A stretch of DNA of 64,000 nt from Undibacterium sp. GTDB taxonomy: Bacteria > Pseudomonadota > Gammaproteobacteria > Burkholderiales > Burkholderiaceae_D. A program made the translations under genes and the position numbers. The DNA is taken from positions 62,001 through 126,000 of the forward strand of contig JAUSNO010000018.1 of the NCBI GenBank assembly GCA_030645915.1, written 5' to 3'. A model generated the notes under the pieces. The model was not told the origin of the DNA and searched no databases. It saw only the letters and a list, made by a program, of their open reading frames with translations. This document shows, piece after piece, positions 1-64,000 of this stretch; within the stretch, counting starts at the first letter, position 1; each line of letters starts with the position of its first letter.

Positions 1-2
1 CG

Positions 3-827
3 CAGCGCTTGGGCATGGATGCGGTCGGTCCTTTTTTCTACTCGGCCTCACGTTTTATTTTGGGAGCACTACTGTTATTGCCTCTGGTTTATTTCCGGGG
101 CCACGCAGAAAATGGTTCTACCGAGAGCTTATGGCGCGATGGCGCACTGCTTGGCCTGATCATTGCCGTTGGCATTAATATGCAACAAGTTGGACTGCAA
201 TTTACCTCGATTGCCAATGCAGGCTTTATCACTGGCCTGTACGTCATTATCGTACCGATTATTGGTATTTTTTTACGTCACAAGATGCATCCATCTACTT
301 GGCTGGGGGTTTTTCTGGCGGTGCTGGGTACTTATTTTTTAAGTGTGAAGGGTGACTTCAGCATCGCCAAGGGAGACTGGATGCAATTGATCGGCACCTT
401 CGCCTGGGCTGCTCATGTGTTGTTGTTGTCGGTCCTGTCGCAACGCCACGACCCTATCCGTTTATCCATCGTGCAATTTTTTGTCTGCGGCGTTGTCTGC
501 CTGCTGCTATCACTGATTTTTGAGGATATGTCTGCACAAAACGTCAGTCAGGCGGTGCCTGCCATTTTGTACGGTGGAGTGCTCTCGGTTGGCCTTGGCT
601 ATACCTTGCAGGTAGTGGCGCAGAGAAATGCCATTCCCTCCCATGCCGCCATTATCTTTAGCATGGAGTCGGTATTTGCTGCACTGGCTGCCTGGCTGGT
701 ACTCGGAGAAACACTCTCCTCACGTGCCATGTTAGGTTGTGCCTTAATGTTGATTGGTATGCTGATCGCCCAGCTGGTACCGCTATATTTACAGGATGAA
801 CAACCTAGCGCGCCGCATCCGCAGTGA
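3..827 (+). CDS. DMT-superfamily (EamA) permease, 5' truncated by window edge
   Basis: A hydrophobic protein with about nine membrane segments in the visible part, of the drug/metabolite transporter type with two EamA halves. The frame stays open to the window start: the codons before the first possible TTG (position 9) read Gln-Arg-Leu, giving QRLGMDAVGP, which matches the conserved stretch after the first helix in this family. The true start and first helix therefore lie upstream. The second half shows the usual GYTLQVVAQ and SMESVFAALAAWLVLGE motifs, with the conserved Glu of the family. The substrate cannot be read from the sequence; members export amino acids, metabolites or drugs across the inner membrane. 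It ends about 60 bp before the promoter of the next, unrelated locus. Confidence 0.85.
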   Translation, partial: QRLGMDAVGPFFYSASRFILGALLLLPLVYFRGHAENGSTESLWRDGALLGLIIAVGINMQQVGLQFTSIANAGFITGLYVIIVPIIGIFLRHKMHPSTWLGVFLAVLGTYFLSVKGDFSIAKGDWMQLIGTFAWAAHVLLLSVLSQRHDPIRLSIVQFFVCGVVCLLLSLIFEDMSAQNVSQAVPAILYGGVLSVGLGYTLQVVAQRNAIPSHAAIIFSMESVFAALAAWLVLGETLSSRAMLGCALMLIGMLIAQLVPLYLQDEQPSAPHPQ

Positions 828-843
828 GATACGCGCATGTGAA

Positions 844-913
844 TGTCAACGTTGACAGGTAACATTTTTAAAAATATCTAAGGTTTGTACAGAGCGCTGC
901 AATCCTTTACAAT
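844..913 (+). promoter_or_regulatory. Predicted sigma-70 promoter with upstream palindrome, metal-uptake locus
   Basis: TTGTAC (885-890) and TACAAT (908-913) are 17 bp apart, a good -35/-10 pair that would start transcription near 920. A perfect 14-bp palindrome, TGTCAACGTTGACA, lies upstream at 844-857. The TTG at 885 could be read as a start codon of a longer ORF, but it is better explained as the -35 box, which favours the GTG at 951 as the start of the first gene. Confidence 0.5.
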
Positions 914-950
914 TGGCCTCCCTGAATCCGACTCATTCGCTATTTTTAAC

Positions 951-1268
951 GTGCAAACCCGACGCCCATTAGTGTCATTATTTTTGGTATTTTTGCTGCT
1001 GTTCATGCAGCAAGTTGGCTATGCACACGCAATTTCTCATTTGTCGAACGCCAATTTCAGCAATGTAAAAAATAGCCATCTACCTGCCGAACTTGCTTGC
1101 GAGCAATGCATTGCCTTTGCACAAGTTGGCTCAGCAGTGCGCACCGACCCAATTACCCTTGCAGTAACGCCTGTTGCTGTCGATATCCCACTAAGCAGAT
1201 CAACTCAGTTTCATTTTCTGAAAACGGTTTGCGTCTTCCATTCCCGCGCGCCCCCAATCATTGCCTAG
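951..1268 (+). CDS. Small exported protein, DUF2946-like
   Basis: About 105 residues from the GTG start. An N-terminal hydrophobic stretch (LVSLFLVFLLLFMQQVGYAHA) looks like a signal peptide or anchor. A CEQC motif follows in the middle, and the C-terminus carries SRAPP just before the end. Small secreted proteins with a Cys pair and a terminal R-A-P-P belong to the DUF2946-like group often found beside copper- or zinc-related TonB receptors; that placement is from general knowledge, and no function has been assigned to the family. The longer reading from TTG at 885 is less likely because that codon sits in a good -35 box. The gene lies in line with a second SRAPP protein and a TonB receptor, so a periplasmic metal-handling role is inferred. 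Confidence 0.6.
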   Translation: MQTRRPLVSLFLVFLLLFMQQVGYAHAISHLSNANFSNVKNSHLPAELACEQCIAFAQVGSAVRTDPITLAVTPVAVDIPLSRSTQFHFLKTVCVFHSRAPPIIA

Positions 1269-1343
1269 AAACAAAGTAAGCCAATATTAAATCCTTGCCC
1301 AAAAGCCAGGGTTTGGTTTTATTTCTGCATTACGGGGAACATC

Positions 1344-1442
1344 ATGTTTAACTATCTAACAAAAGCGATGGCGCTAAGCGCATCGTCTTTCGCCGCTTTG
1401 AGCGCTCGCCATCAAAGTGCGTGCAAACGGCATGAGCACTGA
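1344..1442 (+). CDS. Possible 32-residue leader peptide ending in a His/Cys-rich tail
   Basis: An ATG preceded at 7-nt spacing by a good ribosome-binding site (GGGGA, 1334-1338) opens a 32-codon frame. It begins with a short hydrophobic stretch and ends RHQSACKRHEH, rich in potential metal ligands (three His and one Cys in the last ten residues). It stops 13 nt before the GTG start of the next gene. It may be a leader peptide coupled to the metal-uptake genes, or the decayed start of another small exported protein. Expression is not shown; the strong ribosome-binding site is the main support. Confidence 0.35.
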   Translation: MFNYLTKAMALSASSFAALSARHQSACKRHEH

Positions 1443-1455
1443 TACGGACTGATCA

Positions 1456-1824
1456 GTGCGAACAATTCACCACCGTGCAGTAGCAATACTGATCTGGCTA
1501 TGCATGCCAGCATTGCTCTTGTCTCAGCTATCTGGCCTCGCGCATCGCGTTTATCACTCCGGCTGGATCAATGTCCAAGCGCCCTCTCTGCGCAACAATA
1601 CCGATGCAGTCATCGGTATTTTTTACAATGGCGAGAGTCCTCAGCATTCTTGCACGCTATTCGATGCCAGCACGCTCGTTGAGTGTCTGCATGACGGACA
1701 AGCGGTGCTGCCAGATACCTCAACACGTGATGCTCTTGCTTTATTTGCGGCAAATAAAACATGGCTTGCTCAACCACAGGTCTATTTTTCTTCGCGCGCC
1801 CCGCCATTTTCTGACGCTTTCTAG
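1456..1824 (+). CDS. Second small exported protein with C-terminal SRAPP
   Basis: A 122-residue product from GTG. It has an N-terminal hydrophobic segment (AVAILIWLCMPALLLSQLSGLAH), a central HSCTLFD...VECL region with two Cys, and the C-terminal SRAPP also found in the gene at 951. Sequence between the shared features differs strongly, so the two are at best distant paralogues. The gene lies 79 bp upstream of the TonB receptor start and probably shares its transcript. The function is unknown; a periplasmic partner in metal uptake is inferred from context and Cys content. The GTG start is weakly supported by ACGGA a few bases upstream. Confidence 0.6.
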   Translation: MRTIHHRAVAILIWLCMPALLLSQLSGLAHRVYHSGWINVQAPSLRNNTDAVIGIFYNGESPQHSCTLFDASTLVECLHDGQAVLPDTSTRDALALFAANKTWLAQPQVYFSSRAPPFSDAF

Positions 1825-1903
1825 CGCGACCCGAGACGGGTCATTATGAAACAGTCTGCCGTGATTTATCCGGCGCCATTTGTCATATTTTTCAGGAATT
1901 GTT

Positions 1904-3931
1904 ATGTATTTTCAACGTACTTTATTACACCGTACCATCTTATCTGCACTCGCCACTTTATCGACAACGCTCATGGTCTCAGCCCATGCGCAGACATCCC
2001 CTTCTACGACAATAAATACCGTCACAGTAACGGCCAATCCGCTGGGAAAAGATGAAAGCATGCAAGTCCTCACCCCCGCCACGATCTTGTCCGGCCCCGA
2101 CTTGCGTAACAAGCTCGGCAGCTCACTGGGCGAAACATTAGGCAGCGAACTCGGTGTCACCGCCTCTGGCTTTGGTGCCGGCGCATCCCGCCCCATCATT
2201 CGGGGACTGGAAGGTCCGCGCGTCAAGATTTTGCAAAACGGCATGGCGGTCGCGGACGTCTCCAGCCTATCCAATGATCATGCTGTCGCCAGCGAAAGCG
2301 CGACTGCACAGCAGATCGAGATTCTGCGTGGCCCGGCCGCCTTGCTTTACGGTAGCGGTGCTATCGGTGGCTTGGTCAACGTGGTTGACGGGCGCATTCC
2401 AACTACATTGAGCAAGGAATTGAATGGCGAGGCCGAAGTGCGTTTTGGTTCCGTCAACCAGGAAAAGAGCCTGTCGTTTTTTGTTGATGGGTCAAGTGGC
2501 GACATAGGATTGCATGTCGACGGCAATACGCGTGATACCGGTAACTACAAGATCCCGGGATCAACGGAACGTGGCAATCCGGAATCTATCAGCGGTCACT
2601 TGCCATCCAGTTTTACCCGCGAATCCAGCGTGGGCGTTGGCGCATCGCTGATCAAAGCATGGGGGCACGTTGGGATAGCAGCGCAAACCATGGATGACCG
2701 CTACGGCATCCCTACGGCTGAAAAATCATTCATCGATTTGAAACAAAATCGCTTTGATCTCGATGGCGCAATCAAAGCGCCATTCGCTGGTTTTGACAGT
2801 CTCAAATTCAAGCTTGCCTCCAGCGATTACAAACACACAGAAAAGCAGGAAGATGGAACGCCGATCACCGATTTTGCCAACCGCTCGACGGAGACGCGAC
2901 TGACGCTGTCGCATCTCGATTGGTCAGGCTGGGAAGGCAGTTGGGGCCTGCAAACCGAGAACACGCGCTTCTCGGCCTTGTCTGCCAGTACCGGGCGTTC
3001 TGATACCGTGCCAACCACCAAATCGACATCCATCGCAGCGTTTTTTGTTGAACAGCGCAGCTTTGGAGAGCTGCTTGGCAGTGCGGGAGCGCGGGTTGAA
3101 CGCATCAATCGCACCCCTGAAGCAAGCAATCTCTTGCCAGGTCGCGAATTCACCCTGACCTCGGCATCGGTTGGCGCATTGTGGCCGGTCATGACAGGCT
3201 ATGGTTTAGGTGCCAGCTTTTCAGTGGCGCAACGTGCGCCGACTACCGAAGAGCTATATTCAAACGGGCCGCATGAATCGACTGCGACCTTTGACATCGG
3301 CAACACGCAACTCAAGATCGAAAAATCACGCAATCTGGAGTTGAGCTTGCAAAAAACTAGCGGGCCGATACGGTGGAAAATCAATGCCTTCCTCAACAAG
3401 GTGAATAACTACGTCTATGGCAACACCAACGGTGTCACGCTTGATGAGGAAGGCGTGCCTGACCCGCTGGCTGAATTTACCCAACGCAACTGGTCGCAGG
3501 CATCCGCCACTATCCGCGGTGGCGAGGCGGAGGTCAGCTACAATCAGCATGGCGAGGGACTGTCTCTGCGTGGTTTTGCCGACACTTCTCGCGGCAGCCT
3601 AGATGATCTGGGCAATCTGCCACTGCAGCCGGCTAACCGTCTTGGCTTGGAAATCGGCTATAAGCAATCAGGCTGGCGCACCAACCTCAATGTGATCCAT
3701 GCGCAAAATCAGGATCGCTTAGCCACCTTTGAAACGTATGCGACACCCGCATTCACCAAAGTTGATCTTAGCGTTGCCTATTCGCATCCGTATATGAAAA
3801 GCCAATTAACCTGGTTCATTCAGGCCAAGAATTTGTTGAATCAAGACATACGCCTGGCCACTTCGGTACTGAAAGAAACCGTTCCGCAACCGATGCGCGG
3901 ATTAATTGCTGGTGTCAGGGCTACTTTTTAA
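1904..3931 (+). CDS. TonB-dependent outer-membrane receptor, ZnuD-like (probable zinc)
   Basis: A 675-residue receptor. The ATG at 1904 follows AGGAA at 5-nt spacing and gives a clean signal peptide ending SAHA (residue 29); an upstream TTG at 1880 in frame lacks this. The plug domain follows (TVTVTANP TonB-box region, RPIIRGLEGPRVKILQNG, then EILRGPAALLYGSGAIGG) and then a 22-strand barrel ending in Phe. The stretches RPIIRGLEGPRV and HVGIAAQTMDDRYGIP resemble the ZnuD zinc-receptor group rather than siderophore receptors, so zinc is the best guess, with another metal or heme possible. Two small exported Cys-containing proteins precede it. A REP-like stem followed by a T-rich run lies downstream and may end the transcript. 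Confidence 0.8.
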   Translation: MYFQRTLLHRTILSALATLSTTLMVSAHAQTSPSTTINTVTVTANPLGKDESMQVLTPATILSGPDLRNKLGSSLGETLGSELGVTASGFGAGASRPIIRGLEGPRVKILQNGMAVADVSSLSNDHAVASESATAQQIEILRGPAALLYGSGAIGGLVNVVDGRIPTTLSKELNGEAEVRFGSVNQEKSLSFFVDGSSGDIGLHVDGNTRDTGNYKIPGSTERGNPESISGHLPSSFTRESSVGVGASLIKAWGHVGIAAQTMDDRYGIPTAEKSFIDLKQNRFDLDGAIKAPFAGFDSLKFKLASSDYKHTEKQEDGTPITDFANRSTETRLTLSHLDWSGWEGSWGLQTENTRFSALSASTGRSDTVPTTKSTSIAAFFVEQRSFGELLGSAGARVERINRTPEASNLLPGREFTLTSASVGALWPVMTGYGLGASFSVAQRAPTTEELYSNGPHESTATFDIGNTQLKIEKSRNLELSLQKTSGPIRWKINAFLNKVNNYVYGNTNGVTLDEEGVPDPLAEFTQRNWSQASATIRGGEAEVSYNQHGEGLSLRGFADTSRGSLDDLGNLPLQPANRLGLEIGYKQSGWRTNLNVIHAQNQDRLATFETYATPAFTKVDLSVAYSHPYMKSQLTWFIQAKNLLNQDIRLATSVLKETVPQPMRGLIAGVRATF

Positions 3932-4001
3932 GGTGCTTTCCAGCGATGCCACCCAGTTCAGCAACTCATTTTGTTACTTAGCTAGGTAAATTTTATTTAG
4001 T

Positions 4002-4084
4002 GGCAGGCCCACCACGCACTGTTCATGCGCCTTTGCAGCCATGCCGGCCTGCAGACCGCATGGGGATTGCGTGGTGGGCCTGCC
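4002..4084. repeat. REP-like palindromic element, copy A
   Basis: A perfect 17-bp inverted repeat (4002-4018 with 4068-4084) encloses a nested palindrome, CATGCG (4024-4029) with CGCATG (4057-4062), around a CC-GGCCTGCAG core. Six other intergenic sites in the window share the core pattern CGCACT.TCCATGCG ... GGCCTGCA..CCGCATGG.GATTGCGTG. A T-rich run follows, so this copy may also act as a terminator for the TonB receptor gene. Confidence 0.75.
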
Positions 4085-4146
4085 CTATTTTGTTTTTTTA
4101 TTTTTCAGCGTTATGGACTGACTCACGCTACAGATAAGATGGATTT

Positions 4147-4761
4147 ATGAAAATCACCGTTCTCTTCCCCACTCAAACCGAAGCCAGTTTATTCACACGT
4201 GATGATGTGAGCGTGCGCATTTCCGGCGTCGGACTCACCGCCACCGCGGTCGCAACGATCAAGGCGATCGCGCACGATCAACCTGACATAGTGATCCTCG
4301 CGGGCATTGCCGGCGTGTTCCCGCACGCACCATTCAAGATAGGCGAGGTGGTACTGGTAGAGACTGAAGTGGAAGGCGATCTGGGTTTTTTTACACCTGG
4401 GGGTTTTATTCATCTGGCGCATCTTCCGCTAGAGATGGATTTTGCCCGTCGCCATACCTTAAGCTGCCCGCACTTGCCAGACGATGCCCCATTCAGCCTG
4501 GCCCGCGGTATGTCGCTCAATGCGGCGATGGCACCGTTTGTCGATACGCAAAATGTCGATATCGAGAACATGGAAGGCGCGGCTTTTTTCCATGTCTGCC
4601 TGCAGGAAAATCAAGGTTTTCTCGAACTGCGCGCCATCTCCAACCTGGTTAATATCGGCGATGACAACTGGGACATGCAAGGTTCGGTGCAGGCCCTGAC
4701 CGATGGCTTGCACAAGTTAGTAGATCTGCTGCTGGCGCAATCGCATCGTATCGAGCAATAA
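4147..4761 (+). CDS. Nucleoside phosphorylase/nucleosidase-family hydrolase, futalosine-hydrolase-like
   Basis: A 204-residue protein of the purine nucleoside phosphorylase/MTA-SAH nucleosidase fold. GIAGVFP at about residue 53 is the family glycine-rich turn, and ENMEGAAFF at 140-148 carries the Met-Glu pair that contacts the ribose. The C-terminal R-A-I-S-N-L segment carries the Asn where MTA/SAH nucleosidases have the catalytic Asp, as in futalosine hydrolases (MqnB). Those act in the futalosine route to menaquinone, but no other gene of that route is in the window, so the substrate is open. The gene stands alone and ends in a strong terminator shared with convergent tolC. Confidence 0.7.
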   Translation: MKITVLFPTQTEASLFTRDDVSVRISGVGLTATAVATIKAIAHDQPDIVILAGIAGVFPHAPFKIGEVVLVETEVEGDLGFFTPGGFIHLAHLPLEMDFARRHTLSCPHLPDDAPFSLARGMSLNAAMAPFVDTQNVDIENMEGAAFFHVCLQENQGFLELRAISNLVNIGDDNWDMQGSVQALTDGLHKLVDLLLAQSHRIEQ

Positions 4762-4791
4762 AAAAGCCCGCAAAATTTGCGGGCTTTTTTT
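4761..4791. terminator. Bidirectional rho-independent terminator
   Basis: The stem GCCCGCAAA/TTTGCGGGC is flanked by A5 on the left and T7 on the right. It lies between the convergent ends of the nucleosidase and tolC and can serve both. Confidence 0.9.
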
Positions 4792-4807
4792 ATTGCAAAG
4801 AACGGTA

Positions 4808-6151
4808 TCAGTTCTGCAGCAGTGCATTCACTTCAGACAGATCCTGTTCTTTCAAGATGCCGGCGGCAGACTTCAGGCGCAGGCCATTCATGATCGCATC
4901 GTAGCGTGCTTTTGCCAGATTCTGACGCGTGGTGGACAACTGCTGCTGTGCATTCAACACGTCGATATTGATACGTACGCCAACCTGATAACCCAATTTA
5001 TTCGAATCCAGCGCAGACTGACTGGAAATCTCGGCCGCTTCCAAAGCCTTGATCTGTGCCAGACCACTGGTGACACCGACATAGGCTTGTCTCGATCCTT
5101 GTGCGGCAGCACGACGGGCGGTTTCGAGATCATTTCTTGCCTTGTCTTCGAGCGCGATCGATTCGCGGACGCGACTATCAACAGCAAAGCCGGAAAAAAT
5201 CGGAATATTCCATTGCACACCTATTGTGTTGGCTTTACTTGTTCCGGTGCCGCTCAAGGATTGGCCACCAGTCGCTGTGCGTCCTGTACTGGCGATCAGA
5301 TCAACGGTCGGATAATGACCGGCACGGTTCCGGGAAATATCACGCTTTGCTATTTCTACCGCGACCTGCGATGCAACGACGTTAAAATTTTGCTTCTCGG
5401 CAGAGCTAACCCAGTCAGCCATCTGCGCAGGTTGCGGCGGGCTGACTTGAATGCCCGCTTTCAGCGATGCCAGATCACCGGCATCTCTTCCGATAATCTG
5501 TTGCAACGCAGCGCGCTTGATCGCCAAATCACCCTCGCCTGCAAGCTCTTGAGCAATGATCAGGTCGTAACGTGATTGCGCTTCGTGGCTGTCGGTAATG
5601 GTCGAGGTGCCGACTTCAAAATTGCGTTTGGCGGAGGCGAGTTGTTCCGAAGTAGCGACCTTTTGCGCTTGCAGCGTCTTTAAGGTGTCCTGCGCGGCAA
5701 GGACATCAAAATAAGCCTGGCTCACTCTGACGATCAGATCTTCCTGTGCCTGTGCAAATTGCGCATCGGCCACCACTACCGACAATTTACCTTGTTCATA
5801 TTGCTGCCAATTGGCCCAGCGAAATAGCGGCTGCGACAAGGCCAGTGAATAGGTATTGGAGTTAGTGGTGAAGTTGGCGCTACGGCCAAGATCGGGCTCA
5901 GAATCAATCTTAGTCTGCGTATTGCTACCGCTCAGACCGATAGAAGGCATCAAGCCGGCACGGCCCTGCACTGAGCGCTCCTGACCCGCGACATTGGCAG
6001 CGCGGGCGCTACCAAATTGCGCATCGTTGGCCACGGCATCTTTGTAAATTTGCAGCAAGTCACTTGCACCTGCATTCAAGGACAGAAAGGCGCTGGCAAT
6101 CAGCGTGGCAAGGATGGAATTTCGCAAAGGATGTAGCAAAGAATTTGCCAT
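4808..6151 (-). CDS. tolC: TolC-family outer-membrane efflux channel
   Basis: 447 residues. A signal peptide of about 29 residues ends NAGAS. Two TolC/OEP repeats follow, each a pair of beta strands and long alpha-helical hairpins rich in Ala, Gln and Leu. Typical markers include SLALSQPLFRWANW in the first half and QWNIPIFSGF in the second, the usual strand motifs of trimeric TolC channels. It forms the outer-membrane exit duct for RND pumps and type I secretion. It follows pcm and the rhodanese gene on the same strand, a gene order seen in many Burkholderiales, with a 176-bp repeat element now inserted between pcm and rhodanese. It probably supplies the outer channel for the RND pump encoded at 7.5-11.9 kb, which lacks its own. 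Confidence 0.93.
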   Translation of the reverse strand: MANSLLHPLRNSILATLIASAFLSLNAGASDLLQIYKDAVANDAQFGSARAANVAGQERSVQGRAGLMPSIGLSGSNTQTKIDSEPDLGRSANFTTNSNTYSLALSQPLFRWANWQQYEQGKLSVVVADAQFAQAQEDLIVRVSQAYFDVLAAQDTLKTLQAQKVATSEQLASAKRNFEVGTSTITDSHEAQSRYDLIIAQELAGEGDLAIKRAALQQIIGRDAGDLASLKAGIQVSPPQPAQMADWVSSAEKQNFNVVASQVAVEIAKRDISRNRAGHYPTVDLIASTGRTATGGQSLSGTGTSKANTIGVQWNIPIFSGFAVDSRVRESIALEDKARNDLETARRAAAQGSRQAYVGVTSGLAQIKALEAAEISSQSALDSNKLGYQVGVRINIDVLNAQQQLSTTRQNLAKARYDAIMNGLRLKSAAGILKEQDLSEVNALLQN

Positions 6152-6219
6152 GAATAGCTCCGAAAGAAAAATAATTTAAGTTCTAAAGTGCTGCGTCATT
6201 AAGACCAAAACAGCAAAAT

Positions 6220-6543
6220 TTAATACGTCGGCATCGAATGATCAACCTGCTGCGCCCAAGCATGCACGCCACCGGTGAAGTTAATGACGTGGGCAAAACC
6301 GTTACGTTCAAGAAAATTTGCCACTTGCATGCTACGCCCGCCATGATGACAAATACACACTATCACGGCTTCCGGATCAAGTTCCTGCAGGCGAACCGGC
6401 ACCGTTTGCATAGGCATTAGCACAACATGGGGAATATGACAGGTCTCATGTTCCCAAGGTTCCCGGACATCCAATAATAAAGGCGGATTCTTTGTCGTAT
6501 CGCCTAGCCATGCCGCCAATTCTGGCGCGGTGATGTGTTGCAT
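6220..6543 (-). CDS. Single-domain rhodanese-like protein
   Basis: 107 residues from the ATG at 6543, which has a strong ribosome-binding site (AGGGAGA) directly upstream. A longer in-frame ORF reaches 6639, but its extra codons run into the repeat element at 6615-6790, so the shorter start is preferred. The fold is rhodanese: LLLDVREPWEHETCHIPH near the N-terminus, then the active-site loop CHHGGRS with the catalytic Cys at about residue 65, then GGVHAWAQQVD at the C-terminus. The CxHGGRS loop is that of GlpE-like sulfurtransferases, which move sulfane sulfur from thiosulfate or persulfides to acceptors in the cytoplasm. The physiological partner is unknown. It lies between pcm and tolC. Confidence 0.88.
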   Translation of the reverse strand: MQHITAPELAAWLGDTTKNPPLLLDVREPWEHETCHIPHVVLMPMQTVPVRLQELDPEAVIVCICHHGGRSMQVANFLERNGFAHVINFTGGVHAWAQQVDHSMPTY

Positions 6544-6614
6544 GTACTTCTCCCTGCGTTGATCTGACATTGTGCCGATATTGTGCCGATCCAGCGTTAC
6601 CAGTCTGACTCTTA

Positions 6615-6790
6615 AACCGAGATTTTCGATTAGACGCACCAGAGGTGCTATTTGAGCGCTGACGGCGCATTTTCAGTCATTTTTGCCGTTCTTCGTTGCT
6701 CATGGCTAGCCATGAGCGCCTCATTCACGCCAAAACTGCCTCGAAAAGTGCATCCGTCATCATCTCAAATCCTAATGGAAATTCTCGGTT
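6615..6790. mobile_element. MITE-like 176-bp element, copy 1
   Basis: This is the reverse complement of a second 176-bp copy at 37807-37982, at roughly 80 % identity by eye. The ends are imperfect inverted repeats (AACCGAGATTTTCGATTAG at the left; the right end reads the same with two changes on the other strand), with TTAA at both edges. It holds a perfect 20-bp palindrome (6698-6717) and a small hairpin GCACC-AGA-GGTGC (6636-6648). There is no coding capacity, as expected for a non-autonomous element. Its right end overlaps the stop codon of pcm. Confidence 0.8.
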
Positions 6791-7439
6791 AAAAAGTAAA
6801 TGTCGACGCCGGTGCTGCCTGCGACAGGCGCTGCACTGAAGTCTCAAATAAATTAATGGTATTGAAAAATAATTCGGATTCGCGGGTGATGAGCTGCGCC
6901 TCCATCACCGGCGCTTTACCGACGATCACAAACAGTCTGCCGCCGTTGGTCAATTGCTTTTGCAATTCATCCGGCAGCACCTCCAAGGAACCATTGACGA
7001 CGATCACATCAAATGCGTTGATATGTTTTGCCGTTAAGGCGTCGCCCCATTGCACGTCCACGTTCGTCACGTGGTTCTCACGCAGATGTGTTTCAGCCAT
7101 CGCTTTGATTTCAGGATTGGCTTCCATGACTGTCACATGTCTTGCCTGATGTGCCAGCAAGGCCGCCAAATAACCGCTACCGGCACCAATGACCAAAACA
7201 GTTTCTTGTTTTTTGGCCGCCACTGCTTGCACAATGTGCGCCTCGATCTTGGGGCTGAGTGCGTGCGCCCCGCCTGGCAAAGGCAGCTCGGTATCAAAAA
7301 AAGCCAGGCTCTTTTGATTTTCCGGGAAAAAATTCTCACGCTTTACCAGGGCCAACAATGCCAATACCTCCTGGTCACCGACATTCCAAGGACGGATTTG
7401 CTGTTCTATCATGTTGAAACGGGCTTGTTCGATATTCAT
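6789..7439 (-). CDS. pcm: Protein-L-isoaspartate O-methyltransferase family protein
   Basis: 216 residues. The N-terminus NIEQARFNMIEQQIRPW is typical of the short PIMT-like proteins that precede tolC in Burkholderiales. The SAM-binding motif I reads VLVIGAGSGYLAALLA at about residues 81-96, followed by the acidic VTVMEAN. Classical PIMT repairs isoaspartyl residues. Members of this subgroup diverge from E. coli Pcm around the substrate site, so repair activity is assumed from family only. The stop codon TAA is formed where the gene meets the end of the 176-bp repeat element, so the present C-terminus may have been set by that insertion. Downstream genes are rhodanese and tolC on the same strand. 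Confidence 0.85.
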   Translation of the reverse strand: MNIEQARFNMIEQQIRPWNVGDQEVLALLALVKRENFFPENQKSLAFFDTELPLPGGAHALSPKIEAHIVQAVAAKKQETVLVIGAGSGYLAALLAHQARHVTVMEANPEIKAMAETHLRENHVTNVDVQWGDALTAKHINAFDVIVVNGSLEVLPDELQKQLTNGGRLFVIVGKAPVMEAQLITRESELFFNTINLFETSVQRLSQAAPASTFTF

Positions 7440-7509
7440 TTTGATTACTCGGTTGGGGTAAGACGGTATGGTTCAATTTGACAAAGAACCAGCATTTTAT
7501 CAAAGGGCG

Positions 7510-10500
7510 TCATGGGTTTGAATTTTTTCCCGCCATTTTTCGTTTGAACCACTGACCCAGATCATCCAGATAAGTATAAATTACCGGCACAACCACCAGA
7601 GTAAGCAAGGAAGACGTAATAATTCCGCCGATCACCGCCTGTCCCATAGGCGCACGCTGTTCAGAACCTTCAGTCAGGGCAAATGCCAGCGGCACCATGC
7701 CAAACACCATGGCCAACGTTGTCATTAAGATAGGCCGCAAACGGACATGGGCCGCTTCCAACAAGGCTTCGGTGCGCTCAAACCCTTGTTTTCTGGTCTG
7801 ATTGGCAAAATCTACCAGCAAAATGGCATTCTTGGTCACCAGCCCCATCAGCATGATAAAACCGATAATGGAAAATATATTCAAGGTGGAACGGAAAAAC
7901 ATCAGCGCCAGGAATACGCCGATCAGGGTCATCGGCAACGCCGACATGATCGCGATAGGCTGCAGGAAGCTGGCAAACTGCGACGCCAGAATCATGTAAA
8001 TGAAAATCACCGCCAGGGCCAGGGCCGACAAGGCATAACCAAAAGATTCGCTCATGTTCTTGGTCGCACCGCCCATCTTGAAGCGATAACCCGGTTGCCA
8101 TTGCATGGATTCCAGCACTTTCTTCACGTCGGCACTGACTTCACCGGCAGAACGCCCGACCACGTTGGCCGACAATTCGACTTCACGGGTCAGGTCGCGC
8201 CGGTTGATCTGGTTGGCGCCGGTAGCGGTCTTGATGTCGGCGACCTGGCGCAGCGGCACCATCTTCGGTGAGCCGTCTGCATTGGTTTGTGAGCTGGCGA
8301 GCATCAGCCGCGATAAATCATCGGCATTATTTCTGTCACTTGGCGCCAGGCGCACCGAGACGTCATAATTTTCATCATCCGGCGCCCGCCAGGTGGTGGC
8401 CGCTTCACCTGCCAGCAAGGGCCGCAGTGCGGCTCCAATTTGCGCCACACCGACGCCAAGATCGGCGCCGATATCACGCTTTGGAGTGACAGAAATGGTA
8501 GGCTTCTGCGCCTTCAGACTGGAATCCAGATCGACCAGGCCGGGGATGGCAAGCAGGCGTCTTTGGGCCTCTTCGGACAATATGGCCAACTGAGCCAGAT
8601 CTGCACCTTGCAAGCTCAAGCGTAACTGCTTGTTGTCGCCGCCAACGCCATCGAGGGCGCCGATGTGGGTAACGGTAATGCCCGCCACTTGCGTCAGGCG
8701 ATTACGCAGCGGGATCGCCATCTGCGAAGTGCTGCGCGCTCTTTCCTTGCGTGGCACAAGCCGGACGAAGGTGGTGACATAATTCTTGCCTTGCGCCGAA
8801 CCCGTATTGACGGTGCTGTAGGTATCGAGCACTTCAGGAAATTCCCTCAGCACGGCCTCGACCTGATGCACCTTGGTTTCGGTCAGCTCCAAAGAAGAGC
8901 CAACCGGGGTGTAAAAGGTGACGCCGGTCTCGGAATAATCGGCCTGCGGTACAAATTCAGAACCGATCAGCCCGCTGGCAGGAATCATCAAGCCTGCCAC
9001 AAAGGTGAACAAAGCGATCAGCAGCGTCTTGATGCGATGCTTGAGCGACCAGCGCAACATCACTTGATACAGCCGCGAAAACCATTGCACGCCGCGTTCA
9101 AACTGCTCCAGCACGCGCCCGATGGTATTGGCATAAATCCCTTTACGCGGCGCATCGCTATTTTCACCATCGTCATGCCCATGCGCATCGGGATCGGGCC
9201 AGATTGCAGACAGCATAGGGTCCAGCGTGAACGAGACAAACATCGATATCAGCACCGCTGCCGTGACCGTAATGCCGAACTGATGGAAGAAGCGACCGAT
9301 GATACCGCCCATGAAACCCACCGGCAAAAATACGGCGACGATAGAGAATGTGGTGGCCAGCACAGCCAGGCCAATTTCGGCCGTACCTTCCAGCGCGGCG
9401 GTGCGATGATCCTTGAACTTGCCATCGACCTTCATGCCGGCATGACGCACGATGTTTTCGCGCACTACAATCGCATCGTCGATCAGCAAACCCACGCACA
9501 AGGACAGCGCCATCAACGTAATCATGTTGATGGTAAAACCAAACATATCCATGAACAAAAAAGTACCTATCAATGCAACCGGCAAGGTCAGGCCGGTAAT
9601 CACCGTGGAGCGCCAGGAATTGAGAAACAAGAACACAATCAGGATGGTGAGCGCAGCGCCTTCGATCAAGGTCTTGCGCACGTTTTCAACCCCAACGCGT
9701 ATCTGACGCGAGCCGTCCTTAATTACCTGCACTTTCAGACCGGGATACTGCGCTTTAAGTTGCGGCTCAATGGTAGCCAAGGCTGCGGTGATGCCATCCG
9801 CCACTTCTATGGTGTTCTGCCCCTGCGCCTTCAAGACATCCAGTGCCACGGTACGCTGGCCGTTATGCAGCGCCAGACTCTCCTGTTCTTCCTGGCCATC
9901 CACTACGCTGGCCACCTGTGACAGCAACACCGGCTGGCCGCCACGTTTTGCCACAATAATGCGGCCGAAATCCTGCGGATCTTTCACACGTCCCTGGATC
10001 TGCACCACTTTTTCATTGTCCAGAGAACGGATCGCGCCGGTAGGCAATTCCTGATTCTCGTTGCGCAGCGCATTGATGACCTGGTCAACGCCGAGACCCA
10101 GGGCTTCCATTTCATTTGGCTTCAGATAAATTTTAATCTCGCGCTTGACGCCACCTACCAGAGTCACGGAACCCACCCCGCGCACGTTCTCCAGACGCTT
10201 CTTCACCAGTTGATCGGCAATCGTGGAGAGTTCACGAAAATCACGCTTTTGGATCTTGTCGTCATTGGTGACGGAGACAGAAAAAACCGGTTTATCAGCC
10301 GGGTCGTAACGTGAGACACGCGGCTCTTTCACTTCCTTGCGAAATTTCGATTTAACCAGCGCGACTTTCTCGCGCACATCCTGCGCGGCTTGCGCCGGAT
10401 CTATCGTCAGATCAAATTCCATGATGACCACGGACGTGCCTTCATACGAACGTGACGTCAGCGCGCTGATGCCATTGATCGTGTTGACCGCCTCTTCGAC

Positions 10501-10698
10501 CTTGCGCGTGATGTCGGACTCGATGGTCTCCGGCGCTGCGCCCGGATAATCAGTCTGAATCACGACCACCGGAAAAGTAATGTCCGGAAACTGATCGACG
10601 CGCAGCCGCTTATAGGAAAACAGGCCGAGCACGACGAAAGCCACCATCATCATGGTCGCCATGACCGGGTTACCGATACTGATACGTGTGAACCACAT
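7510..10698 (-). CDS. RND (HAE1-family) multidrug efflux permease
   Basis: 1062 residues, full family length. The N-terminus [21 protein letters not shown] is the first helix. The large periplasmic porter domain follows, then the block of helices with [17 protein letters not shown] in TM4, carrying the paired Asp residues of the proton relay. The second half mirrors the first ([30 protein letters not shown]) and carries the conserved Lys. It uses the proton gradient to drive substrates from the periplasm or outer leaflet into a TolC-type channel. It starts 3 bp after the adaptor gene. No outer-membrane gene is present in the operon, so TolC encoded nearby is the likely partner. Substrates cannot be predicted. 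Confidence 0.95.
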
Positions 10699-10701
10699 GG
10701 C

Positions 10702-11856
10702 TTAGGCCTTGTCCGCTGGCTGGTTTGAAGGTACCAGTTTCACCGGCATGCCCGCGCGCAGATTGCCCAGATTGGTCTTGATCACCTTGCTGTCTTTTGT
10801 CACACCAGACAATATTTCGACTACCGCGACGCCATTGCTGTCGCCCTGCAAACCCAGCGTGACTGCGTTTTTCTGCAGCAGCTGTTTTTCTATCGTGTAC
10901 ACGAAAGCCTTGCCATCATCGTAGCGAACCGCCGTCAGGGGAATATTGAGGACAGCGGATTTTTTCTCTATGACCAGTTGCGCTTCGGCGAACATTCCGG
11001 CACGCAGCACGCCATCCTGATTGACGACTTGAATATAAGCCATGATCGAGCGTGAGCCTGCGGTAGTGGCGGGGTTAATACGACTCACCTGACCGCTGAC
11101 GGCTCCCGTCACACCTTCAATGTTGATTTGTACCTGCTGGCCGATTTTAATCCGCGCAATATCCTGGGTCGGCACCGGCGCTTCCATCTCCAGCACACGC
11201 AAGTCAACCATATCGAACAGCCGGTTATCAGGAGATATTTTCTCGCCAGGCTGCACGTTGCGAGTACTGATGAGGCCAGCGATCGGAGCGCGAATGACGG
11301 TGTCCGCCAATGCCTTTTGCGCGACCTCCAGGACGCCGTTGGCCGAAGCGACATTGGCGGCGGCGATGGCTAATTGGTTGCTGCTGTTATCGTAGGCGTT
11401 CTTGGAAATGAAATTTTTATCCAGCAGGGATTTGTTATTGTCGCGGGACTGGCGGGCGATATCGAGTTGCCCCTGGGCGGCGGCCAAGCTGCCGCGCGCC
11501 TGGGCAAGCCGGGCTTCATAGTCCGCAGTATCCATCTTCACCAGCACCTGGCCAAGCTGCACTGCCTCGCCTTCACGCACCAGCACTTCACGCACATCGC
11601 CAGCGAGTTTCGCCTTCACTGCCGCCTGATTGACTGCGCGCAACGCGCCGGACAGCGTCAGCCTTTTTTGCACCTCCGCAGAAGTGACGGTCACGACATC
11701 GCCGGGCAAAAATTCCAGTGTCTGCGGCACCGTCGCTACCGGCGGCCCCTTAACCGATGATGACTGTGACTCTGCCGATTTTTTCTTCGCGATGACCACG
11801 GCGATGACAACCACAAGAAGGACGACAACTATCCAGATTCCACGACGCTTTACCAT
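10702..11856 (-). CDS. RND efflux periplasmic adaptor (membrane-fusion protein)
   Basis: 384 residues. There is one N-terminal anchor helix (GIWIVVVLLVVVIAVVIAKKK), no lipobox, then the lipoyl/barrel-sandwich half motif (VKAKLAGDVREVLVREGEAV), a coiled-coil hairpin rich in Ala, Gln and Asn, the second lipoyl half (VIRAPIAGLISTRNVQPGEK) and a beta-barrel domain. It bridges the RND permease and the outer-membrane channel. The gene is followed at 3 bp by the permease and preceded by the tetR-family gene. Only 12 nt separate its start from a T-run of a terminator-like hairpin, so transcription must read through that hairpin or begin inside it. Confidence 0.93.
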   Translation of the reverse strand: MVKRRGIWIVVVLLVVVIAVVIAKKKSAESQSSSVKGPPVATVPQTLEFLPGDVVTVTSAEVQKRLTLSGALRAVNQAAVKAKLAGDVREVLVREGEAVQLGQVLVKMDTADYEARLAQARGSLAAAQGQLDIARQSRDNNKSLLDKNFISKNAYDNSSNQLAIAAANVASANGVLEVAQKALADTVIRAPIAGLISTRNVQPGEKISPDNRLFDMVDLRVLEMEAPVPTQDIARIKIGQQVQINIEGVTGAVSGQVSRINPATTAGSRSIMAYIQVVNQDGVLRAGMFAEAQLVIEKKSAVLNIPLTAVRYDDGKAFVYTIEKQLLQKNAVTLGLQGDSNGVAVVEILSGVTKDSKVIKTNLGNLRAGMPVKLVPSNQPADKA

Positions 11857-11868
11857 GCTGATCCATCC

Positions 11869-11907
11869 AAAAAAAGCCCGTCTTTTGCATAGGCAAAAAT
11901 ACGGGCT
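11869..11907 (-). terminator. Rho-independent terminator/attenuator between tetR and the pump genes
   Basis: On the minus strand, AGCCCGTATTTTTGCC pairs with GGCAAAAATACGGGCT-like arms (the right arm reads GCAAAAGACGGGCT) and is followed by seven T. It sits 13 nt before the adaptor start codon, so it can end the tetR message or work as an attenuator for the pump operon. Confidence 0.75.
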
Positions 11908-11943
11908 ACCACTATGTCATTGAATTTTGCAAATCCATACCGC

Positions 11944-12585
11944 TCACAAAGGAGCTTTGATCAGCAAACCATGTAGTGCCATATCGATAAATTGCTCAAG
12001 ATACACGCCCAATTGATCGGGAGCGATCTGGCAGACACCTTCAGAATGCTTCCACAGCATCATCATCAGCATAGGGGCAATCAAGATGCGCGGCGCGATT
12101 TCTAAATCCACCGGACGTATCTCGCCCCGTGCTATCCCACGCTCGAGCATCTTGGTCACCAATTTCTCACCGCGGTCTATCACCTCTTCCTGATAAAAGC
12201 GCGCCAAATCCGGAAAATTACCCGCCTCCGCCATCATCAGTTTGGTTAATCCCGATAATTTGGTATTGCCGATCTTGTCCCACCACGTGGTCATTAAGCC
12301 ACGTAGCAATTGCGCGCTGTCTCCGGTGAAATGATCCAGCATACCTTCGGCTTCACCGAGATGAGGTACCACTGATTCACGCACCACCGCCTTGAACAAT
12401 TCTTCCTTGCTACAGAAATACAGATACAAAGTTCCCTTAGACACGCCGGCGGCACGTGCCACATCATCGAGGCGGGTCGCGGCAAAACCGCGCTCGACAA
12501 ACAGATCGAGTGCAGCATCCAGCAATTCTTGAGGGCGGGCGTCCTTGCGGCGTTCCCAGCGGGGTTTAAAAGGGCATGACATCAT
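11944..12585 (-). CDS. TetR-family transcriptional regulator of the RND operon
   Basis: About 213 residues. The N-terminal helix-turn-helix spans roughly residues 16-62 (ELLDAALDLFVERGFAATRL, then VSKGTLYLYFCSKEELF), which is diagnostic of TetR/AcrR. The C-terminal part is a ligand-binding helical domain. An earlier in-frame TTG (12597) is possible, but the ATG pair at 12585/12582 is preferred. The gene heads the adaptor-permease cluster on the same strand, and an imperfect dyad lies just upstream over the probable promoter. It is therefore inferred to repress itself and the pump and to be released by pump substrates. Confidence 0.9.
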   Translation of the reverse strand: MMSCPFKPRWERRKDARPQELLDAALDLFVERGFAATRLDDVARAAGVSKGTLYLYFCSKEELFKAVVRESVVPHLGEAEGMLDHFTGDSAQLLRGLMTTWWDKIGNTKLSGLTKLMMAEAGNFPDLARFYQEEVIDRGEKLVTKMLERGIARGEIRPVDLEIAPRILIAPMLMMMLWKHSEGVCQIAPDQLGVYLEQFIDMALHGLLIKAPL

Positions 12586-12602
12586 AGCAACAATCAAATA
12601 AC

Positions 12603-12620
12603 TTACTCACGAGTCAGTAA
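12603..12620. promoter_or_regulatory. Putative TetR operator
   Basis: TTACTCACGAGTCAGTAA is an 18-bp dyad with 7 of 9 positions symmetric, 18 bp upstream of the tetR-family start and next to a TATAAT-like stretch. The form resembles known AcrR/TetR operators for RND pumps. Confidence 0.55.
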
Positions 12621-12847
12621 TATAATCATCTATGCCGGTAGCGTCAAGCGGGCTTTTATTGTTACCACCGAACACCGCCCTGAATCAAGGTCGCGAGGTA
12701 ATGCCGGGTAATCATCCGGCAAGCCCCGGACATTGCACGCCACGGGCAATTGAACTGTTATGATTGATGGAAGCAAAGTGGCAATGCGCGCACCAGTGAC
12801 TACATCGTCCCACACATCAAACCACCCGTTCACTACCCGAGATACCC

Positions 12848-13759
12848 ATGCAGCAAGACAACACCACGCACACCATTTCAGCCCCCAGGGAAAACACCGC
12901 CCTGGGCCGGTTGCTGAACACCTTCGAGCTCGCTTGCGTCAAGCCCGATCACTACATCGGACAGAGCCTGGATCTGGGTTTCCGCAATTTATTTGGCGGA
13001 CACATACTCGGACAGGCGCTGGTAGCTGCGGGAAATACCTGCGATCAACGCAATGCGCATTCCCTGCACGCGTATTTCATCCGTGGCGGTGATCCGCGCG
13101 CACCTATCGATTACAACGTGGATCGCATTCGGGATGGCAACAGTTTCAGCGTGCGCCGCGTGACTGCATCTCAGGGCGGCAAGGCCATCCTCATCCTGTC
13201 CTCATCTTTTCAGCTCGATGAAGAAGGCTTCGAGCATCAGATCGCCATGCCTGATGTGGCACCACCAGAGTCACTGGCAAGCATGATCACCAGCACCCAT
13301 CCGGACTCTGAACTGATCTCCTCCGGGATTAAAGAGAAATTCAGCAGCGCCCTGGCCATCGATATACGTCCGATTGACCCGGTAGATCCGCACCATCCCG
13401 AAAAGAAGGCGCCACTTCAATATGTCTGGTTTCGTGCTGACGGCCGCGTCCCGGACAATCCTTCACTGCAAAAATGTCTGCTGGCCTATGCATCCGATTT
13501 CAACTTGCTTGGCACATCCATGCGGCCGCATGGCGTCACCTATTACCAGCCCGGCATGGTGATGGCCAGCCTTGATCATGCAATGTGGTTTTATCGCGAT
13601 TTTCGTGTCGATGAATGGTTGCTGTATGCCTGCGAAAGCCCAACGGCCGGACATGCGCGCGGACTCAATCGCGGCAATATCTTTAGCCGCGACGGAAAAC
13701 TGGTCGCCTGCGTGGCGCAGGAAGGACTGATCAGGCAGCTTGAGGAACGCAAACTCTAG
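12848..13759 (+). CDS. tesB: Acyl-CoA thioesterase II
   Basis: 303 residues with two hotdog domains in tandem, the TesB architecture. The first domain carries the FGGHILGQALVAAG motif, and the second carries YASDFNLLGTSM with the catalytic Asp and LDHAMWFYRDF. Near the C-terminus VAQEGLIR supplies the catalytic Gln. These correspond to the Asp-Thr-Gln triad of E. coli TesB. The enzyme hydrolyses medium- and long-chain acyl-CoA to free fatty acid and CoA in the cytoplasm. The gene is single, transcribed away from the tetR-family gene, and ends 19 bp before the converging lacI-family gene. Confidence 0.93.
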   Translation: MQQDNTTHTISAPRENTALGRLLNTFELACVKPDHYIGQSLDLGFRNLFGGHILGQALVAAGNTCDQRNAHSLHAYFIRGGDPRAPIDYNVDRIRDGNSFSVRRVTASQGGKAILILSSSFQLDEEGFEHQIAMPDVAPPESLASMITSTHPDSELISSGIKEKFSSALAIDIRPIDPVDPHHPEKKAPLQYVWFRADGRVPDNPSLQKCLLAYASDFNLLGTSMRPHGVTYYQPGMVMASLDHAMWFYRDFRVDEWLLYACESPTAGHARGLNRGNIFSRDGKLVACVAQEGLIRQLEERKL

Positions 13760-13778
13760 CTGGCTGCCTGGCCTGCTG

Positions 13779-14795
13779 CTAGCGAAACCGCCGCGTCGTT
13801 TCCCTGACAATCAATTCCAATGAAGGTATGGTCACATCCACTTTTTTGCCGCTGATCAGGCCAAGCAAAGCCGTGGTAGCGACCAGACCCATGTCGTACA
13901 AGGGCTGATGGATCGTCGTCAATGGCGGCGTGGTGTAAAGGGAGCTGGGCAAATCATCGAAGCCGATTAGCGAAATATCGTCTGGTACGCGGATGCCCTT
14001 GCGGTACAGGCTCAATCTCACGCCATAGGCGGTCTGGTCATTGATGGCGAACACCGCACTAAATTGCTGCCGGGTTTCAAACAAGTGGTTGATGGCGACC
14101 AGGCCACTGGCCTCGTGCAGGTCACCTTCCACGACTAAATTCGGATCAAACTCCAGGTTAGCCTCTGCCAGCGCGCGCTGATAACCGGCAAGCCGCTCAC
14201 ATGAATCGGCATTATCTGCCGGGCCTGCCACAAAAGCGATGCGTCTATGACCCATATCGATCAAATGGCGCACCGCCAGCAAAGCGCCATATTCATTATC
14301 GAGTTTAAAGCCGATTGCGGTGTCGCTTTGCAAGGCGCGCCCCGTCGCGACGATAGGTCGCTGTTTGGCAAAATTGAGTACGGCGCTATCCTCGATCCGG
14401 CCCGACAGGAGAATCATGCCGTCGACCTTGCGCGCCAGCAGCAGCTTGACGCGATCGGTCTCTTCCTGCGCGTTCCAGTGCCCGCTGACAATCACGGATG
14501 CGTACCCGGTCCCTTTGAGTCCGTCATCGACACCGCGCAAGGTTTCAGCAAAAAACGGGCTGGCGATATCCTGGACCACAATGCCGATGGTCATTGAGCA
14601 GCCTTTTTTCAGGTTCTGCGCCAGCTGATTCGGCTCAAAATGCATTTCTGCAATGGCGGTCTCGACTGCCTTGCGCTTATCGGCAGAAACCTTGGCGGTG
14701 CCATTGAGAATGCGCGACACCGTGCTGGGCGAAACGCCAGCCTCACGGGCCACATCAAGCAAAGTTACAGGATTATTTCTCGTCTCATGGTCCAT
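13779..14795 (-). CDS. LacI-family transcriptional regulator of the local sugar regulon
   Basis: 338 residues. The helix-turn-helix is at residues 10-30 (TLLDVAREAGVSPSTVSRIL), followed by the hinge helix PNQLAQNLKK and a periplasmic-binding-protein-like sensor domain (IGIVVQDIASPFFAE; HLIDMGHRRIAFVAGP; GFDDLPSSLYTTPPLTTI). The residues of the recognition helix fit LacI dyads with a central CG. A dyad of the type found before the neighbouring sugar genes, TGAAACCCTTTTCA, lies 48 bp upstream of its own start, so it probably controls itself. The inducer is likely a sugar released by or imported for the GH1 enzyme. The gene is divergent from the GH1 gene. Confidence 0.93.
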   Translation of the reverse strand: MDHETRNNPVTLLDVAREAGVSPSTVSRILNGTAKVSADKRKAVETAIAEMHFEPNQLAQNLKKGCSMTIGIVVQDIASPFFAETLRGVDDGLKGTGYASVIVSGHWNAQEETDRVKLLLARKVDGMILLSGRIEDSAVLNFAKQRPIVATGRALQSDTAIGFKLDNEYGALLAVRHLIDMGHRRIAFVAGPADNADSCERLAGYQRALAEANLEFDPNLVVEGDLHEASGLVAINHLFETRQQFSAVFAINDQTAYGVRLSLYRKGIRVPDDISLIGFDDLPSSLYTTPPLTTIHQPLYDMGLVATTALLGLISGKKVDVTIPSLELIVRETTRRFR

Positions 14796-14842
14796 CAGTT
14801 TTTGCCTTTTTTCAAACCCGGTAAATCAATTTTTTCATTGTA

Positions 14843-14856
14843 TGAAACCCTTTTCA
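14843..14856. promoter_or_regulatory. LacI-type operator before the regulator gene
   Basis: TGAAACCCTTTTCA, same half-sites (TGAAA/TTTCA) and same 14-bp spacing as the dyads before the GH1, TonB receptor, halogenase-like and MFS genes. Confidence 0.75.
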
Positions 14857-14968
14857 TCAAAAGAGTAACACAGAACAATATTTTAGCCGTTAAACCAGAC
14901 AAAAAGTATTAAAAACACACTTTCAACCGAAAAACAGCGGCATTTTTTCAATTATTTGCGATTTCCAT

Positions 14969-15020
14969 TTGACATAGAAAGGCTCGCAGCGTTTAATACG
15001 GCTTCTTGAAAACGATTTCA
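14969..15020 (+). promoter_or_regulatory. GH1 promoter with LacI-type operator at +1
   Basis: TTGACA (14969-14974), 17 bp, TTTAAT (14992-14997) form a strong promoter starting near 15004. The dyad TGAAAACGATTTCA (15007-15020) lies directly downstream of the start point, where a bound repressor would block RNA polymerase. Confidence 0.75.
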
Positions 15021-15094
15021 TACGCAAATTCATAAACAAATCGTGGTGAAGAAGCAAGCACTCTCGCCACTACTGATTGAGCACATTCTCATCT

Positions 15095-16555
15095 ATGCAA
15101 AACAAGACTTCCGGGACCAGGTTTCCTTCCTCTTTTATCTGGGGCGTGGCGACCAGCGCCTATCAAATTGAAGGTGCCGCCGCTGTCGATGGCCGCGGCC
15201 CGTCGATCTGGGATACTTTTACCCATACCCCCGGCACCATTATTGACGGCAGCACGGGCGACGTCGCCTGCGACCACTATCACAAGTACGCGGAAGATGT
15301 CGATCTGATCGCCTCGCTCAACGTCAACGCCTACCGTTTTTCAATTTCCTGGTCGCGCGTGCAAGCGCTGGGGTACGGTGCCTGGAATGAAAAGGGTTTT
15401 GAATTCTATTCGAAGTTATTAGACAAGCTGGCTGAAAAAAATATTGCCGCCCATGTCACGCTGTATCACTGGGATTTGCCGCAGGGATTACAAGACCAGG
15501 GCGGCTGGCTCAACCGCGAAACCACAGCCCGCTTCGCAGAGTACGCGGCAGAAGTGGCGCGTCGCTTCGGCAAGCGCATCGCCACCATCGCCACCCACAA
15601 TGAACCGTGGTGTACGGCCAACCTGGGTTACGGTAATGCGCAGTTTGCGCCCGGAGTTGCCGATACGGCACTGGCATTGCAAGTGTCACACCACTTGCTG
15701 CTGTCGCATGGCCTGGCAATGCGGGCGATGCGCGCGGTGTTAGGCGCAGATGATGGTGCGGCCAAACTGGGGATAGTCCTCAACCAATGGCCGGCAACAG
15801 CCGCGACTGATTCACCCGAAGACCGGGCAGAGGCGGAGTGGGAATACGCACGCTCGGTACAGTGGTTCATGGACCCGATTTTCAAGGGCAACTATCCGCA
15901 GAAAGCGCTTGCCAGAATGGATCTGAGCAAGTTTGAGGTGCACCCCGGCGACATGGATGACATCCGGCAGCCTATCGATTTTCTGGGCGTCAATTATTAT
16001 TTCCGTGCATTTGTCAGTACAGAAACCCCACCCCAAAAACCTGCAGGAAAATTAGGTTTCAGCGATATGGGATGGGAGGTTTATCCGGATGGCCTGACCG
16101 ATCTGCTGCTGCAATTGAGACAGGAATATCCAGCCTTGCCGCCGATTTACATCACCGAAAACGGCATGGCCGTAGCGGATGAAATGAAAGACGGCAAGGT
16201 CAGCGACGAGGTGCGCATCAACTACGTGCGCGTGCATCTTGAGGCCATGCACGATGCCATGGCAAAAGGGGTGGATGTGCAAGCGTACTTCTACTGGAGC
16301 CTGCTCGATAACTTTGAGTGGAATTCAGGCTACGCCAAACGTTTCGGCCTGATCTATGTCGATTACGCCACGCAAAAACGCACGATGAAAGAAAGCGCAT
16401 TTTGGTATCGCGATGTCGTCGCTGCACAAAGAAATCTGGTGCAACGCGAATCATCTGGCACATCGCAAAAAGAGCCACATCCGGCGTTGAACGACAGAGA
16501 TTGCCGCCCTGAGCTGGCTAAAATAAATAACGGCAAGCCTGAGATGCACACCTGA
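15095..16555 (+). CDS. GH1 beta-glucosidase
   Basis: 486 residues from the ATG at 15095 (an in-frame TTG at 15077 is also open). The N-terminal signature FIWGVATSAYQIEGA is that of glycoside hydrolase family 1. The acid/base Glu is in HNEPW (about residue 170) and the nucleophile Glu in YITENG (about residue 355). The C-terminal WSLLDNFEW motif supplies sugar contacts. There is no signal peptide, so it acts on imported beta-glucosides or cello-oligosaccharides in the cytoplasm. Its promoter carries a LacI-type operator, and the regulator is transcribed divergently. After the catalytic domain there is a tail of about 40 residues that is polar and not typical of the family, reaching into the repeat that follows. 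Confidence 0.93.
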   Translation: MQNKTSGTRFPSSFIWGVATSAYQIEGAAAVDGRGPSIWDTFTHTPGTIIDGSTGDVACDHYHKYAEDVDLIASLNVNAYRFSISWSRVQALGYGAWNEKGFEFYSKLLDKLAEKNIAAHVTLYHWDLPQGLQDQGGWLNRETTARFAEYAAEVARRFGKRIATIATHNEPWCTANLGYGNAQFAPGVADTALALQVSHHLLLSHGLAMRAMRAVLGADDGAAKLGIVLNQWPATAATDSPEDRAEAEWEYARSVQWFMDPIFKGNYPQKALARMDLSKFEVHPGDMDDIRQPIDFLGVNYYFRAFVSTETPPQKPAGKLGFSDMGWEVYPDGLTDLLLQLRQEYPALPPIYITENGMAVADEMKDGKVSDEVRINYVRVHLEAMHDAMAKGVDVQAYFYWSLLDNFEWNSGYAKRFGLIYVDYATQKRTMKESAFWYRDVVAAQRNLVQRESSGTSQKEPHPALNDRDCRPELAKINNGKPEMHT

Positions 16556-16556
16556 G

Positions 16557-16626
16557 ACGCACTATCCATGCGCTTTTCCAGCCACACTGGCCTGCAAGGC
16601 GCATGGGGGTTGCGTGCTGGCAGGGC
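16557..16626. repeat. REP-like palindromic element, copy B
   Basis: Contains ACGCACTATCCATGCGC ... GGCCTGCAAGGCGCATGG then GTTGCGTGCTGG, matching the other copies. It starts right after the GH1 stop codon, between convergent genes. Confidence 0.75.
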
Positions 16627-16656
16627 GATGATTCAGGCCTCGTCCTGCTAGCGGGA

Positions 16657-18063
16657 TCAGCTTGCTCCGCTCAGCGCCATTGCCGGCTGGCGCAATGGCG
16701 CGCCGATGTCAAATGCATGCAAGGGCGTGTTGATGCGGCGATGCCGGGCAAAAAAATCGAGCATCATGCTGCTGGCATCCGGTCCCGCTGCGGAATTGAA
16801 TGTCAGCGTGCCATCACCACCGCTCCACGCATGCGCCAGATGGCTGATCTGGGTGACTCTTAACAACAGCTTTTTACGCAGGTAAAAATCCTGCACCTGA
16901 TACGCCTTGGCCGGGTTGCGTGCATCTGCTCGTCCAGCCGCTTTTGTCGTGACAGGCGTGGCGCACTCGGGGCCCATGCGATTCAATAACAATGCCTGCT
17001 GCTGCAATTGCGCCTGATTGACAGGACGGATAATCTTATCGTCCTGCCCGTGAATAAGCAGGGTCGGCATGGAGGGAAAATCCGGCGACTTGTGCAGCAC
17101 TTCTGCGATCGCGCTGGCAAATCGCTGATGTGCCCCATGCTGCATCACGCCAAAGGCACCGATCATGCTATGTCCGGCGCCAAACACCGGCGCAGAATGC
17201 AATCCGACTGCGGCAATCAGGCGCGGATGATTGAGCGCCACGATATTGGCCATGGCAGCACCGGCAGAAATACCGCAAATATAGATACGCGTCCGGTCGA
17301 TCGGGTATTTTTTCGCCACTTTCTCTATCATCCCCACGATCATGCTGACGTCGCCGCCACCGTGTTGCGTGGCCTTGTCGTACCATTTCCAGCAACGATT
17401 CGGGTGCGCCCGCAGCGATTGTTGCGGATAGAGTACCGCGTAGGCTTTTTTCTCGGCGAGCTGGTTCATGCGCGAACCTTGTGCAAATTGTGTCGCCGTC
17501 TGTTCACAACCATGCAGCATCACGATCAGCGGCCAGGTTTTGTCTTCTTGCTGCTGTGCCGTCGTCAGCTGCGTGGGAAATTGATCAGGAAGATACAGGT
17601 AGTAGCGCATTCTTTTCGCTGGCAGCATGCCGCCATCGGTTAGGGAGGAATAATACGATGCCAGCCATTTACCGGGCAGCGCCGGGCTGAGATTTGCGGC
17701 TGGATTGGCGGCGTTTTTGATATCACGCAGCTTGCCCGGCGGTCTGCTCCGTACCAGCGTTGTTCCATGCCGCCTGACCGTCTTCGGCTTGATCTGTGGC
17801 GACGAGATTGCCTGCGATGGCGTGTGCGGTTTTGCTTGCGGTTTTGCTTGCGGTTTTGCCTGCGATGCCGCTTGCGGTTTCCCCTTGGCTTTCGGCTTGA
17901 TTGCCGTCCTGATTCTTGTTGTTTTTTTGCTTGTTACCGGCTGCAAGGGTTTGCCCAGCAGCAAACCCTTGAACAATTTTGTGGCTTGATTCTGCTGCGT
18001 TTTAGTGGCGCGTACCAGCTTGCGCAACCATAGCCCGCTCAAACTCTTCAAGCCCTTCAGCAT
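16657..18063 (-). CDS. PHB-depolymerase-family (LpqC-type) esterase
   Basis: 468 residues. The C-terminal two thirds is an alpha/beta hydrolase of the PHB depolymerase/LpqC type: LIVMLHGCEQTATQFA gives the oxyanion region, GISAGAAM the nucleophile Ser at about residue 266, GQDDKII the Asp region and SHLAHAWSGG the His. RCWKWYD and MNQLAEKKAYAVLYP are typical of the family. The N-terminal 130 residues are basic and low-complexity and include a tandem AKPQ repeat encoded by 12-bp repeats (near 17820-17870). They have no clear signal peptide, so it may act on intracellular polyhydroxyalkanoate or short-chain esters. It is not linked to the sugar operators. It converges on the GH1 gene. Confidence 0.85.
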   Translation of the reverse strand: MLKGLKSLSGLWLRKLVRATKTQQNQATKLFKGLLLGKPLQPVTSKKTTRIRTAIKPKAKGKPQAASQAKPQAKPQAKPHTPSQAISSPQIKPKTVRRHGTTLVRSRPPGKLRDIKNAANPAANLSPALPGKWLASYYSSLTDGGMLPAKRMRYYLYLPDQFPTQLTTAQQQEDKTWPLIVMLHGCEQTATQFAQGSRMNQLAEKKAYAVLYPQQSLRAHPNRCWKWYDKATQHGGGDVSMIVGMIEKVAKKYPIDRTRIYICGISAGAAMANIVALNHPRLIAAVGLHSAPVFGAGHSMIGAFGVMQHGAHQRFASAIAEVLHKSPDFPSMPTLLIHGQDDKIIRPVNQAQLQQQALLLNRMGPECATPVTTKAAGRADARNPAKAYQVQDFYLRKKLLLRVTQISHLAHAWSGGDGTLTFNSAAGPDASSMMLDFFARHRRINTPLHAFDIGAPLRQPAMALSGAS

Positions 18064-18280
18064 GGCAAACTCGCAGGCATCGCAGAGCCGTACTGCCGCA
18101 TCGCGGCTGCCAGCACCGTGCAGGCAACCTGCATTTCATTTAGAGCGTCCATCGTCATCTCCTTCGTTCAATGCCCAGCATATAAACGAATATAAAACGA
18201 TTCAGTACGCTACCGCACAAAAAATCACCAGAGGTGAGGAAATAAATGACGGATATTCACGCATATCCAGCGAGGAACAC

Positions 18281-18341
18281 GCAGCACCCATGCGCCTCGT
18301 GGCGCGATATCGAGCTGAAAGCCGCATAGGGATTGCGTGAT
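18281..18341. repeat. REP-like palindromic element, degenerate copy C
   Basis: AGCACCCATGCGCC ... AAGCCGCATAGGGATTGCGTGATGG preserves both conserved arms with more mismatches than the other copies. It lies in the 312-bp gap between the esterase start and the amidohydrolase end; nothing else was recognised in that gap apart from the presumed esterase promoter region. Confidence 0.55.
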
Positions 18342-18375
18342 GGCTTTTGGTTTATCCTGAGTTGCTGCTGGCCAT

Positions 18376-19668
18376 CTACTTCTGCAGATGCTTGATGACC
18401 TGACCGCCCTTGATCACGACCGGCACCGCCTCCAGCAAACGCACCTCTTTTGTCGGGTCGCCGGCCACCGCAATCAGGTCGGCATAACGGCCCGCTTCGA
18501 TAATGCCGACGTCTTTGCTTGACAGGGCATCTGCCGCATTAATCGTCGCGGACTGGATCGCCTGTAGCGGGCTCATGCCATAGCGCACCATGGTGGCAAA
18601 TTGCTTGCCGTTGTCGCCGTGCGGATGCACCCCGGCATCGGTGCCGTAGACCATCTTCACCCCGGCAGCATGCGCGCGGCGAAAGCCTTCACGCTGGATA
18701 TCGGCAATCTCGCGGTCTTTGCGCAAATTGTCTTCCAGCACGCCATTTTTCTTGCCTTCGGCCTGGGTGTAATCGGTGTTATAGATATCCATCGACAGCC
18801 ACGCGCCATACTTCTTGGCCAGCGCTATCCCTTCATCATCGATCAGGCTGGCGTGCTCTATCGTATCGACACCGGCGCGGATCGCATCCTTAATGCCGTT
18901 GGTGCCGTGCGCATGCGCTGCCACGCGCAAGCCCCACTGATGCGCCTCATCCGCTATCGCCTTCATTTCTTTCAGGCTCATCTGTTGCTGGCCCGGTTCG
19001 GTATTGCGTGAAAACACCCCGCCTGTGGCGCAAATCTTGATCACCTGCGCGCCGTATTTACGCAACTCACGCACGCGCTTGCGGCCCTCTTCCGGATTAT
19101 CGGCATTAAAAGGGCTTTGCTGATTCATCGAAGGCGGGAAGAAAGTGGAATCGCAGTGCCCGCCTGTCGCGCCAAATGACGAGGCCGCCGTCACCACACG
19201 CGGACCGACTATTTTTCCTTCTTCTATCGCCTGACGCAGGCCGACATCGTTCCATGCATCCGCCCCCACATTGCGCACGGTAGTAAATCCGGCATTCAAG
19301 GTTTTAATCGCATGCGGGACTGTCAGCACCGACCAGAAACGGTCACCGAATTGCAGCCCGGTATAGCCGCCGTAGGAGGGGTCGTTATCCAGATGCACAT
19401 GCATATCGATCAAGCCGGGTAACAGCGTCATGCCCGGCAGATCTATCTTCTGCGTATCTTTGTCGAGCACAAATGCGTTGGCACCCTGTTTCACACCGAC
19501 GATGCGGCCATCGCGCACCAACACTTGCGGATTGGCCAGCATTTTTCCGCTGCGCACATCAAGCATATTACCTGCCGAAATAAGAACATCTGCGGCAAAG
19601 GCGCTACTTGCTGTGCCTAGCATCAGGGTAAACATGACACAAGATATTGAACAACGAGGGTGTCTCAT
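18376..19668 (-). CDS. Exported metal-dependent amidohydrolase
   Basis: 430 residues from the ATG at 19668, which has a GGAG ribosome-binding site and gives a clear signal peptide ending SSAFA. The longer frame to 19776 adds a non-signal stretch. Amidohydrolase superfamily motifs: LIDMHVHLD (HxH metal ligands), KICATGG (candidate carboxylated Lys), AAHAHG and IEHAS (His ligands) and GTDAG (catalytic Asp). This subgroup is annotated as imidazolonepropionase-like or Xaa-Pro/aryl-dipeptidase and hydrolyses cyclic amides or N-acylated dipeptides; the actual substrate is unknown. The enzyme should be periplasmic. It is followed by no co-transcribed partner. Confidence 0.85.
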   Translation of the reverse strand: MRHPRCSISCVMFTLMLGTASSAFAADVLISAGNMLDVRSGKMLANPQVLVRDGRIVGVKQGANAFVLDKDTQKIDLPGMTLLPGLIDMHVHLDNDPSYGGYTGLQFGDRFWSVLTVPHAIKTLNAGFTTVRNVGADAWNDVGLRQAIEEGKIVGPRVVTAASSFGATGGHCDSTFFPPSMNQQSPFNADNPEEGRKRVRELRKYGAQVIKICATGGVFSRNTEPGQQQMSLKEMKAIADEAHQWGLRVAAHAHGTNGIKDAIRAGVDTIEHASLIDDEGIALAKKYGAWLSMDIYNTDYTQAEGKKNGVLEDNLRKDREIADIQREGFRRAHAAGVKMVYGTDAGVHPHGDNGKQFATMVRYGMSPLQAIQSATINAADALSSKDVGIIEAGRYADLIAVAGDPTKEVRLLEAVPVVIKGGQVIKHLQK

Positions 19669-19810
19669 CAAAGGCTCCAAAATGTATTTAATCGATCGCC
19701 ATGGCAGTTGTATTGTCGGGCAAGTAACCAGTATCAGGGTAGCCCGAGAGATAGTCAAATCGGCGTGTGATGCCAAGGTACAGGTTGATAAAAGACCGCG
19801 TGCAAACGGT

Positions 19811-19852
19811 AAAAAAACTTCAGCCCGCTGATCGCGGCGCTGAAGTTTTTTT
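19811..19852. terminator. Rho-independent terminator
   Basis: AAAAAAACTTCAGC pairs with GCTGAAGTTTTTTT around an inner CCGC/GCGG stem. It lies downstream of the molybdenum-hydroxylase genes on the minus strand. Confidence 0.9.
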
Positions 19853-19869
19853 GCGAAATGAAACCGCGC

Positions 19870-22137
19870 TTAGCTCCAGCGCAAATCGCTACGCGACAAG
19901 GGCAATTGCCGCACCCGCTTACCCGTCGCGGCAAAGATTGCATTGCACACTGCCGGTGCCAATGGCGGCAAGGCTGGTTCGCCCAAACCGGTGACAGGGA
20001 AATCGGTTTTCAGGAAATGCACCTCCACCTTGGCCGGTGCATCGGGCATGCGCAACAGCGGATATTCGCCAAAATTGCCTTGCACGATACGGCCGCGCTG
20101 GATGTCGAGTTCTGAGAACATCAGCGTACTCAAGCCATCGATGACCGAACCTTCGACCTGATTTTCCGCGCCGCTCAGATTGACGATTTGCGAACCGATA
20201 TCGGTCACCACCACCACGCGGTCCACCGTCAGCTTGCCGTCTTTGGATACCGTCACTTCAGCCACCTCGGCAATATAGCCGCGGTGGCTGAAATGAAAGG
20301 CCATACCCTGCCCCTGGCCTTTGACGAACTTGCGTTTACCCCAGCCGGATTGATCCGCCACCGTCTGCAATACCTTTTTCATGCGCGCTACATTAAACGG
20401 CTGGCCGCGCTCGCCCGTACCCGGCATGATCTCCTTGTCGCCCAAAATCTCCAGGCGGAAAGCCAGCGGATCGCGCCCGGCCGCATACGCCAGCTCGTCG
20501 ATAAAACTCTGAAACACCCAGGCAAACACATTGCTGCCCGGCGCGCGCCACGGCCCCATCGGTACGCCGCATTCCATCGCGGTTTGCTCCAGCAGGCAAT
20601 TCTCTACCCAACGACCGGGAAATTCATCGCCCGACAAATTGGCACCACTACCCGGTTGCAGCACGCTCTTGCCATCACGCACGACGCGATTGGCAAAGGT
20701 GACGAAGTGATTGTGCCAGGCGCTCAGCTTGCCCTTGGCATCGACAGTGCCGCGCAGGAAATGAAAACCGCCGGCGCGATAATGGTCATGGCGCATGTCG
20801 TCTTCACGCGACCAGGTCAGCTTGACTGGCGCATTCACGCGCTGCGCAATCGCCGCTGCCTCCACCACATAATCAGAACTCAGGCGGCGACCAAAACCGC
20901 CGCCGCTGCGCATTATGTGCAAGGTAATTTTTTCTTTGGGGATATTCAGCACGGAGGCGACCAGGTTCTGCCCGGCGCCCGGGTTTTGCGTCGGCGCCCA
21001 TAGCTCCATCGTGCCATCTGCGGGCTTAAACCAAGCGGTGCAATTTTGCGGCTCGAAGCTGGCGTGAGAAATAAACGGATAGCTGTACGCCGCTTCCAGC
21101 GTCTTGCTGGCGGCGCCAAAAGCGGCGGCAAGATCGCCATCCTTGCGCATGACGCTGGCACCCGCCTGTTTGGCATGCGCTTGCGCCTTGGCTGTAAAAT
21201 CGTCCCAGCTCTGGTTGACGACACTGCCCTCGTCCCACGTCACCTTGAGTTGCTTGCGCGCGCTGAACGCCGCCCAAGTCGATTCGGCGATGATCGCCAC
21301 GCCTGGCATCAGGCCATTCAAATTGCTGGTGCCGTCAATGATGAAGGCGTCGCGCACGCCGGGCAAGGCTTTCACCGCCGCCAGATTTGCTTTGACGACT
21401 TTGCCGCCGAAGGCCGGCGATTTTTCATACACGGCATAGAGCATGCCGGGTAGTTTGACGTCGATGCCGAACAGCGGCTTTCCGATGACGATGCCGGCGT
21501 TATCGACGCCACCTATGCGCGTGCCCAGCAGCTTGTAATGTGTAGGATCTTTCAGCTTGACGGTTTTGGCATCGGGCACCTCCAGCGTGGCTGCCTTTGC
21601 CGCCAATGCACCATAAGTCAATTGCCGTTTGCTAGGCTTATGCGTCACCATGCTATTAGCCGCGATGCATTCTGCGGCCGGTACTTTCCAGCTCAAGGCA
21701 GCCGCCTCGATCAGCATGGTACGCGCCACCGCACCTAGCTTGAGAAACTCATTGTAGTTCACCGGGGTAGAGGTAGAACCGCCCGCCGCCTGGCTGCCAT
21801 AAATCGGGTTCAAGTCGCCCTGCACGATGCGCACGTCTTTCCAGTTAACCTCCAGCTCTTCGGCGATCACCATCGGCAACGAGGTCTTGATACCCTGGCC
21901 GATTTCCGGCTGTTTGGAGATCAGCGTGACGCTGCCGTCGCTGGCGATCTTGATGAAGGCGCTGGGCGAAAATCCCTTGTCAAACCCTTTGCTAATCGCC
22001 AGTTCGGCAATCGCGCCCGTGCTCCAGAAACTGCCTAATACCAAACCGCCGCCTGCCAGCGCAGAGTGGCGCAGGAAGCCGCGGCGCGATGCGTGTGCTG
22101 TTTCTTTTTCAGATACGTCAAGGATGATGGTTTTCAT
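19870..22137 (-). CDS. Molybdopterin-binding large subunit of a xanthine-dehydrogenase/isoquinoline oxidoreductase-type enzyme
   Basis: 755 residues. It starts with a twin-arginine signal (ASRRGFLRHSALAGGG), so the enzyme is folded with its cofactor and exported to the periplasm. The body is the aldehyde-oxidase/IorB-type molybdopterin domain: ISKQPEIGQGIKTSLPMVIAEEL, QNCTAWFKPADGTMELWAPTQ, GGGFGRRLSSDYV and GLGEPALPPLAPAV near the C-terminus with the catalytic Glu in GLGEP. It pairs with the 2Fe-2S subunit just upstream; the ATGA overlap of start and stop codons indicates translational coupling. Family members hydroxylate N-heterocycles or oxidise aldehydes. There is no cytochrome c subunit or XdhC-type maturation factor beside it. 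Confidence 0.9.
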   Translation of the reverse strand: MKTIILDVSEKETAHASRRGFLRHSALAGGGLVLGSFWSTGAIAELAISKGFDKGFSPSAFIKIASDGSVTLISKQPEIGQGIKTSLPMVIAEELEVNWKDVRIVQGDLNPIYGSQAAGGSTSTPVNYNEFLKLGAVARTMLIEAAALSWKVPAAECIAANSMVTHKPSKRQLTYGALAAKAATLEVPDAKTVKLKDPTHYKLLGTRIGGVDNAGIVIGKPLFGIDVKLPGMLYAVYEKSPAFGGKVVKANLAAVKALPGVRDAFIIDGTSNLNGLMPGVAIIAESTWAAFSARKQLKVTWDEGSVVNQSWDDFTAKAQAHAKQAGASVMRKDGDLAAAFGAASKTLEAAYSYPFISHASFEPQNCTAWFKPADGTMELWAPTQNPGAGQNLVASVLNIPKEKITLHIMRSGGGFGRRLSSDYVVEAAAIAQRVNAPVKLTWSREDDMRHDHYRAGGFHFLRGTVDAKGKLSAWHNHFVTFANRVVRDGKSVLQPGSGANLSGDEFPGRWVENCLLEQTAMECGVPMGPWRAPGSNVFAWVFQSFIDELAYAAGRDPLAFRLEILGDKEIMPGTGERGQPFNVARMKKVLQTVADQSGWGKRKFVKGQGQGMAFHFSHRGYIAEVAEVTVSKDGKLTVDRVVVVTDIGSQIVNLSGAENQVEGSVIDGLSTLMFSELDIQRGRIVQGNFGEYPLLRMPDAPAKVEVHFLKTDFPVTGLGEPALPPLAPAVCNAIFAATGKRVRQLPLSRSDLRWS

Positions 22138-22613
22138 TTTTTACCTTTCTGTTTGCTGGCGATCTCAGCCGCACGGTGGATGCCGGCGCGTATGCGCAGA
22201 TAGGTAGCGCAGCGGCACATGTTGCCCGCCATCGCCCCATCTATCTCTTCGTCAGTAGGGTGCGGATTATCTTTCAGCAAGGCGGCCGCCGTCATGATCT
22301 GCCCCGCCTGGCAATAACCACATTGCGGCACATCGAGCTCTTGCCACGCCACCTGCAAAGGGTGCGCCGCATTCGCGTCGAGACCTTCTATCGTCGTCAC
22401 TTTCTGCCGGCCAACTGTCGAAACTGGCACCATGCAAGAGCGCGTAGGCACGCCATTAATCTGCACCATACAAGCACCGCACTGCCCCACGCCGCAACCG
22501 TATTTGGTGCCCGCCAGATCCAGCGAATCACGCAATGCCCACAGCAAAGGGGTATCAGGAACAAGATCAACTGACTTCACTTGTCCGTTAATGTTCAGCA
22601 TGTATTTGCTCAT
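22134..22613 (-). CDS. 2Fe-2S small subunit of the molybdenum hydroxylase (IorA-like)
   Basis: 159 residues from the ATG at 22613; the open frame runs further upstream but without recognisable sequence. The N-terminal plant-type 2Fe-2S domain has CGVGQCGAC around residues 40-48, and the C-terminal all-helical 2Fe-2S domain has CGYCQAGQ and CRC. It passes electrons from the molybdenum centre of the large subunit to an acceptor. It has no signal peptide and is presumably carried out by the Tat signal of its partner. Its stop overlaps the start of the large subunit by 4 nt. Confidence 0.9.
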   Translation of the reverse strand: MSKYMLNINGQVKSVDLVPDTPLLWALRDSLDLAGTKYGCGVGQCGACMVQINGVPTRSCMVPVSTVGRQKVTTIEGLDANAAHPLQVAWQELDVPQCGYCQAGQIMTAAALLKDNPHPTDEEIDGAMAGNMCRCATYLRIRAGIHRAAEIASKQKGKK

Positions 22614-22950
22614 GGGAATGTCCGCAAAAAAGAAAGGGGGAAACAGGATTGTAGCGGGGTTTGGAATGCGGTGAGGATTTGATATGTTTTGGGACTTTCG
22701 CGGGCGACCTGGTTTGTTCAAGGTTAGAAAGCCGTTGCTGTAAATACATTTCGACGTTGTTGATTTCGTTGGTAGAATGAAAATTAATCTCTGCGAATGT
22801 TTTGTCGATTTGTTGATACCTTTTTGTTTCATAGATAGAACAGATTTAAGCTAGGCACCATAAGGATTTCCAGAGAAACGAAACCGATAGCTTACTTTTT
22901 TTGTTGCCGGTTAATTTTGTAAAACGAAAATTAAATCACTGTTATGTCCC
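22614..22950. other. 337-bp gap, divergent promoter region
   Basis: AT-rich sequence between the 2Fe-2S subunit and the hypothetical gene at 22951. It must hold promoters for both directions, but no clear -35/-10 pair was picked. TTAAGCTAGGCACC near 22848-22861 resembles, weakly, the 3' end of an integron recombination site. Confidence 0.4.
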
Positions 22951-23397
22951 ATGAATGAAACGTCACACCTTGCTGCAACTCCCTGGGAGAAATCGGAGGG
23001 AACATGCACGTGCTGCGGCCGCACTTCCAAGACTATTTGGGGCGACCTATCCCAAGATAACACTGCGCTCGCTGTTTACTTTGTGCAATGGACCGTCGAA
23101 TCGTCGGATCACAATCCCAACTTCGATTTCGTTCTAGGCCCGTGGGGTGAAGGCACCCTGGCAGAGAACCGAGTCCTTGTTTCATTGCTGTTCAAGCCAG
23201 CGGCCGATGGTGGAGCGTTCATGATCATTGACGCCGAGGAAAGGTTAAAAGCCAAACGAAGCATTTGCGGCCGTGCCATGCTGCGATGCGAGGTCGTAGG
23301 CACACGTTTTGCTGACGAGGTTTTTCGGCTGGTGGACGCCTTGTGGCTCACAGATCCGCGTATGTCTGAAGTACAGGCTCTCAACAATGGGATATAA
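22951..23397 (+). CDS. Hypothetical protein with N-terminal CxC-C cluster
   Basis: 148 residues, not recognised. Near the N-terminus GTCTCCGRTSKTIWGD contains three Cys in six positions, which could bind zinc. The rest is mixed alpha/beta with no signal or membrane segment. It is the only plus-strand gene between 16.6 and 26.3 kb and has no neighbour on its strand. The sequence directly at its stop codon (23392-23419) resembles the left half of an integron attC site, and single small ORFs of this size are typical of gene cassettes, so acquisition as a cassette is possible. There is no evident ribosome-binding site. Confidence 0.55.
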   Translation: MNETSHLAATPWEKSEGTCTCCGRTSKTIWGDLSQDNTALAVYFVQWTVESSDHNPNFDFVLGPWGEGTLAENRVLVSLLFKPAADGGAFMIIDAEERLKAKRSICGRAMLRCEVVGTRFADEVFRLVDALWLTDPRMSEVQALNNGI

Positions 23398-23419
23398 CAA
23401 GTCGCTCGATCCGACCCGC
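23392..23419 (+). other. attC-like half-site (possible integron-cassette remnant)
   Basis: ATATAACAAGTCGCTCGATCCGACC overlaps the stop codon of the preceding gene, as the left half of many chromosomal-integron attC sites does (TAACAAGTCGCTC...CCGAC). The complementary right half was not found, so at most this is a remnant. Confidence 0.3.
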
Positions 23420-23521
23420 AACAAGGCCGTAACCCGCAATACGTAGGGCAATGGAATGGACTCCTCCCCCTTACGAGTTGTTTTGCAGCTGCACACTCCA
23501 AAAATTTTAAAACAGCATCCT

Positions 23522-23590
23522 CCAGCACGCCCTATCCATGCGGGTTTCCAAGGCATATGTCTGCAAACCCGCATGGATAGGGCGTGCTGG
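23522..23590. repeat. REP-like palindromic element, copy D (26-bp perfect arms)
   Basis: Positions 23522-23547 and 23565-23590 are perfect inverted repeats of 26 bp with a 17-nt loop; the arm contains CCAGCACGCCCTATCCATGCG. It lies between convergent genes and is the most symmetric of the seven copies. Confidence 0.85.
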
Positions 23591-23616
23591 CGTGGTGCTT
23601 TTTTAGTTTTTAGCAT

Positions 23617-23650
23617 AAAAAAACCTCGCCATTTCTGGCGAGGTTTTTTT
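23617..23650. terminator. Bidirectional rho-independent terminator
   Basis: A7-CCTCGCC, ATTTCT loop, GGCGAGG-T7. It ends the TonB receptor gene on the minus strand and can also serve the plus-strand hypothetical gene. Confidence 0.92.
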
Positions 23651-23677
23651 GATACTGCAGCGACGCTAATCTGTTGC

Positions 23678-26110
23678 TTAGAAATCCGTACCGATGTTGA
23701 TGCCGAAGGTGCGTGGTGCCAGGTATTGCGCTACCCAGATACCGCCGGTATTGCCGTTTTGCGCACTGGTTTTGACGTTGCCGTTACTGACGTTACGTAC
23801 AAAGGTATCGACGTAAAATCTGTCAGCGGCATAGCGCAGGCCGAGGTCTGTGCGGGCGTAGGCTGCTTGTTTGTCCGGTGCGCCAAAGTAGTTGCTAAAT
23901 ACGCTCAGGTTGCTTTCTGATTCGTAATGCACGCTGATGCGTGGCGTCAAGGTGCCTTTATTCAGATGGATCGTGTGCTGATACTGCACTTGCATCTGAA
24001 TTTTTGGCGTATGCGCCATGGTCACGCCAGTGACGTCGATACAATTGGAAATCGTCGTATCTGCCACGCACGCCGGTACCACGTAGTCATTCGAACCGGC
24101 CAGTAACTTGCCCAGTTTTGCCTTAGGGGTATAAGCCAGCGACACTTGAATCTTGTCGTCCTTGCTTAACTTGGCCGCGATCTCGGTTTCAAAACCGGCG
24201 ATCTTGGCACCTTCTGCACTGGTGGTTGCCATGGCACGGCTACCGTCAGGGTTGGTGACTGCAGCGGTAAATTGATAGTCCTTGAAGTTTTCATAAAAGA
24301 TCGCATTGCTGATCTTGACCGTGCCGTTGAACAAGGTATGTTTAGTACCGATTTCATAGTTGGTGAGTGTCTCTGGCGCATAGGTTCTGCCGCCATCTTG
24401 CAGACCGCCGGATTTGTATCCGGTCGAGACGCTGGCGTAAAACATGTTGTCTTTATCCAGATCGTAACTGATGCGTGCCAGGCCTGTGACCTTGCTGCCG
24501 CTATAGGTGCCGTCGTTCAAACCCGGACTGCCAAAGCCTGAGTTGACATCCCATGGATTGATGTTGGCGTTCACCGGGACTTGGGCCACGGTCAACGGTG
24601 TGGCCGGGTAATTTGCCCAGCCATAACCACGGCCGCCGATATTGGCACGGTCGTCCTTGGTATAGCGGGCGCCGCCAGTCAGGTGCAATTGATCAGAGAG
24701 ATTCCAGGTTGCCTGGCCAAATAGCGCCTTGGAAGCGACGGTTTCTTTTGGCTGGATGAACGAACCCTGCCAGCCGACAGTGCCTTGCTGGGTGCCGTTC
24801 ATGATAGGCAAATCAAAACGAATGTCGTTGGTCTCAGCCGCGTAGTACAGGCCAAGCAACCAGTCGACTTCTTTTTTGCCGGTGGATTGCAGCTCAAATT
24901 CATGGCTGTAATTGACGTAATTTGAAGAATTGGTATTGTGTTCGCGGTGACTGCCGCCAGTGGCAAAACTGGTAGGCACCACCACGCCTGCATCGCCGTC
25001 AAAGGTCTGCGCGCCGCTAAATTTGGCATAGCCTGCGATGTAGGCGAAGGAGATGTCTTTGCTCAGCGCCACATCGACACGGCTGCGCAGTGCGTCAGAA
25101 TCACGCTCGATACTCGGTGCCGTATCGATCAGTGCAGACCACATTTTTTGTCCGGCGCGCGGTGTTTGCATCAGATTCATGTTGGCTGCACCACGATCGC
25201 TAAACTTCTCGTAAGACAGATCCCACTTGCTATCGGCAGTCGGCTTCCACAACATACTTAAACGTGCCGCAGTTTGCTTTTGCGCCCCGTATTTCTGCCC
25301 GCCGGTGACAAATAAGTTGGCGTTCAATGGCTGGAAATCAGCCAGGTTGCCGCCACCGGCGACAAATGCCGCTTTTTGGCTGGACAGTGACAGCGTTGGC
25401 ATTCTTTGGTAGTCAACATAACCGTCATGCTGTTCATTGATGAAGGCAAAACGCAAGGCCATGGTGCTGCTGACCGGCACGTTAAATGCGCCACGTACAC
25501 CCAGACGCTTATAGCTGCCGAGGCCGCCTTCAAGATTGCCGGATGATTCGCCGATGACAGGCTTGGCGGTTTGCATGTTGACTGCACCGACTGTTGCATT
25601 GCGACCCCACAAGGTGCCTTGTGGACCACGTAATACTTCGATGCCTTCCAGGTCAAACAGCAGCGCGGTAGCGCCTTCCGGACGTGGCGAATAAATACCG
25701 TTGACGAATGAGGCGACTTCAGGATCGGCATATTCGGTCTTGGCGCTGTCGTTACCGACGCCGCGCATGGTCATGGTCATGACGCCGTGATCGCCCTGCG
25801 CTGTGGCGGAAAAACCGGGAACCAGATTCACGATGTCTTGCAGGGTCTGCACGTGATTATCGTCGAGTGTCGCTGCATTTAATGCAGTAATCGCCACCGG
25901 AGTACGTTGCAACGACGTGGCGCGCTTGGTACCGGTAACAACCACTTCAGCAATCGTGCCCGCTTCATTGGCGGCTTTCGCCTGTGCCTGAGCCTGAGCT
26001 TGCGTTTGTTCTTGCGCCTGAGCGGAGCTGATGCCGGCGATGAGTGTGAAGATGGCCAACTGTATCGGTGAGATCGATGCTGTTTTGACCGTAGGTGTGC
26101 GATTTTTCAT
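23678..26110 (-). CDS. TonB-dependent receptor of the LacI-controlled sugar locus
   Basis: 810 residues. The signal peptide ends near SSAQA, followed by a Gln/Ala-rich linker, then the plug (EVVVTGTKRATSLQRTPVAI; VLRGPQGTLWGRNATVGAVN) and a long barrel ending in Phe (GINIGTDF). The plug pattern is that of the iron-complex-type/carbohydrate receptors common in oligosaccharide loci of Caulobacter and Xanthomonas. A strong ribosome-binding site (AGGAGA) precedes the ATG. Three LacI-type dyads lie 76-131 bp upstream, one of them over a probable -35 box (TTGAAA, minus strand). It is inferred to bring the oligosaccharide that feeds the GH1 enzyme across the outer membrane. Confidence 0.92.
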   Translation of the reverse strand: MKNRTPTVKTASISPIQLAIFTLIAGISSAQAQEQTQAQAQAQAKAANEAGTIAEVVVTGTKRATSLQRTPVAITALNAATLDDNHVQTLQDIVNLVPGFSATAQGDHGVMTMTMRGVGNDSAKTEYADPEVASFVNGIYSPRPEGATALLFDLEGIEVLRGPQGTLWGRNATVGAVNMQTAKPVIGESSGNLEGGLGSYKRLGVRGAFNVPVSSTMALRFAFINEQHDGYVDYQRMPTLSLSSQKAAFVAGGGNLADFQPLNANLFVTGGQKYGAQKQTAARLSMLWKPTADSKWDLSYEKFSDRGAANMNLMQTPRAGQKMWSALIDTAPSIERDSDALRSRVDVALSKDISFAYIAGYAKFSGAQTFDGDAGVVVPTSFATGGSHREHNTNSSNYVNYSHEFELQSTGKKEVDWLLGLYYAAETNDIRFDLPIMNGTQQGTVGWQGSFIQPKETVASKALFGQATWNLSDQLHLTGGARYTKDDRANIGGRGYGWANYPATPLTVAQVPVNANINPWDVNSGFGSPGLNDGTYSGSKVTGLARISYDLDKDNMFYASVSTGYKSGGLQDGGRTYAPETLTNYEIGTKHTLFNGTVKISNAIFYENFKDYQFTAAVTNPDGSRAMATTSAEGAKIAGFETEIAAKLSKDDKIQVSLAYTPKAKLGKLLAGSNDYVVPACVADTTISNCIDVTGVTMAHTPKIQMQVQYQHTIHLNKGTLTPRISVHYESESNLSVFSNYFGAPDKQAAYARTDLGLRYAADRFYVDTFVRNVSNGNVKTSAQNGNTGGIWVAQYLAPRTFGINIGTDF

Positions 26111-26185
26111 ATGTCTCCTGTGAAGGGTATGCTCATCGGCTTGTCCGATGATATAAAAATTTTAATTGAGCGATCCTAGTTAATG

Positions 26186-26241
26186 TGAAATCGTTTTCAA
26201 AACTGAAGAAACCGGTTTCAACTCACGTGAAATCGATTTCA
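26186..26241. promoter_or_regulatory. Three LacI-type operators between the TonB receptor and halogenase-like genes
   Basis: TGAAATCGTTTTCA (26186-26199, exact reverse complement of the GH1 operator), AGAAACCGGTTTCA (26207-26220) and TGAAATCGATTTCA (26228-26241, perfect palindrome). The sites are spaced 21 bp apart, two helical turns, so bound dimers would face the same side of the DNA. Confidence 0.85.
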
Positions 26242-26381
26242 TAATACCGATATTTTCAACCGGGTGTCAATTTAAATGGTGGTATGACGCCTTTTTTTGT
26301 CGTATTATTGACCTCTGTTGTGATTTCACCACGTCATTTTCCTTCAACTTAATGCCTTCACAGGCCAAAAGCTACCTAGAA

Positions 26382-27974
26382 ATGAAACCGATTTCAAATG
26401 TATTAATCGTTGGCGGCGGCACCGCCGGTTGGCTCACTGCAGCGTTTCTGGCGCGCACCCTGGGTACCGCATCAGCGACATCCGCCAATCGCGTGCGCAT
26501 CACTCTGGTTGAATCGCAGGAGATAGGCATCATCGGTGTTGGCGAAGGTACCTTCCCTTCCATCAGAGGCACGTTATCGGCCATCGGCATTGACGAGGCG
26601 CGTTTCGTGCGCGAATGCAACGCGACCTTCAAACAAGGGATTAAATTTGTCGATTGGGTAAGGCCGCAAGGCGCGCCTGGTATCGACCATTATTTTCATC
26701 CGTTCAGCATGCCTAGCCAACGACAGGGCGGGCCAGAATTACTGCCGTACTGGCTGCAAGGTGCGGCTGGTGCGGGTGTGCCATTTGCCGAAGCCGCCAC
26801 CATGCAAAAACACGTGGCAGATGCACTGCGCGGACCGAAGCGCATGGACGATGGCGACTTTCTCGGGCCAATGAATTACGCCTACCATTTCGATGCTGCG
26901 CGCTTTGCAACGATGCTGGGTGAACACGCCAGGTCGCTCGGTGTGGAACATATCCTGGCGACAGTAGAACGCGTCGAATTGGATGACGATGGCGCTATCG
27001 CATCGGTCATCACCAACGAGCGCGGCGCACTCACGGCCGATCTGTATATTGACTGCACGGGGTTTCGCTCCGCGCTTATCGGCGACGCCCTGGGCGCGCC
27101 GTTTCACAAAGTCGATGATGCGCTCTTTGTCGACCGCGCACTGGCAGTGCAGGTGCATTACCCGCAGCCAGATTCCCCCATTCCCTCGTACACCATCTCG
27201 ACCGCCAAAGAGGCGGGCTGGATCTGGGATATCGGCCTGCAGCAACGGCGTGGTGTCGGTTACGTTTATTCCAGCAGGCACACGGACGACAGCCGCGCCG
27301 AGCAAGTCTTGCGCGATTATGTCGGGATAACTACGGGGCCAACTAAAGAAGACATCAGCCCCAGAATGCTGAAACTCAATGTCGGCTACCGTGAAGTCCA
27401 CTGGATTAAAAACTGCGTCGCAGTCGGTTTATCCGGCGGCTTTTTAGAACCGCTGGAAGCCTCCGGAATAGGCCTGATCGAAACCGCCGCCTACCTGGTG
27501 AGCTTTCTATTTCCGCACAATGGCGACACCGAACCGGTGGCAAGAATTTTCAATGATCTGATGAGACAGCGCTATGAGCGCGTGGTCGATTTCATCAAGA
27601 TGCACTACTGCCTGACACAGCGCAGCGACAGCCAATTCTGGATCGACAATGCCGATACCCGCTCGATACCGGCAAGCTTGCGCGACAAATTGGCCATGTG
27701 GCGCTGCCGCCCGCCGCACCGGCTGGACTTCATCACCGATCTGGAAATGTACCCGCCATCGAGCTGGCAGTATGTGCTGTATGGGATGGAGTTTCAGACC
27801 GCCATCAATGCCAATCCTGTGTCGTATCCACGATTTGAAGAAGCGCGTAAAGAGTTTGCGATGATTGCCCAGGTGGCGCAGCGCGCAGTGACGGATCTGC
27901 CTTCTCATCGCGCCCTGGTTGAGCATTTATGCAAACGCCATCATTTGGCAGGCAGCAAGCTCGAATCGGCTTGA
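26382..27974 (+). CDS. Tryptophan-halogenase-like flavoprotein of the sugar locus
   Basis: 530 residues from the ATG at 26382; an in-frame ATG at 26352 adds ten residues and neither has a clear ribosome-binding site. The FAD motif VLIVGGGTAGWLTA is at the very start, so no shorter start is possible. Flavin-dependent halogenase features include IGVGEGTFPSI and CNATFKQGIKF, whose Lys aligns with the catalytic Lys of tryptophan halogenases. GWIWDIGLQ replaces the classic W-x-W-x-I-P. Such proteins are found beside TonB receptors in sugar regulons, where a role in secondary-metabolite halogenation is unlikely and the true function is unknown. A LacI-type operator overlaps its first codons. Confidence 0.88.
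   Translation: MKPISNVLIVGGGTAGWLTAAFLARTLGTASATSANRVRITLVESQEIGIIGVGEGTFPSIRGTLSAIGIDEARFVRECNATFKQGIKFVDWVRPQGAPGIDHYFHPFSMPSQRQGGPELLPYWLQGAAGAGVPFAEAATMQKHVADALRGPKRMDDGDFLGPMNYAYHFDAARFATMLGEHARSLGVEHILATVERVELDDDGAIASVITNERGALTADLYIDCTGFRSALIGDALGAPFHKVDDALFVDRALAVQVHYPQPDSPIPSYTISTAKEAGWIWDIGLQQRRGVGYVYSSRHTDDSRAEQVLRDYVGITTGPTKEDISPRMLKLNVGYREVHWIKNCVAVGLSGGFLEPLEASGIGLIETAAYLVSFLFPHNGDTEPVARIFNDLMRQRYERVVDFIKMHYCLTQRSDSQFWIDNADTRSIPASLRDKLAMWRCRPPHRLDFITDLEMYPPSSWQYVLYGMEFQTAINANPVSYPRFEEARKEFAMIAQVAQRAVTDLPSHRALVEHLCKRHHLAGSKLESA
26383..26396. promoter_or_regulatory. LacI-type operator overlapping the halogenase-like start codon
   Basis: TGAAACCGATTTCA matches the other dyads of the locus and covers codons 1-5 of the downstream start (M-K-P-I-S), or codons 11-15 if the upstream ATG is used. 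Confidence 0.65.
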
Positions 27975-28028
27975 ATGCGATCCGAAAAAGTTTATTTCAA
28001 GCGCAAAGCTTCATGTTATTCTGTTTTA

Positions 28029-28042
28029 TGAAAACCTTTTCA
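28029..28042. promoter_or_regulatory. LacI-type operator before the MFS gene
   Basis: TGAAAACCTTTTCA, same half-sites and spacing as the other dyads, 103 bp upstream of the MFS start codon. Confidence 0.75.
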
Positions 28043-28144
28043 TACATTCTGAATCAAGCTGAAATGCATTGAAAAAGTACATCAAGGCGCAGTAAAAACC
28101 CTCGTTTGCAGCACAGACTGCCGACGCTAAAAAAGAAAGTCATC

Positions 28145-29446
28145 ATGCAAGAGACAACATCAACCAGATCGCCATTGCTGTGGGTGCCGTCAGGCTACTT
28201 CACCATGGCACTCACCTACATGACGCTCACCAGCGTCACCGCCATCATGTTCAAGAACATGGGTATGGACAATGGCCAGGCGGCCGAATATGCCAGCTAC
28301 CTAATTCTGGCGTACACCGTCAAACCGCTGTTCGCGCCGTTTGTCGAGATGTACAAGACCAAGAAATTCTTTGTCATCTGCGCACAAGTGACCATCGCAT
28401 TGGGCTTTGGCGGTGTGGCACTGGCGATGTCGCTGCCTAATTACATGGCGATATTAATGGTGCTGTTCTGGGCCATCTCGTTTCTGGGGGCGACGCAAGA
28501 CATCGCCTCCGACGGCGTGTATGTCACCTCGCTCGACAGCAAATCGCAGTCGCTGTATTGCGGCATCCAGAGCCTGAGCTGGAACATCGGCCCCATCATC
28601 GCCTCCGGCGGCCTGGTCTACCTCAGCGGCAAATTGCACACCGACTTCTTTCACCATGACCCCAAGGTATTCGGGCCGGAATGGGGCGACGCCTGGCGCA
28701 TCATTTTCTTCATCGTCGCCGGCATCACCATCCTGATGGCCATCTGGCATATGCGCGTGATGCCTGATGGTGCCAAGGCAGAAAACACGCCAACCAGCGC
28801 CGGCGCCGCCTTGCATATCTTGTCCGATTCGTTCGTCACTTTTTTCCAGAAGCGCGATGTCTGGCTGATGATTGCGTTCGCCTTCCTGTTCCGCCTAAGC
28901 ATAGGTTTTCTGGAAAAGATCGGCCCTTTCTTCATGGTCGATCCCGTCACCAAAGGTGGCCTGGGCTTATCGAATGAATTGCTCGGCATTATCTATGGCA
29001 CCTACGGCCTGATCGCCGTCCTGGTTGGCTCGCTGCTGGGCGGCATTTTTGTCGCCAAACGTGGCTTGCAGCCGACCCTGTTCCTGCTGTGCTGCGCGGT
29101 GAATATTCCCAACATCACCTTCCTGTTAATGAGCATGGCGCAACCAACTAACCTGGTTGTCATTACTGCCGGTGTGGCGATAGAAAAATTCTTCTTCGGC
29201 TTCGGCTCGGTCGGTTTCATGATCTACCTGATGCAGCAACTCGCCCCCGGCAAATACACCACCACGCACTACGCCTTCGGCACTGGCCTGATGGGCCTGT
29301 GCATGATGGTGACCGGCGTCCTCAGCGGCCACTTGCAGCAGCTGCTCGGCTATACCAGCTACTTCGTGTTTGTGATGATCGCCACGATACCTTCGTTTGC
29401 GGTGTGCTGGTTTGCGCCTTTTCACCAAAAGGAAAATGCTGAATAG
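28145..29446 (+). CDS. MFS transporter, AmpG/PAT-like, of the sugar regulon
   Basis: 433 residues from the ATG at 28145; a TTG 39 nt upstream also opens the frame, but without a hydrophobic extension. Twelve membrane segments. GATQDIASDGVYVTSL in the fourth-helix region is characteristic of the AmpG/acetyl-CoA-transporter (PAT) branch of the major facilitators, which in sugar loci often carries disaccharides or glycosides in symport with protons. It sits behind its own LacI-type operator and downstream of the halogenase-like gene, and is inferred to carry the oligosaccharide across the inner membrane to the cytoplasmic GH1 enzyme. A terminator follows. Confidence 0.88.
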   Translation: MQETTSTRSPLLWVPSGYFTMALTYMTLTSVTAIMFKNMGMDNGQAAEYASYLILAYTVKPLFAPFVEMYKTKKFFVICAQVTIALGFGGVALAMSLPNYMAILMVLFWAISFLGATQDIASDGVYVTSLDSKSQSLYCGIQSLSWNIGPIIASGGLVYLSGKLHTDFFHHDPKVFGPEWGDAWRIIFFIVAGITILMAIWHMRVMPDGAKAENTPTSAGAALHILSDSFVTFFQKRDVWLMIAFAFLFRLSIGFLEKIGPFFMVDPVTKGGLGLSNELLGIIYGTYGLIAVLVGSLLGGIFVAKRGLQPTLFLLCCAVNIPNITFLLMSMAQPTNLVVITAGVAIEKFFFGFGSVGFMIYLMQQLAPGKYTTTHYAFGTGLMGLCMMVTGVLSGHLQQLLGYTSYFVFVMIATIPSFAVCWFAPFHQKENAE

Positions 29447-29486
29447 AAGGAACGAAGGCCTTCGTGCTGCAAAAAATTCTCCTTTG

Positions 29487-29524
29487 TGCCGCCTAGTGCG
29501 CGCCGCCTAGTGCGGCATTTTTTT
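29487..29524 (+). terminator. Rho-independent terminator built from a 14-bp tandem repeat
   Basis: TGCCGC ... GCGGCA forms the stem, followed by T7. The stem region consists of two tandem 14-bp units (CCGCCTAGTGCG at 29489-29500 and 29503-29514), the same unit that is repeated at 41547-41613 in the opposite orientation. Confidence 0.75.
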
Positions 29525-29563
29525 GTCCATCAATTACGATGTGTTTAAGATCAGCCTGACTTG

Positions 29564-29884
29564 CTAGCCCTTATTTCTATCCAAAGCAGCAAACAATACG
29601 AGCACCAATTGTCTGATGATAATCGAGCTACGTAACCATTTAACCGGCTCTGGCAGCTCAGATAAAAACTCGGTATTCCGGCTAGCCTTGATCAGCAACC
29701 ACCCGCTGCGTTGTACCTGATAAGTGGCACCTTCATTGAGTGCAGTCTCATGAAAAAACCCATGCGCATCGCCCCAGCTTGGCGTTTCGCTTACGCTAAT
29801 CGCACCTGCCGTGAGATGCAGGTTTGTACCCGCTGTCATATAAGAATTGAATACCTGTCCTGCGCGTAAAGTCGTGATATGCAT
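29564..29884 (-). CDS. DUF2917-like protein
   Basis: 106 residues from the ATG at 29884 (an upstream start at 29947 is possible). A small beta-rich cupin-like pattern: L-R-A-G-Q, HLTAGAISVSETPSWGDAHG, then LNEGATYQVQRSGWLLIKAS, the layout of DUF2917. The C-terminal 30 residues are hydrophobic. The function of the family is unknown. It is divergent from the MocR-type regulator, a pairing known from other Burkholderiales, and is probably regulated by it. Confidence 0.7.
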   Translation of the reverse strand: MHITTLRAGQVFNSYMTAGTNLHLTAGAISVSETPSWGDAHGFFHETALNEGATYQVQRSGWLLIKASRNTEFLSELPEPVKWLRSSIIIRQLVLVLFAALDRNKG

Positions 29885-30020
29885 AATGTTCGCCTTGATT
29901 GCCGATGGAGGAATAGCGACAGAATATTCTTGTCGTGCCGGCCCCAACAGGCACAGAAACGCACTATCTGCATCGTATCAACAGTACTTTTTTACATCTG
30001 TTATTGTCTGATTTTGTACG

Positions 30021-30045
30021 AACTGTCTCTGTACAGCTAACTGTC
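30021..30045. promoter_or_regulatory. Direct repeat in the MocR/DUF2917 divergent region
   Basis: AACTGTC occurs at 30021-30027 and 30039-30045, 18 bp apart, with a CTGTACAG palindrome between them. MocR regulators commonly bind direct repeats in such divergent promoters. Confidence 0.4.
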
Positions 30046-30064
30046 GCAAGAGGATCATTCAGGC

Positions 30065-31522
30065 ATGGATACGCAATTACTCTACAAACGCCTGGCACTG
30101 CACTATCTCAACGCGATTAAAGCTGGCACATTGACGGCGGGCGACCGTATGCCGTCAGTGCGTAAGCTGATGGCATTGCATGAGGTGAGTTTATCTACCG
30201 CATTGCAGCTCTGCCGTCACCTGGAAGCTCAGGGCTGGCTGGAGGCTCGCCCGCGTTCGGGATATTTTGTGCGCCATCCAAAACGCATACGGCTGGTGCC
30301 CGTAGCGGAACCAATATCGGGGGCGCCGATAGATCCTGCACAATATGTCGGCATCCATGAGCGCGTCTCGGCCATCATCGCCCAAGGACAGCGGCCCATC
30401 AAATTCAACCTGGCCAGAGCCACAGGTGCGCCGGATTTATATCCCGAGACCGAGCTGAAAAATCTGGCGATCCGCATCTTGCGGCACAAGCCCAATCTGC
30501 TGACCAAGGCCATCGCCCCCGGCGGTAATAGAGAACTGAAAAATGCGCTGGCAAAGCGTGCACTGAACCAGGGCATCAGCGTTGCGCCTGACGATGTGAT
30601 CATCACCTATGGCTGCATCGAAGCATTGAATCTTGGGTTGCGTGCGGTAGCGCAAGCGGGTGATGTGATAGCGGTAGAATCACCGACCTTTTATGGTTTA
30701 TTGCAGGTATTGGAAAGCCTGGGTATGAAGGCCTTGGAAATACCTACCAGCCCGCAGACCGGCATCTCGATAGAAGCGCTGGAACTTGCCATGCAAACCT
30801 ATGACAACATCAAGGCGGTCGTCGTCGTGCCACATCTGCAAAACCCGCTGGGCAGCATCATGCCAGATCAGCACAAGCAGAGACTGGTCGCCTTGTGCGA
30901 GCAGCAGCACATCCCGCTGATAGAGGATGATTCTTACGGTGCCCTGGTCGAGTCAGACCTGCCACCCACCGCCATCAAGCATTGGGATACCGCAGGCAAC
31001 GTGATCTACTGCGCCTCGCTGCACAAAATCCTGGCGCCCGGCATGCGCGTAGGCTGGATACTGGCGGGGCGCTGGCATGCACGCATCACGATGCTGAAAT
31101 ATGCGCAAACCCGCTACAACGAGGAACTGTCGCAACTGGTGGTGGCCGAGTTTTTACAATCGAGCGCCTACGACCGTCACTTGCGACGGCTACGCGTCGC
31201 GCTGAGCAGCCAGAGAGAACGCGCCGCTGAAGCGATAGCGGCATATTTTCCGCCAGGCACGCGCTTAAGCGTACCCAATGGCGGCGTCTCGATTTGGGTA
31301 GAATTGCCGAATCAACTCTCATCGAGGGCGGTGTTTGAGGCAGCACTGGAACAAGGCATTTTGGTATCGCCCGGTTTGCTGTATTCAAACTCGAATCGTT
31401 TCAACCATTTTCTGCGCCTCAATTGCGGCATGCATTTCACGCCAGAACTAGATGAGGCATGGCGCACTTTGGGAGATATCATTCTTCAGCTAGGGAAAAG
31501 ACCATTAAGCTCGGCCGCATGA
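30065..31522 (+). CDS. MocR-family regulator (GntR winged helix plus aminotransferase domain)
   Basis: 485 residues, usual family length. The N-terminal GntR winged helix covers about residues 1-75 (LTAGDRMPSVRKLMALHEVSLSTALQLCRHLEAQGWLEARP). After a linker comes a fold-type I aminotransferase domain with YGCIEALNLGLRAVAQAGD and the PLP-binding Lys in SLHKILAPGMRVGW (about residue 321). Such proteins use bound PLP or a PLP-amino-acid adduct to sense vitamin B6 or amino acids, and act as activators and autorepressors. The ATG has AGAGGA ten bases upstream. It is transcribed divergently from the DUF2917 gene, its probable target. Confidence 0.92.
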   Translation: MDTQLLYKRLALHYLNAIKAGTLTAGDRMPSVRKLMALHEVSLSTALQLCRHLEAQGWLEARPRSGYFVRHPKRIRLVPVAEPISGAPIDPAQYVGIHERVSAIIAQGQRPIKFNLARATGAPDLYPETELKNLAIRILRHKPNLLTKAIAPGGNRELKNALAKRALNQGISVAPDDVIITYGCIEALNLGLRAVAQAGDVIAVESPTFYGLLQVLESLGMKALEIPTSPQTGISIEALELAMQTYDNIKAVVVVPHLQNPLGSIMPDQHKQRLVALCEQQHIPLIEDDSYGALVESDLPPTAIKHWDTAGNVIYCASLHKILAPGMRVGWILAGRWHARITMLKYAQTRYNEELSQLVVAEFLQSSAYDRHLRRLRVALSSQRERAAEAIAAYFPPGTRLSVPNGGVSIWVELPNQLSSRAVFEAALEQGILVSPGLLYSNSNRFNHFLRLNCGMHFTPELDEAWRTLGDIILQLGKRPLSSAA

Positions 31523-31576
31523 TTTTTTAAAACGGCGGTTTTCTTGAAAACTTCAGCCGTCCGGTAAAATGCGCGC

Positions 31577-31852
31577 ATGAACGACTCCTTTTCCTGCCGC
31601 CCCCTGTGCGCCGCCTGCTGTATTGCGCCCTCCATTACCAGCGCCATCCCTGGCATGCCTGACGGCAAACCTGCCGGCGTGCCCTGCGTACAATTGATGG
31701 ACGACTTGCGTTGTGCGATTTTCGGCCAACCAGAACGGCCAGCCTGCTGTTCCGGTTTGCAGGCATCGCTGGACATGTGCGGGCATGATCGTATCTATGC
31801 GATTGAGTGGCTGAGCGAGCTGGAACAGTTAACTGCACCATCGAGGCCTTAG
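31577..31852 (+). CDS. YkgJ-family cysteine-cluster protein
   Basis: 91 residues with Cys in the pattern expected for the zinc- or iron-chelating UPF0153/YkgJ group: CRPLCAACC near the N-terminus, then PCVQL and RCAIF in the middle, then ACCSGL and MCG near the end. No signal or membrane segment. The function is unknown. It lies 54 bp after the MocR gene; TAAAAT just upstream could be its own -10 box. A REP-like element follows its stop. Confidence 0.8.
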
Positions 31853-31910
31853 CCCTCGCTTTGGTCCTGTTTTTGTCCTGCTTTTCACATCATAAATGAC
31901 AGACCACCCC

Positions 31911-31981
31911 GCCAAGACGCTTGCTGCATGCGCCTTTGCGGGCAATATGGCTGGCAAGGCGCATGCGCATTGCGTGTTGGC
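31911..31981. repeat. REP-like palindromic element, copy E
   Basis: GCATGCGCCTTTGC pairs with GCAAGGCGCATGC, with the outer arms GCCAA/TTGGC and ATTGCGTGTTGG as in the other copies. It lies between the convergent YkgJ and MscS genes in a 402-bp gap; the rest of the gap holds only the possible MscS tail described at 32082. Confidence 0.7.
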
Positions 31982-32081
31982 CTTGCCTGTTATTGAGATT
32001 TTTTGCAACTATTCAACTCGCATAGGCATAGCGTGCTAAACCTATTTGCAGGATTTATAGCCCCACTTACTATAGACCCAC

Positions 32082-32254
32082 TTACTCGCGAAACAGATGC
32101 GTAAAATTCCGGCTGACCAGCAGCTTTTCGCTACTGCCTTTCAGCAGGACTTGCATGCGCTCGGTGTCGAGTCGTTCGGCGGCGGCAACTGCTGGCGTAG
32201 ACGACAGAGGCGGTTGTAGTTTCCGGCGCGCATTGCCTGAGGAAAAGGCGCTCT
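32082..32254 (-). other. Open frame downstream of the MscS stop, possible frameshifted C-terminus
   Basis: In the minus-strand frame shifted relative to the MscS gene, an open reading runs from before its stop to a TAA at 32082-32084. It encodes TPAVAAAERLDTERMQVLLK, then GSSEKLLVSRNFTHLFRE, with coding-like codon use. It could be the original C-terminal tail of the channel separated by a frameshift near 32257, or chance. Confidence 0.3.
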
Positions 32255-33886
32255 CTATCGCGGCGCTACAGCGGGAGCGCGATACCAGCCGTCTTTGGCA
32301 ACGAGTTTTTCCTGCGCCGGATCACCCAGATAATGCGGCGACATGATCTGCACGCCATATTCGTTGAATACATCCTGGATATTGGCGTGCAGCAGATTCA
32401 TCACCTCGGCCCTCGGCCGTGGCTCGCTTGGTATCGCCTGGCAGATCAGCAGGTATTCAGGATAAAAATCAGACAATGCCGTCTGAAACACCTTGGGCGC
32501 CGGATCGGCCAGCACGCTGGGGGTGCGCAAGGCAGCCTCGATCAGCATGGCATGCACCTGGCGCCAGGGGGTGTCGTAGCCTATGGTCACCTTGGTATCG
32601 ACGACGAACCCCGGGCCGTCAACGGCTCTGGAATAATTTTTCGTGACGTTGCCTAGCACCAGTGAGTTGGGCAAGGTCATCTCTACGCCCATGCCAGTGC
32701 GTATCCGCGTAGTGAACATGCCCAGATCGGTGATGGTGCCTTCGTTCCCGCCGACATTGATGAATTCGCCTTTGCGGTAGATGCGCGAATAGGTCAGGAT
32801 CAGGCCGCTGGCAGCCTGACCGATCAGGCTCGATGCGCCCAGGGAAATCATCAAACCGACCAGAACCGAGACCCCTTTGAAGGCTTCGGTGCCGGCACCA
32901 GGCAGATACGGGTAAGCCATGGCAAGCGCAAACAGCCATACTGCGATAGTCGTGATGCGACGTGTGGGCGGTACCAGATCGGCGTCCAGCCATGATACTT
33001 GCATGGTATGGTTTTCTACCCGGTCAAAGAAGGAACCCGTGGCTTGCGTGAACATCTTCGCCAGAAAAAATATCACGACGGCGGTGAACAAATCCGGTAT
33101 GGCCTTAAGGATTGCACTGCCAAGTGTCAGCCCCAGGCCAAGCAAATAGGCATTGAGCTGTTCGCCCCATGGCCGGGTGAACGGAAACTGCGACATCAGG
33201 AAACTGAGCCACTCATAGCTCAACAGAAAAACGACTATCCACGACAACAATTGAAACAGCCGGCGCAGCAGCCTCCTGATACGGTCGCGCTGGATCAATT
33301 TGGTCTGAACCACGTGCAGCTCATCCAATCTGGCATCGGCAAACGTCAGGATGCGCGCTGTCACAATATTGCGCAGCTTCAGCACCAGCCACACCAGACC
33401 CGCGTAAATCACGGTCGCGACAAGCGCATAGGCAGCTGCCTTTAGCATGGTGTCCAGATTGCGGCTCTCATGGGTCTCCTTGAGCACAGTACGGAGCCTG
33501 GCAATTGCCTCGCTGGCGACGCTTTCTATGGTCTCTTGCTGAAACTGATCCACATCGTCAGGCGAGATATAGAAACTGCCGGCACCGTCAATCTGGACAA
33601 GAATACCCGGCGGCATGGCAAGCTCCGAGACCTTGTGCGTGCCTGGCGAGGCAAGTTGCTGCGCAATGCGCCGCTGCGCCCGCCGGACCCGCTCTTCAGG
33701 CTCGATGCCGAGCACCTGTGCACGGAAATTGATGATGTCCCGGTTGAGGACAGTTAAACTCGATTCCTTGACTTTGGCCTGAAGCACGGTGACTGGCGCA
33801 GCCTCGTTGCCGGCACCGTGCGACCCCAGGGAATAAGAGATAAGGCAGAGTAATAATAGGAATCGGTGAAAAATCATTTTCATCAT
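32255..33886 (-). CDS. MscS-family mechanosensitive channel with N-terminal extension
   Basis: 543 residues. It begins with a signal peptide (MIFHRFLLLLCLISYSLGSHG), then about 140 residues of periplasmic helices. Several membrane segments follow, and the pore-lining MscS core (VSVLVGLMISLGASSLIGQAASGLILTYSRIYRKGEF) leads into the beta domain (VGGNEGTITDLGMFTTRIRT; LPNSLVLGNVTKNYSR). It is a larger MscK/YbdG-like member rather than a 286-residue MscS. Such channels open under membrane tension and release solutes in hypo-osmotic shock. The C-terminus stops soon after the cytoplasmic domain (GDPAQEKLVAKDGWYRAPAV), and a different frame continues with coding character, so a frameshift is possible. 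Confidence 0.87.
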   Translation of the reverse strand: MMKMIFHRFLLLLCLISYSLGSHGAGNEAAPVTVLQAKVKESSLTVLNRDIINFRAQVLGIEPEERVRRAQRRIAQQLASPGTHKVSELAMPPGILVQIDGAGSFYISPDDVDQFQQETIESVASEAIARLRTVLKETHESRNLDTMLKAAAYALVATVIYAGLVWLVLKLRNIVTARILTFADARLDELHVVQTKLIQRDRIRRLLRRLFQLLSWIVVFLLSYEWLSFLMSQFPFTRPWGEQLNAYLLGLGLTLGSAILKAIPDLFTAVVIFFLAKMFTQATGSFFDRVENHTMQVSWLDADLVPPTRRITTIAVWLFALAMAYPYLPGAGTEAFKGVSVLVGLMISLGASSLIGQAASGLILTYSRIYRKGEFINVGGNEGTITDLGMFTTRIRTGMGVEMTLPNSLVLGNVTKNYSRAVDGPGFVVDTKVTIGYDTPWRQVHAMLIEAALRTPSVLADPAPKVFQTALSDFYPEYLLICQAIPSEPRPRAEVMNLLHANIQDVFNEYGVQIMSPHYLGDPAQEKLVAKDGWYRAPAVAPR

Positions 33887-34417
33887 GCAAAGTGTTCAGT
33901 TGATCAAACGAAGGGCCACCTCTTTTGCCAAAGAATACCGGCATCAGTTCAGGTACGCCGAACCAAGTATTCCTCAATTGAACAATTATCACAAGTGCCA
34001 TTTTCGCGCTTCCCGCGCGTGTCAGACTGGTCAAAAATGCACCGTCGGCAGATTGAAGGCCTTAGCCTTAAGCAGCAGTGATTTTGGCCGCCATGCGCTT
34101 TGCCGTCATCGCATCATCAATCGCCCGCCCTTTTCCGGCGCCATTCACGACCTGGCAGCCTGTCGAGCGGCTCCGGCGAGCCAACTTCCGGGATAAATAG
34201 CAATCAAGCATATTACATACCCCATACCAGTATTTTTAAATGTCGCAGTATCTACGGGCGTAACAAGGCATTTTTATACAGATTTATAGGGAGTATAGAC
34301 AAGCAGCGCGATCTGCCTAAAACTTGAGCAGCGCACAATACCCCCGCGTGTTAAGCTTCGTGCCGCTGTAATTGACGGCTTCCCTGACGCTTTTTTCACC
34401 CTTTCTTCGCTAGAAAA
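33887..34417. other. 531-bp intergenic region
   Basis: Lies between the divergent MscS and uppP genes and so should hold both promoters. No convincing gene was found; short frames on both strands lack a ribosome-binding site and family resemblance. The 34200-34300 part is AT-rich and is the likeliest promoter zone for uppP. No repeat of the families described elsewhere was recognised. Confidence 0.4.
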
Positions 34418-35263
34418 ATGGATATTCTCCTCGCCGCAAAAATCATCATCATGGGCATCGTTGAAGGCTTGACTGAATTTTTGCCGATTTCCTCTACCGG
34501 CCATTTGATCCTGGCAGGCAGCTTGCTGAACTTCACCGGCGAAAAAGTCAAAGTATTTGAAATCGTGATTCAAGCCGGGGCGATTTTTGCCGTGTGCTGG
34601 GAATACCGCCATAAAATTGCTTCCGTCATCAGCGGCTTTGGCAGCGACCCCAAGTCACATAAATTTGTCATTAATGTTCTGATTGCGTTCTCGCCTGCGG
34701 CGGCGCTGGGTTTATTGTTCAGCAAAAAAATCAAAGCCTATCTGTTTGCACCGGTACCGGTGGCACTGGCATTCATCATTGGCGGCGTGATTATTCTTTG
34801 GGTGGAACGCAAGCACAAAGGCATCGACGAACACGATATCAGCCATGCGCGCATTCATAGCGTCGATGACATGAGTATGCTGGACGCGCTTAAAATCGGC
34901 CTGGCACAAGCCTTCGCCCTGATCCCCGGCACCAGCCGTTCTGGCGCCTCGATCATCGGCGGCATGTTGTTTGGCATGTCGCGCAAGGCGGCAACCGAAT
35001 TCTCATTTTTCCTGGCGATACCGACCCTGCTCGGCGCCACAGCCTATTCCTTGTACAAGGCGCGTGAAGAGTTATCGGCAGCCGATATTCCCATGTTTGG
35101 CCTGGGCACCGTCGCCTCGTTTGTCTCGGCGTTTTTCTGTGTACGCTGGTTGCTGCGCTACATCAGTTCGCACAACTTCAACGCCTTTGCCTGGTACCGC
35201 ATTGCGTTTGGCCTGATGATCCTGGTGACGGCCTACACCGGCACCATTGTCTGGGCAGATTAA
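34418..35263 (+). CDS. uppP: Undecaprenyl-diphosphate phosphatase (BacA/UppP)
   Basis: 281 residues, eight membrane segments. Both family signatures are present: [17 protein letters not shown] with the catalytic Glu pair region at about residues 14-30, and [13 protein letters not shown] at about residues 169-181. It dephosphorylates undecaprenyl diphosphate so that the lipid carrier can be reused for peptidoglycan and O-antigen synthesis; the same reaction gives bacitracin tolerance. recQ starts 24 bp downstream on the same strand and may be co-transcribed. Confidence 0.96.
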
Positions 35264-35286
35264 ATTCCCTGGATTATCTGACTAAC

Positions 35287-37125
35287 ATGCCTGATACCGC
35301 TATCTCCACCAGCAAACAAGACCGCGCGCTGCACCTGCTGCAAACGGTGTTCGGCTACCCCGCTTTCCGCTCACAACAAGGGCAGATTGTCGATCACGTC
35401 GTCAATGGCGGTGATGCGCTGGTCCTGATGCCGACCGGCGGCGGTAAGTCGCTGTGCTACCAGATTCCGGCCATGATACGCAACGGTGTCGGCATCGTGG
35501 TGTCGCCGCTGATTGCGCTGATGCAGGACCAGGTCGATGCACTGGAAGAAGTCGGCGTACGTGCGGCTTTTTTAAACTCTACCCAGACCTTTGATGAATC
35601 CTTGCGCATAGAAAAACTGATGCGCAATGGTGAAATCGATCTGGTGTACATCGCACCAGAACGCCTGATGACACAGCGCTGCCTGGAACTCTTATCGGCC
35701 ACGCCGCTGGCGCTATTTGCGATTGATGAGGCGCATTGCGTCTCGCAATGGGGTCATGATTTCCGTCCTGAATATATCAAGCTATCTATCCTGCACGAGC
35801 GTTTTCCTGACGTGCCGCGCATCGCCTTAACTGCAACCGCCGATCAGCAGACCCGCGACGAAATCATCCTGCGCCTGCAGCTGGAAAACGCGCTGCAATT
35901 TGTCTCATCGTTTGATAGGCCCAACATCCGCTATCAGATAGTCGAGAAGGCGAATGGCCGCAAACAGCTGCTCGACTTTATCAATGCACAGCACAGCGGC
36001 GACGCCGGCATCGTGTATTGCCTGTCGCGCAAAAAGGTGGAAGAGACGGCTGAATTTTTGAATGAAAACGGCATCACCTCGCTGCCGTATCATGCCGGCA
36101 TGGAGATGCAAACCCGCAGCCGCAACCAGGCCAGGTTCTTGCGCGAAGACGGCATCGTGATGTGCGCCACCATCGCCTTCGGCATGGGCATAGACAAGCC
36201 CGACGTGCGCTTTGTCGCGCATCTGGATTTACCCAAAAGCATAGAAGGCTATTACCAGGAAACCGGGCGTGCCGGGCGCGATGGTGCCAGCGCCAATGCC
36301 TGGATGGCGTATGGCTTGCAAGACGTGGTGCAGCAGCGCCGCATGATCGATGAATCTGAAGCCAACGAAGTCTTCAAGCGGGTCCAAGGCGTGAAACTCG
36401 ATGCCATGCTCAGTCTATGCGAAACGCTGAATTGCCGGCGCATGCAGCTGCTCGATTATTTCGGCCAGGCCTCTACACCCTGCGGCAATTGCGATACCTG
36501 CCTGCTGCCACCGACCTCATTTGACGGCAGCGTCGCCGCACAAAAAATTCTCTCTACCGTATACCGCGTCGACCAGCGTTTTGCCGCCGGTCATGTGATC
36601 GACGTCTTGCGCGGCATCGATACCGACAGGGTCAAGCAATGGCGTCACGACCAGCTCTCTACCTACGGTGTCGGTTCGGATAAAAGCGAAGCCGAATGGC
36701 GCGCGCTGTTGCGCCAGATGATTGCACTCGGTCTGGTCGCCGTCGATTATGAAAACTACAGTTCGCTCAAGCTGACTGAAGAGTCGCGCGCAGTCCTGCG
36801 CGGCGAAACAAAAATCCAGTTGCGTCAATACAAGAAGGCAGAAAAAGCCGTCAAGCACAAACGCCAGTCGGCCAAGGATTTTGCCGAATCCGATCTGTCT
36901 GCGACCGAGCAAACCATCTTCGACAAGCTGCGCTGGTGGCGTGTGGAAACAGCACGCGTACACAGCGTCCCCGCGTACATCATCTTCAACGATGCCACCC
37001 TGCGCGAGATCGCCAAGGCGCAACCAAGCTCGCTGGACGATTTGCGTGGTATCACCGGTGTCGGCGCCAAAAAACTGGAAAGCTACGGTGCAGATATCGT
37101 GGCCCTGATCGCCGAGTTAGTATGA
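35287..37125 (+). CDS. recQ: ATP-dependent DNA helicase RecQ
   Basis: 612 residues with the full RecQ layout. Helicase domain: [15 protein letters not shown] (Walker A, about residues 49-63), [19 protein letters not shown] (DEAH box plus the aromatic-rich loop) and [10 protein letters not shown] (motif VI). The Cys zinc site ([10 protein letters not shown] ... CGNCDTC), the RQC winged helix, and the C-terminal HRDC domain ([24 protein letters not shown]) follow. It unwinds DNA at forks and recombination intermediates in the RecF pathway. The start codon follows uppP by 24 bp. Confidence 0.96.
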
Positions 37126-37180
37126 CGATCCGGCATCAAACTCCAATCAATCTGCACCACAGCGCAGCCGCACACTGCAG

Positions 37181-37711
37181 CTATTTAGCGGGCTGCGTCC
37201 ACATATAGTTTTGGTGCCGCATCATGTGATCCATCATCTGCTGTTGCATGCCCATGTATTGATCCATCATGTACTGGCGTTGCTTCATCCGCTCCGGCGT
37301 CAGCCTGGAATAGTAGTGCCGCATTCCACCCCATCCCATATGGCCGCCGCCCATCATATTGCCACCCATCATGTGACCGCCTCTGCCCGCCCCGCCCATC
37401 ATGCCCGGCCCCCACATGCCGTGCATCATTCCCATGCCGCTTTGCATGCTTTCCCAGTGTTCCTGTAATAATTTTTGGCGCTCTTGCGGATCTTGCGTCT
37501 TGCTTATCTTGTCCATCTGCTCATGCATTTTCTTGATGTGTTCCTGCACCTGTTCGGCTTGCTTATCAAACTCTGCCAGCTTGGGAGCTTTCTCTTTTGC
37601 AGATACCGCTTTTGTTGTGGAAGCGGCTTGCTGGGCATTGACGGGCGCGCTTGAAAGCAATGCCGCCAGCAACGCGGTTGCCAATGCCCCGTTCAAAATT
37701 GACTTGTTCAT
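37181..37711 (-). CDS. Exported Met/Gly/His-rich protein
   Basis: 176 residues from the ATG at 37711, preceded by GGAG; a longer frame running upstream enters the region of the 176-bp repeat element. A signal peptide ends VNAQ. Residues 30-90 are charged and helical. The middle is a low-complexity run of Met, Gly and His (GMGMMHGMWGPGMMGG and similar), and a Met/Gln-rich tail ends DHMMRHQNYMWTQ. Met- and His-rich periplasmic proteins often bind copper or silver, which is the best guess. It is not homologous to a family I can name. It converges on recQ. Confidence 0.7.
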   Translation of the reverse strand: MNKSILNGALATALLAALLSSAPVNAQQAASTTKAVSAKEKAPKLAEFDKQAEQVQEHIKKMHEQMDKISKTQDPQERQKLLQEHWESMQSGMGMMHGMWGPGMMGGAGRGGHMMGGNMMGGGHMGWGGMRHYYSRLTPERMKQRQYMMDQYMGMQQQMMDHMMRHQNYMWTQPAK

Positions 37712-37806
37712 TCTGGTTCTCCAGGAAAAATAGTCCTTCAATATAGAACTCCGCCTGACAGCGCGATTGCGCAATGTCAAAGAATTGCCTGTGGCGCAGA
37801 GAATTA

Positions 37807-37982
37807 AACCCAGATTTTCCATTAGGATTTGCGCTGATGACGGATGCATTTTTCGAGATAGTTTTGATGCGAATGAGACGCCAATAGCGAGCTATTGGCA
37901 ACGAAGAGCAGCAAAAGTAGCCGAAAATGCGCCGTCAGCACGCAAATAGCACCGCAGGTGCGCCTAATGGAAAATCTGGGTT
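37807..37982. mobile_element. MITE-like 176-bp element, copy 2
   Basis: Perfect 20-bp terminal inverted repeats, AACCCAGATTTTCCATTAGG (37807-37826) and its complement (37963-37982), with TTAA at both edges. Inside are the hairpin GCCAATAGC-GA-GCTATTGGC (37880-37899) and GCACC-GCA-GGTGC (37950-37962). It aligns without length change to the reverse complement of 6615-6790. It lies between the divergent Met-rich and SNF2 genes in a 350-bp gap and has no coding capacity. Confidence 0.85.
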
Positions 37983-38061
37983 AATCATCAGAACCGGTCT
38001 CATCAATTGCACCAGTGCAAAGGGAATAGCTTAAGATGCGAGGCAGAAATACAGGATACGA

Positions 38062-40563
38062 ATGGAAGACAAGGATGCGTTTGTAATGACAGGAAGTAGC
38101 AATTTACCCGGCAATTTTCGTCCAAGAATCACACTGCAAACCCTGGGGCGTGGCGAGGGTTTGCTGGGCATGAAGCCATCCGGCGTTTTCGGCCCGCGCG
38201 GCGGCAGCGTAACCGTGGTGCAGATAGACTGGCTGTACAGCACGACGACCGGCCTGAGCTGGCAAACCCCTGCACCAATAACACTACTCAACCGCCGCCC
38301 CAGTTCCAGCCAGCCGCTGCTTGATGCCGATGGACATCCAGTGACTTTATTACGCGATCTGGGTGCCGAAGCAGATGCCCTCGATAAAGTCTGGGAGCTC
38401 GATCTGCAACCCCTGCCATTAAATAGTTTGCAATGGCGCAGCAAGGACGCCGCCATCGCCTACGGCCCGCTGTGGAGCCTGTTGCAGGAAGATTTTTTTG
38501 GCGATTTTTGGGCCGAGCAATTGCCGCAATTGCAGGCGCTGGGCTGGTCAGTCGTGGTGCGCCCCGGCTTTGCGCATGAGAGCGTGATGGTCGATGCCTG
38601 GCATCTGATCATCGACCCCGATACCGGCGAAGTGACCGGCAAGGAAGTCGCCACTCCCATGCGCGGCTACGCCCCCGTCATCGGCAAGCTGGGTCTGCCG
38701 GCGCGTGAAGGTTCGTGGCTGCTAAGTCTGGGCGTAGAGATAGATGGGCAGGTACTCGATCTGGTGCCGATGCTAGCCAATCTGCTACAGCGCGATGCGC
38801 GCTGGCTCAACGCACAACAGGTGGCGGCGATTGACGATCTGGCGGTGATACAGTTGCGCGCACCGGGTGGCAAACGCATTGCGGCGCTGGCGGCACCGCT
38901 GAAAGCCATCGTCATCCATATGCTGGAATTGCTCACCGACGAGCGACGCCAGCCGGGCCCTCTGAAATTATCTTCGTGGGAGGCGCAAAGGCTGGATGCG
39001 CTGCGCCTGAGTTTGCTTGACAGTCAGCCTGAACGCGCCGGCGTGCATGGCGCCTGGGCGTTGCAAGGCGACCTGGGCATGCGCACGTTGGCACAGCGCC
39101 TGCACACTGCCGGTGAACCGCAAGCGATAGCCGCACCGGCAGGCATGGGCATCACCTTGCGACCCTATCAGCTACACGGCGTGGCGTGGCTGCAATACCT
39201 GCGCGAACAGCATCTGGCCGGCATACTGGCCGATGACATGGGTCTGGGCAAAACCGCGCAGGCGCTGGCGCATCTATTGATAGAAAAGCAGTCGGGCCGG
39301 CTTGATCGCCCCGCCCTGATTGTCCTGCCGACCTCATTGATCTTCAACTGGCAAGCCGAGGCGCAGCGCATGGCTCCCGACCTGCGCGTGCTGACCTTGC
39401 AAGGCCCGGAGCGTGCAGATTTGTTTGCCAGTATGGCTGATGCAGATATCGTGCTGACCACTTACCCGCTGCTGTGGCGCGATCTGGCGCAGCTGGAAGC
39501 GCAGGAGTTTCATCTACTGATACTCGACGAAGCGCAGACCGTCAAAAACGCCGCCAGCCGCAGTGCCGATGCGGTGCGCCGCCTGCGCGCCAGACACCGC
39601 CTGTGCATCACCGGCACGCCGCTGGAAAATAATCTGGGCGAACTCTGGACGCAGTTTGATTTTTTGATGCCGGGCTTTCTTGGCGATGTGCGCAGCTTCA
39701 CGCGCCTGTGGCGCAAGCCTATCGAAGTCAATGGTGAAACCCTGCGCGCACAATTGTTGGCGCAACGCGTGCGGCCCTTTATCTTGCGTCGTCGCAAGGA
39801 GGATGTCGCCAGCGAACTCGCGCCGAAAACCGAGATCATCAAGCGCCTGAAACTGCAAGGCCAGCAGCGCGATCTGTACGAAAGCGTGCGCGTTGCGGCC
39901 GACGAAAAGGTGCGGCGCGTACTCAAACAAAAAGGCTTTAGCGGTGCGCAAATAAGCATCCTCGATGCCCTGTTGAAACTGCGCCAGGTCTGCTGCGACC
40001 CGCATCTGTTAAAGGGCAATCAGACACCGGAAAACATGGAACGCGCCAAGCTGGACATGCTATCCGACATGCTGCCTGCCCTAGTGGCGGAAGGCCGTCG
40101 CGTGCTGATATTCTCCCAGTTTACCGAGATGCTCGATCTGATCGCAGAACAATTGGCCATACTGGAATTACCCTATTTATCGCTGACCGGAAAAACCCCG
40201 CCGGCACAGCGCGGCGCAGTGGTGGCGCAATTTCAGAGCAAGAGCGTGCCGATTTTTTTGATCAGTTTAAAAGCGGGCGGCGTGGGCTTAAACCTGACCG
40301 CGGCCGATACCGTGATACACATGGACCCGTGGTGGAACCCTGCGGTAGAAGAACAGGCCACTGCCCGCGCGCACCGCATAGGGCAACAGCAAGCGGTGTT
40401 CGTGTATAAACTGGTGGTGGAAGGCAGTATAGAAGAACGCATCCTGGAGCTGCAGGCGCGCAAGGCCTTGCTGGCAGAAGGTGTGCTGGGTAGCGATGCC
40501 GCGCTGGCAGCCAAATTCAACGCGGCCGATTTGCAGGCCTTGCTGGCGCCGCTGAAGGCGTAG
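38062..40563 (+). CDS. SNF2-family helicase-like ATPase
   Basis: 833 residues; ATG preceded by AGGAT. The N-terminal 370 residues are a bacterial SNF2-associated region of unknown role. The ATPase then shows LADDMGLGKTAQAL (Walker A), VLPTSLIFNW, LDEAQTVKNAASR (DEAQ-type Walker B), GTPLENNLGELW, and the C-terminal motifs ISLKAGGVGLNLTAADTVIH and ARAHRIGQ. It belongs to the HepA/RapA-like bacterial SNF2 group, dsDNA translocases that remodel protein-DNA complexes; the precise role is unknown. It converges with trmB, and an inverted repeat begins at its stop codon. Confidence 0.93.
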   Translation: MEDKDAFVMTGSSNLPGNFRPRITLQTLGRGEGLLGMKPSGVFGPRGGSVTVVQIDWLYSTTTGLSWQTPAPITLLNRRPSSSQPLLDADGHPVTLLRDLGAEADALDKVWELDLQPLPLNSLQWRSKDAAIAYGPLWSLLQEDFFGDFWAEQLPQLQALGWSVVVRPGFAHESVMVDAWHLIIDPDTGEVTGKEVATPMRGYAPVIGKLGLPAREGSWLLSLGVEIDGQVLDLVPMLANLLQRDARWLNAQQVAAIDDLAVIQLRAPGGKRIAALAAPLKAIVIHMLELLTDERRQPGPLKLSSWEAQRLDALRLSLLDSQPERAGVHGAWALQGDLGMRTLAQRLHTAGEPQAIAAPAGMGITLRPYQLHGVAWLQYLREQHLAGILADDMGLGKTAQALAHLLIEKQSGRLDRPALIVLPTSLIFNWQAEAQRMAPDLRVLTLQGPERADLFASMADADIVLTTYPLLWRDLAQLEAQEFHLLILDEAQTVKNAASRSADAVRRLRARHRLCITGTPLENNLGELWTQFDFLMPGFLGDVRSFTRLWRKPIEVNGETLRAQLLAQRVRPFILRRRKEDVASELAPKTEIIKRLKLQGQQRDLYESVRVAADEKVRRVLKQKGFSGAQISILDALLKLRQVCCDPHLLKGNQTPENMERAKLDMLSDMLPALVAEGRRVLIFSQFTEMLDLIAEQLAILELPYLSLTGKTPPAQRGAVVAQFQSKSVPIFLISLKAGGVGLNLTAADTVIHMDPWWNPAVEEQATARAHRIGQQQAVFVYKLVVEGSIEERILELQARKALLAEGVLGSDAALAAKFNAADLQALLAPLKA

Positions 40564-40624
40564 GGTGCGCCACGCGCACCGCTGCAAACGCAAGTGATCA
40601 TCATGGTGCGCATGGCGCACCCTA
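40561..40624. repeat. 20-bp inverted repeat at a convergent gene junction
   Basis: Positions 40561-40580 and 40605-40624 are complementary over 20 bp with one mismatch, and a 24-nt loop lies between. The left arm begins in the stop codon of the SNF2 gene and the right arm ends four bases before trmB. There is no T-run. It is not of the REP-like family seen elsewhere in the window. Confidence 0.7.
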
Positions 40625-40627
40625 GCT

Positions 40628-41347
40628 TCATTTTTTGCGAAACACCAGATCCCATACGCCGTGCCCTAGCTTGAGGCCACGGTTTTCAAACTTGGTCACG
40701 GGACGATAATCCGGTCGTGGTGCATAACCGTCTGCGGTGTTTTCCAAAGTTGGCTCGGCACTCAACACTTCCAGCATCTGCACCGCGTACTCTTCCCAAT
40801 CGGTGGCACAGTGCAGATAGCCGCCCGGTGCCAGTCTTGAGGCCAGCAAAGCCACCAGCGGGCCCTGGATCAGGCGGCGCTTATTGTGCCGCGCCTTGTG
40901 CCAGGGATCAGGAAAGAACACATGCACGCCGGCCAGAGAATTGGGCGCAATCATATGCGTCAATACTTCAAAGGCATCGTGCTGGATGATGCGCTGGTTC
41001 TGCAAACCCATGGCATCGGTCAGCTTGAGTAAACTACCGACACCGGGCGTATGCACCTCGACGCCGATGAAATTTTTCTCCGGCATTAGTTCAGAAATTT
41101 TGGCGCTGGTTTCGCCCATGCCAAAACCGATTTCGAACACTGTAGGTGCAGCGCGGCCAAAAGCGGCAGCCACATCGAGTTCAGCTTTTTGATACGGAAT
41201 GCAGTACAGCGGGCTCAAGGTCTCAATCGCCCTGCCCTGTGCCTCAGACAAGCGCCCCGCACGCGTGACAAAGCTGCGGATGCGGCGGTCGCTAGGATCA
41301 AAAAAAAGCGGCTTGTTATTGCCATCGAGGGGTTTGGTATCGGACAT
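40628..41347 (-). CDS. trmB: tRNA (guanine-N7-)-methyltransferase
   Basis: 239 residues. The SAM-binding region reads [14 protein letters not shown], followed by [15 protein letters not shown]. The catalytic and tRNA-binding motif is [19 protein letters not shown], with the signature Asp, Pro and His-Lys-Arg cluster. [11 protein letters not shown] near the C-terminus is also typical. It methylates G46 in the variable loop of tRNAs. It is transcribed toward the SNF2 gene and shares the inverted repeat at the junction. A REP-like element with a tandem repeat array lies upstream. Confidence 0.95.
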
Positions 41348-41546
41348 GGGAGAGAATAGAAATAAAAAGAAACTGGAGGAAATGAAATAAATTAATATTT
41401 ATTAAAGTTTTTTTTCACTCTCAGCAAAGGCGACATTCTAACAGAAGGCCATACCTCTCCAGGCAATCTGCACCAGCAGCCAATGTCGTGCCGCAACGTA
41501 GATGCAATCAGGCCATCAAAATCCAAAACATGCCATGCCCAGCACG

Positions 41547-41613
41547 CACTAGGCGAGCACTAGGCGGAGCGCACTAGGCGGAGCGCACTAGGCGGAGCGC
41601 ACTAGGCGGAGCG
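41547..41613. repeat. 14-bp tandem repeat array (four full units plus a partial)
   Basis: CACTAGGCGGAGCG is repeated four times perfectly (41558-41571, 41572-41585, 41586-41599, 41600-41613) after an 11-nt partial unit at 41547-41557. The same unit occurs twice on the other strand at 29489-29516. Confidence 0.95.
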
Positions 41614-41669
41614 CAATCCCCGTGCGGTCTGCAGGCACGATGCCGCCAGAAGGCGCATGGATAGTGCGC
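41611..41669. repeat. REP-like palindromic element, copy F (inverted, interrupted)
   Basis: On the minus strand it reads GCGCACTATCCATGCGCC ... TGCAGACCGCACGGGGATTGCGC, matching copies A and B. Further outer arms (CATGCCC near 41535 and GGGCATG near 41674) lie beyond the tandem array, so the array appears to have grown inside the element. This sits in the 398-bp gap between trmB and the MlaC-like gene; nothing else was recognised there. Confidence 0.75.
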
Positions 41670-41745
41670 TCCAGGGCATGCCATTTTTAAATTTCGATAT
41701 CAATAAAGTACGCATCGCTTGTCTTGGTGAGGCGCTCTAGCAGCC

Positions 41746-42396
41746 TCAGGGTTTGCTTTTCTCTCCCCCATCAGCGGCGATCCGCTTCTTGTTCTTATCC
41801 GAAAGGACCTGAATCAATCCATCGATGCCGCTCTCGTTGATGATTGCGGAAAAGCTGCCCTTGTAGGTTTCGCTCAGCCAGACACCCAATACATTGACAT
41901 CATAAATTTTCCAGCCATCGGGCGATTTGTAAAGACGATACGCTACCTTGACTGGCTCCGGGCGTTTCGGCAACAGCACCTGGGAATGTACTTCCACTTC
42001 GGTGTCGGCAGGATCGGCGCGCAATGGCAAAAATTTTAGCTTTTGATCTTTGATCAGCGACATGGCACCCGAATAGGTGTAGATCAGCAAAGTACTAAAT
42101 TCACCGATCAATTGTTGCTGCTGCTCAGGTGTAGCGTCACGCCAATAACGTCCCAAAGTCAATGCAGTTGCACGCCGAAAATCGAGATGAGGAACAATTT
42201 TTTCTTCCACCAATGCCAATATCCGTTGCCGGTTGCCAGCCTGAATTTCTTTATCGCTGCGCGCAATCTCGATGATTTCCTGGCTGACGCGTTTGATCAA
42301 AGCATCTGGCGCTTCAAGCGCAAATACCTCATCAGTAAAAATAAGGGCGCCAAGCGCAACACCAGCAATAGCAAATAGCTTGGTAAAGGTTCTCAT
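41746..42396 (-). CDS. MlaC/Ttg2D-family periplasmic phospholipid-binding protein
   Basis: 216 residues from the ATG at 42396, which has a near-perfect ribosome-binding site (GAGGAAA). A longer ORF to 42513 adds an unrelated stretch. A signal peptide is followed by the MlaC pattern: PDALIKRVSQEIIEIARSD, LVEEKIVPHLDFRRATALTL, WRDATPEQQQQLIGEF, then SLIKDQKLKFLPL and GWKIYDVNVLGVWLSETYKG. MlaC shuttles phospholipids between the inner-membrane MlaFEDB complex and the outer-membrane MlaA complex. No other mla gene is nearby, so this is an isolated copy, possibly a paralogue of the operon member. A tRNA gene lies upstream. Confidence 0.88.
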   Translation of the reverse strand: MRTFTKLFAIAGVALGALIFTDEVFALEAPDALIKRVSQEIIEIARSDKEIQAGNRQRILALVEEKIVPHLDFRRATALTLGRYWRDATPEQQQQLIGEFSTLLIYTYSGAMSLIKDQKLKFLPLRADPADTEVEVHSQVLLPKRPEPVKVAYRLYKSPDGWKIYDVNVLGVWLSETYKGSFSAIINESGIDGLIQVLSDKNKKRIAADGGEKSKP

Positions 42397-42637
42397 GATT
42401 TCCTCATCGAAAGAGATGGGCAGGGCAATCGCATGAAAGAAAAGTCGTATCCACGAAAAGCACGAAAGACACGAACAAAAAAATAGGGGAAATAATTTAA
42501 GAGGATTGATCAAAAAGCCCGCGCTTTACCACTTTTTTTCGTGCTTTTGTGGGGTTATTCCTGCTTCATTTAATGCTGGATAATAAATTTTTGCGGAAAA
42601 CTTCTAATCATAAAATCATGCAAGGCACTGATTTTAT

Positions 42638-42711
42638 TGGAGCGGGTGAAGGGAATCGAACCCTCGTCGTAAGCTTGGGAAGCTTCTGCTCTACCATTGA
42701 GCTACACCCGC
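42638..42711 (-). tRNA. tRNA-Gly(CCC)
   Basis: The minus strand folds into a cloverleaf: acceptor GCGGGTG/CACCCGC, D-stem GCTC/GAGC with an AATGGTA loop, anticodon loop TTCCCAA (anticodon CCC, reading GGG), and T-arm GAGGG-TTCGATT-CCCTT. The 3' CCA is encoded. One anticodon-stem pair (27-43) is G-A. Confidence 0.95.
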
Positions 42712-42803
42712 GTAGGCGATATTTTACGCGTGATTAGCAAACAATGGCAAACCTGTGATAGCCGTTATCGTAAAAATACACATCCTTTGTTCTGCAAAAA
42801 GAC

Positions 42804-43859
42804 TTAATCAATCCTGAGTTTTTCTGCTGCAAACAAATCCCAGGAAGCGATGAACAGCGCAGCTATCACGGGGCCAATCACGAAACCGTTAAGGCCGAAG
42901 ACGGAAATACCGCCCAGCGTAGAGACCAGGACGACATAATCGGGCATTTGCGTATCCTTGCCGACCAGTATAGGTCGCAAGATATTATCGATCAAACCTA
43001 TGACGAATATGCCGTACAAAGTTAGCGTCACACCTTGCCAGGTCGCGCCGGTAATAAGGAAATAGAACGCCACCGGTACCCAAATCAATCCTGCTCCTAC
43101 CGCCGGCACGAGCGACATGAAGGCCATGAATACTCCCCACAACAAAGCGCCCTGAATATCCAGAAACCAGAACATGATTCCGCCCAATGTCCCTTGCGTC
43201 GCGGCTACCACAATATTGCCTTTGACCGTAGCACGGATGACCGTGGCGAACTTGCTGAACAGCTGTCGTTTTTGCTCGCTATGCAACGGGATCGCCTGCT
43301 TGATTTTCTCAGCCAATACACCACCGTCGCGCAGCATGAAAAATAACAGGTACAGCATGACGCCAATGCTGATGACGAACCCAGCCGTACTCTGGCCGAT
43401 ATTAAGGGCCTTGGTGGCGATAAACTGACTACCTTGTGCGGCCGCAGCGGAGACGGCATTCTTCATGCTCGTCATATCGGTCAGCCCGAACCTGGCCAGA
43501 ATATCGGTTATCCAGCTTGGCAGTGACAGAATAATCTGCTGAAAGTAAGCGCCGAAATCAAGTTGACCGGAACGAATTTTTTCGTACTGAAGCGCCCCTT
43601 CCTGAATTAAAGAAGCAACGATCATCGATAAAGGGAAAAATACGGAGATCAGAAATAGCAGCATGGTCCCGACTGCAGCGAGATTGCGACGCTGTCGGGT
43701 AAATGTCAATAAGCGGCGCTGTAGCGGCGCAAAAAGTATCGCCAAAACGACGCCCCAGAAAATGGCGCCGTAAAGCGGCAGAAGTATCCATGCGAATGCG
43801 ATGGAAACCACAATGAGCAAAGCGAGAAACACATGATGCTGGAGCCGGCGATAATTCAT
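42804..43859 (-). CDS. AI-2E-family (TqsA/PerM-like) transporter
   Basis: 351 residues with about eight membrane segments. The family pattern is clear: an N-terminal pair of helices with AWILLPLYGAIFWGVVLAILFAP, a central soluble stretch, then GNIVVAATQGTLGGIMFW, LVPAVGAGLIWVPVAFYFL, IDNILRPILVGKD and LGGISVFGLNGFVIGPVI. Members were named for TqsA (AI-2 export), but most have unknown substrates and some act as Na+/H+ or solute carriers. It stands alone, downstream of nothing on its strand, and the tRNA-Gly gene follows its 3' end. Confidence 0.9.
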   Translation of the reverse strand: MNYRRLQHHVFLALLIVVSIAFAWILLPLYGAIFWGVVLAILFAPLQRRLLTFTRQRRNLAAVGTMLLFLISVFFPLSMIVASLIQEGALQYEKIRSGQLDFGAYFQQIILSLPSWITDILARFGLTDMTSMKNAVSAAAAQGSQFIATKALNIGQSTAGFVISIGVMLYLLFFMLRDGGVLAEKIKQAIPLHSEQKRQLFSKFATVIRATVKGNIVVAATQGTLGGIMFWFLDIQGALLWGVFMAFMSLVPAVGAGLIWVPVAFYFLITGATWQGVTLTLYGIFVIGLIDNILRPILVGKDTQMPDYVVLVSTLGGISVFGLNGFVIGPVIAALFIASWDLFAAEKLRID

Positions 43860-44126
43860 AGTTGACCTTGTTGACTTGCGAGCGTTTCTTGGTGCGCTTG
43901 CTTTGTGTTGCGATCTGTAGCGAAGATAAAGATATCTTGATCCCGTAACATTGCGTCAGCGCATCCATTTACCTGAGCAATTTACCATAAGCGATATGCA
44001 ATGGTATTTAATATCAGGCTAAATTGCTTGCGCTATCGTTGTGGCATTTTTTGAATCCAAGGGGATTTCATTGGACTGTGGCAATGCCCGTATTACGCGT
44101 GATTGCTATCAACATGAAGACATTAC

Positions 44127-44151
44127 AAAAAAAAGCCGCGAATTCGCGGCT
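44127..44151 (-). terminator. Rho-independent terminator after the DUF3016 gene
   Basis: Reading on the minus strand, AGCCGCGAATTCGCGGCT is followed by eight T. The rest of the 370-bp gap (43860-44229) holds the AI-2E gene's promoter region and no gene I can see. Confidence 0.9.
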
Positions 44152-44229
44152 ATTGCGTGCGCATTGCTTATTTGAATAACACAGGCGATTCCCAAAAATG
44201 GTACGCACAAGTCCTATCGCCAGGCACAA

Positions 44230-44736
44230 TCACTTCATCGGAAAAATTTTTATTTTCTGCTGCCGGTTGAACCAGTCAGTCAACATTCTTTCCTCATAAT
44301 CAAAATTTGTTCTGCCAGACGCCATGCCAGTTCTGGACATGAAATTCATATCTTTCAATTCTTCTTTACCTGAAGCAATCAGTTCATTTTTTGAATTTTT
44401 TAACGTGTAGCTAAACGACATTCGTGGCCAATAAATTTCTTTGATGATACGAATATCCCGACCGACAGTGCTATACAGACCGTTGACATCTCCAGCGAGA
44501 TCCAGGTCGGTGACGGTGACATCTAACTGAACACCATCAGGAAGTTTTTTTGCCATGTCGACAAAAAACTGATCGAAGTCCTTCACTACTCTTTCCTGAA
44601 AACTGGCACGCGTCTCGTTGCCGGGGCGAATATCGGTAAATTTTTCCGGCTCCTGCCAGGTCACTTTAGCTTCACCCGCCAAAGCCCCGGAGGCGATCGT
44701 ACTTGTGACTGCCAGAACAAAAAATATCTTTTTCAT
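44230..44736 (-). CDS. DUF3016-family exported protein
   Basis: 168 residues. A signal peptide ends SGALA. The rest matches the DUF3016 pattern: VTWQEPEKFTDIRPGNETR at the start of the mature protein, VQLDVTVTDLDLAGDVN in the middle, and a C-terminal W-F-N-R-Q. The family is found in the periplasm of Proteobacteria and has no assigned function. It has its own terminator downstream and lies 3' of the porin gene, separated by the porin terminator, so it is probably a single-gene unit. Confidence 0.82.
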   Translation of the reverse strand: MKKIFFVLAVTSTIASGALAGEAKVTWQEPEKFTDIRPGNETRASFQERVVKDFDQFFVDMAKKLPDGVQLDVTVTDLDLAGDVNGLYSTVGRDIRIIKEIYWPRMSFSYTLKNSKNELIASGKEELKDMNFMSRTGMASGRTNFDYEERMLTDWFNRQQKIKIFPMK

Positions 44737-44903
44737 TTTAGATCTCCTTCATTACTGATAAGCGATAAAAATTAACCCGTTCTACACCGTGCTTCAACTT
44801 AATAAGCCCCTCAGCACCCGAACTAGCTGATCCTGCTTCACTGCCATTTGAACACAGAAGAGAGATACAGTTCTCTAAAAATGTATTATTTTTGTAACGA
44901 ATA

Positions 44904-44939
44904 AAAAATGGGGCAACCAGTACTGGTTGCCCCATTTTT
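44904..44939. terminator. Perfect 36-bp palindromic terminator of the porin gene
   Basis: A5-TGGGGCAACCAG / CTGGTTGCCCCA-T5 forms a complete palindrome with no unpaired loop except the central TA. It lies 36 bp downstream of the porin stop codon. Confidence 0.92.
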
Positions 44940-44975
44940 CTATTCACATCAAATCAGGCTTACACCTGAATTGAA

Positions 44976-46010
44976 TTAGAACTTATGACGAACGCCAACT
45001 GTGAATTCAGAAACATCTGCGCCATTTATTGCAGCGCCGAGTGCTTTGGAAGTTGCATCTTGCGATGTGCTTGCAAAAGCGGCATACAGATTAGTACGCT
45101 TAGACATGGCATAAGTGTAGCCAATTGCGAACTGTTTAGCTTCGCCTTTTGTTGCTGCAGATGTAGAAGAAATTCTTGTGTCATCTGAAATCATTGAGTA
45201 ACCGGCAACGATTTGATTTGTAGCGTCAATTTTAACAGTCAAGCCCAAAGTAAAGATGTCTTGATCTTTAGCTAAAGTTGCTTTGTCTTCAGCTTTTTGA
45301 TAAATCACAACTGGCTTGAACATACCAAAATCATAGGATGCTGCGATAGTGCTAGCTTCAGTAGCATTAATCGGGCCACCAACCACTGCCTGAAGATTGT
45401 CTTTTTGGTATGAATAACCAACATCCAATGCGCCAAGCTTATAGAACAGATTTGCACCCATAGAATTCTTGGCAGTAGTATCACCAGCTACTTCGCCAAA
45501 AGCGTATGACACAACACCAGAGAAACCGCTCAAAGTAGGTGAGCTGTAAGTGATTGCATTGTTAGTACGGCCACCAGTGTAAAAGACTGAATTGAGACCA
45601 TTGCCACTGTTGATGAAACCAGACGCAAACGGATCAAAACCATCGACAAATTTATTTGTCGGTGTCTTGTCGCGGCCAAGATCAATCGCACCGAAACCAC
45701 CTGATACGCCTACTGTAGAACGACGGCCAAAAGTCGCACCTTGACCGGAAGAACCGTTGTCAACGTTCAGACCCATTTCCAGCACGAAGTTAGCTTTCAA
45801 GCCGTTGCCCAGATCTTCAGTGCCTTTGAAACCAAGACGGGAACCGCTAGTTCGACCACTTTCCAATCCCAAAGTTGAACCGGCTGCTGCGCCGTTATCA
45901 AAATTATGCAAACCTGCATCAACGATACCGTAGATGGCGACCGAAGATTGAGCCAAAGCGGCACCAGAGAAAGCACTCATCAAAGCGAGTACAAGTAATG
46001 ATTTTTTCAT
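44976..46010 (-). CDS. General porin, Gram-negative OmpC-like family
   Basis: 344 residues from the ATG at 46010; the longer frame to 46163 adds an unrelated Cys-rich stretch. A signal peptide (KKSLLVLALMSAFSGAALAQ) is followed by SSVAIYGIVDAGLHNF, the first strand typical of betaproteobacterial trimeric porins. SGSRLGFKGTEDLGNGLKA and FGRRSTVGVSGGFGAIDLGRDKTP follow, the latter leading into the constriction loop, and the C-terminal strand ends in Phe (VGVRHKF). It lets small hydrophilic solutes cross the outer membrane. It is a monocistronic gene with a strong terminator and probably highly expressed. Confidence 0.93.
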   Translation of the reverse strand: MKKSLLVLALMSAFSGAALAQSSVAIYGIVDAGLHNFDNGAAAGSTLGLESGRTSGSRLGFKGTEDLGNGLKANFVLEMGLNVDNGSSGQGATFGRRSTVGVSGGFGAIDLGRDKTPTNKFVDGFDPFASGFINSGNGLNSVFYTGGRTNNAITYSSPTLSGFSGVVSYAFGEVAGDTTAKNSMGANLFYKLGALDVGYSYQKDNLQAVVGGPINATEASTIAASYDFGMFKPVVIYQKAEDKATLAKDQDIFTLGLTVKIDATNQIVAGYSMISDDTRISSTSAATKGEAKQFAIGYTYAMSKRTNLYAAFASTSQDATSKALGAAINGADVSEFTVGVRHKF

Positions 46011-46375
46011 AGCGTAATATCCAGAAAATAAAAAATAAGCTTTTGCTGCAACACAACAAACAGCGCAACAAAAACAGGTTTGCAGGTCTTTTTTAAAGCC
46101 TTGAACCAAGTAATGCGATCCAATGACATTAAGCACTATACCTGCCGAAAGTGACAATTTCATGACTTTACCAAACGCAGCCAGCGAGTCTCTTGATCTG
46201 TATCATAAATCCCACAGCGGATATCCACAGTATCCATTGACGGAAAATACAAGTACAAAGCATTAGAGTACCTGTTGCTGAATTGGTTCGCATTATAAGC
46301 AAAAAAACAAAATGCTGCAGAGCACCAACAAGATAGTGCGATTCGGAAATAATTCAAGGCTGCCATGAAAAAAAA
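46011..46375. other. 365-bp gap, porin upstream region
   Basis: AT-rich sequence between the porin and the Bcr/CflA gene, both on the minus strand. It should contain the porin promoter and a long leader, but no unambiguous -35/-10 pair was identified. Short open frames here (46160-46366) lack a ribosome-binding site and a family, and were left out. Confidence 0.4.
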
Positions 46376-47611
46376 TTATCCGATTGTTTCCCAGGCGTTT
46401 TGTTTCTGAGCAGTCATGGAGCGCCAGTAGGCGCGACCGGTAAACCAGAGCAGCATCCCGGCAAGGGCGAAGCCAAGCTGGCCTAACGCCAATGCAAGGG
46501 CGGAATGATCGAGCGCAGGTGCTACTACACCGGCGACGACAGCACCCAACAAGGTGAGCATGGCGGACTGGCAGGACGCCACAATACCTCGTATCGTGGG
46601 AAATAAATCCAACACCAATAAGGTTGCACCTGGTGCCACCATGGACATGCCGAAACAATAGAAAAACAAGGGCGCCACCGACCAGGGCAGCATAGGCGGC
46701 CAAATGGCATGGAACATGACATTGCAAATTGACGCACCGACCAGAAAAACAAAACCGATACTCACTTGCTTCCAGACGGTAATTTTTCCTGCCAGACGAT
46801 TGGCGGCCAAGGCGCCCAAAAATATTCCTCCGACTGACGGAATAAACTGCCAGCCAAATTGATCCGGACCCAATTTCAAATGTTGCGTAATGAATGCCGG
46901 GGCAGCGGAAACATACAAGAATAGCCCGGCAAAATTACAGGCGACGGTCCCGGCCTTTAAATGAAATAGCGGGGACTTGAATACATTTCGGTAACTTTCC
47001 CATAAAAATTCAGCACTAAACGGCTGACGTTTTTCAAGCGGGAGCGATTCAGGCAAATGCTTGTAGCAGGCCCACAGCAACACCAGCGTGTAGGCAAACA
47101 AGATAAGAAAAATACTGCGCCAGCTAAAATAGGTCACGACCCAGCCACCGAGAATAGGCGCGATGGCCGGCGCAATCGAAAATATCATCGTAACCAAAGA
47201 CAGCAGACGTTCGGCCGGTGCGCCCGCATACAGATCGCGAATGATGGCGCGCCCGACCACCATGCCAGCGCCAGCAGAAACACCCTGCAAGATGCGAAAG
47301 CCCCACAGATAATGAATGCTGTGCGCTGAAGCGCAGCCGAAACTGGCGACCGCAAAAATCGCAAGAGCTACCAAGATGACATTGCGCCGCCCAAATGCGT
47401 CCGACAAGGCGCCATGCCACAAGGTCATCACCGCGAATGACAGCATATATGCGGTTAAGGTTTGTTGCACCTCGATCGCGCTGGCATGCAGGCTAGCTTG
47501 AATCGCCGGAAAAGCCGGCAAGTAGGTATCGATTGAGAACGGCCCCAGCATGGCAAGCGCCGCCAGCAAAGTGGCCAGCGCGCCATTGGACAATTTAAGA
47601 GAGTTAGGCAT
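46376..47611 (-). CDS. Bcr/CflA-family MFS drug exporter
   Basis: 411 residues from the ATG at 47611 (an upstream in-frame ATG at 47656 adds 15 polar residues). Twelve membrane segments. LAMLGPFSIDTYLPAFPAI in the first helix and the loop motif GALSDAFGRRNVI are characteristic of the Bcr/CflA branch of the drug:H+ antiporter-1 family. RILQGVSAGAGMVVGRAIIRD is the antiporter motif C region. It exports drugs such as bicyclomycin or chloramphenicol in characterised members; the substrate here is unknown. Confidence 0.92.
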   Translation of the reverse strand: MPNSLKLSNGALATLLAALAMLGPFSIDTYLPAFPAIQASLHASAIEVQQTLTAYMLSFAVMTLWHGALSDAFGRRNVILVALAIFAVASFGCASAHSIHYLWGFRILQGVSAGAGMVVGRAIIRDLYAGAPAERLLSLVTMIFSIAPAIAPILGGWVVTYFSWRSIFLILFAYTLVLLWACYKHLPESLPLEKRQPFSAEFLWESYRNVFKSPLFHLKAGTVACNFAGLFLYVSAAPAFITQHLKLGPDQFGWQFIPSVGGIFLGALAANRLAGKITVWKQVSIGFVFLVGASICNVMFHAIWPPMLPWSVAPLFFYCFGMSMVAPGATLLVLDLFPTIRGIVASCQSAMLTLLGAVVAGVVAPALDHSALALALGQLGFALAGMLLWFTGRAYWRSMTAQKQNAWETIG

Positions 47612-47670
47612 GGAATCGGGTCTCACTTGGTAGCGCGATTTGATGAAAACATTCAATTAGAGACCACGCC

Positions 47671-47738
47671 AACACGCACTGTCCATGCGGGTTTCCAGCC
47701 TACCTGAGCTGCAAGCCGCATGGGGCTTGGGTGCTGGC
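47671..47738. repeat. REP-like palindromic element, copy G
   Basis: ACACGCACTGTCCATGCGGG ... GAGCTGCAAGCCGCATGGGG then GGGTGCTGG, the same arms as copies A, B and D. It lies just downstream of the RlmL-like gene and upstream of the Bcr/CflA gene. Confidence 0.75.
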
Positions 47739-47751
47739 TATGCCACTAAAA

Positions 47752-48966
47752 TTATGCCTCTGGCTTTGGCTTGGCCTCTTCGCGACGGTTAAAGCCTGCC
47801 ACCATGTCGAAGCGGAACAGGCGACATTCAAGAGCACCATTAAAAAACGGCGTCTTGCGCGACTCTTTCAGGCGTAACATTTTTGGCAAACTAAGATCCG
47901 CAGTGAACAGAAACACGCTCCAGCCAGCAAAACGCTGTTTCAAGGTGCTACTGATCGCAGTGAAAAAATCTTTTGCCATGTCGTCCGGCTCAATACTGCT
48001 ATCACCACGCACGCCGATACGCTCGCCATACGGAGGATTGGTCAGCAGGATGCCGGGCGTTTCGGTTGGCGGCTTGATTTCCTGCGCTTCGATTTGCTTC
48101 AATGGCACCTCGAACTTGATTCCTGCCTTATTCAAGTTGTTGCGTGTCATGACGATTGCATCGCCAGAGATATCGCTGCCAAAAATTGTTGGTTCAGCCG
48201 GCAATGGATTGGCCTTTACCTGCTCCTTGATGGCTAGCCATTCTTCTTCAACAAAACTGCCAAATTTTTCGAACGCAAAATCTCGATGCAGACCTGGCGG
48301 AATACCGGCCAGCATCTGCGCCGCTTCAATCAGGATCGTGCCGGAACCGCACATAGGGTCGAGCAAGGGAATGCCAGGTTTCCAGCCGGCGGTACGCAGC
48401 AAGCCTGCTGCGAGGTTTTCACGCAGCGGAGCGTCACCGGTTTCCAGACGCCAGCCGCGCTTGAACAGAGCCTCACCGGACGTATCGAGATAAACCGTGA
48501 AATTGCGTGCATCCAGGAAGCCGACAATGCGCATGTCCGGCATCTTGGTATCGACCGAAGGACGTTGGGTAAACTGATCACGGAAGCGGTCGCAGATCGC
48601 ATCCTTGATCTTCAGCGTGGCAAATTCCAGACTCTTCAACGGACATTTGATGCCGGTCACATCGACGCGTATGGTGTGGTGATAGCCGAACCAGTCTTCC
48701 CATGGCTGCTCTAGCGTCAGATCGTAAATATCGTTTTCATTGATATAACCCGAATGCGCCATGCGCAGCAGACAGCGTGAAGCGATGCGTGAATACAGAT
48801 TGATGCGGTAAGCATCGGTGATCTCGCCCGAACAATGTACCCCGCCTGGCACTTGGGTGTGTACATGGAGCGTATTGTTAAGCTGGCCGATTTCAGTCAA
48901 CTCTTCCGCCAGAGCGGCTTCCAGGCCGCGTGGGCAAGGGCAAAAATAGGAATAACGTGTTTTCAT
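47752..48966 (-). CDS. THUMP-domain rRNA methyltransferase, RlmL-like
   Basis: 404 residues. The N-terminal half carries a ferredoxin-like plus THUMP RNA-binding region (FCPCPRGLEAALAEELTEIG at the start). The second half is a SAM-dependent methyltransferase: LLDPMCGSGTILIEAAQML for SAM binding and the catalytic NPPYGER (N-P-P-Y). This corresponds to the RlmL part of E. coli RlmKL, which makes m2G2445 in 23S rRNA; the RlmK half is absent, as in many betaproteobacteria. Target nucleotide assigned by family only. Confidence 0.9.
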   Translation of the reverse strand: MKTRYSYFCPCPRGLEAALAEELTEIGQLNNTLHVHTQVPGGVHCSGEITDAYRINLYSRIASRCLLRMAHSGYINENDIYDLTLEQPWEDWFGYHHTIRVDVTGIKCPLKSLEFATLKIKDAICDRFRDQFTQRPSVDTKMPDMRIVGFLDARNFTVYLDTSGEALFKRGWRLETGDAPLRENLAAGLLRTAGWKPGIPLLDPMCGSGTILIEAAQMLAGIPPGLHRDFAFEKFGSFVEEEWLAIKEQVKANPLPAEPTIFGSDISGDAIVMTRNNLNKAGIKFEVPLKQIEAQEIKPPTETPGILLTNPPYGERIGVRGDSSIEPDDMAKDFFTAISSTLKQRFAGWSVFLFTADLSLPKMLRLKESRKTPFFNGALECRLFRFDMVAGFNRREEAKPKPEA

Positions 48967-49039
48967 GGAGAACCTTTTATCCGTTGTACTTCAAATTAAA
49001 CCAGGTAAGCACCGTGCTTACCCGGGGTGTGCAAAAAAC

Positions 49040-49642
49040 TTATTTCTGAAATGCGCGCTCAAGAAAATCCAGCCTGTCCTGGCCCCAAAAGCTTTCGCCT
49101 TTGTAGACAAACCAAGGTGCGCCAAAGCCATTAACCGCAATCATTTCGTTGGTAAATCTGTCGTACTCTGCCTGTACGCTAACCGTTTCGGATGACTTGA
49201 GCAAAGCCTTGCCATCCAATTCGCCATCAAACGCCAAAGCGCTCAGCGTATCGGGGTCAGCGATATTTCTCTGCTCCGCCCAGACTGCCCGCATGATATT
49301 ACCGGCCAGATTGAGCGCGACATCACTACCATGTGCCAGTTGCGTAGCAATAATCAGCAACGCAGCCGGATCAGGCGAGACCGGGAAAAACGTCGGCTGC
49401 ACATGCATCGGCAAACCCAGATACTCGCTCCAGCGCTGCAATTCCATCAGACGATATGCCTGACGTTGCGGTGCGCGCTTGGCCAGCGGCAAACCGCCGG
49501 AGATGGCGAATACTTTGCCCAGATCACAAGGCTTGACATCGATCTTGACGGCATACTTTTTTGCCAGATCGACAAAGCGCTGATGCCCCAGATAACACCA
49601 GGGCGACTGCGGTGCAAAATAGTATTCGCAAACCTTGTTCAT
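49040..49642 (-). CDS. 2-hydroxychromene-2-carboxylate isomerase-type DsbA-fold protein
   Basis: 200 residues of the DsbA/kappa-GST thioredoxin fold. The N-terminus CEYYFAPQSPWCYLGHQRFV places Ser and a Cys at the glutathione site in the pattern of NahD-like isomerases. NGFGAPWFVYKGESFWGQDRLDFLE at the C-terminus is the family's second signature. NahD works in naphthalene breakdown, but no aromatic-degradation gene is nearby, so the substrate is open; glutathione-dependent isomerisation or detoxification is the safe statement. The gene lies on the same strand as hemJ, 52 bp downstream of it. Confidence 0.85.
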   Translation of the reverse strand: MNKVCEYYFAPQSPWCYLGHQRFVDLAKKYAVKIDVKPCDLGKVFAISGGLPLAKRAPQRQAYRLMELQRWSEYLGLPMHVQPTFFPVSPDPAALLIIATQLAHGSDVALNLAGNIMRAVWAEQRNIADPDTLSALAFDGELDGKALLKSSETVSVQAEYDRFTNEMIAVNGFGAPWFVYKGESFWGQDRLDFLERAFQK

Positions 49643-49693
49643 CGATCACTCCTTAGCATAGACATCGGATTTAACACACTACTTGCTCAACCA

Positions 49694-50116
49694 TTAGAAC
49701 GGTTTTACCACCACCAGAATCACCGCCAATAGCATCAGGATAACCGGCGCTTCATTGAACCAGCGAAACCAGACGTGGCCGCGCGTATTGCGGTTCTGCT
49801 CAAACTTTTTCAATATGCTGCCGCAAGCATGGTGATAGCCGATCAGCAAAATAACGATCGCCAATTTGGCGTGCATCCATCCATTGCCGGGGCCGCGCCC
49901 GATGCCATAGCCTATCCACAACCAGATGCCCAGCACAACCGCAGGCACGGCAAGTAGGGTCATGAAACGAAACAGCTTGCGTGCCATCAATAATAAGCGT
50001 TCGATGACCATGGGCTCTTTTTCCATGGCGAGGTTAACGAAAATCCTCGGGAGATAAAACAGCCCGGCAAACCAGGAGGCGACAAAAACGATGTGTAGTG
50101 CTTTGATCCAGAGCAT
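49694..50116 (-). CDS. hemJ: HemJ-like protoporphyrinogen oxidase (CopD-family membrane protein)
   Basis: 140 residues from the ATG at 50116, which has AAGGA five bases upstream; an upstream frame to 50173 overlaps proA and is not used. Four membrane segments. The N-terminus LWIKALHIVFVASWFAGLFYLPRIFV matches HemJ, with the conserved His, and WMHAKLAIVILLIGYH provides the second conserved block (Lys). HemJ oxidises protoporphyrinogen IX to protoporphyrin IX in bacteria lacking HemG and HemY. It lies 37 bp downstream of proA, a common Burkholderiales order. Confidence 0.82.
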   Translation of the reverse strand: MLWIKALHIVFVASWFAGLFYLPRIFVNLAMEKEPMVIERLLLMARKLFRFMTLLAVPAVVLGIWLWIGYGIGRGPGNGWMHAKLAIVILLIGYHHACGSILKKFEQNRNTRGHVWFRWFNEAPVILMLLAVILVVVKPF

Positions 50117-50153
50117 GGTAATCCTTGTTAAATTTTTGCAACCTATTAACCAA

Positions 50154-51419
50154 CTATTGGCGAATTTCGCCATGGCCGAATACCACGTACTTCAATGACG
50201 TCAGGCCTTCCAGTCCGACCGGACCGCGTGCATGCAGCTTGTCGTTCGAGATGCCGATTTCTGCACCCAGGCCATATTCAAAGCCATCGGCAAAACGCGT
50301 AGAGGCATTGACCATCACCGAAGCGGAATCGACTTCGCGCAAGAAACGCAAGGCACGGCTATAGTCCTCGGTCATGATGGCTTCGGTATGTTTCGACGAG
50401 TAATCATTAATGTGCGTAATAGCCTCGTCCATATCGGCCACGACTTTGATCGACAGGATAGCCGCCAGATATTCTGTGCTCCAGTCCGCTTCGGTAGCCT
50501 TGGTCAAATGCGGATAGCCAGCCAGAATTTTTTCCGCCTCGGGATCACAACGCAGCTCGACTTGCTTGCTCGCGTAGCGCTCGGCCAATGCCGGCAAAAC
50601 CTGGCCTGCTATTGCACGCGCCACCAGCAGAGTTTCCATCGTATTGCAGGTGCCGTAGCGATGGCACTTGGCGTTGAAGGCGACATCCACAGCCTTGCCC
50701 AGGTCGGCTTTGTCGTCGATATACACGTGGCAAATGCCGTCGAGATGCTTGATCATCGGCACGGTGGCTTCGCGCATCAGGCGCTCGATCAAGCCTTTGC
50801 CGCCGCGTGGCACGATCACATCAACATACTGCGGCATGGTGATCAATTCGCCGACTGCAGCGCGGTCGGTGGTCTCTACTATTTGCACTGCATCGGCTGG
50901 CAAACCTGCGCCAGCCAAACCTTCCTTGACCAACTTCGCCAAGGCCTGATTGCAATGTATCGCTTCAGAGCCGCCACGCAAAATCGTTGCGTTGCCGCTC
51001 TTGATGCACAGACCAGCGGCATCGACGGTAACGTTGGGGCGGGCTTCGTAAATAATGCCGATGACGCCCAGCGGCACGCGCATCTGGCCGACCTGAATGC
51101 CGCTAGGACGGTATTTCATGTTCGAAATTTCACCGATAGGGTCAGCCAGGCTGACGATTTGCTCCAGGCCCTCGGCCATGCTGGCGATTGCCTGGTCGGA
51201 TAAAGTCAGTCTGTCGAGCATCGCGGCATCCATGCCGCTGGCTTTGGCGGCGACCAGATCGAGCTCATTGGCTGCGCGCAAGACGCCGGCATCACGGCGG
51301 ATGGCGACGGCGATCAGGCTTAACGCGAGATTTTTCGCTGCGCTATTGGCTTTGGCCATGGCGCGCGAGGCCGTGCGGGCGCGTATGCCCAGGTCATTCA
51401 TGTAGTGCTTTATATCCAT
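50154..51419 (-). CDS. proA: Glutamate-5-semialdehyde dehydrogenase
   Basis: 421 residues from the ATG at 51419, the usual ProA length; the longer frame to 51476 is not supported. The aldehyde dehydrogenase fold shows [32 protein letters not shown] for cofactor binding. [13 protein letters not shown] holds the catalytic Cys, and [42 protein letters not shown] is the C-terminal ProA signature. It reduces gamma-glutamyl phosphate in proline synthesis. It lies downstream of holA on the same strand, and hemJ follows. Confidence 0.96.
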
Positions 51420-51619
51420 GTTGGCTCTCGTACAGATTTTTGTTTGGTACTGGCGCAAGCCTTGCGACAATCGCATACTCCACCGTGTATAGCTTAATTA
51501 TTTTCAATCACGCAATAGATACGTGCGTAATGAGCATTATGTTTGACATACTCCCCATATTTAATAATAAGGAAGTGAAATTCGCTTACTTAATCTGGTG
51601 CAAAAAGACTGATCTGGCC

Positions 51620-52636
51620 TTATGCCCGCGCGACTCGCAAGCCCAATTGCAGCATGGCATCCCATGCATCGCCGGCAAATTTACTGGCACGCAAACCCTT
51701 GACCATTTTATCGACTTGCGCCGCCTCTTGCAGCGCAGCCTGCAAAGTCGCCAGACTCACCCGTTGTAATGCCGGCCCCATCAATTTTTCTCGCGGGCCC
51801 CAGATGCGATATTCCTTCAGCATCACGCCCAGTGGACGCCCCTGCGCCATGCCCGATTTAAGCTTGAGCAAAGTGCGCAGCTCTTCTGCCACCGCCCACA
51901 ATATCAGCGGCAGCGCTTCGCCCTCGCCTTTCAAGCCATCGAGCATGCGCACCAGTCGTGCCACATCGCCGGCCAGCATTGCCTCGTTAAGCTTGAAGAC
52001 GTCGTAACGCGCGACATTGAGCACGGCATCATGGATCACCTCAAAACTGAGTTTGCCTGCCGGATGCAATAGTCCCAGTTTCTGAATTTCCTGATGCGCT
52101 GCGAGTAAATTACCCTCCACCCTATCGGCAATGAAATCGAGACTTTGCCGGTCCACGCTTTGACCTTGTGACGACAAGCGCTGCGCTATCCAGTTGGGCA
52201 AAGCGGCACGCTCTACCAATGGAATATCGATATACACCGCCGCCTGCTGCAGGCTAGCCACCCAGGCCGCTTTCTGCGTCGCCCAGTCCAATTTTGGCAG
52301 CGTGATCAGGGTCAGATTATCGGGCGATAAATTGGCGACATAATCCTGCAACGCCGCACCGCCATCCTTGCCCGGCTTGCCCGTCGGGATGCGCAGATCG
52401 ATCAGTTTTTTATCACCAAACAGCGACTGCGATTGATTTGCGGCCAGCAATGCACCCCACTTGAAACTGCGCTCTACGGTGAGTATTTCGCGCTCTAAAA
52501 AACCCTGCGCTTTAGCGGCGCGACGGATTTTATCGGCAGCCTCTAACGCGAGCAGATACTCGTCGCTGGTGATCACATACAGAGGTGCCAGCGTTTTTGC
52601 CAAGTGTCCGTCGATCGCATCAAAACGCAGTTGCAT
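51620..52636 (-). CDS. holA: DNA polymerase III delta subunit
   Basis: 338 residues. The N-terminal domain begins MQLRFDAIDGHLAKTLAPLYVITSDEYLLALEAADKIR, the HolA pattern, with a degenerate ATPase core. The central KKLIDLRIPTGKPGKDGGAAL and the C-terminal helical collar (EAMLAGDVARLVRMLDGLKGEGEALPLILWAVAEELRTLL) follow. Delta is the wrench of the clamp loader that opens the beta clamp. The gene follows lptE at 4 bp, as in most Proteobacteria. Confidence 0.95.
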   Translation of the reverse strand: MQLRFDAIDGHLAKTLAPLYVITSDEYLLALEAADKIRRAAKAQGFLEREILTVERSFKWGALLAANQSQSLFGDKKLIDLRIPTGKPGKDGGAALQDYVANLSPDNLTLITLPKLDWATQKAAWVASLQQAAVYIDIPLVERAALPNWIAQRLSSQGQSVDRQSLDFIADRVEGNLLAAHQEIQKLGLLHPAGKLSFEVIHDAVLNVARYDVFKLNEAMLAGDVARLVRMLDGLKGEGEALPLILWAVAEELRTLLKLKSGMAQGRPLGVMLKEYRIWGPREKLMGPALQRVSLATLQAALQEAAQVDKMVKGLRASKFAGDAWDAMLQLGLRVARA

Positions 52637-52640
52637 AAAA

Positions 52641-53189
52641 TTAGTCCATTTTCAATACAGCAAGACGGCGCATGATCTGCTGCACCAGATCGCTTTGCAT
52701 GTCGCGGTAGAGCAAGCCCTCCTCCGCTTCCTTGGCAAGTACCTGCGTTTCGTTAAAGCTGATATTGCGCTTCAAACTGATGACAGTCGGCGCCAGCATT
52801 TCTTTTCCAGCCTTATCCCTGACACGAAAACGCAAGGTGTAGGCTAAATTATATTCACGCACCCGCCCTTGGCTATTGAGTGAAAGAATAGTCTTTTCAC
52901 GCGTTTCGCCCAGAACTTCGAGCACCACTTCCGAATTGCCGGCATCGGTCGACACCAGTGTTTTGCCATTGGCACGTATGTTTCTCTTTAGCTCGCCACC
53001 CAAGGAAGAACTATCAGGGAAACCGACATAAATACTGGCGAAGGGAAACGTGACTGGCCCGCGCAGTGCAAAGCCGCAGCCAGACAGGATCAGCAAACTC
53101 AGGACGGCACCAATGCCGACTGAAGTAGGCCGTAGTGCGCGAAGTTGTTGAGCGAAGTTAGACAGGAAGTTAGGCACGGAGTTAGTCAT
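52641..53189 (-). CDS. lptE: LPS-assembly lipoprotein LptE
   Basis: 182 residues from the ATG at 53189. A hydrophobic signal ends in the lipobox LSGCGFALRG, so the protein is a lipoprotein. The mature part matches LptE/RlpB: GPVTFPFASIYVGFPDSSSLGGELKRNIRANG, then Y-N-L-A-Y-T-L-R and a helical C-terminus. It plugs the LptD barrel in the outer membrane during LPS insertion. It lies between leuS (13 bp) and holA (4 bp) in the conserved block. No strong ribosome-binding site is seen, in line with coupling to leuS. Confidence 0.92.
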   Translation of the reverse strand: MTNSVPNFLSNFAQQLRALRPTSVGIGAVLSLLILSGCGFALRGPVTFPFASIYVGFPDSSSLGGELKRNIRANGKTLVSTDAGNSEVVLEVLGETREKTILSLNSQGRVREYNLAYTLRFRVRDKAGKEMLAPTVISLKRNISFNETQVLAKEAEEGLLYRDMQSDLVQQIMRRLAVLKMD

Positions 53190-53202
53190 AATAGAGTGAC
53201 GA

Positions 53203-55848
53203 TCAGGCGACAATGTTAACCAGCTTGCCGGGCACGATGATGACTTTTTTCGGCGTTCCTTCAAAAAACCGTTGCGCACTTTCATTCTCCAATGCCAGGG
53301 CTTCTATCGTCGCTTTATCGGCATCTTTGGCGACCGTAATACTGCCGCGCAATTTGCCGTTGACCTGAATCATCATCTCGATTTCAGTCTGCACCAGCGC
53401 AGCATCATCGACTTGCGGCCAGGCTGTATTGAGGATGTCGGTGAAAGCGGTTGCGTAAGCCAACTCTTCCCACAACACATGCGTCAGGTGCGGACAAGCC
53501 GGATACAAGACGCGCAACAAGATGCCAAAGGCTTCACGCAAGGCCGCCGCATGGCCGGCACCTTCAAGCTTGAAGGCTTCCAGCGTGTTCAGCAATTTCA
53601 TCGCGCCGGAGACCACGGTGTTGTACTGCATGCGCTCGTAATCGTAGCTGACCTGACGCAAGATCGTGTGTACTTCACGGCGCAGGGTTTTACTGTCTGC
53701 GCTCAACTCGCCACTGACCTTGCCGGCAGTACGCAACAGGTCTGCGTTCTTGAAACCAAAATTCCAGACGCGGCGCAGGAAACGGTGCGCGCCTTCGACG
53801 CCGGAGTCATTCCATTCCAGCGTCTGCTCAGGCGGCGAGGCAAACATCACGAACAGGCGTGCGGTATCGGCACCATACTGGTTGATCAGCTCTTGCGGAT
53901 CAACGCCATTGCTCTTGGATTTGGACATGGTGGTCATCTCGTATTCGAGCTTGGACCCATCCGATTTCAATGTCGCACCAGTGATCTGACCCTGCTCGTT
54001 AGTGATGACGTTGACTTCTTCTTCCCAGAAATAATTCTTACCGGCGCCTTCAGGTTTCTGGAAGAAAGCGCCTTTCAACACCATGCCCTGCGTCAGCAAT
54101 TTGGCGAAAGGTTCATGCGCATCGATCAGCTTCAGATCGCGCATGACCTTGGTCCAGAAGCGCGCATACAGCAGATGCAAAATCGCGTGTTCGATCCCTC
54201 CGATGTACTGATCCATCGGCATCCAGTATTTGCTGCCTTCGGCCACCATCGCCTTATCGTTGCTGGCGTCGCAATAGCGCATGAAATACCAGGAACTATC
54301 GACGAAGGTATCCATGGTGTCGGTTTCGCGCTTGGCTGGCTTGCCGCAACTTGGGCAGTCTACATGCAAGAAATCCAGGCGCTTATTCAGCGGATTGCCT
54401 GAACCATCGGGAATGCAATCTTCCGGCAAGACGACAGGTAAATCTTTTTCCGGCACCGGCACCGCACCGCAGGCATCGCAATGAATGATAGGGATAGGCG
54501 TACCCCAGTAGCGCTGGCGACTGATGCCCCAGTCGCGCAGACGCCAGGTGGTTTTCTTTTCGCCCAGTTCTTTTGCTGCCATCAATTCAGCGACTTTGCC
54601 GACCGCCTGTTTGCAGCTCAAGCCATCGAGATCGCCGCTGTTAATTGTCAGGCCGCGCTGCTTGTCGCCATACCATTCCGCCCAGGCATCGGTAGAATAA
54701 GTTTCGCCTTCCAGAGCGACGACTTGCTTGATAGGCAAATTGTATTTTTTCGCAAACAGGAAATCACGTTCGTCGTGTGCAGGTACGCCCATGACCGCGC
54801 CGTCGCCGTAAGTAATTAGCACGTAGTTGCCGACCCAGACTTCGACCTGCGCGCCAGTCAATGGATGCGTGACGAACAAGCCGGTTGGCTGGCCCTCTTT
54901 TTCACGCAAGGCAAGTTCCGCTTCCGTCGTGCCGCCTTTTTTGCATTCTTCGATGAAGGCAGCCAAACCAGGATTACTCGCAGCGGCATGCGTCGCCAAT
55001 GGATGTTCCGGTGCCACAGCACAGAAAGTGACGCCCATGATGGTGTCGGCGCGCGTGGTGAACACGTACATCTTGCCATCTTGAATCAGCTTGCCGCCGG
55101 CGTTCTTAATGTCGTGCGTGAAGGCGAAACGCACACCTTCGGATTTGCCTATCCAGTTTTCCTGCATCAGCCGCACCCGCTCTGGCCAGCCAGACAGATA
55201 ATTCGGATCTTCAGGATTGGCAACCGCCGACAATAACTCTTCAGCGTAGTCAGTGATGTTCAGATAGTAACCAGGGATTTCGCGCTTCTCGACCAGAGCA
55301 CCTGAGCGCCAGCCGCGGCCATCGATCACCTGCTCATTAGCGAGCACGGTCTGGTCGATCGGATCCCAGTTGACGACTTGGGTACGGCGTTCGCAAATGC
55401 CGGCTTCCAGCATTTTCAGAAACAGCCATTGATTCCATTTGTAGTATTCCGGTGAGCAAGTGGCGATTTCGCGCGACCAGTCTATCGCCAGGCCCATCGC
55501 TTGCATCTGGGTTTTCATGTAGGCGATATTGTCGTACGTCCACTTGGCGGGCGGCACCTTGTTCTTGATCGCGGCGTTTTCTGCCGGCAGGCCGAAAGCA
55601 TCCCAGCCCATCGGCATCAGGACGTTGTAACCATTCATGCGCAACTGGCGCGCCAGCATGTCATTGATCGTGTAATTGCGCACATGGCCCATGTGCAGCT
55701 TGCCCGACGGATAAGGCAGCATGGAACAGGCGTAGTATTTACCTTTAGGGAAACGCGTATCGTTTTCTACCGCTTTATAAGCGTCAATTTTCTTCCAATG
55801 GGTTTGCGCAGATTGCTCGACTTCAGATGGGGTATATTTTTCTTGCAT
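53203..55848 (-). CDS. leuS: Leucyl-tRNA synthetase
   Basis: 881 residues, full length. Class I signatures: [11 protein letters not shown] (HIGH) at about residues 42-52 and MSKSKSNGV (KMSKS) in the second half. The editing domain is present between them ([21 protein letters not shown] with the Thr-rich hydrolytic site and Asp in DERD). It carries a zinc-like Cys cluster (CDACGAVP ... CPSCGKP), and the C-terminal [14 protein letters not shown] domain. It charges tRNA-Leu. The reading frame is preceded by exbD at 110 bp and followed by lptE. Confidence 0.97.
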
Positions 55849-55958
55849 GACGGCTCAATAGTGACAAATTCGGATAAAAGCGGGGGGGATTACCGGGAAC
55901 CTTGGATTATAACTGCTTCAGTGGGAATTCCAGAAACTCTGGCGTGCTGCGGGCTGGT

Positions 55959-56396
55959 CTATTTTTTATCGGTGCGAGGGGATTTTGCTTCTATAGCGAA
56001 GCCGATCTTACTTAATCCCTGTGCCTGCGCTGTGGCCATGACTTGTGCGATGACCTCATAGCGGGTTTCTTTGTCTGCGCGCAGCAGCAATTCTGGCTGG
56101 GGATTTTTCTTGGCCAGCAGCGCCAATCGCGCATCAAGCTCACTCAATTTCAACAACTCTGACTCCAGATACAGTGCACCTCTGGCGTCGAAAGAGAGCG
56201 TAATGGTTTCCGCTTGCATCGGCGCAGCAACCGATTGTGCTTTCGGCAATTCCAGCTGAATGGCATGATTCATCAGTGGCGCGGTGATAATGAAGATCAC
56301 CAACAAGACCAGCATGACATCCACCATAGGTGTCACATTGATATCCGACATGGCCGTCATCTGCTTGTCTGAACTGCTGAATTGTCCGAATGCCAT
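55959..56396 (-). CDS. ExbD/TolR-family biopolymer transport protein
   Basis: 145 residues with one N-terminal membrane helix. DINVTPMVDVMLVLLVIFIITAPL contains the Asp that takes part in proton flow in ExbD and TolR. The periplasmic domain follows. Together with the TolQ/ExbB homologue just upstream it forms a proton-driven motor. No tolA, tonB or pal gene is beside it, so whether it powers TonB receptors (two are in this window) or the Tol system cannot be decided from the sequence. Confidence 0.92.
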   Translation of the reverse strand: MAFGQFSSSDKQMTAMSDINVTPMVDVMLVLLVIFIITAPLMNHAIQLELPKAQSVAAPMQAETITLSFDARGALYLESELLKLSELDARLALLAKKNPQPELLLRADKETRYEVIAQVMATAQAQGLSKIGFAIEAKSPRTDKK

Positions 56397-56409
56397 CTTT
56401 AGCTCTTCT

Positions 56410-57066
56410 TCAGTTCTTCACCAGATGCGCCTGCAAATCATAGGCAAAGGCATCAAGTTCAGCCAAGGTAATCCGATTGATGCGATTAAAAGCGTTGTAA
56501 GCCAGCACAGCGGGAATCGCCACGACCAAGCCCAGCGCAGTCATGATGAGAGCCTCGCCAACGGGGCCTGCAATCTGGTCTATCTGCACGGCGCCTGATA
56601 CAGCAACCGTGGTCAGTGCATGATAAATACCCCAGACCGTGCCAAGAAGCCCAACAAAAGGTGCCGTTGCGCCTATGGATGCAAGCAACGTCAAGCCAGT
56701 CTCCAGTTTGACGATCACCTGATTCATCTGCTGCCGAAGTACACGGGTAATGACATTCGAAGCCGTGGATTGCGCATTTAGCGTTTGCGCATTTTTAGTC
56801 GCATCTAGCGATTCCATTCCTTGTCGGGCAAGGGATGCAAAAACATCCTCTTTATCCGCCTCTGCCAGTAGCGCAAGCGCATCGGGCATCGTGGGTGCTT
56901 TCCAAAAAACCAGCAACGCAGGCGCGGCGCGGCGGATACGCCAGAACGACCATGCCTTGGACAGGATCGTATACCAGCTCACCAAAGACATAATCAGCAG
57001 CACGTAGAAGACCAGATGGCTGATTTCATCTACCTGCGTCCAATAAACTGAGATAGCAGATGACAT
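56410..57066 (-). CDS. ExbB/TolQ/MotA-family proton channel protein
   Basis: 218 residues with three membrane helices. GLTLLASIGATAPFVGLLGTVWGIYHAL in the second helix region and VGEALIMTALGLVVAIPAVLAYNAFNR are the diagnostic TolQ/ExbB blocks. It forms the pentameric proton channel around the ExbD-type dimer and drives TonB- or Tol-dependent work at the envelope. The ExbD-like gene starts 13 bp downstream, and dapB lies upstream. Confidence 0.94.
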   Translation of the reverse strand: MSSAISVYWTQVDEISHLVFYVLLIMSLVSWYTILSKAWSFWRIRRAAPALLVFWKAPTMPDALALLAEADKEDVFASLARQGMESLDATKNAQTLNAQSTASNVITRVLRQQMNQVIVKLETGLTLLASIGATAPFVGLLGTVWGIYHALTTVAVSGAVQIDQIAGPVGEALIMTALGLVVAIPAVLAYNAFNRINRITLAELDAFAYDLQAHLVKN

Positions 57067-57083
57067 GCTGACTTTCGCTAGTG

Positions 57084-57902
57084 TTAATTCAGACCAAGCA
57101 CATCGAACATATCGAACAAGCCAGTTTTCTTATCTGCCAAAAACCTTGCAGCGCGCAGACTGCCGTGGGCGTAGGTCACCCGACTCGATGATTTGTGGGT
57201 GATCTCAACACGCTCGCCGATTCCGGCAAACAGGACGGTGTGATCACCGACAATATCGCCGCCACGGATAGTGGCGAAACCGATAGACGACGGATCACGT
57301 TCGCCGGTAACACCTTCACGAGAGAACACGCCTACCTCGTTCAGATCGCGCCCCAAGGTATCGGCAATCACTTCGCCCATTTTTAAGGCGGTACCGGAAG
57401 GTGCATCCACTTTGTGCCTGTGATGCGCCTCGATGATTTCTATATCGTAGCCATGAGAAAAACTCTTCGCCGCCATTTCAAGCAGCTTCAAGGTGACATT
57501 GACACCCACGCTCATATTGGGCGCAAAAACTATTGCGGTCTTTTCAGCGGCAGCGGCAATGGCAGCCTTACCAGCATCATCAAACCCTGTGGTACCGATA
57601 ATCATCTTGATGCCGTGCTCGGCACAGTAGTCCAGATGTTTAAGGGTGCCTTCGGGCCGGGTAAAATCGATCAAGAAATCTGCCTTACCCAATGCTTTGG
57701 CGATGTCAAACTCGATCAGTACACCAGCGGGCTTACCCAAAAAACTTGCCGCATCAGTGCCAATAAAAGGAGATGAACTCACATCCAGGGCGCCCGTCAA
57801 CACCGCATCTTCTGCAGTATCAATAGCTTCAATTAACATCTTGCCCATGCGTCCTGACGCGCCAGCCACCGCAATTTTCATTGGTGTCGATAATATTGCC
57901 AT
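57084..57902 (-). CDS. dapB: 4-hydroxy-tetrahydrodipicolinate reductase
   Basis: About 272 residues from the ATG at 57902 (a GTG at 57908 and an ATG at 57881 are also in frame). The nucleotide-binding motif [18 protein letters not shown] begins at about residue 8. The catalytic region reads [23 protein letters not shown], with His-His and Lys as in DapB, followed by [18 protein letters not shown]. It reduces the dihydrodipicolinate precursor with NAD(P)H in lysine and diaminopimelate synthesis. It follows bamE by 14 bp. Confidence 0.96.
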
Positions 57903-57916
57903 ATTCACTTGCCTCT

Positions 57917-58450
57917 TTATTTTTTAGCAGGAGTCTCGCTGACCGGTGTCGATTCTGCTTTAGCGCCAATTGCAGAACTGGTGATATGCGCCAGATATTC
58001 TTTTTCGCTAGGCAGATTTCCACCTTCAAAACGTGCCACCGTATTGTTCTTGAATATGACGGTAACGCGACTGGTGATCAATTCGCCATTTGGCTTAAGT
58101 AGACGGAAAGGATAATCCCAGCGATCTTCGTGAAACATGTCGGTCAACAAAGCCGTACCCAGCAAAAAGCGCACTTGTTCACGCGTCATGCCCTCTTTTA
58201 ACTGCGACACCATTTCCTGAGAAATGAAATTACCCTGTTGAACAGTGATTTTGTACGGTGAAATATAACTAAAAAGCTTGTTTAAACCGGTTGGCGCAAT
58301 CACTTGTGTGTCGCGCCCATCAGTCTTTAATCCGGTAGTGCCAGGTTTCACGGGCTCATTTGACGCGCAGCCAGAAAGCAAAATAGCCAAGGCCAGACCG
58401 GCAAATCCGCCGACTTTGCTGCGGGACGTTTCGTTTAATAACAATTGCAT
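57917..58450 (-). CDS. bamE: Outer-membrane assembly lipoprotein BamE (OmlA/SmpA)
   Basis: 177 residues from the ATG at 58450, preceded by GAGG; a longer frame to 58531 is not used. The signal ends in the lipobox LLSGC. The BamE domain is recognisable by [45 protein letters not shown] polar tail of about 35 residues ends PVSETPAKK. It stabilises the BamA-D complex that inserts outer-membrane proteins. It is divergent from fur, the standard arrangement in many beta- and gammaproteobacteria. Confidence 0.94.
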
Positions 58451-58574
58451 AAAAACCTCAATATATTGAGCAACACTGTAGGGCCTGCCAAGATCATATA
58501 AGATGACGATATAAATAAAAGCCGGCGCCAAAACCCTATATCATAAAGCAGATAGCACTTTTTTGACCGAAAAC

Positions 58575-59012
58575 ATGACGAATACGACTTCAAACCTTAA
58601 ATCAAGCGGCCTGAAAGCCACTTTGCCACGCCTCAAAATTCTGGAAATTTTTCAGAGTAACGAAGTACGTCATTTGACAGCAGAAGACGTCTATAAGATC
58701 CTGCTCAATGAAAATATGGATGTCGGACTGGCGACGGTGTATCGCGTGCTGACGCAATTTGAGCAGGCGGGTTTATTAAATCGCAATCATTTTGAAACCG
58801 GCAAAGCGATTTTTGAATTAAACGAGGGATCGCATCACGATCATCTGGTTTGCCTGGATTGCGGCAAAGTGGAAGAGTTTTACGACGAGCAAATTGAAAA
58901 AAGACAGAACGCTGTCGCAAAAGAACGCGGTTTCACCATTGCAGAACATTCGCTTGCCTTATACGGCAACTGCATCAAAACCAACTGCGAACACAAAAAC
59001 AGAAAATCGTAG
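58575..59012 (+). CDS. fur: Ferric uptake regulator
   Basis: 145 residues from the ATG at 58575 (a TTG at 58563 is also in frame). The winged helix comes first ([32 protein letters not shown], then [19 protein letters not shown]). The metal-binding and dimer domain has [18 protein letters not shown] and ends [12 protein letters not shown], giving the CxxC and C-x4-C type structural zinc ligands. With Fe2+ it represses iron-uptake genes. It is divergent from bamE and converges with the receiver-protein gene at 8 bp. Confidence 0.96.
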
Positions 59013-59020
59013 GAAGTCCT

Positions 59021-59431
59021 TTATCTCAATGAACCTGCATCGCGGACCGAACGCACTTTTGTCGCTACCGACTGTACGGTATCAAGCACTTTTTTTGCAT
59101 TAAACGGTTTAATGATATAGCCACTGATACCAGACTTAACGGCCTCTGAGACCGTTTCCTGGTCAGTGTTGGCGGTTACCATCAAGATTGAAACATCCGG
59201 AGAAATCAGTCTGATACTTTTCAGGGCTTCCAGTCCACTGACCTTTGGCATAATGACATCAAGCAAAATGATATTGGGCTTGAGCTTAGTGACCATTTCA
59301 AGAGCAACATCGCCATCTGTTGCCTCACCAATCACATTGTAGTCATCACTGCGCAAGATAACGCGTAAGGTTTCACGCGTCATGTCGTTATCATCCACGA
59401 TAAGAATCGAGATATCTTTATTATTTGCCAT
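59021..59431 (-). CDS. Stand-alone CheY-like response-regulator receiver protein
   Basis: 136 residues, a single receiver domain. ILIVDDNDMTRETL gives the N-terminal acidic pair, NIILLDVIMPKVSG the phosphorylated Asp at about residue 58, MVTANTD the Thr/Ala switch and IIKPFNAKKV the conserved Lys. There is no output domain, so it acts through protein contacts as CheY does. No histidine kinase is adjacent. It lies between hrcA (9 bp upstream) and the end of convergent fur, and may share the hrcA transcript. Confidence 0.92.
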   Translation of the reverse strand: MANNKDISILIVDDNDMTRETLRVILRSDDYNVIGEATDGDVALEMVTKLKPNIILLDVIMPKVSGLEALKSIRLISPDVSILMVTANTDQETVSEAVKSGISGYIIKPFNAKKVLDTVQSVATKVRSVRDAGSLR

Positions 59432-59440
59432 AAAATTTGG

Positions 59441-60460
59441 TTATTGACTCAGTGCGTTAGATAAAAGCTTGGCGGTGATATCAACTATTGGAATCACGCG
59501 TTCATAAGCCATACGTGTAGGCCCGATTACCCCTAGTGTCCCTACAATTTTACCATTGATCTCATAGGGAGCAGTGACAATACTCATCTCTTCCATCGGT
59601 ACCAGCTGAGATTCTCCTCCGATAAAAATCTGTACGCCAGACGCCTTGCTGGAGACATCAAGCAATTGCATCAAACCGGTTTTTTGTTCAAACATATCGA
59701 ACAACTTGCGCAAGGATGTCATATTCGATGACAAGTCCGCCACGTTCAACAAATTACGCTCGCCTGAAATAACGACTTCATCTGCCTGCTCCGCCATGGC
59801 ATCACTGCCAGCCTCAACCGCAGCTTGCATCAAACAGGTCATATCGTCACGTAATTGACGCAATTCGTGATTAATGCGTTGACGCGCATCATCAAAACTT
59901 AGCCCACCAAAATTTTGATTGAGATAATTTGCAGCCTGTACAAGCTGAGATGAGTTGTAGTCAACCTCCGTTAACAACAGGCGATTGTGCACTTCCCCCG
60001 TAGGTGCAACGACCACCAGCAAGATGCGCTTTTCGGAAAGCCGCAGAAACTCTACCTGTCGAAAAATTGACTCTTGCCGCGAGGTCATCACCACACCAGC
60101 AAATTGCGATAGCGAAGATAAAACCTGAGCAGCGTTGGCAATAATTTTCTGGGGGGAACCGGAAAGATAGCGGGATTGCATGCGAGATTCCAAAGCTACT
60201 TCGTCTATCTCCTGAACCGTCAGCAGTTGATCAACAAACATGCGATAGCCACGCGGCGTTGGCACCCTTCCCGCAGACGTGTGCGGGCTGGCGACAAAAC
60301 CCATTTGCTCCAGATCTGACATGACATTGCGTATCGTCGCAGGCGACAAATCAAGGCCGGATATTTTGGATAGCGCACGAGAACCCACCGGTTGGCCGTC
60401 GACAATATATCGCTCGACCAAGGCCTTCAACAAAGTTTGTGCACGAATATCTAATTGCAT
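59441..60460 (-). CDS. hrcA: Heat-inducible transcription repressor HrcA
   Basis: 339 residues. The N-terminal winged helix reads [50 protein letters not shown]. The central GAF-like and inserted domains follow, with [17 protein letters not shown] and the C-terminal [33 protein letters not shown]. HrcA represses groE and dnaK operons at CIRCE sites. No CIRCE element (TTAGCACTC-N9-GAGTGCTAA) is visible upstream, so autoregulation here is not shown. Confidence 0.96.
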
Positions 60461-60565
60461 AGGTTCATTTTCGACATGTATTTGAACAAATAAGAATAAA
60501 TTTTAATTAAAATTTTACCGCTTTGATGCAATTGATCAAAAGCAAATAATCAGATTAATCAGCGG

Positions 60566-61252
60566 TTACAAGCATTTTAGGACCTCATGCAGATTGCTAA
60601 CAATAGCATCGGGCCGGACATGACTGTGCGGCGTGTCGTCCAGGTTTAACTGCTGACGATTCATCCATACGCCTTGCATACCAACTTGTTGCGCACCGAA
60701 CACATCAAGTACAAGATCATCCCCGACATAAATTACCTGCTCTGGCAACAAGCCTAGTTCACTGCATGCCGCCAGAAAAATCCGTGGATCGGGCTTGGCG
60801 CAACCAAAACGATGCGCCGCCAATGAAACTTTGAAATAGGAAGAAATACCTATTTCGTGCAAATCGGCAAATCCGTTTGAAATGCTTCCGAGTACAGCAT
60901 GCTCGCCCAGCATCGACAAACCCGCTAACACATCGTCATACAAACTAACCTGATTGCGCGCATCGGCAAACACGGCCATCGCCTGATCGGCCTTGTCGAC
61001 ATCCTCGCCCAACTCCCGGAAAACATGACTCAACAAGGTGTGTCGCAAGCTCCACAAATCGTATTCAAACCTGGGGTTGGTTTTCACCAATGCGTTTCTG
61101 CGAAGGCGCAGCTGTTCAATCGAATATTGTTGCGATACCTGCGGCACATGGATTGCCATCCACGCCTGCAAGGTCGATTCGGCGTGTTGTATCACCGGAC
61201 CGACAGGCCACAAGGTCTCGTCCAAATCGAATATCACGCCTTTAATACGCAT
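60566..61252 (-). CDS. HAD-superfamily hydrolase
   Basis: 228 residues. Motif I is VIFDLDETLWPVG with the Asp nucleophile and the second Asp. Motif II Ser lies in LGSISNG. Motif III Lys is near GCAKPDP, and motif IV is VGDDLVLDVFGAQQVGM. The inserted four-helix cap is of the C1 type, as in phosphoglycolate phosphatase and YjjG-like nucleotidases. It dephosphorylates a small metabolite; the substrate is unknown. It is divergent from nadK with a 79-bp gap that must hold both promoters. Confidence 0.9.
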   Translation of the reverse strand: MRIKGVIFDLDETLWPVGPVIQHAESTLQAWMAIHVPQVSQQYSIEQLRLRRNALVKTNPRFEYDLWSLRHTLLSHVFRELGEDVDKADQAMAVFADARNQVSLYDDVLAGLSMLGEHAVLGSISNGFADLHEIGISSYFKVSLAAHRFGCAKPDPRIFLAACSELGLLPEQVIYVGDDLVLDVFGAQQVGMQGVWMNRQQLNLDDTPHSHVRPDAIVSNLHEVLKCL

Positions 61253-61331
61253 AGCATTTCACTTTTCTTATTCAAAACGCGGTTAATTATGTTCTAATCT
61301 TGCTCACCCATGCGATCAATCCTAGTACTTT

Positions 61332-62225
61332 ATGACTTCTTCTGCAAAAACCATCGCACTAGTCGGTAAGTACAATGCCCCTGGCATTACCGAATCCATC
61401 TTAGAACTAGCTGAGTTTTTAGAACTAGCCGGTCATACCGTGATATTTGAGTCCGAAACAGCGCTCAATATGGAGCTGCAAGGCTTCAATGTGATGGCTG
61501 TGCCAGACATCGGCAAATGCGCAGACGCCGCAATTGTTGTCGGCGGAGATGGCACCATGCTGGGCATCGCGCGGCAGCTTGCTCCTTACGACGTACCCTT
61601 GATAGGCATCAACCAGGGCAGGCTTGGGTTTATCACGGATATTCCCCTCGACAGAATGATACCTTCCATTACAGAAATGCTGGATGGAAAATATGTCTCG
61701 GAAAAACGCAGCCTCTTGCAAGCAATCGTGGTCAGGGATGGTAACCAGATATTCAGCGGCATGGCATTTAACGACATCGTCGTGTCGCGCGGCGCCGGGT
61801 CGGGGATGGTTGAATTGAGTGTCAACGTTGACAATCACTTCATGTACAACCAGCGCTCAGACGGCCTGATTGTTTCGACCCCAACCGGCTCCACCGCTTA
61901 CGCCTTATCCGCCGGAGGGCCTTTATTGCATCCAAACTTATCCGGCATCGTGATGGTGCCGATCGCGCCACACGCCTTATCGAACCGGCCGATAGTCTTG
62001 CCCGATTCGAGTGAAATTTGCATAGAGATTGTTGCGGGACGCGACATCAGCGTCAATTTCGACATGCAATCCTTCGCCAGTTTACTGTACCAGGATCGCA
62101 TCATCATCAATCGTTCCTCCCATACAGTGACCTTCTTACACCCCGAAGGTTGGAACTACTACGACACCTTGCGGGAAAAACTGCACTGGAACGAGTACCC
62201 TTCGGTAGAAGGCGCTTTACGCTAA
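61332..62225 (+). CDS. nadK: NAD kinase
   Basis: 297 residues. The catalytic [13 protein letters not shown] motif is at about residues 77-89, then [32 protein letters not shown] and [17 protein letters not shown], the complete NAD kinase signature. It makes NADP+ from NAD+ and ATP. recN follows at 49 bp on the same strand, a conserved neighbour in betaproteobacteria. A 14-bp palindrome (61820-61833) inside the gene matches the one at 844 but lies in coding sequence and is treated as chance. Confidence 0.97.
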
Positions 62226-62274
62226 AATAGCCGCTGTTTTTTCCGATATTTTTACTTCAATAAATTACCTCCCT

Positions 62275-63921
62275 ATGCTGCGCACGCTTGCTATCCGTGA
62301 TTTCGTCATCGTCGATGCGATAGAACTAGAATTTTCTACCGGATTTACCGTATTTACCGGAGAAACCGGTGCGGGAAAATCCATCTTGATTGATGCATTG
62401 GCATTAGCGTTGGGTGGCCGTGGCGATGCCAGCATGGTGCGTGAAGGTGCGGCCAAAGCTGACATATCGGCACAATTTTCGGTGAATACGTCCACCGCCC
62501 TGTGGCTGGAAGAAAATGATTTTTCCGGGGAAGACACTGAACTCATCCTGCGGCGCGTGATTGACAATGCCGGACGCTCCAAAGCCTACATCAACGGCAT
62601 CACAGCGACTGCGGCACAGTTACGCGAACTCGGTGATTTCCTGGTCGACATCCATGGTCAGCATGCGCATCAATCGCTGTTGAAAACCGATGCACAACGC
62701 GACCTGCTGGACATGCAGGGGGGCTTGCAAGCGACCGTTCTGGATGTCACTACGCTATTTAAGCAATGGCAAAAAATAAGCACGCAACGCGAGGAGTTTG
62801 AGAAGAACGCCAAGAACATTCTTCTCGAAAGGGAACGGCTAGAATGGCAGGTAAGCGAACTGGAAAAACTCCAGATCAAACCAGGCGAATGGGAGGCCAT
62901 CAGCCACGAACATAGCCGGCTCGCACATGCCGCCAGCTTGCTGGAAGGCGCACAGGAAGCGGCAGACGTTATTTCGGAATCCGAGCAGCCCATGCTGTCG
63001 CGTCTATCTTCATTACAGCAAAAACTATTAAAACTGCAAAGCTTCGACCCGGCCTTAAAACCGGTCACCGACGCGCTCGATTCTGCCCGTATCAATTTGC
63101 AGGAAAGCGCTTATGCGCTCAATGATTATCTGGGCCGCGTAGAACTAGATCCACGACGCTTGCGCGAAGTCGAAAGCAGAGTGGAAATAATTCACTCTAC
63201 CGCGCGTCGTTTTCATGTCGCGCCTGAAACACTGCATCAGGAATTTGCCACGCTGTCAGCGCAATTACTGCAATTGTCCGGCGTCTCGGATATTGAGGCG
63301 CTAAGGGTCAGGGAAGCGGCAGCATATCAAGTCTATGAAAGTGCAGCAAAAAAACTAAGCGCATCGCGTGCCATCGTCGCCAGAGATTTAGGCGCCGCTG
63401 TCACCGTTGCCATGCAAGACCTGAGCATGACCGGCGGCTCCTTTAGCATTGCGCTGCGCCCCTGCGAAGCGACGTCCACCGGGCTGGAACACATCGAATT
63501 TCTGGTCGCGGGTCATGCCGGTGTACAGGCGCGGCCATTGGCGAAAGTCGCGTCCGGCGGCGAGCTGGCACGCATTTCTCTGGCGATATCCGTCATTACC
63601 TCTTGCGCCACCGCTACCCCCACTTTAATTTTTGATGAAGTCGATAGCGGCATCGGTGGCGGTGTCGCGGAAGTGGTCGGTCGTCTGCTCAAGCGCCTGG
63701 GACAAGACAGACAGGTCTTATGCGTCACCCATCTGCCGCAAGTCGCCAGCCAGGCCAACCAGCACTTCCAGGTCAGCAAGCGCAGTGACGACGGAAAAAC
63801 CGTGTCACACATAGACGGCCTCGATAACAAACAGCGCGTAGAAGAGATTGCCCGCATGCTGGGCGGCATCGAAATCACACCAACTACCCGCAAACACGCC
63901 AGAGAATTACTCGCATCGTAG
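62275..63921 (+). CDS. recN: DNA repair protein RecN
   Basis: 548 residues. The N-terminal ATPase half has TGETGAGKSILIDALAL (Walker A, about residues 28-44). A long coiled coil fills the middle, with the usual Gln and Leu-rich helices. The C-terminal half has the ABC signature VASGGELARISLAISV and Walker B TLIFDEVDSGIGGGVAEVVG, then VTHLPQVAS. It is an SMC-like protein that holds broken chromosome ends during double-strand-break repair. No LexA-type box was checked in the short upstream gap. Confidence 0.96.
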   Translation: MLRTLAIRDFVIVDAIELEFSTGFTVFTGETGAGKSILIDALALALGGRGDASMVREGAAKADISAQFSVNTSTALWLEENDFSGEDTELILRRVIDNAGRSKAYINGITATAAQLRELGDFLVDIHGQHAHQSLLKTDAQRDLLDMQGGLQATVLDVTTLFKQWQKISTQREEFEKNAKNILLERERLEWQVSELEKLQIKPGEWEAISHEHSRLAHAASLLEGAQEAADVISESEQPMLSRLSSLQQKLLKLQSFDPALKPVTDALDSARINLQESAYALNDYLGRVELDPRRLREVESRVEIIHSTARRFHVAPETLHQEFATLSAQLLQLSGVSDIEALRVREAAAYQVYESAAKKLSASRAIVARDLGAAVTVAMQDLSMTGGSFSIALRPCEATSTGLEHIEFLVAGHAGVQARPLAKVASGGELARISLAISVITSCATATPTLIFDEVDSGIGGGVAEVVGRLLKRLGQDRQVLCVTHLPQVASQANQHFQVSKRSDDGKTVSHIDGLDNKQRVEEIARMLGGIEITPTTRKHARELLAS

Positions 63922-63974
63922 TCATGGCCGTTTCTGGTTTTACACCTTACTTACTCTAATGAATTGAATGCACC

Positions 63975-64000
63975 ATGTCCTTCCTTAAAGAACCCGAATT
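63975..64000 (+). CDS. Start of a gene cut by the window end, possibly ferrochelatase
   Basis: The ATG at 63975 opens MSFLKEPE before the window ends. The position just after recN and the first residues fit the hemH gene of related bacteria, but eight residues are too few to be sure. Confidence 0.35.

Follow-up and report, generated by a model that had tools for sequence, protein, structure and literature searches.

A 172-bp MITE of Undibacterium with IS1380-family ends and a conserved folded core

MITEs are a known kind of mobile element, and their hairpins are usually regarded as a by-product of joined ends. ERIC and Correia are short palindromic repeats, like the Undibacterium MITE described here, from which they differ in ends and sequence. 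The ends of IS1380-family elements begin with CC, and ISEcp1 is a member of this family. A 5-bp duplication is listed for another member, IS1247 (PMC3281130), and we met no IS1380-driven MITE in the parts of PMC3281130 and PMC11578231 available to us. MITEPye1 of Paracoccus yeei is a MITE with IS-like ends, direct repeats and a long hairpin, as is the present element, but it is related to IS1182, occurs in one to three copies and, in the accessible part of its description, is given no cross-phylum core (PMC11578231). The QMITE copies of Coxiella, also short palindromic repeats but with other ends and sequences, yield small RNAs; the part of that report available to us holds no selection test on source lineages (PMC5896051). 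The nearest named candidate relative, known here from the description in a review, is Chunjie, a mostly intergenic MITE of Geobacter uraniireducens (Chen et al. 2008) with terminal and direct repeats, a length of 178–235 bp, and one plus 37 copies together with 57 partial ones (PMC10969869).

The window, which is the whole 64,000-nucleotide stretch of Undibacterium DNA analyzed here, contains two inverted copies of the present element. The element shares its 17–19-bp ends with IS1380-family elements that carry a transposase scoring above the family cut-off, but differs from ISs of this family (e.g., IS1247 and ISEcp1) in being too short for a transposase gene and in having a core dissimilar to that of the three ISs compared. 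Its family also has 232-bp and 178-bp-spaced forms, which resemble the size range reported for Chunjie, outside Geobacter and the Deltaproteobacteria. The present family may belong with Chunjie, the two being compared by published description and not by sequence. An earlier note on this DNA, made from the letters alone, knew of no described family, and database and text searches bear this out, with the reservation that Chunjie is a possible relative. At the gathering score, Rfam returned only a tRNA elsewhere in the window, and nothing at E values up to 1 for positions 37780-38010. The end sequence, in four spellings, had no match in a full-text literature search, and searches for MITE or IS1380 together with Undibacterium found nothing relevant. 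The features of the two copies are as follows.

37804..37808, no strand: left target-site duplication, TTAAA
37809..37980, plus strand: the MITE, 172 bp, in the orientation used in all structure work
37809..37826, plus strand: left terminal inverted repeat, CCCAGATTTTCCATTAGG, the same 17–19 bp being present at both ends of the ISs L151 and L235
37827..37963, plus strand: conserved structured core, 137 positions matched by the R1 and R2 models
37880..37899, plus strand: apical stem-loop, GCCAATAGCGAGCTATTGGC, helix 7, with both-sided changes in 6 of 9 pairs
37949..37961, plus strand: side hairpin, GCACCGCAGGTGC, helix 8, with both-sided changes in 4 of 5 pairs, outside the long palindrome
37963..37980, minus strand: right terminal inverted repeat
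37981..37985, no strand: right target-site duplication, TTAAT, with one mismatch to the left one
6612..6616, no strand: target-site duplication TTAAA, left of the second copy
6617..6788, minus strand: second copy, of another subfamily, with CCGAG ends (139.8 bits with R1)
6789..6793, no strand: target-site duplication TTAAA, right of the second copy

The two copies align without gaps at 82% identity over 179 nt, in keeping with the inverted identity of about 80% and the unchanged length noted earlier. The 20-bp ends of the 37.8-kb copy are perfect repeats, and those of the 6.6-kb copy differ at two of the first 19 positions, both as previously described. With up to three mismatches allowed, the window contains four end motifs, whereas shuffles predict 0.15. 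The flanks of the two copies are dissimilar (45% and 50% in forced 95-nt alignments). The core, the last position of which (37963) is the first base of the right terminal repeat, scores 143.2 bits with model R1 and 156.2 bits with R2, both of which include this copy. The 172 bp hold at most 57 codons, and the open reading frames of at least 100 aa that touch the element enter it from outside, which agrees with the claimed lack of coding capacity. The window also contains a second, unrelated family of palindromic repeats of about 67 nt (CACGCACTGTCCATGCG..CGCATGGGG.TTGCGTG), listed here on its own line.

4012-4078, 16555-16621, 23525-23591, 31915-31981 and 47672-47738: the 67-nt repeat family, comprising the reference copy and four others with 64–82% identity to it

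The boundaries of the element were determined from 136 distinct full-length elements that had been picked by their ends alone. The flanking 5-mers are identical in 100 of these, differ at one position in 26, at two in six and at three in four, while shuffled partners give 22.6 perfect 5-mers on average and 36 at most. With the ends placed at CC and GG, the repeat is perfect at 5 bp in 100 of the 136 elements, at 4 bp in five, and at 3 or 6 bp in none. TTAA and TAA were rejected as targets, as only the 5-bp reading yields equal flanks with these ends. At least 11 of the 100 perfect 5-mers deviate from TTNAA at an outer base; therefore, all five bases belong to the target, and an element that includes AA..TT and makes a 1-bp duplication is excluded. 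Since the duplication is 5 bp long, the element runs from CC to GG and measures 172 bp in the window. The inverted pair that the earlier note had outlined as a 176-bp unit edged by TTAA is thus real, but the mobile unit proper is 172 bp long, and the repeat at its edges is the 5-bp TTNAA. The duplication is perfect at the 6.6-kb copy (TTAAA/TTAAA) and matches at four of five positions at the 37.8-kb copy (TTAAA/TTAAT); among the own-genome copies measured, it is perfect in only 18 of 26.

Comparison of empty and filled sites, which the earlier note had proposed, gave an exact pair for a 171-bp relative located between kfrB and kfrA on the IncP plasmid pYKBU009. Removal of this element and one TTTAA leaves a 240-bp string that is matched exactly in pUO1 of Delftia acidovorans. 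At the 6.6-kb site, the insert is absent from all five congener loci that were aligned (29 were fetched), with diverged intergenic DNA and blurred exact boundaries. The two congeners aligned at the 37.8-kb site are without alignable intergenic DNA and hence uninformative. A plasmid search with the whole element as the query had no match; with the ends only, it returned pYKBU009 and one Borreliella record, the weak match of which was taken as chance. So were 11 stretches from a scan of viral contigs, none of which had two ends facing inward.

The host genome (G000; 4.17 Mb in 39 contigs, 99.79% complete) contains 29 full-length copies, two copies cut by contig ends and four smaller pieces, which amounts to 35 loci with 40 of 56 candidate stretches scored. 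The genome-wide search suggested earlier thus yielded many more copies than the two in the window. They form two subfamilies, with 90–100% and 79–84% identity to the 37.8-kb copy. The intergenic placement reported for the window applies to all 27 copies examined of the 29 full-length ones: each lies outside open reading frames of at least 120 aa, and in three cases a neighboring frame enters the element by 22–92 nt. Host contigs C11, C13 and C38 break off within or at a copy, a common effect of repeats on assembly. Matches were found in 17 of the 60 genomes searched, namely in the host itself, 15 of 35 congeners and one of 24 genomes from other families of the order. A model search across the phylum matched two of 249 genomes, including the host, and carries little weight, since 13 candidate stretches were scored per genome. 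Copies of 172–174 bp are present in Geobacter and in Deltaproteobacteria MAGs.

A large set of copies was found in the 3.1-Mb genome G318 of Gallionellaceae UBA2239, where scoring of 150 candidate stretches gave at least 140 core-model matches, of which the 123 listed all lie at distinct places. Some G318 copies follow each other head to tail at a spacing of 178 bp and share a single 5-bp duplication between them, which looks as though the duplication of an older copy had been the target of a newer one. There is also a class of elements of about 232 bp that has the same ends and a different interior. It occurs at many places in genome G015, where 62 end motifs in forward and 57 in reverse orientation often form pairs spaced about 232 bp apart. 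Mini forms of 54–93 bp, which have both ends and are flanked by perfect duplications, suggest that movement does not strictly require the full core, unless they were shortened by deletion after insertion.

L363 166-516, L364 134-484 and L365 115-465: head-to-tail copies in G318
C26:53844-54079 and C39:32205-32440: elements of the 232-bp class in G000, the former with a perfect duplication
L047 1503-1578, L150 5905-5964, L194 6533-6586 and L135 4326-4418: mini forms

A full-length element with the same termini and a transposase, which the earlier note had named as something to look for, was found in other genomes, one of them an Undibacterium. An exact scan of the named genomes for TTNAA followed by the end gave at least 106 loci, and the 80 examined for pairs of ends included two in which the ends lie 1496 (L151) and 1517 bp (L185) apart. 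Their open frames of 476 and 479 aa score 254.4 and 262.6 bits, respectively, against the NCBIfam IS1380 cut-off of 180, and match Pfam DDE_Tnp_1_4. The ends of L185, which comes from strain UKL13-2, match the terminal repeat of the MITE except for a differing third base. The Undibacterium MAG G025 contains a complete 1517-bp element (L235) that has ATAAA on both sides and encodes a 249.9-bit IS1380 transposase. All three ISs have both ends and matching duplications. Genome G323 has five further places with matching duplications and seven intact transposase copies of two kinds; G314 and G316 have the IS ends with unequal flanking 5-mers. The MITE has only the 17–19-bp ends in common with L151, L185 and L235, and elsewhere just 10–15-base matches. 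Near one end of the ISs, upstream of the transposase gene, lies an inner palindrome (CTAATGGAAGCCATTAG and similar), possibly an operator or a further binding site.

L151 from 3748: inner palindrome of this IS
L235 up to 1594: inner palindrome of this IS

A search of the host genome itself for a transposase of the IS1380 type gave zero matches. Such a transposase is present in only two of 43 genomes of the genus, and is broken in one of them; NF033539 had no match above the cut-off in 41 genomes (the host, 24 congeners and 16 others of the order, a set that does not include G025). The core was found in ten of 14 genomes searched with the core model. Six of these ten also contain the transposase: G314, G316, G318 (fragments), G320 (pieces at contig ends), G321 (broken) and G323; the remaining four, G000, G315, G317 and G319, have the core without it. 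Of the four genomes without the core, two (G322 and G325) have the transposase. Across the 14 genomes there is no clear association between the MITE core and the transposase, which occurs in six of ten genomes with the core and in two of four without it, and their present co-residence is not the rule. As the transposase was not found in their own genome, the host copies are probably immobile unless an IS of the IS1380 type arrives.

The interior of the element folds. Both strands of the 37.8-kb copy form a single long hairpin, with energies of -88.7 and -82.1 kcal/mol and z scores of -12.4 and -10.5, and none of 200 shuffles folds as well. Covariation was measured in an alignment of 22 copies that were hand-picked from 33 non-redundant ones plus L074; seven copies of the Methylotenera type and five with inserts or odd ends were omitted. 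The 22 copies come from Undibacterium, other Burkholderiales, Comamonadaceae, Gallionellaceae, the plasmid, a Methylotenera MAG, Geobacter and other Deltaproteobacteria. The consensus fold pairs 95.8% of 1249 cells, and slid structures used as controls pair just 34–44%. At least one both-sided change is present in 33 of 57 pairs, compared with 21.7 in shuffles, and 175 cells show such a change, compared with 46.7; for either measure, none of 500 shuffles is as high. The two end helices are nearly invariant, as would be expected for a transposase binding site, and the inner helices and the side hairpin covary.

To avoid circularity, model R2 was built from 14 betaproteobacterial copies only. 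Of 16 Deltaproteobacteria-type loci (from Geobacter, Oryzomonas, Syntrophus, Syntrophorhabdaceae and other Deltaproteobacteria MAGs), six match R2 over all 137 positions with 50–75 bits and E values of 1e-9 to 6e-16; these copies, from Geobacter and other Deltaproteobacteria MAGs, lie in four MAGs in which the assignment of single contigs is not certain. The other ten loci, which had been picked by the end motif only, have no R2 match, and neither do the three IS loci. The bar for R2 is 45 bits, the score reached by the wrong strand of a true copy owing to the palindrome. Locus L074, from another family of the order and outside R2, clears it with 96.5 bits. The Methylotenera copies (29–43 bits), the plasmid copy (44.6), Thiomonas L170 (43.9) and L228 (43.6) lie at or below the bar, and for them R2 alone is no proof of membership in the core family. 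From Undibacterium to the distant Geobacter, the core has retained its fold despite changes in sequence.

The mode of this conservation was traced by parsimony on a FastTree tree of 84 distinct short copies, counting changes away from a Watson-Crick pair. On internal branches, which represent copies with descendants, 74 of 97 changes are compensated, i.e., they end in another Watson-Crick pair, compared with 26 of 161 on terminal branches. Internal branches exceed terminal ones in all five branch-length bins (28/32 versus 8/45 in the bin of 0.02–0.05), and the contrast is stable across three derivations of the structure and two tie rules, and within the genus or the host genome alone. The tree is rough, the copies are related and hence not independent, and part of the contrast could also result from gene conversion, whether between copies or between arms. 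The data suggest selection on propagating copies and not on copies in place. Because compensated changes prevail on internal and not on terminal branches, we infer that the fold matters for propagation.

Of the pair changes, 89 exchange a Watson-Crick pair directly for a different one, 37 give G·U, 19 give A·C and 44 give some other mismatch. When G·U pairs are barred from the structure prediction, G·U exceeds A·C in the plus orientation by 64:19 cells and 37:19 events (p 0.022). On internal branches the ratio is 9:0, or 9:2 with the other tie rule, and with a structure fitted to the other strand it is 10:3, which is not significant (p 0.09), or 10:5 with the other tie rule. These ratios hint at a preference for the plus strand at 37809-37980 that is not robust.

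Several other explanations of the locus were weighed. Two inverted copies in one window might stem from the duplication of a 176-bp segment of a single chromosome, the outcome that the earlier note had set against its own reading. The flanks, however, are unrelated, the genome contains 35 loci, the family makes target duplications, and a relative has an exact empty site on a plasmid; segmental duplication is ruled out by the further copies and the unlike flanks, and we give it practically no weight. It is unlikely, though by far not to the same degree, that the element is a structured RNA gene or RNA-level regulator riding on IS1380 ends, with selection for the plus-strand RNA of 37809-37980. 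Strong covariation, which includes the side hairpin outside the palindrome, and the excess of G·U over A·C in the plus orientation speak for such an RNA. Decay of copies in place is, however, mostly uncompensated, which makes it less likely that every copy serves the host; there is no clear orientation bias relative to neighboring genes (12 of 18 tandem-gene cases in the host are co-oriented with the element), the strand signal varies with the structure used, and the element is without an Rfam match. The earlier note had also offered a mobile structured-RNA element as an alternative; with a fold conserved by covariation, the element may be one, though this is the less probable reading.

The fold could also be functionless, its palindrome being kept self-complementary by arm-to-arm template switching or gene conversion. 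Template switching during replication is known to correct long imperfect palindromes, and the many direct changes from one Watson-Crick pair to another would fit such correction. Yet correction should hit every copy, and terminal branches are mainly uncompensated in every length bin. Moreover, the length is kept, with 71 of 128 elements measuring exactly 172 bp, and the fold with its side hairpin is retained in both betaproteobacterial and Deltaproteobacteria copies. We consider a functionless fold as improbable as the RNA gene.

The reading of the locus as a non-autonomous, MITE-like element, already advanced in the earlier note, is borne out by the multiple copies, 5-bp duplications, plasmid empty site, intergenic placement and transposase-bearing partners. 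From the observed ends, duplication, empty site, partner ISs and fold, we infer mobilization in trans and a role of the fold in propagation: the element is very probably a MITE that is moved in trans by an IS1380-family transposase and has a separately inherited fold that aids its propagation. The transposase, supplied in trans, would recognize the CC(C/G)AGATTTTCCATTAGG ends and move the 172-bp unit to intergenic, AT-rich TTNAA sites, leaving a 5-bp duplication. The interior is no leftover of the examined ISs but a separately inherited fold of about 137 nt, in which one long imperfect hairpin bears an apical stem and, close to one end, a small side hairpin. In source lineages, compensatory changes preserve the fold, whereas single copies, once inserted, decay. 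The fold may aid propagation, for example, as a one-strand hairpin in replication or excision, or as a transcript; its acting form may be RNA, single-stranded DNA or a cruciform. Beyond this, we speculate, with considerable doubt, that the core is a one-strand structured nucleic acid, either a transcript or a single-stranded DNA hairpin, that aids copying, is inherited apart from the IS in at least two phyla, and has borrowed its IS1380 ends.

The interior of the present MITE is unrelated to ISs with the same ends and is kept by paired changes over a phylum-scale distance, and its changes behave as if selection acts only on propagating copies. The role of a MITE's fold thereby becomes testable. 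Through the element, the IS1380 family, to which ISEcp1 belongs, is connected with a natural MITE system able to reach high copy numbers and with a plasmid insertion caught by empty-site comparison.
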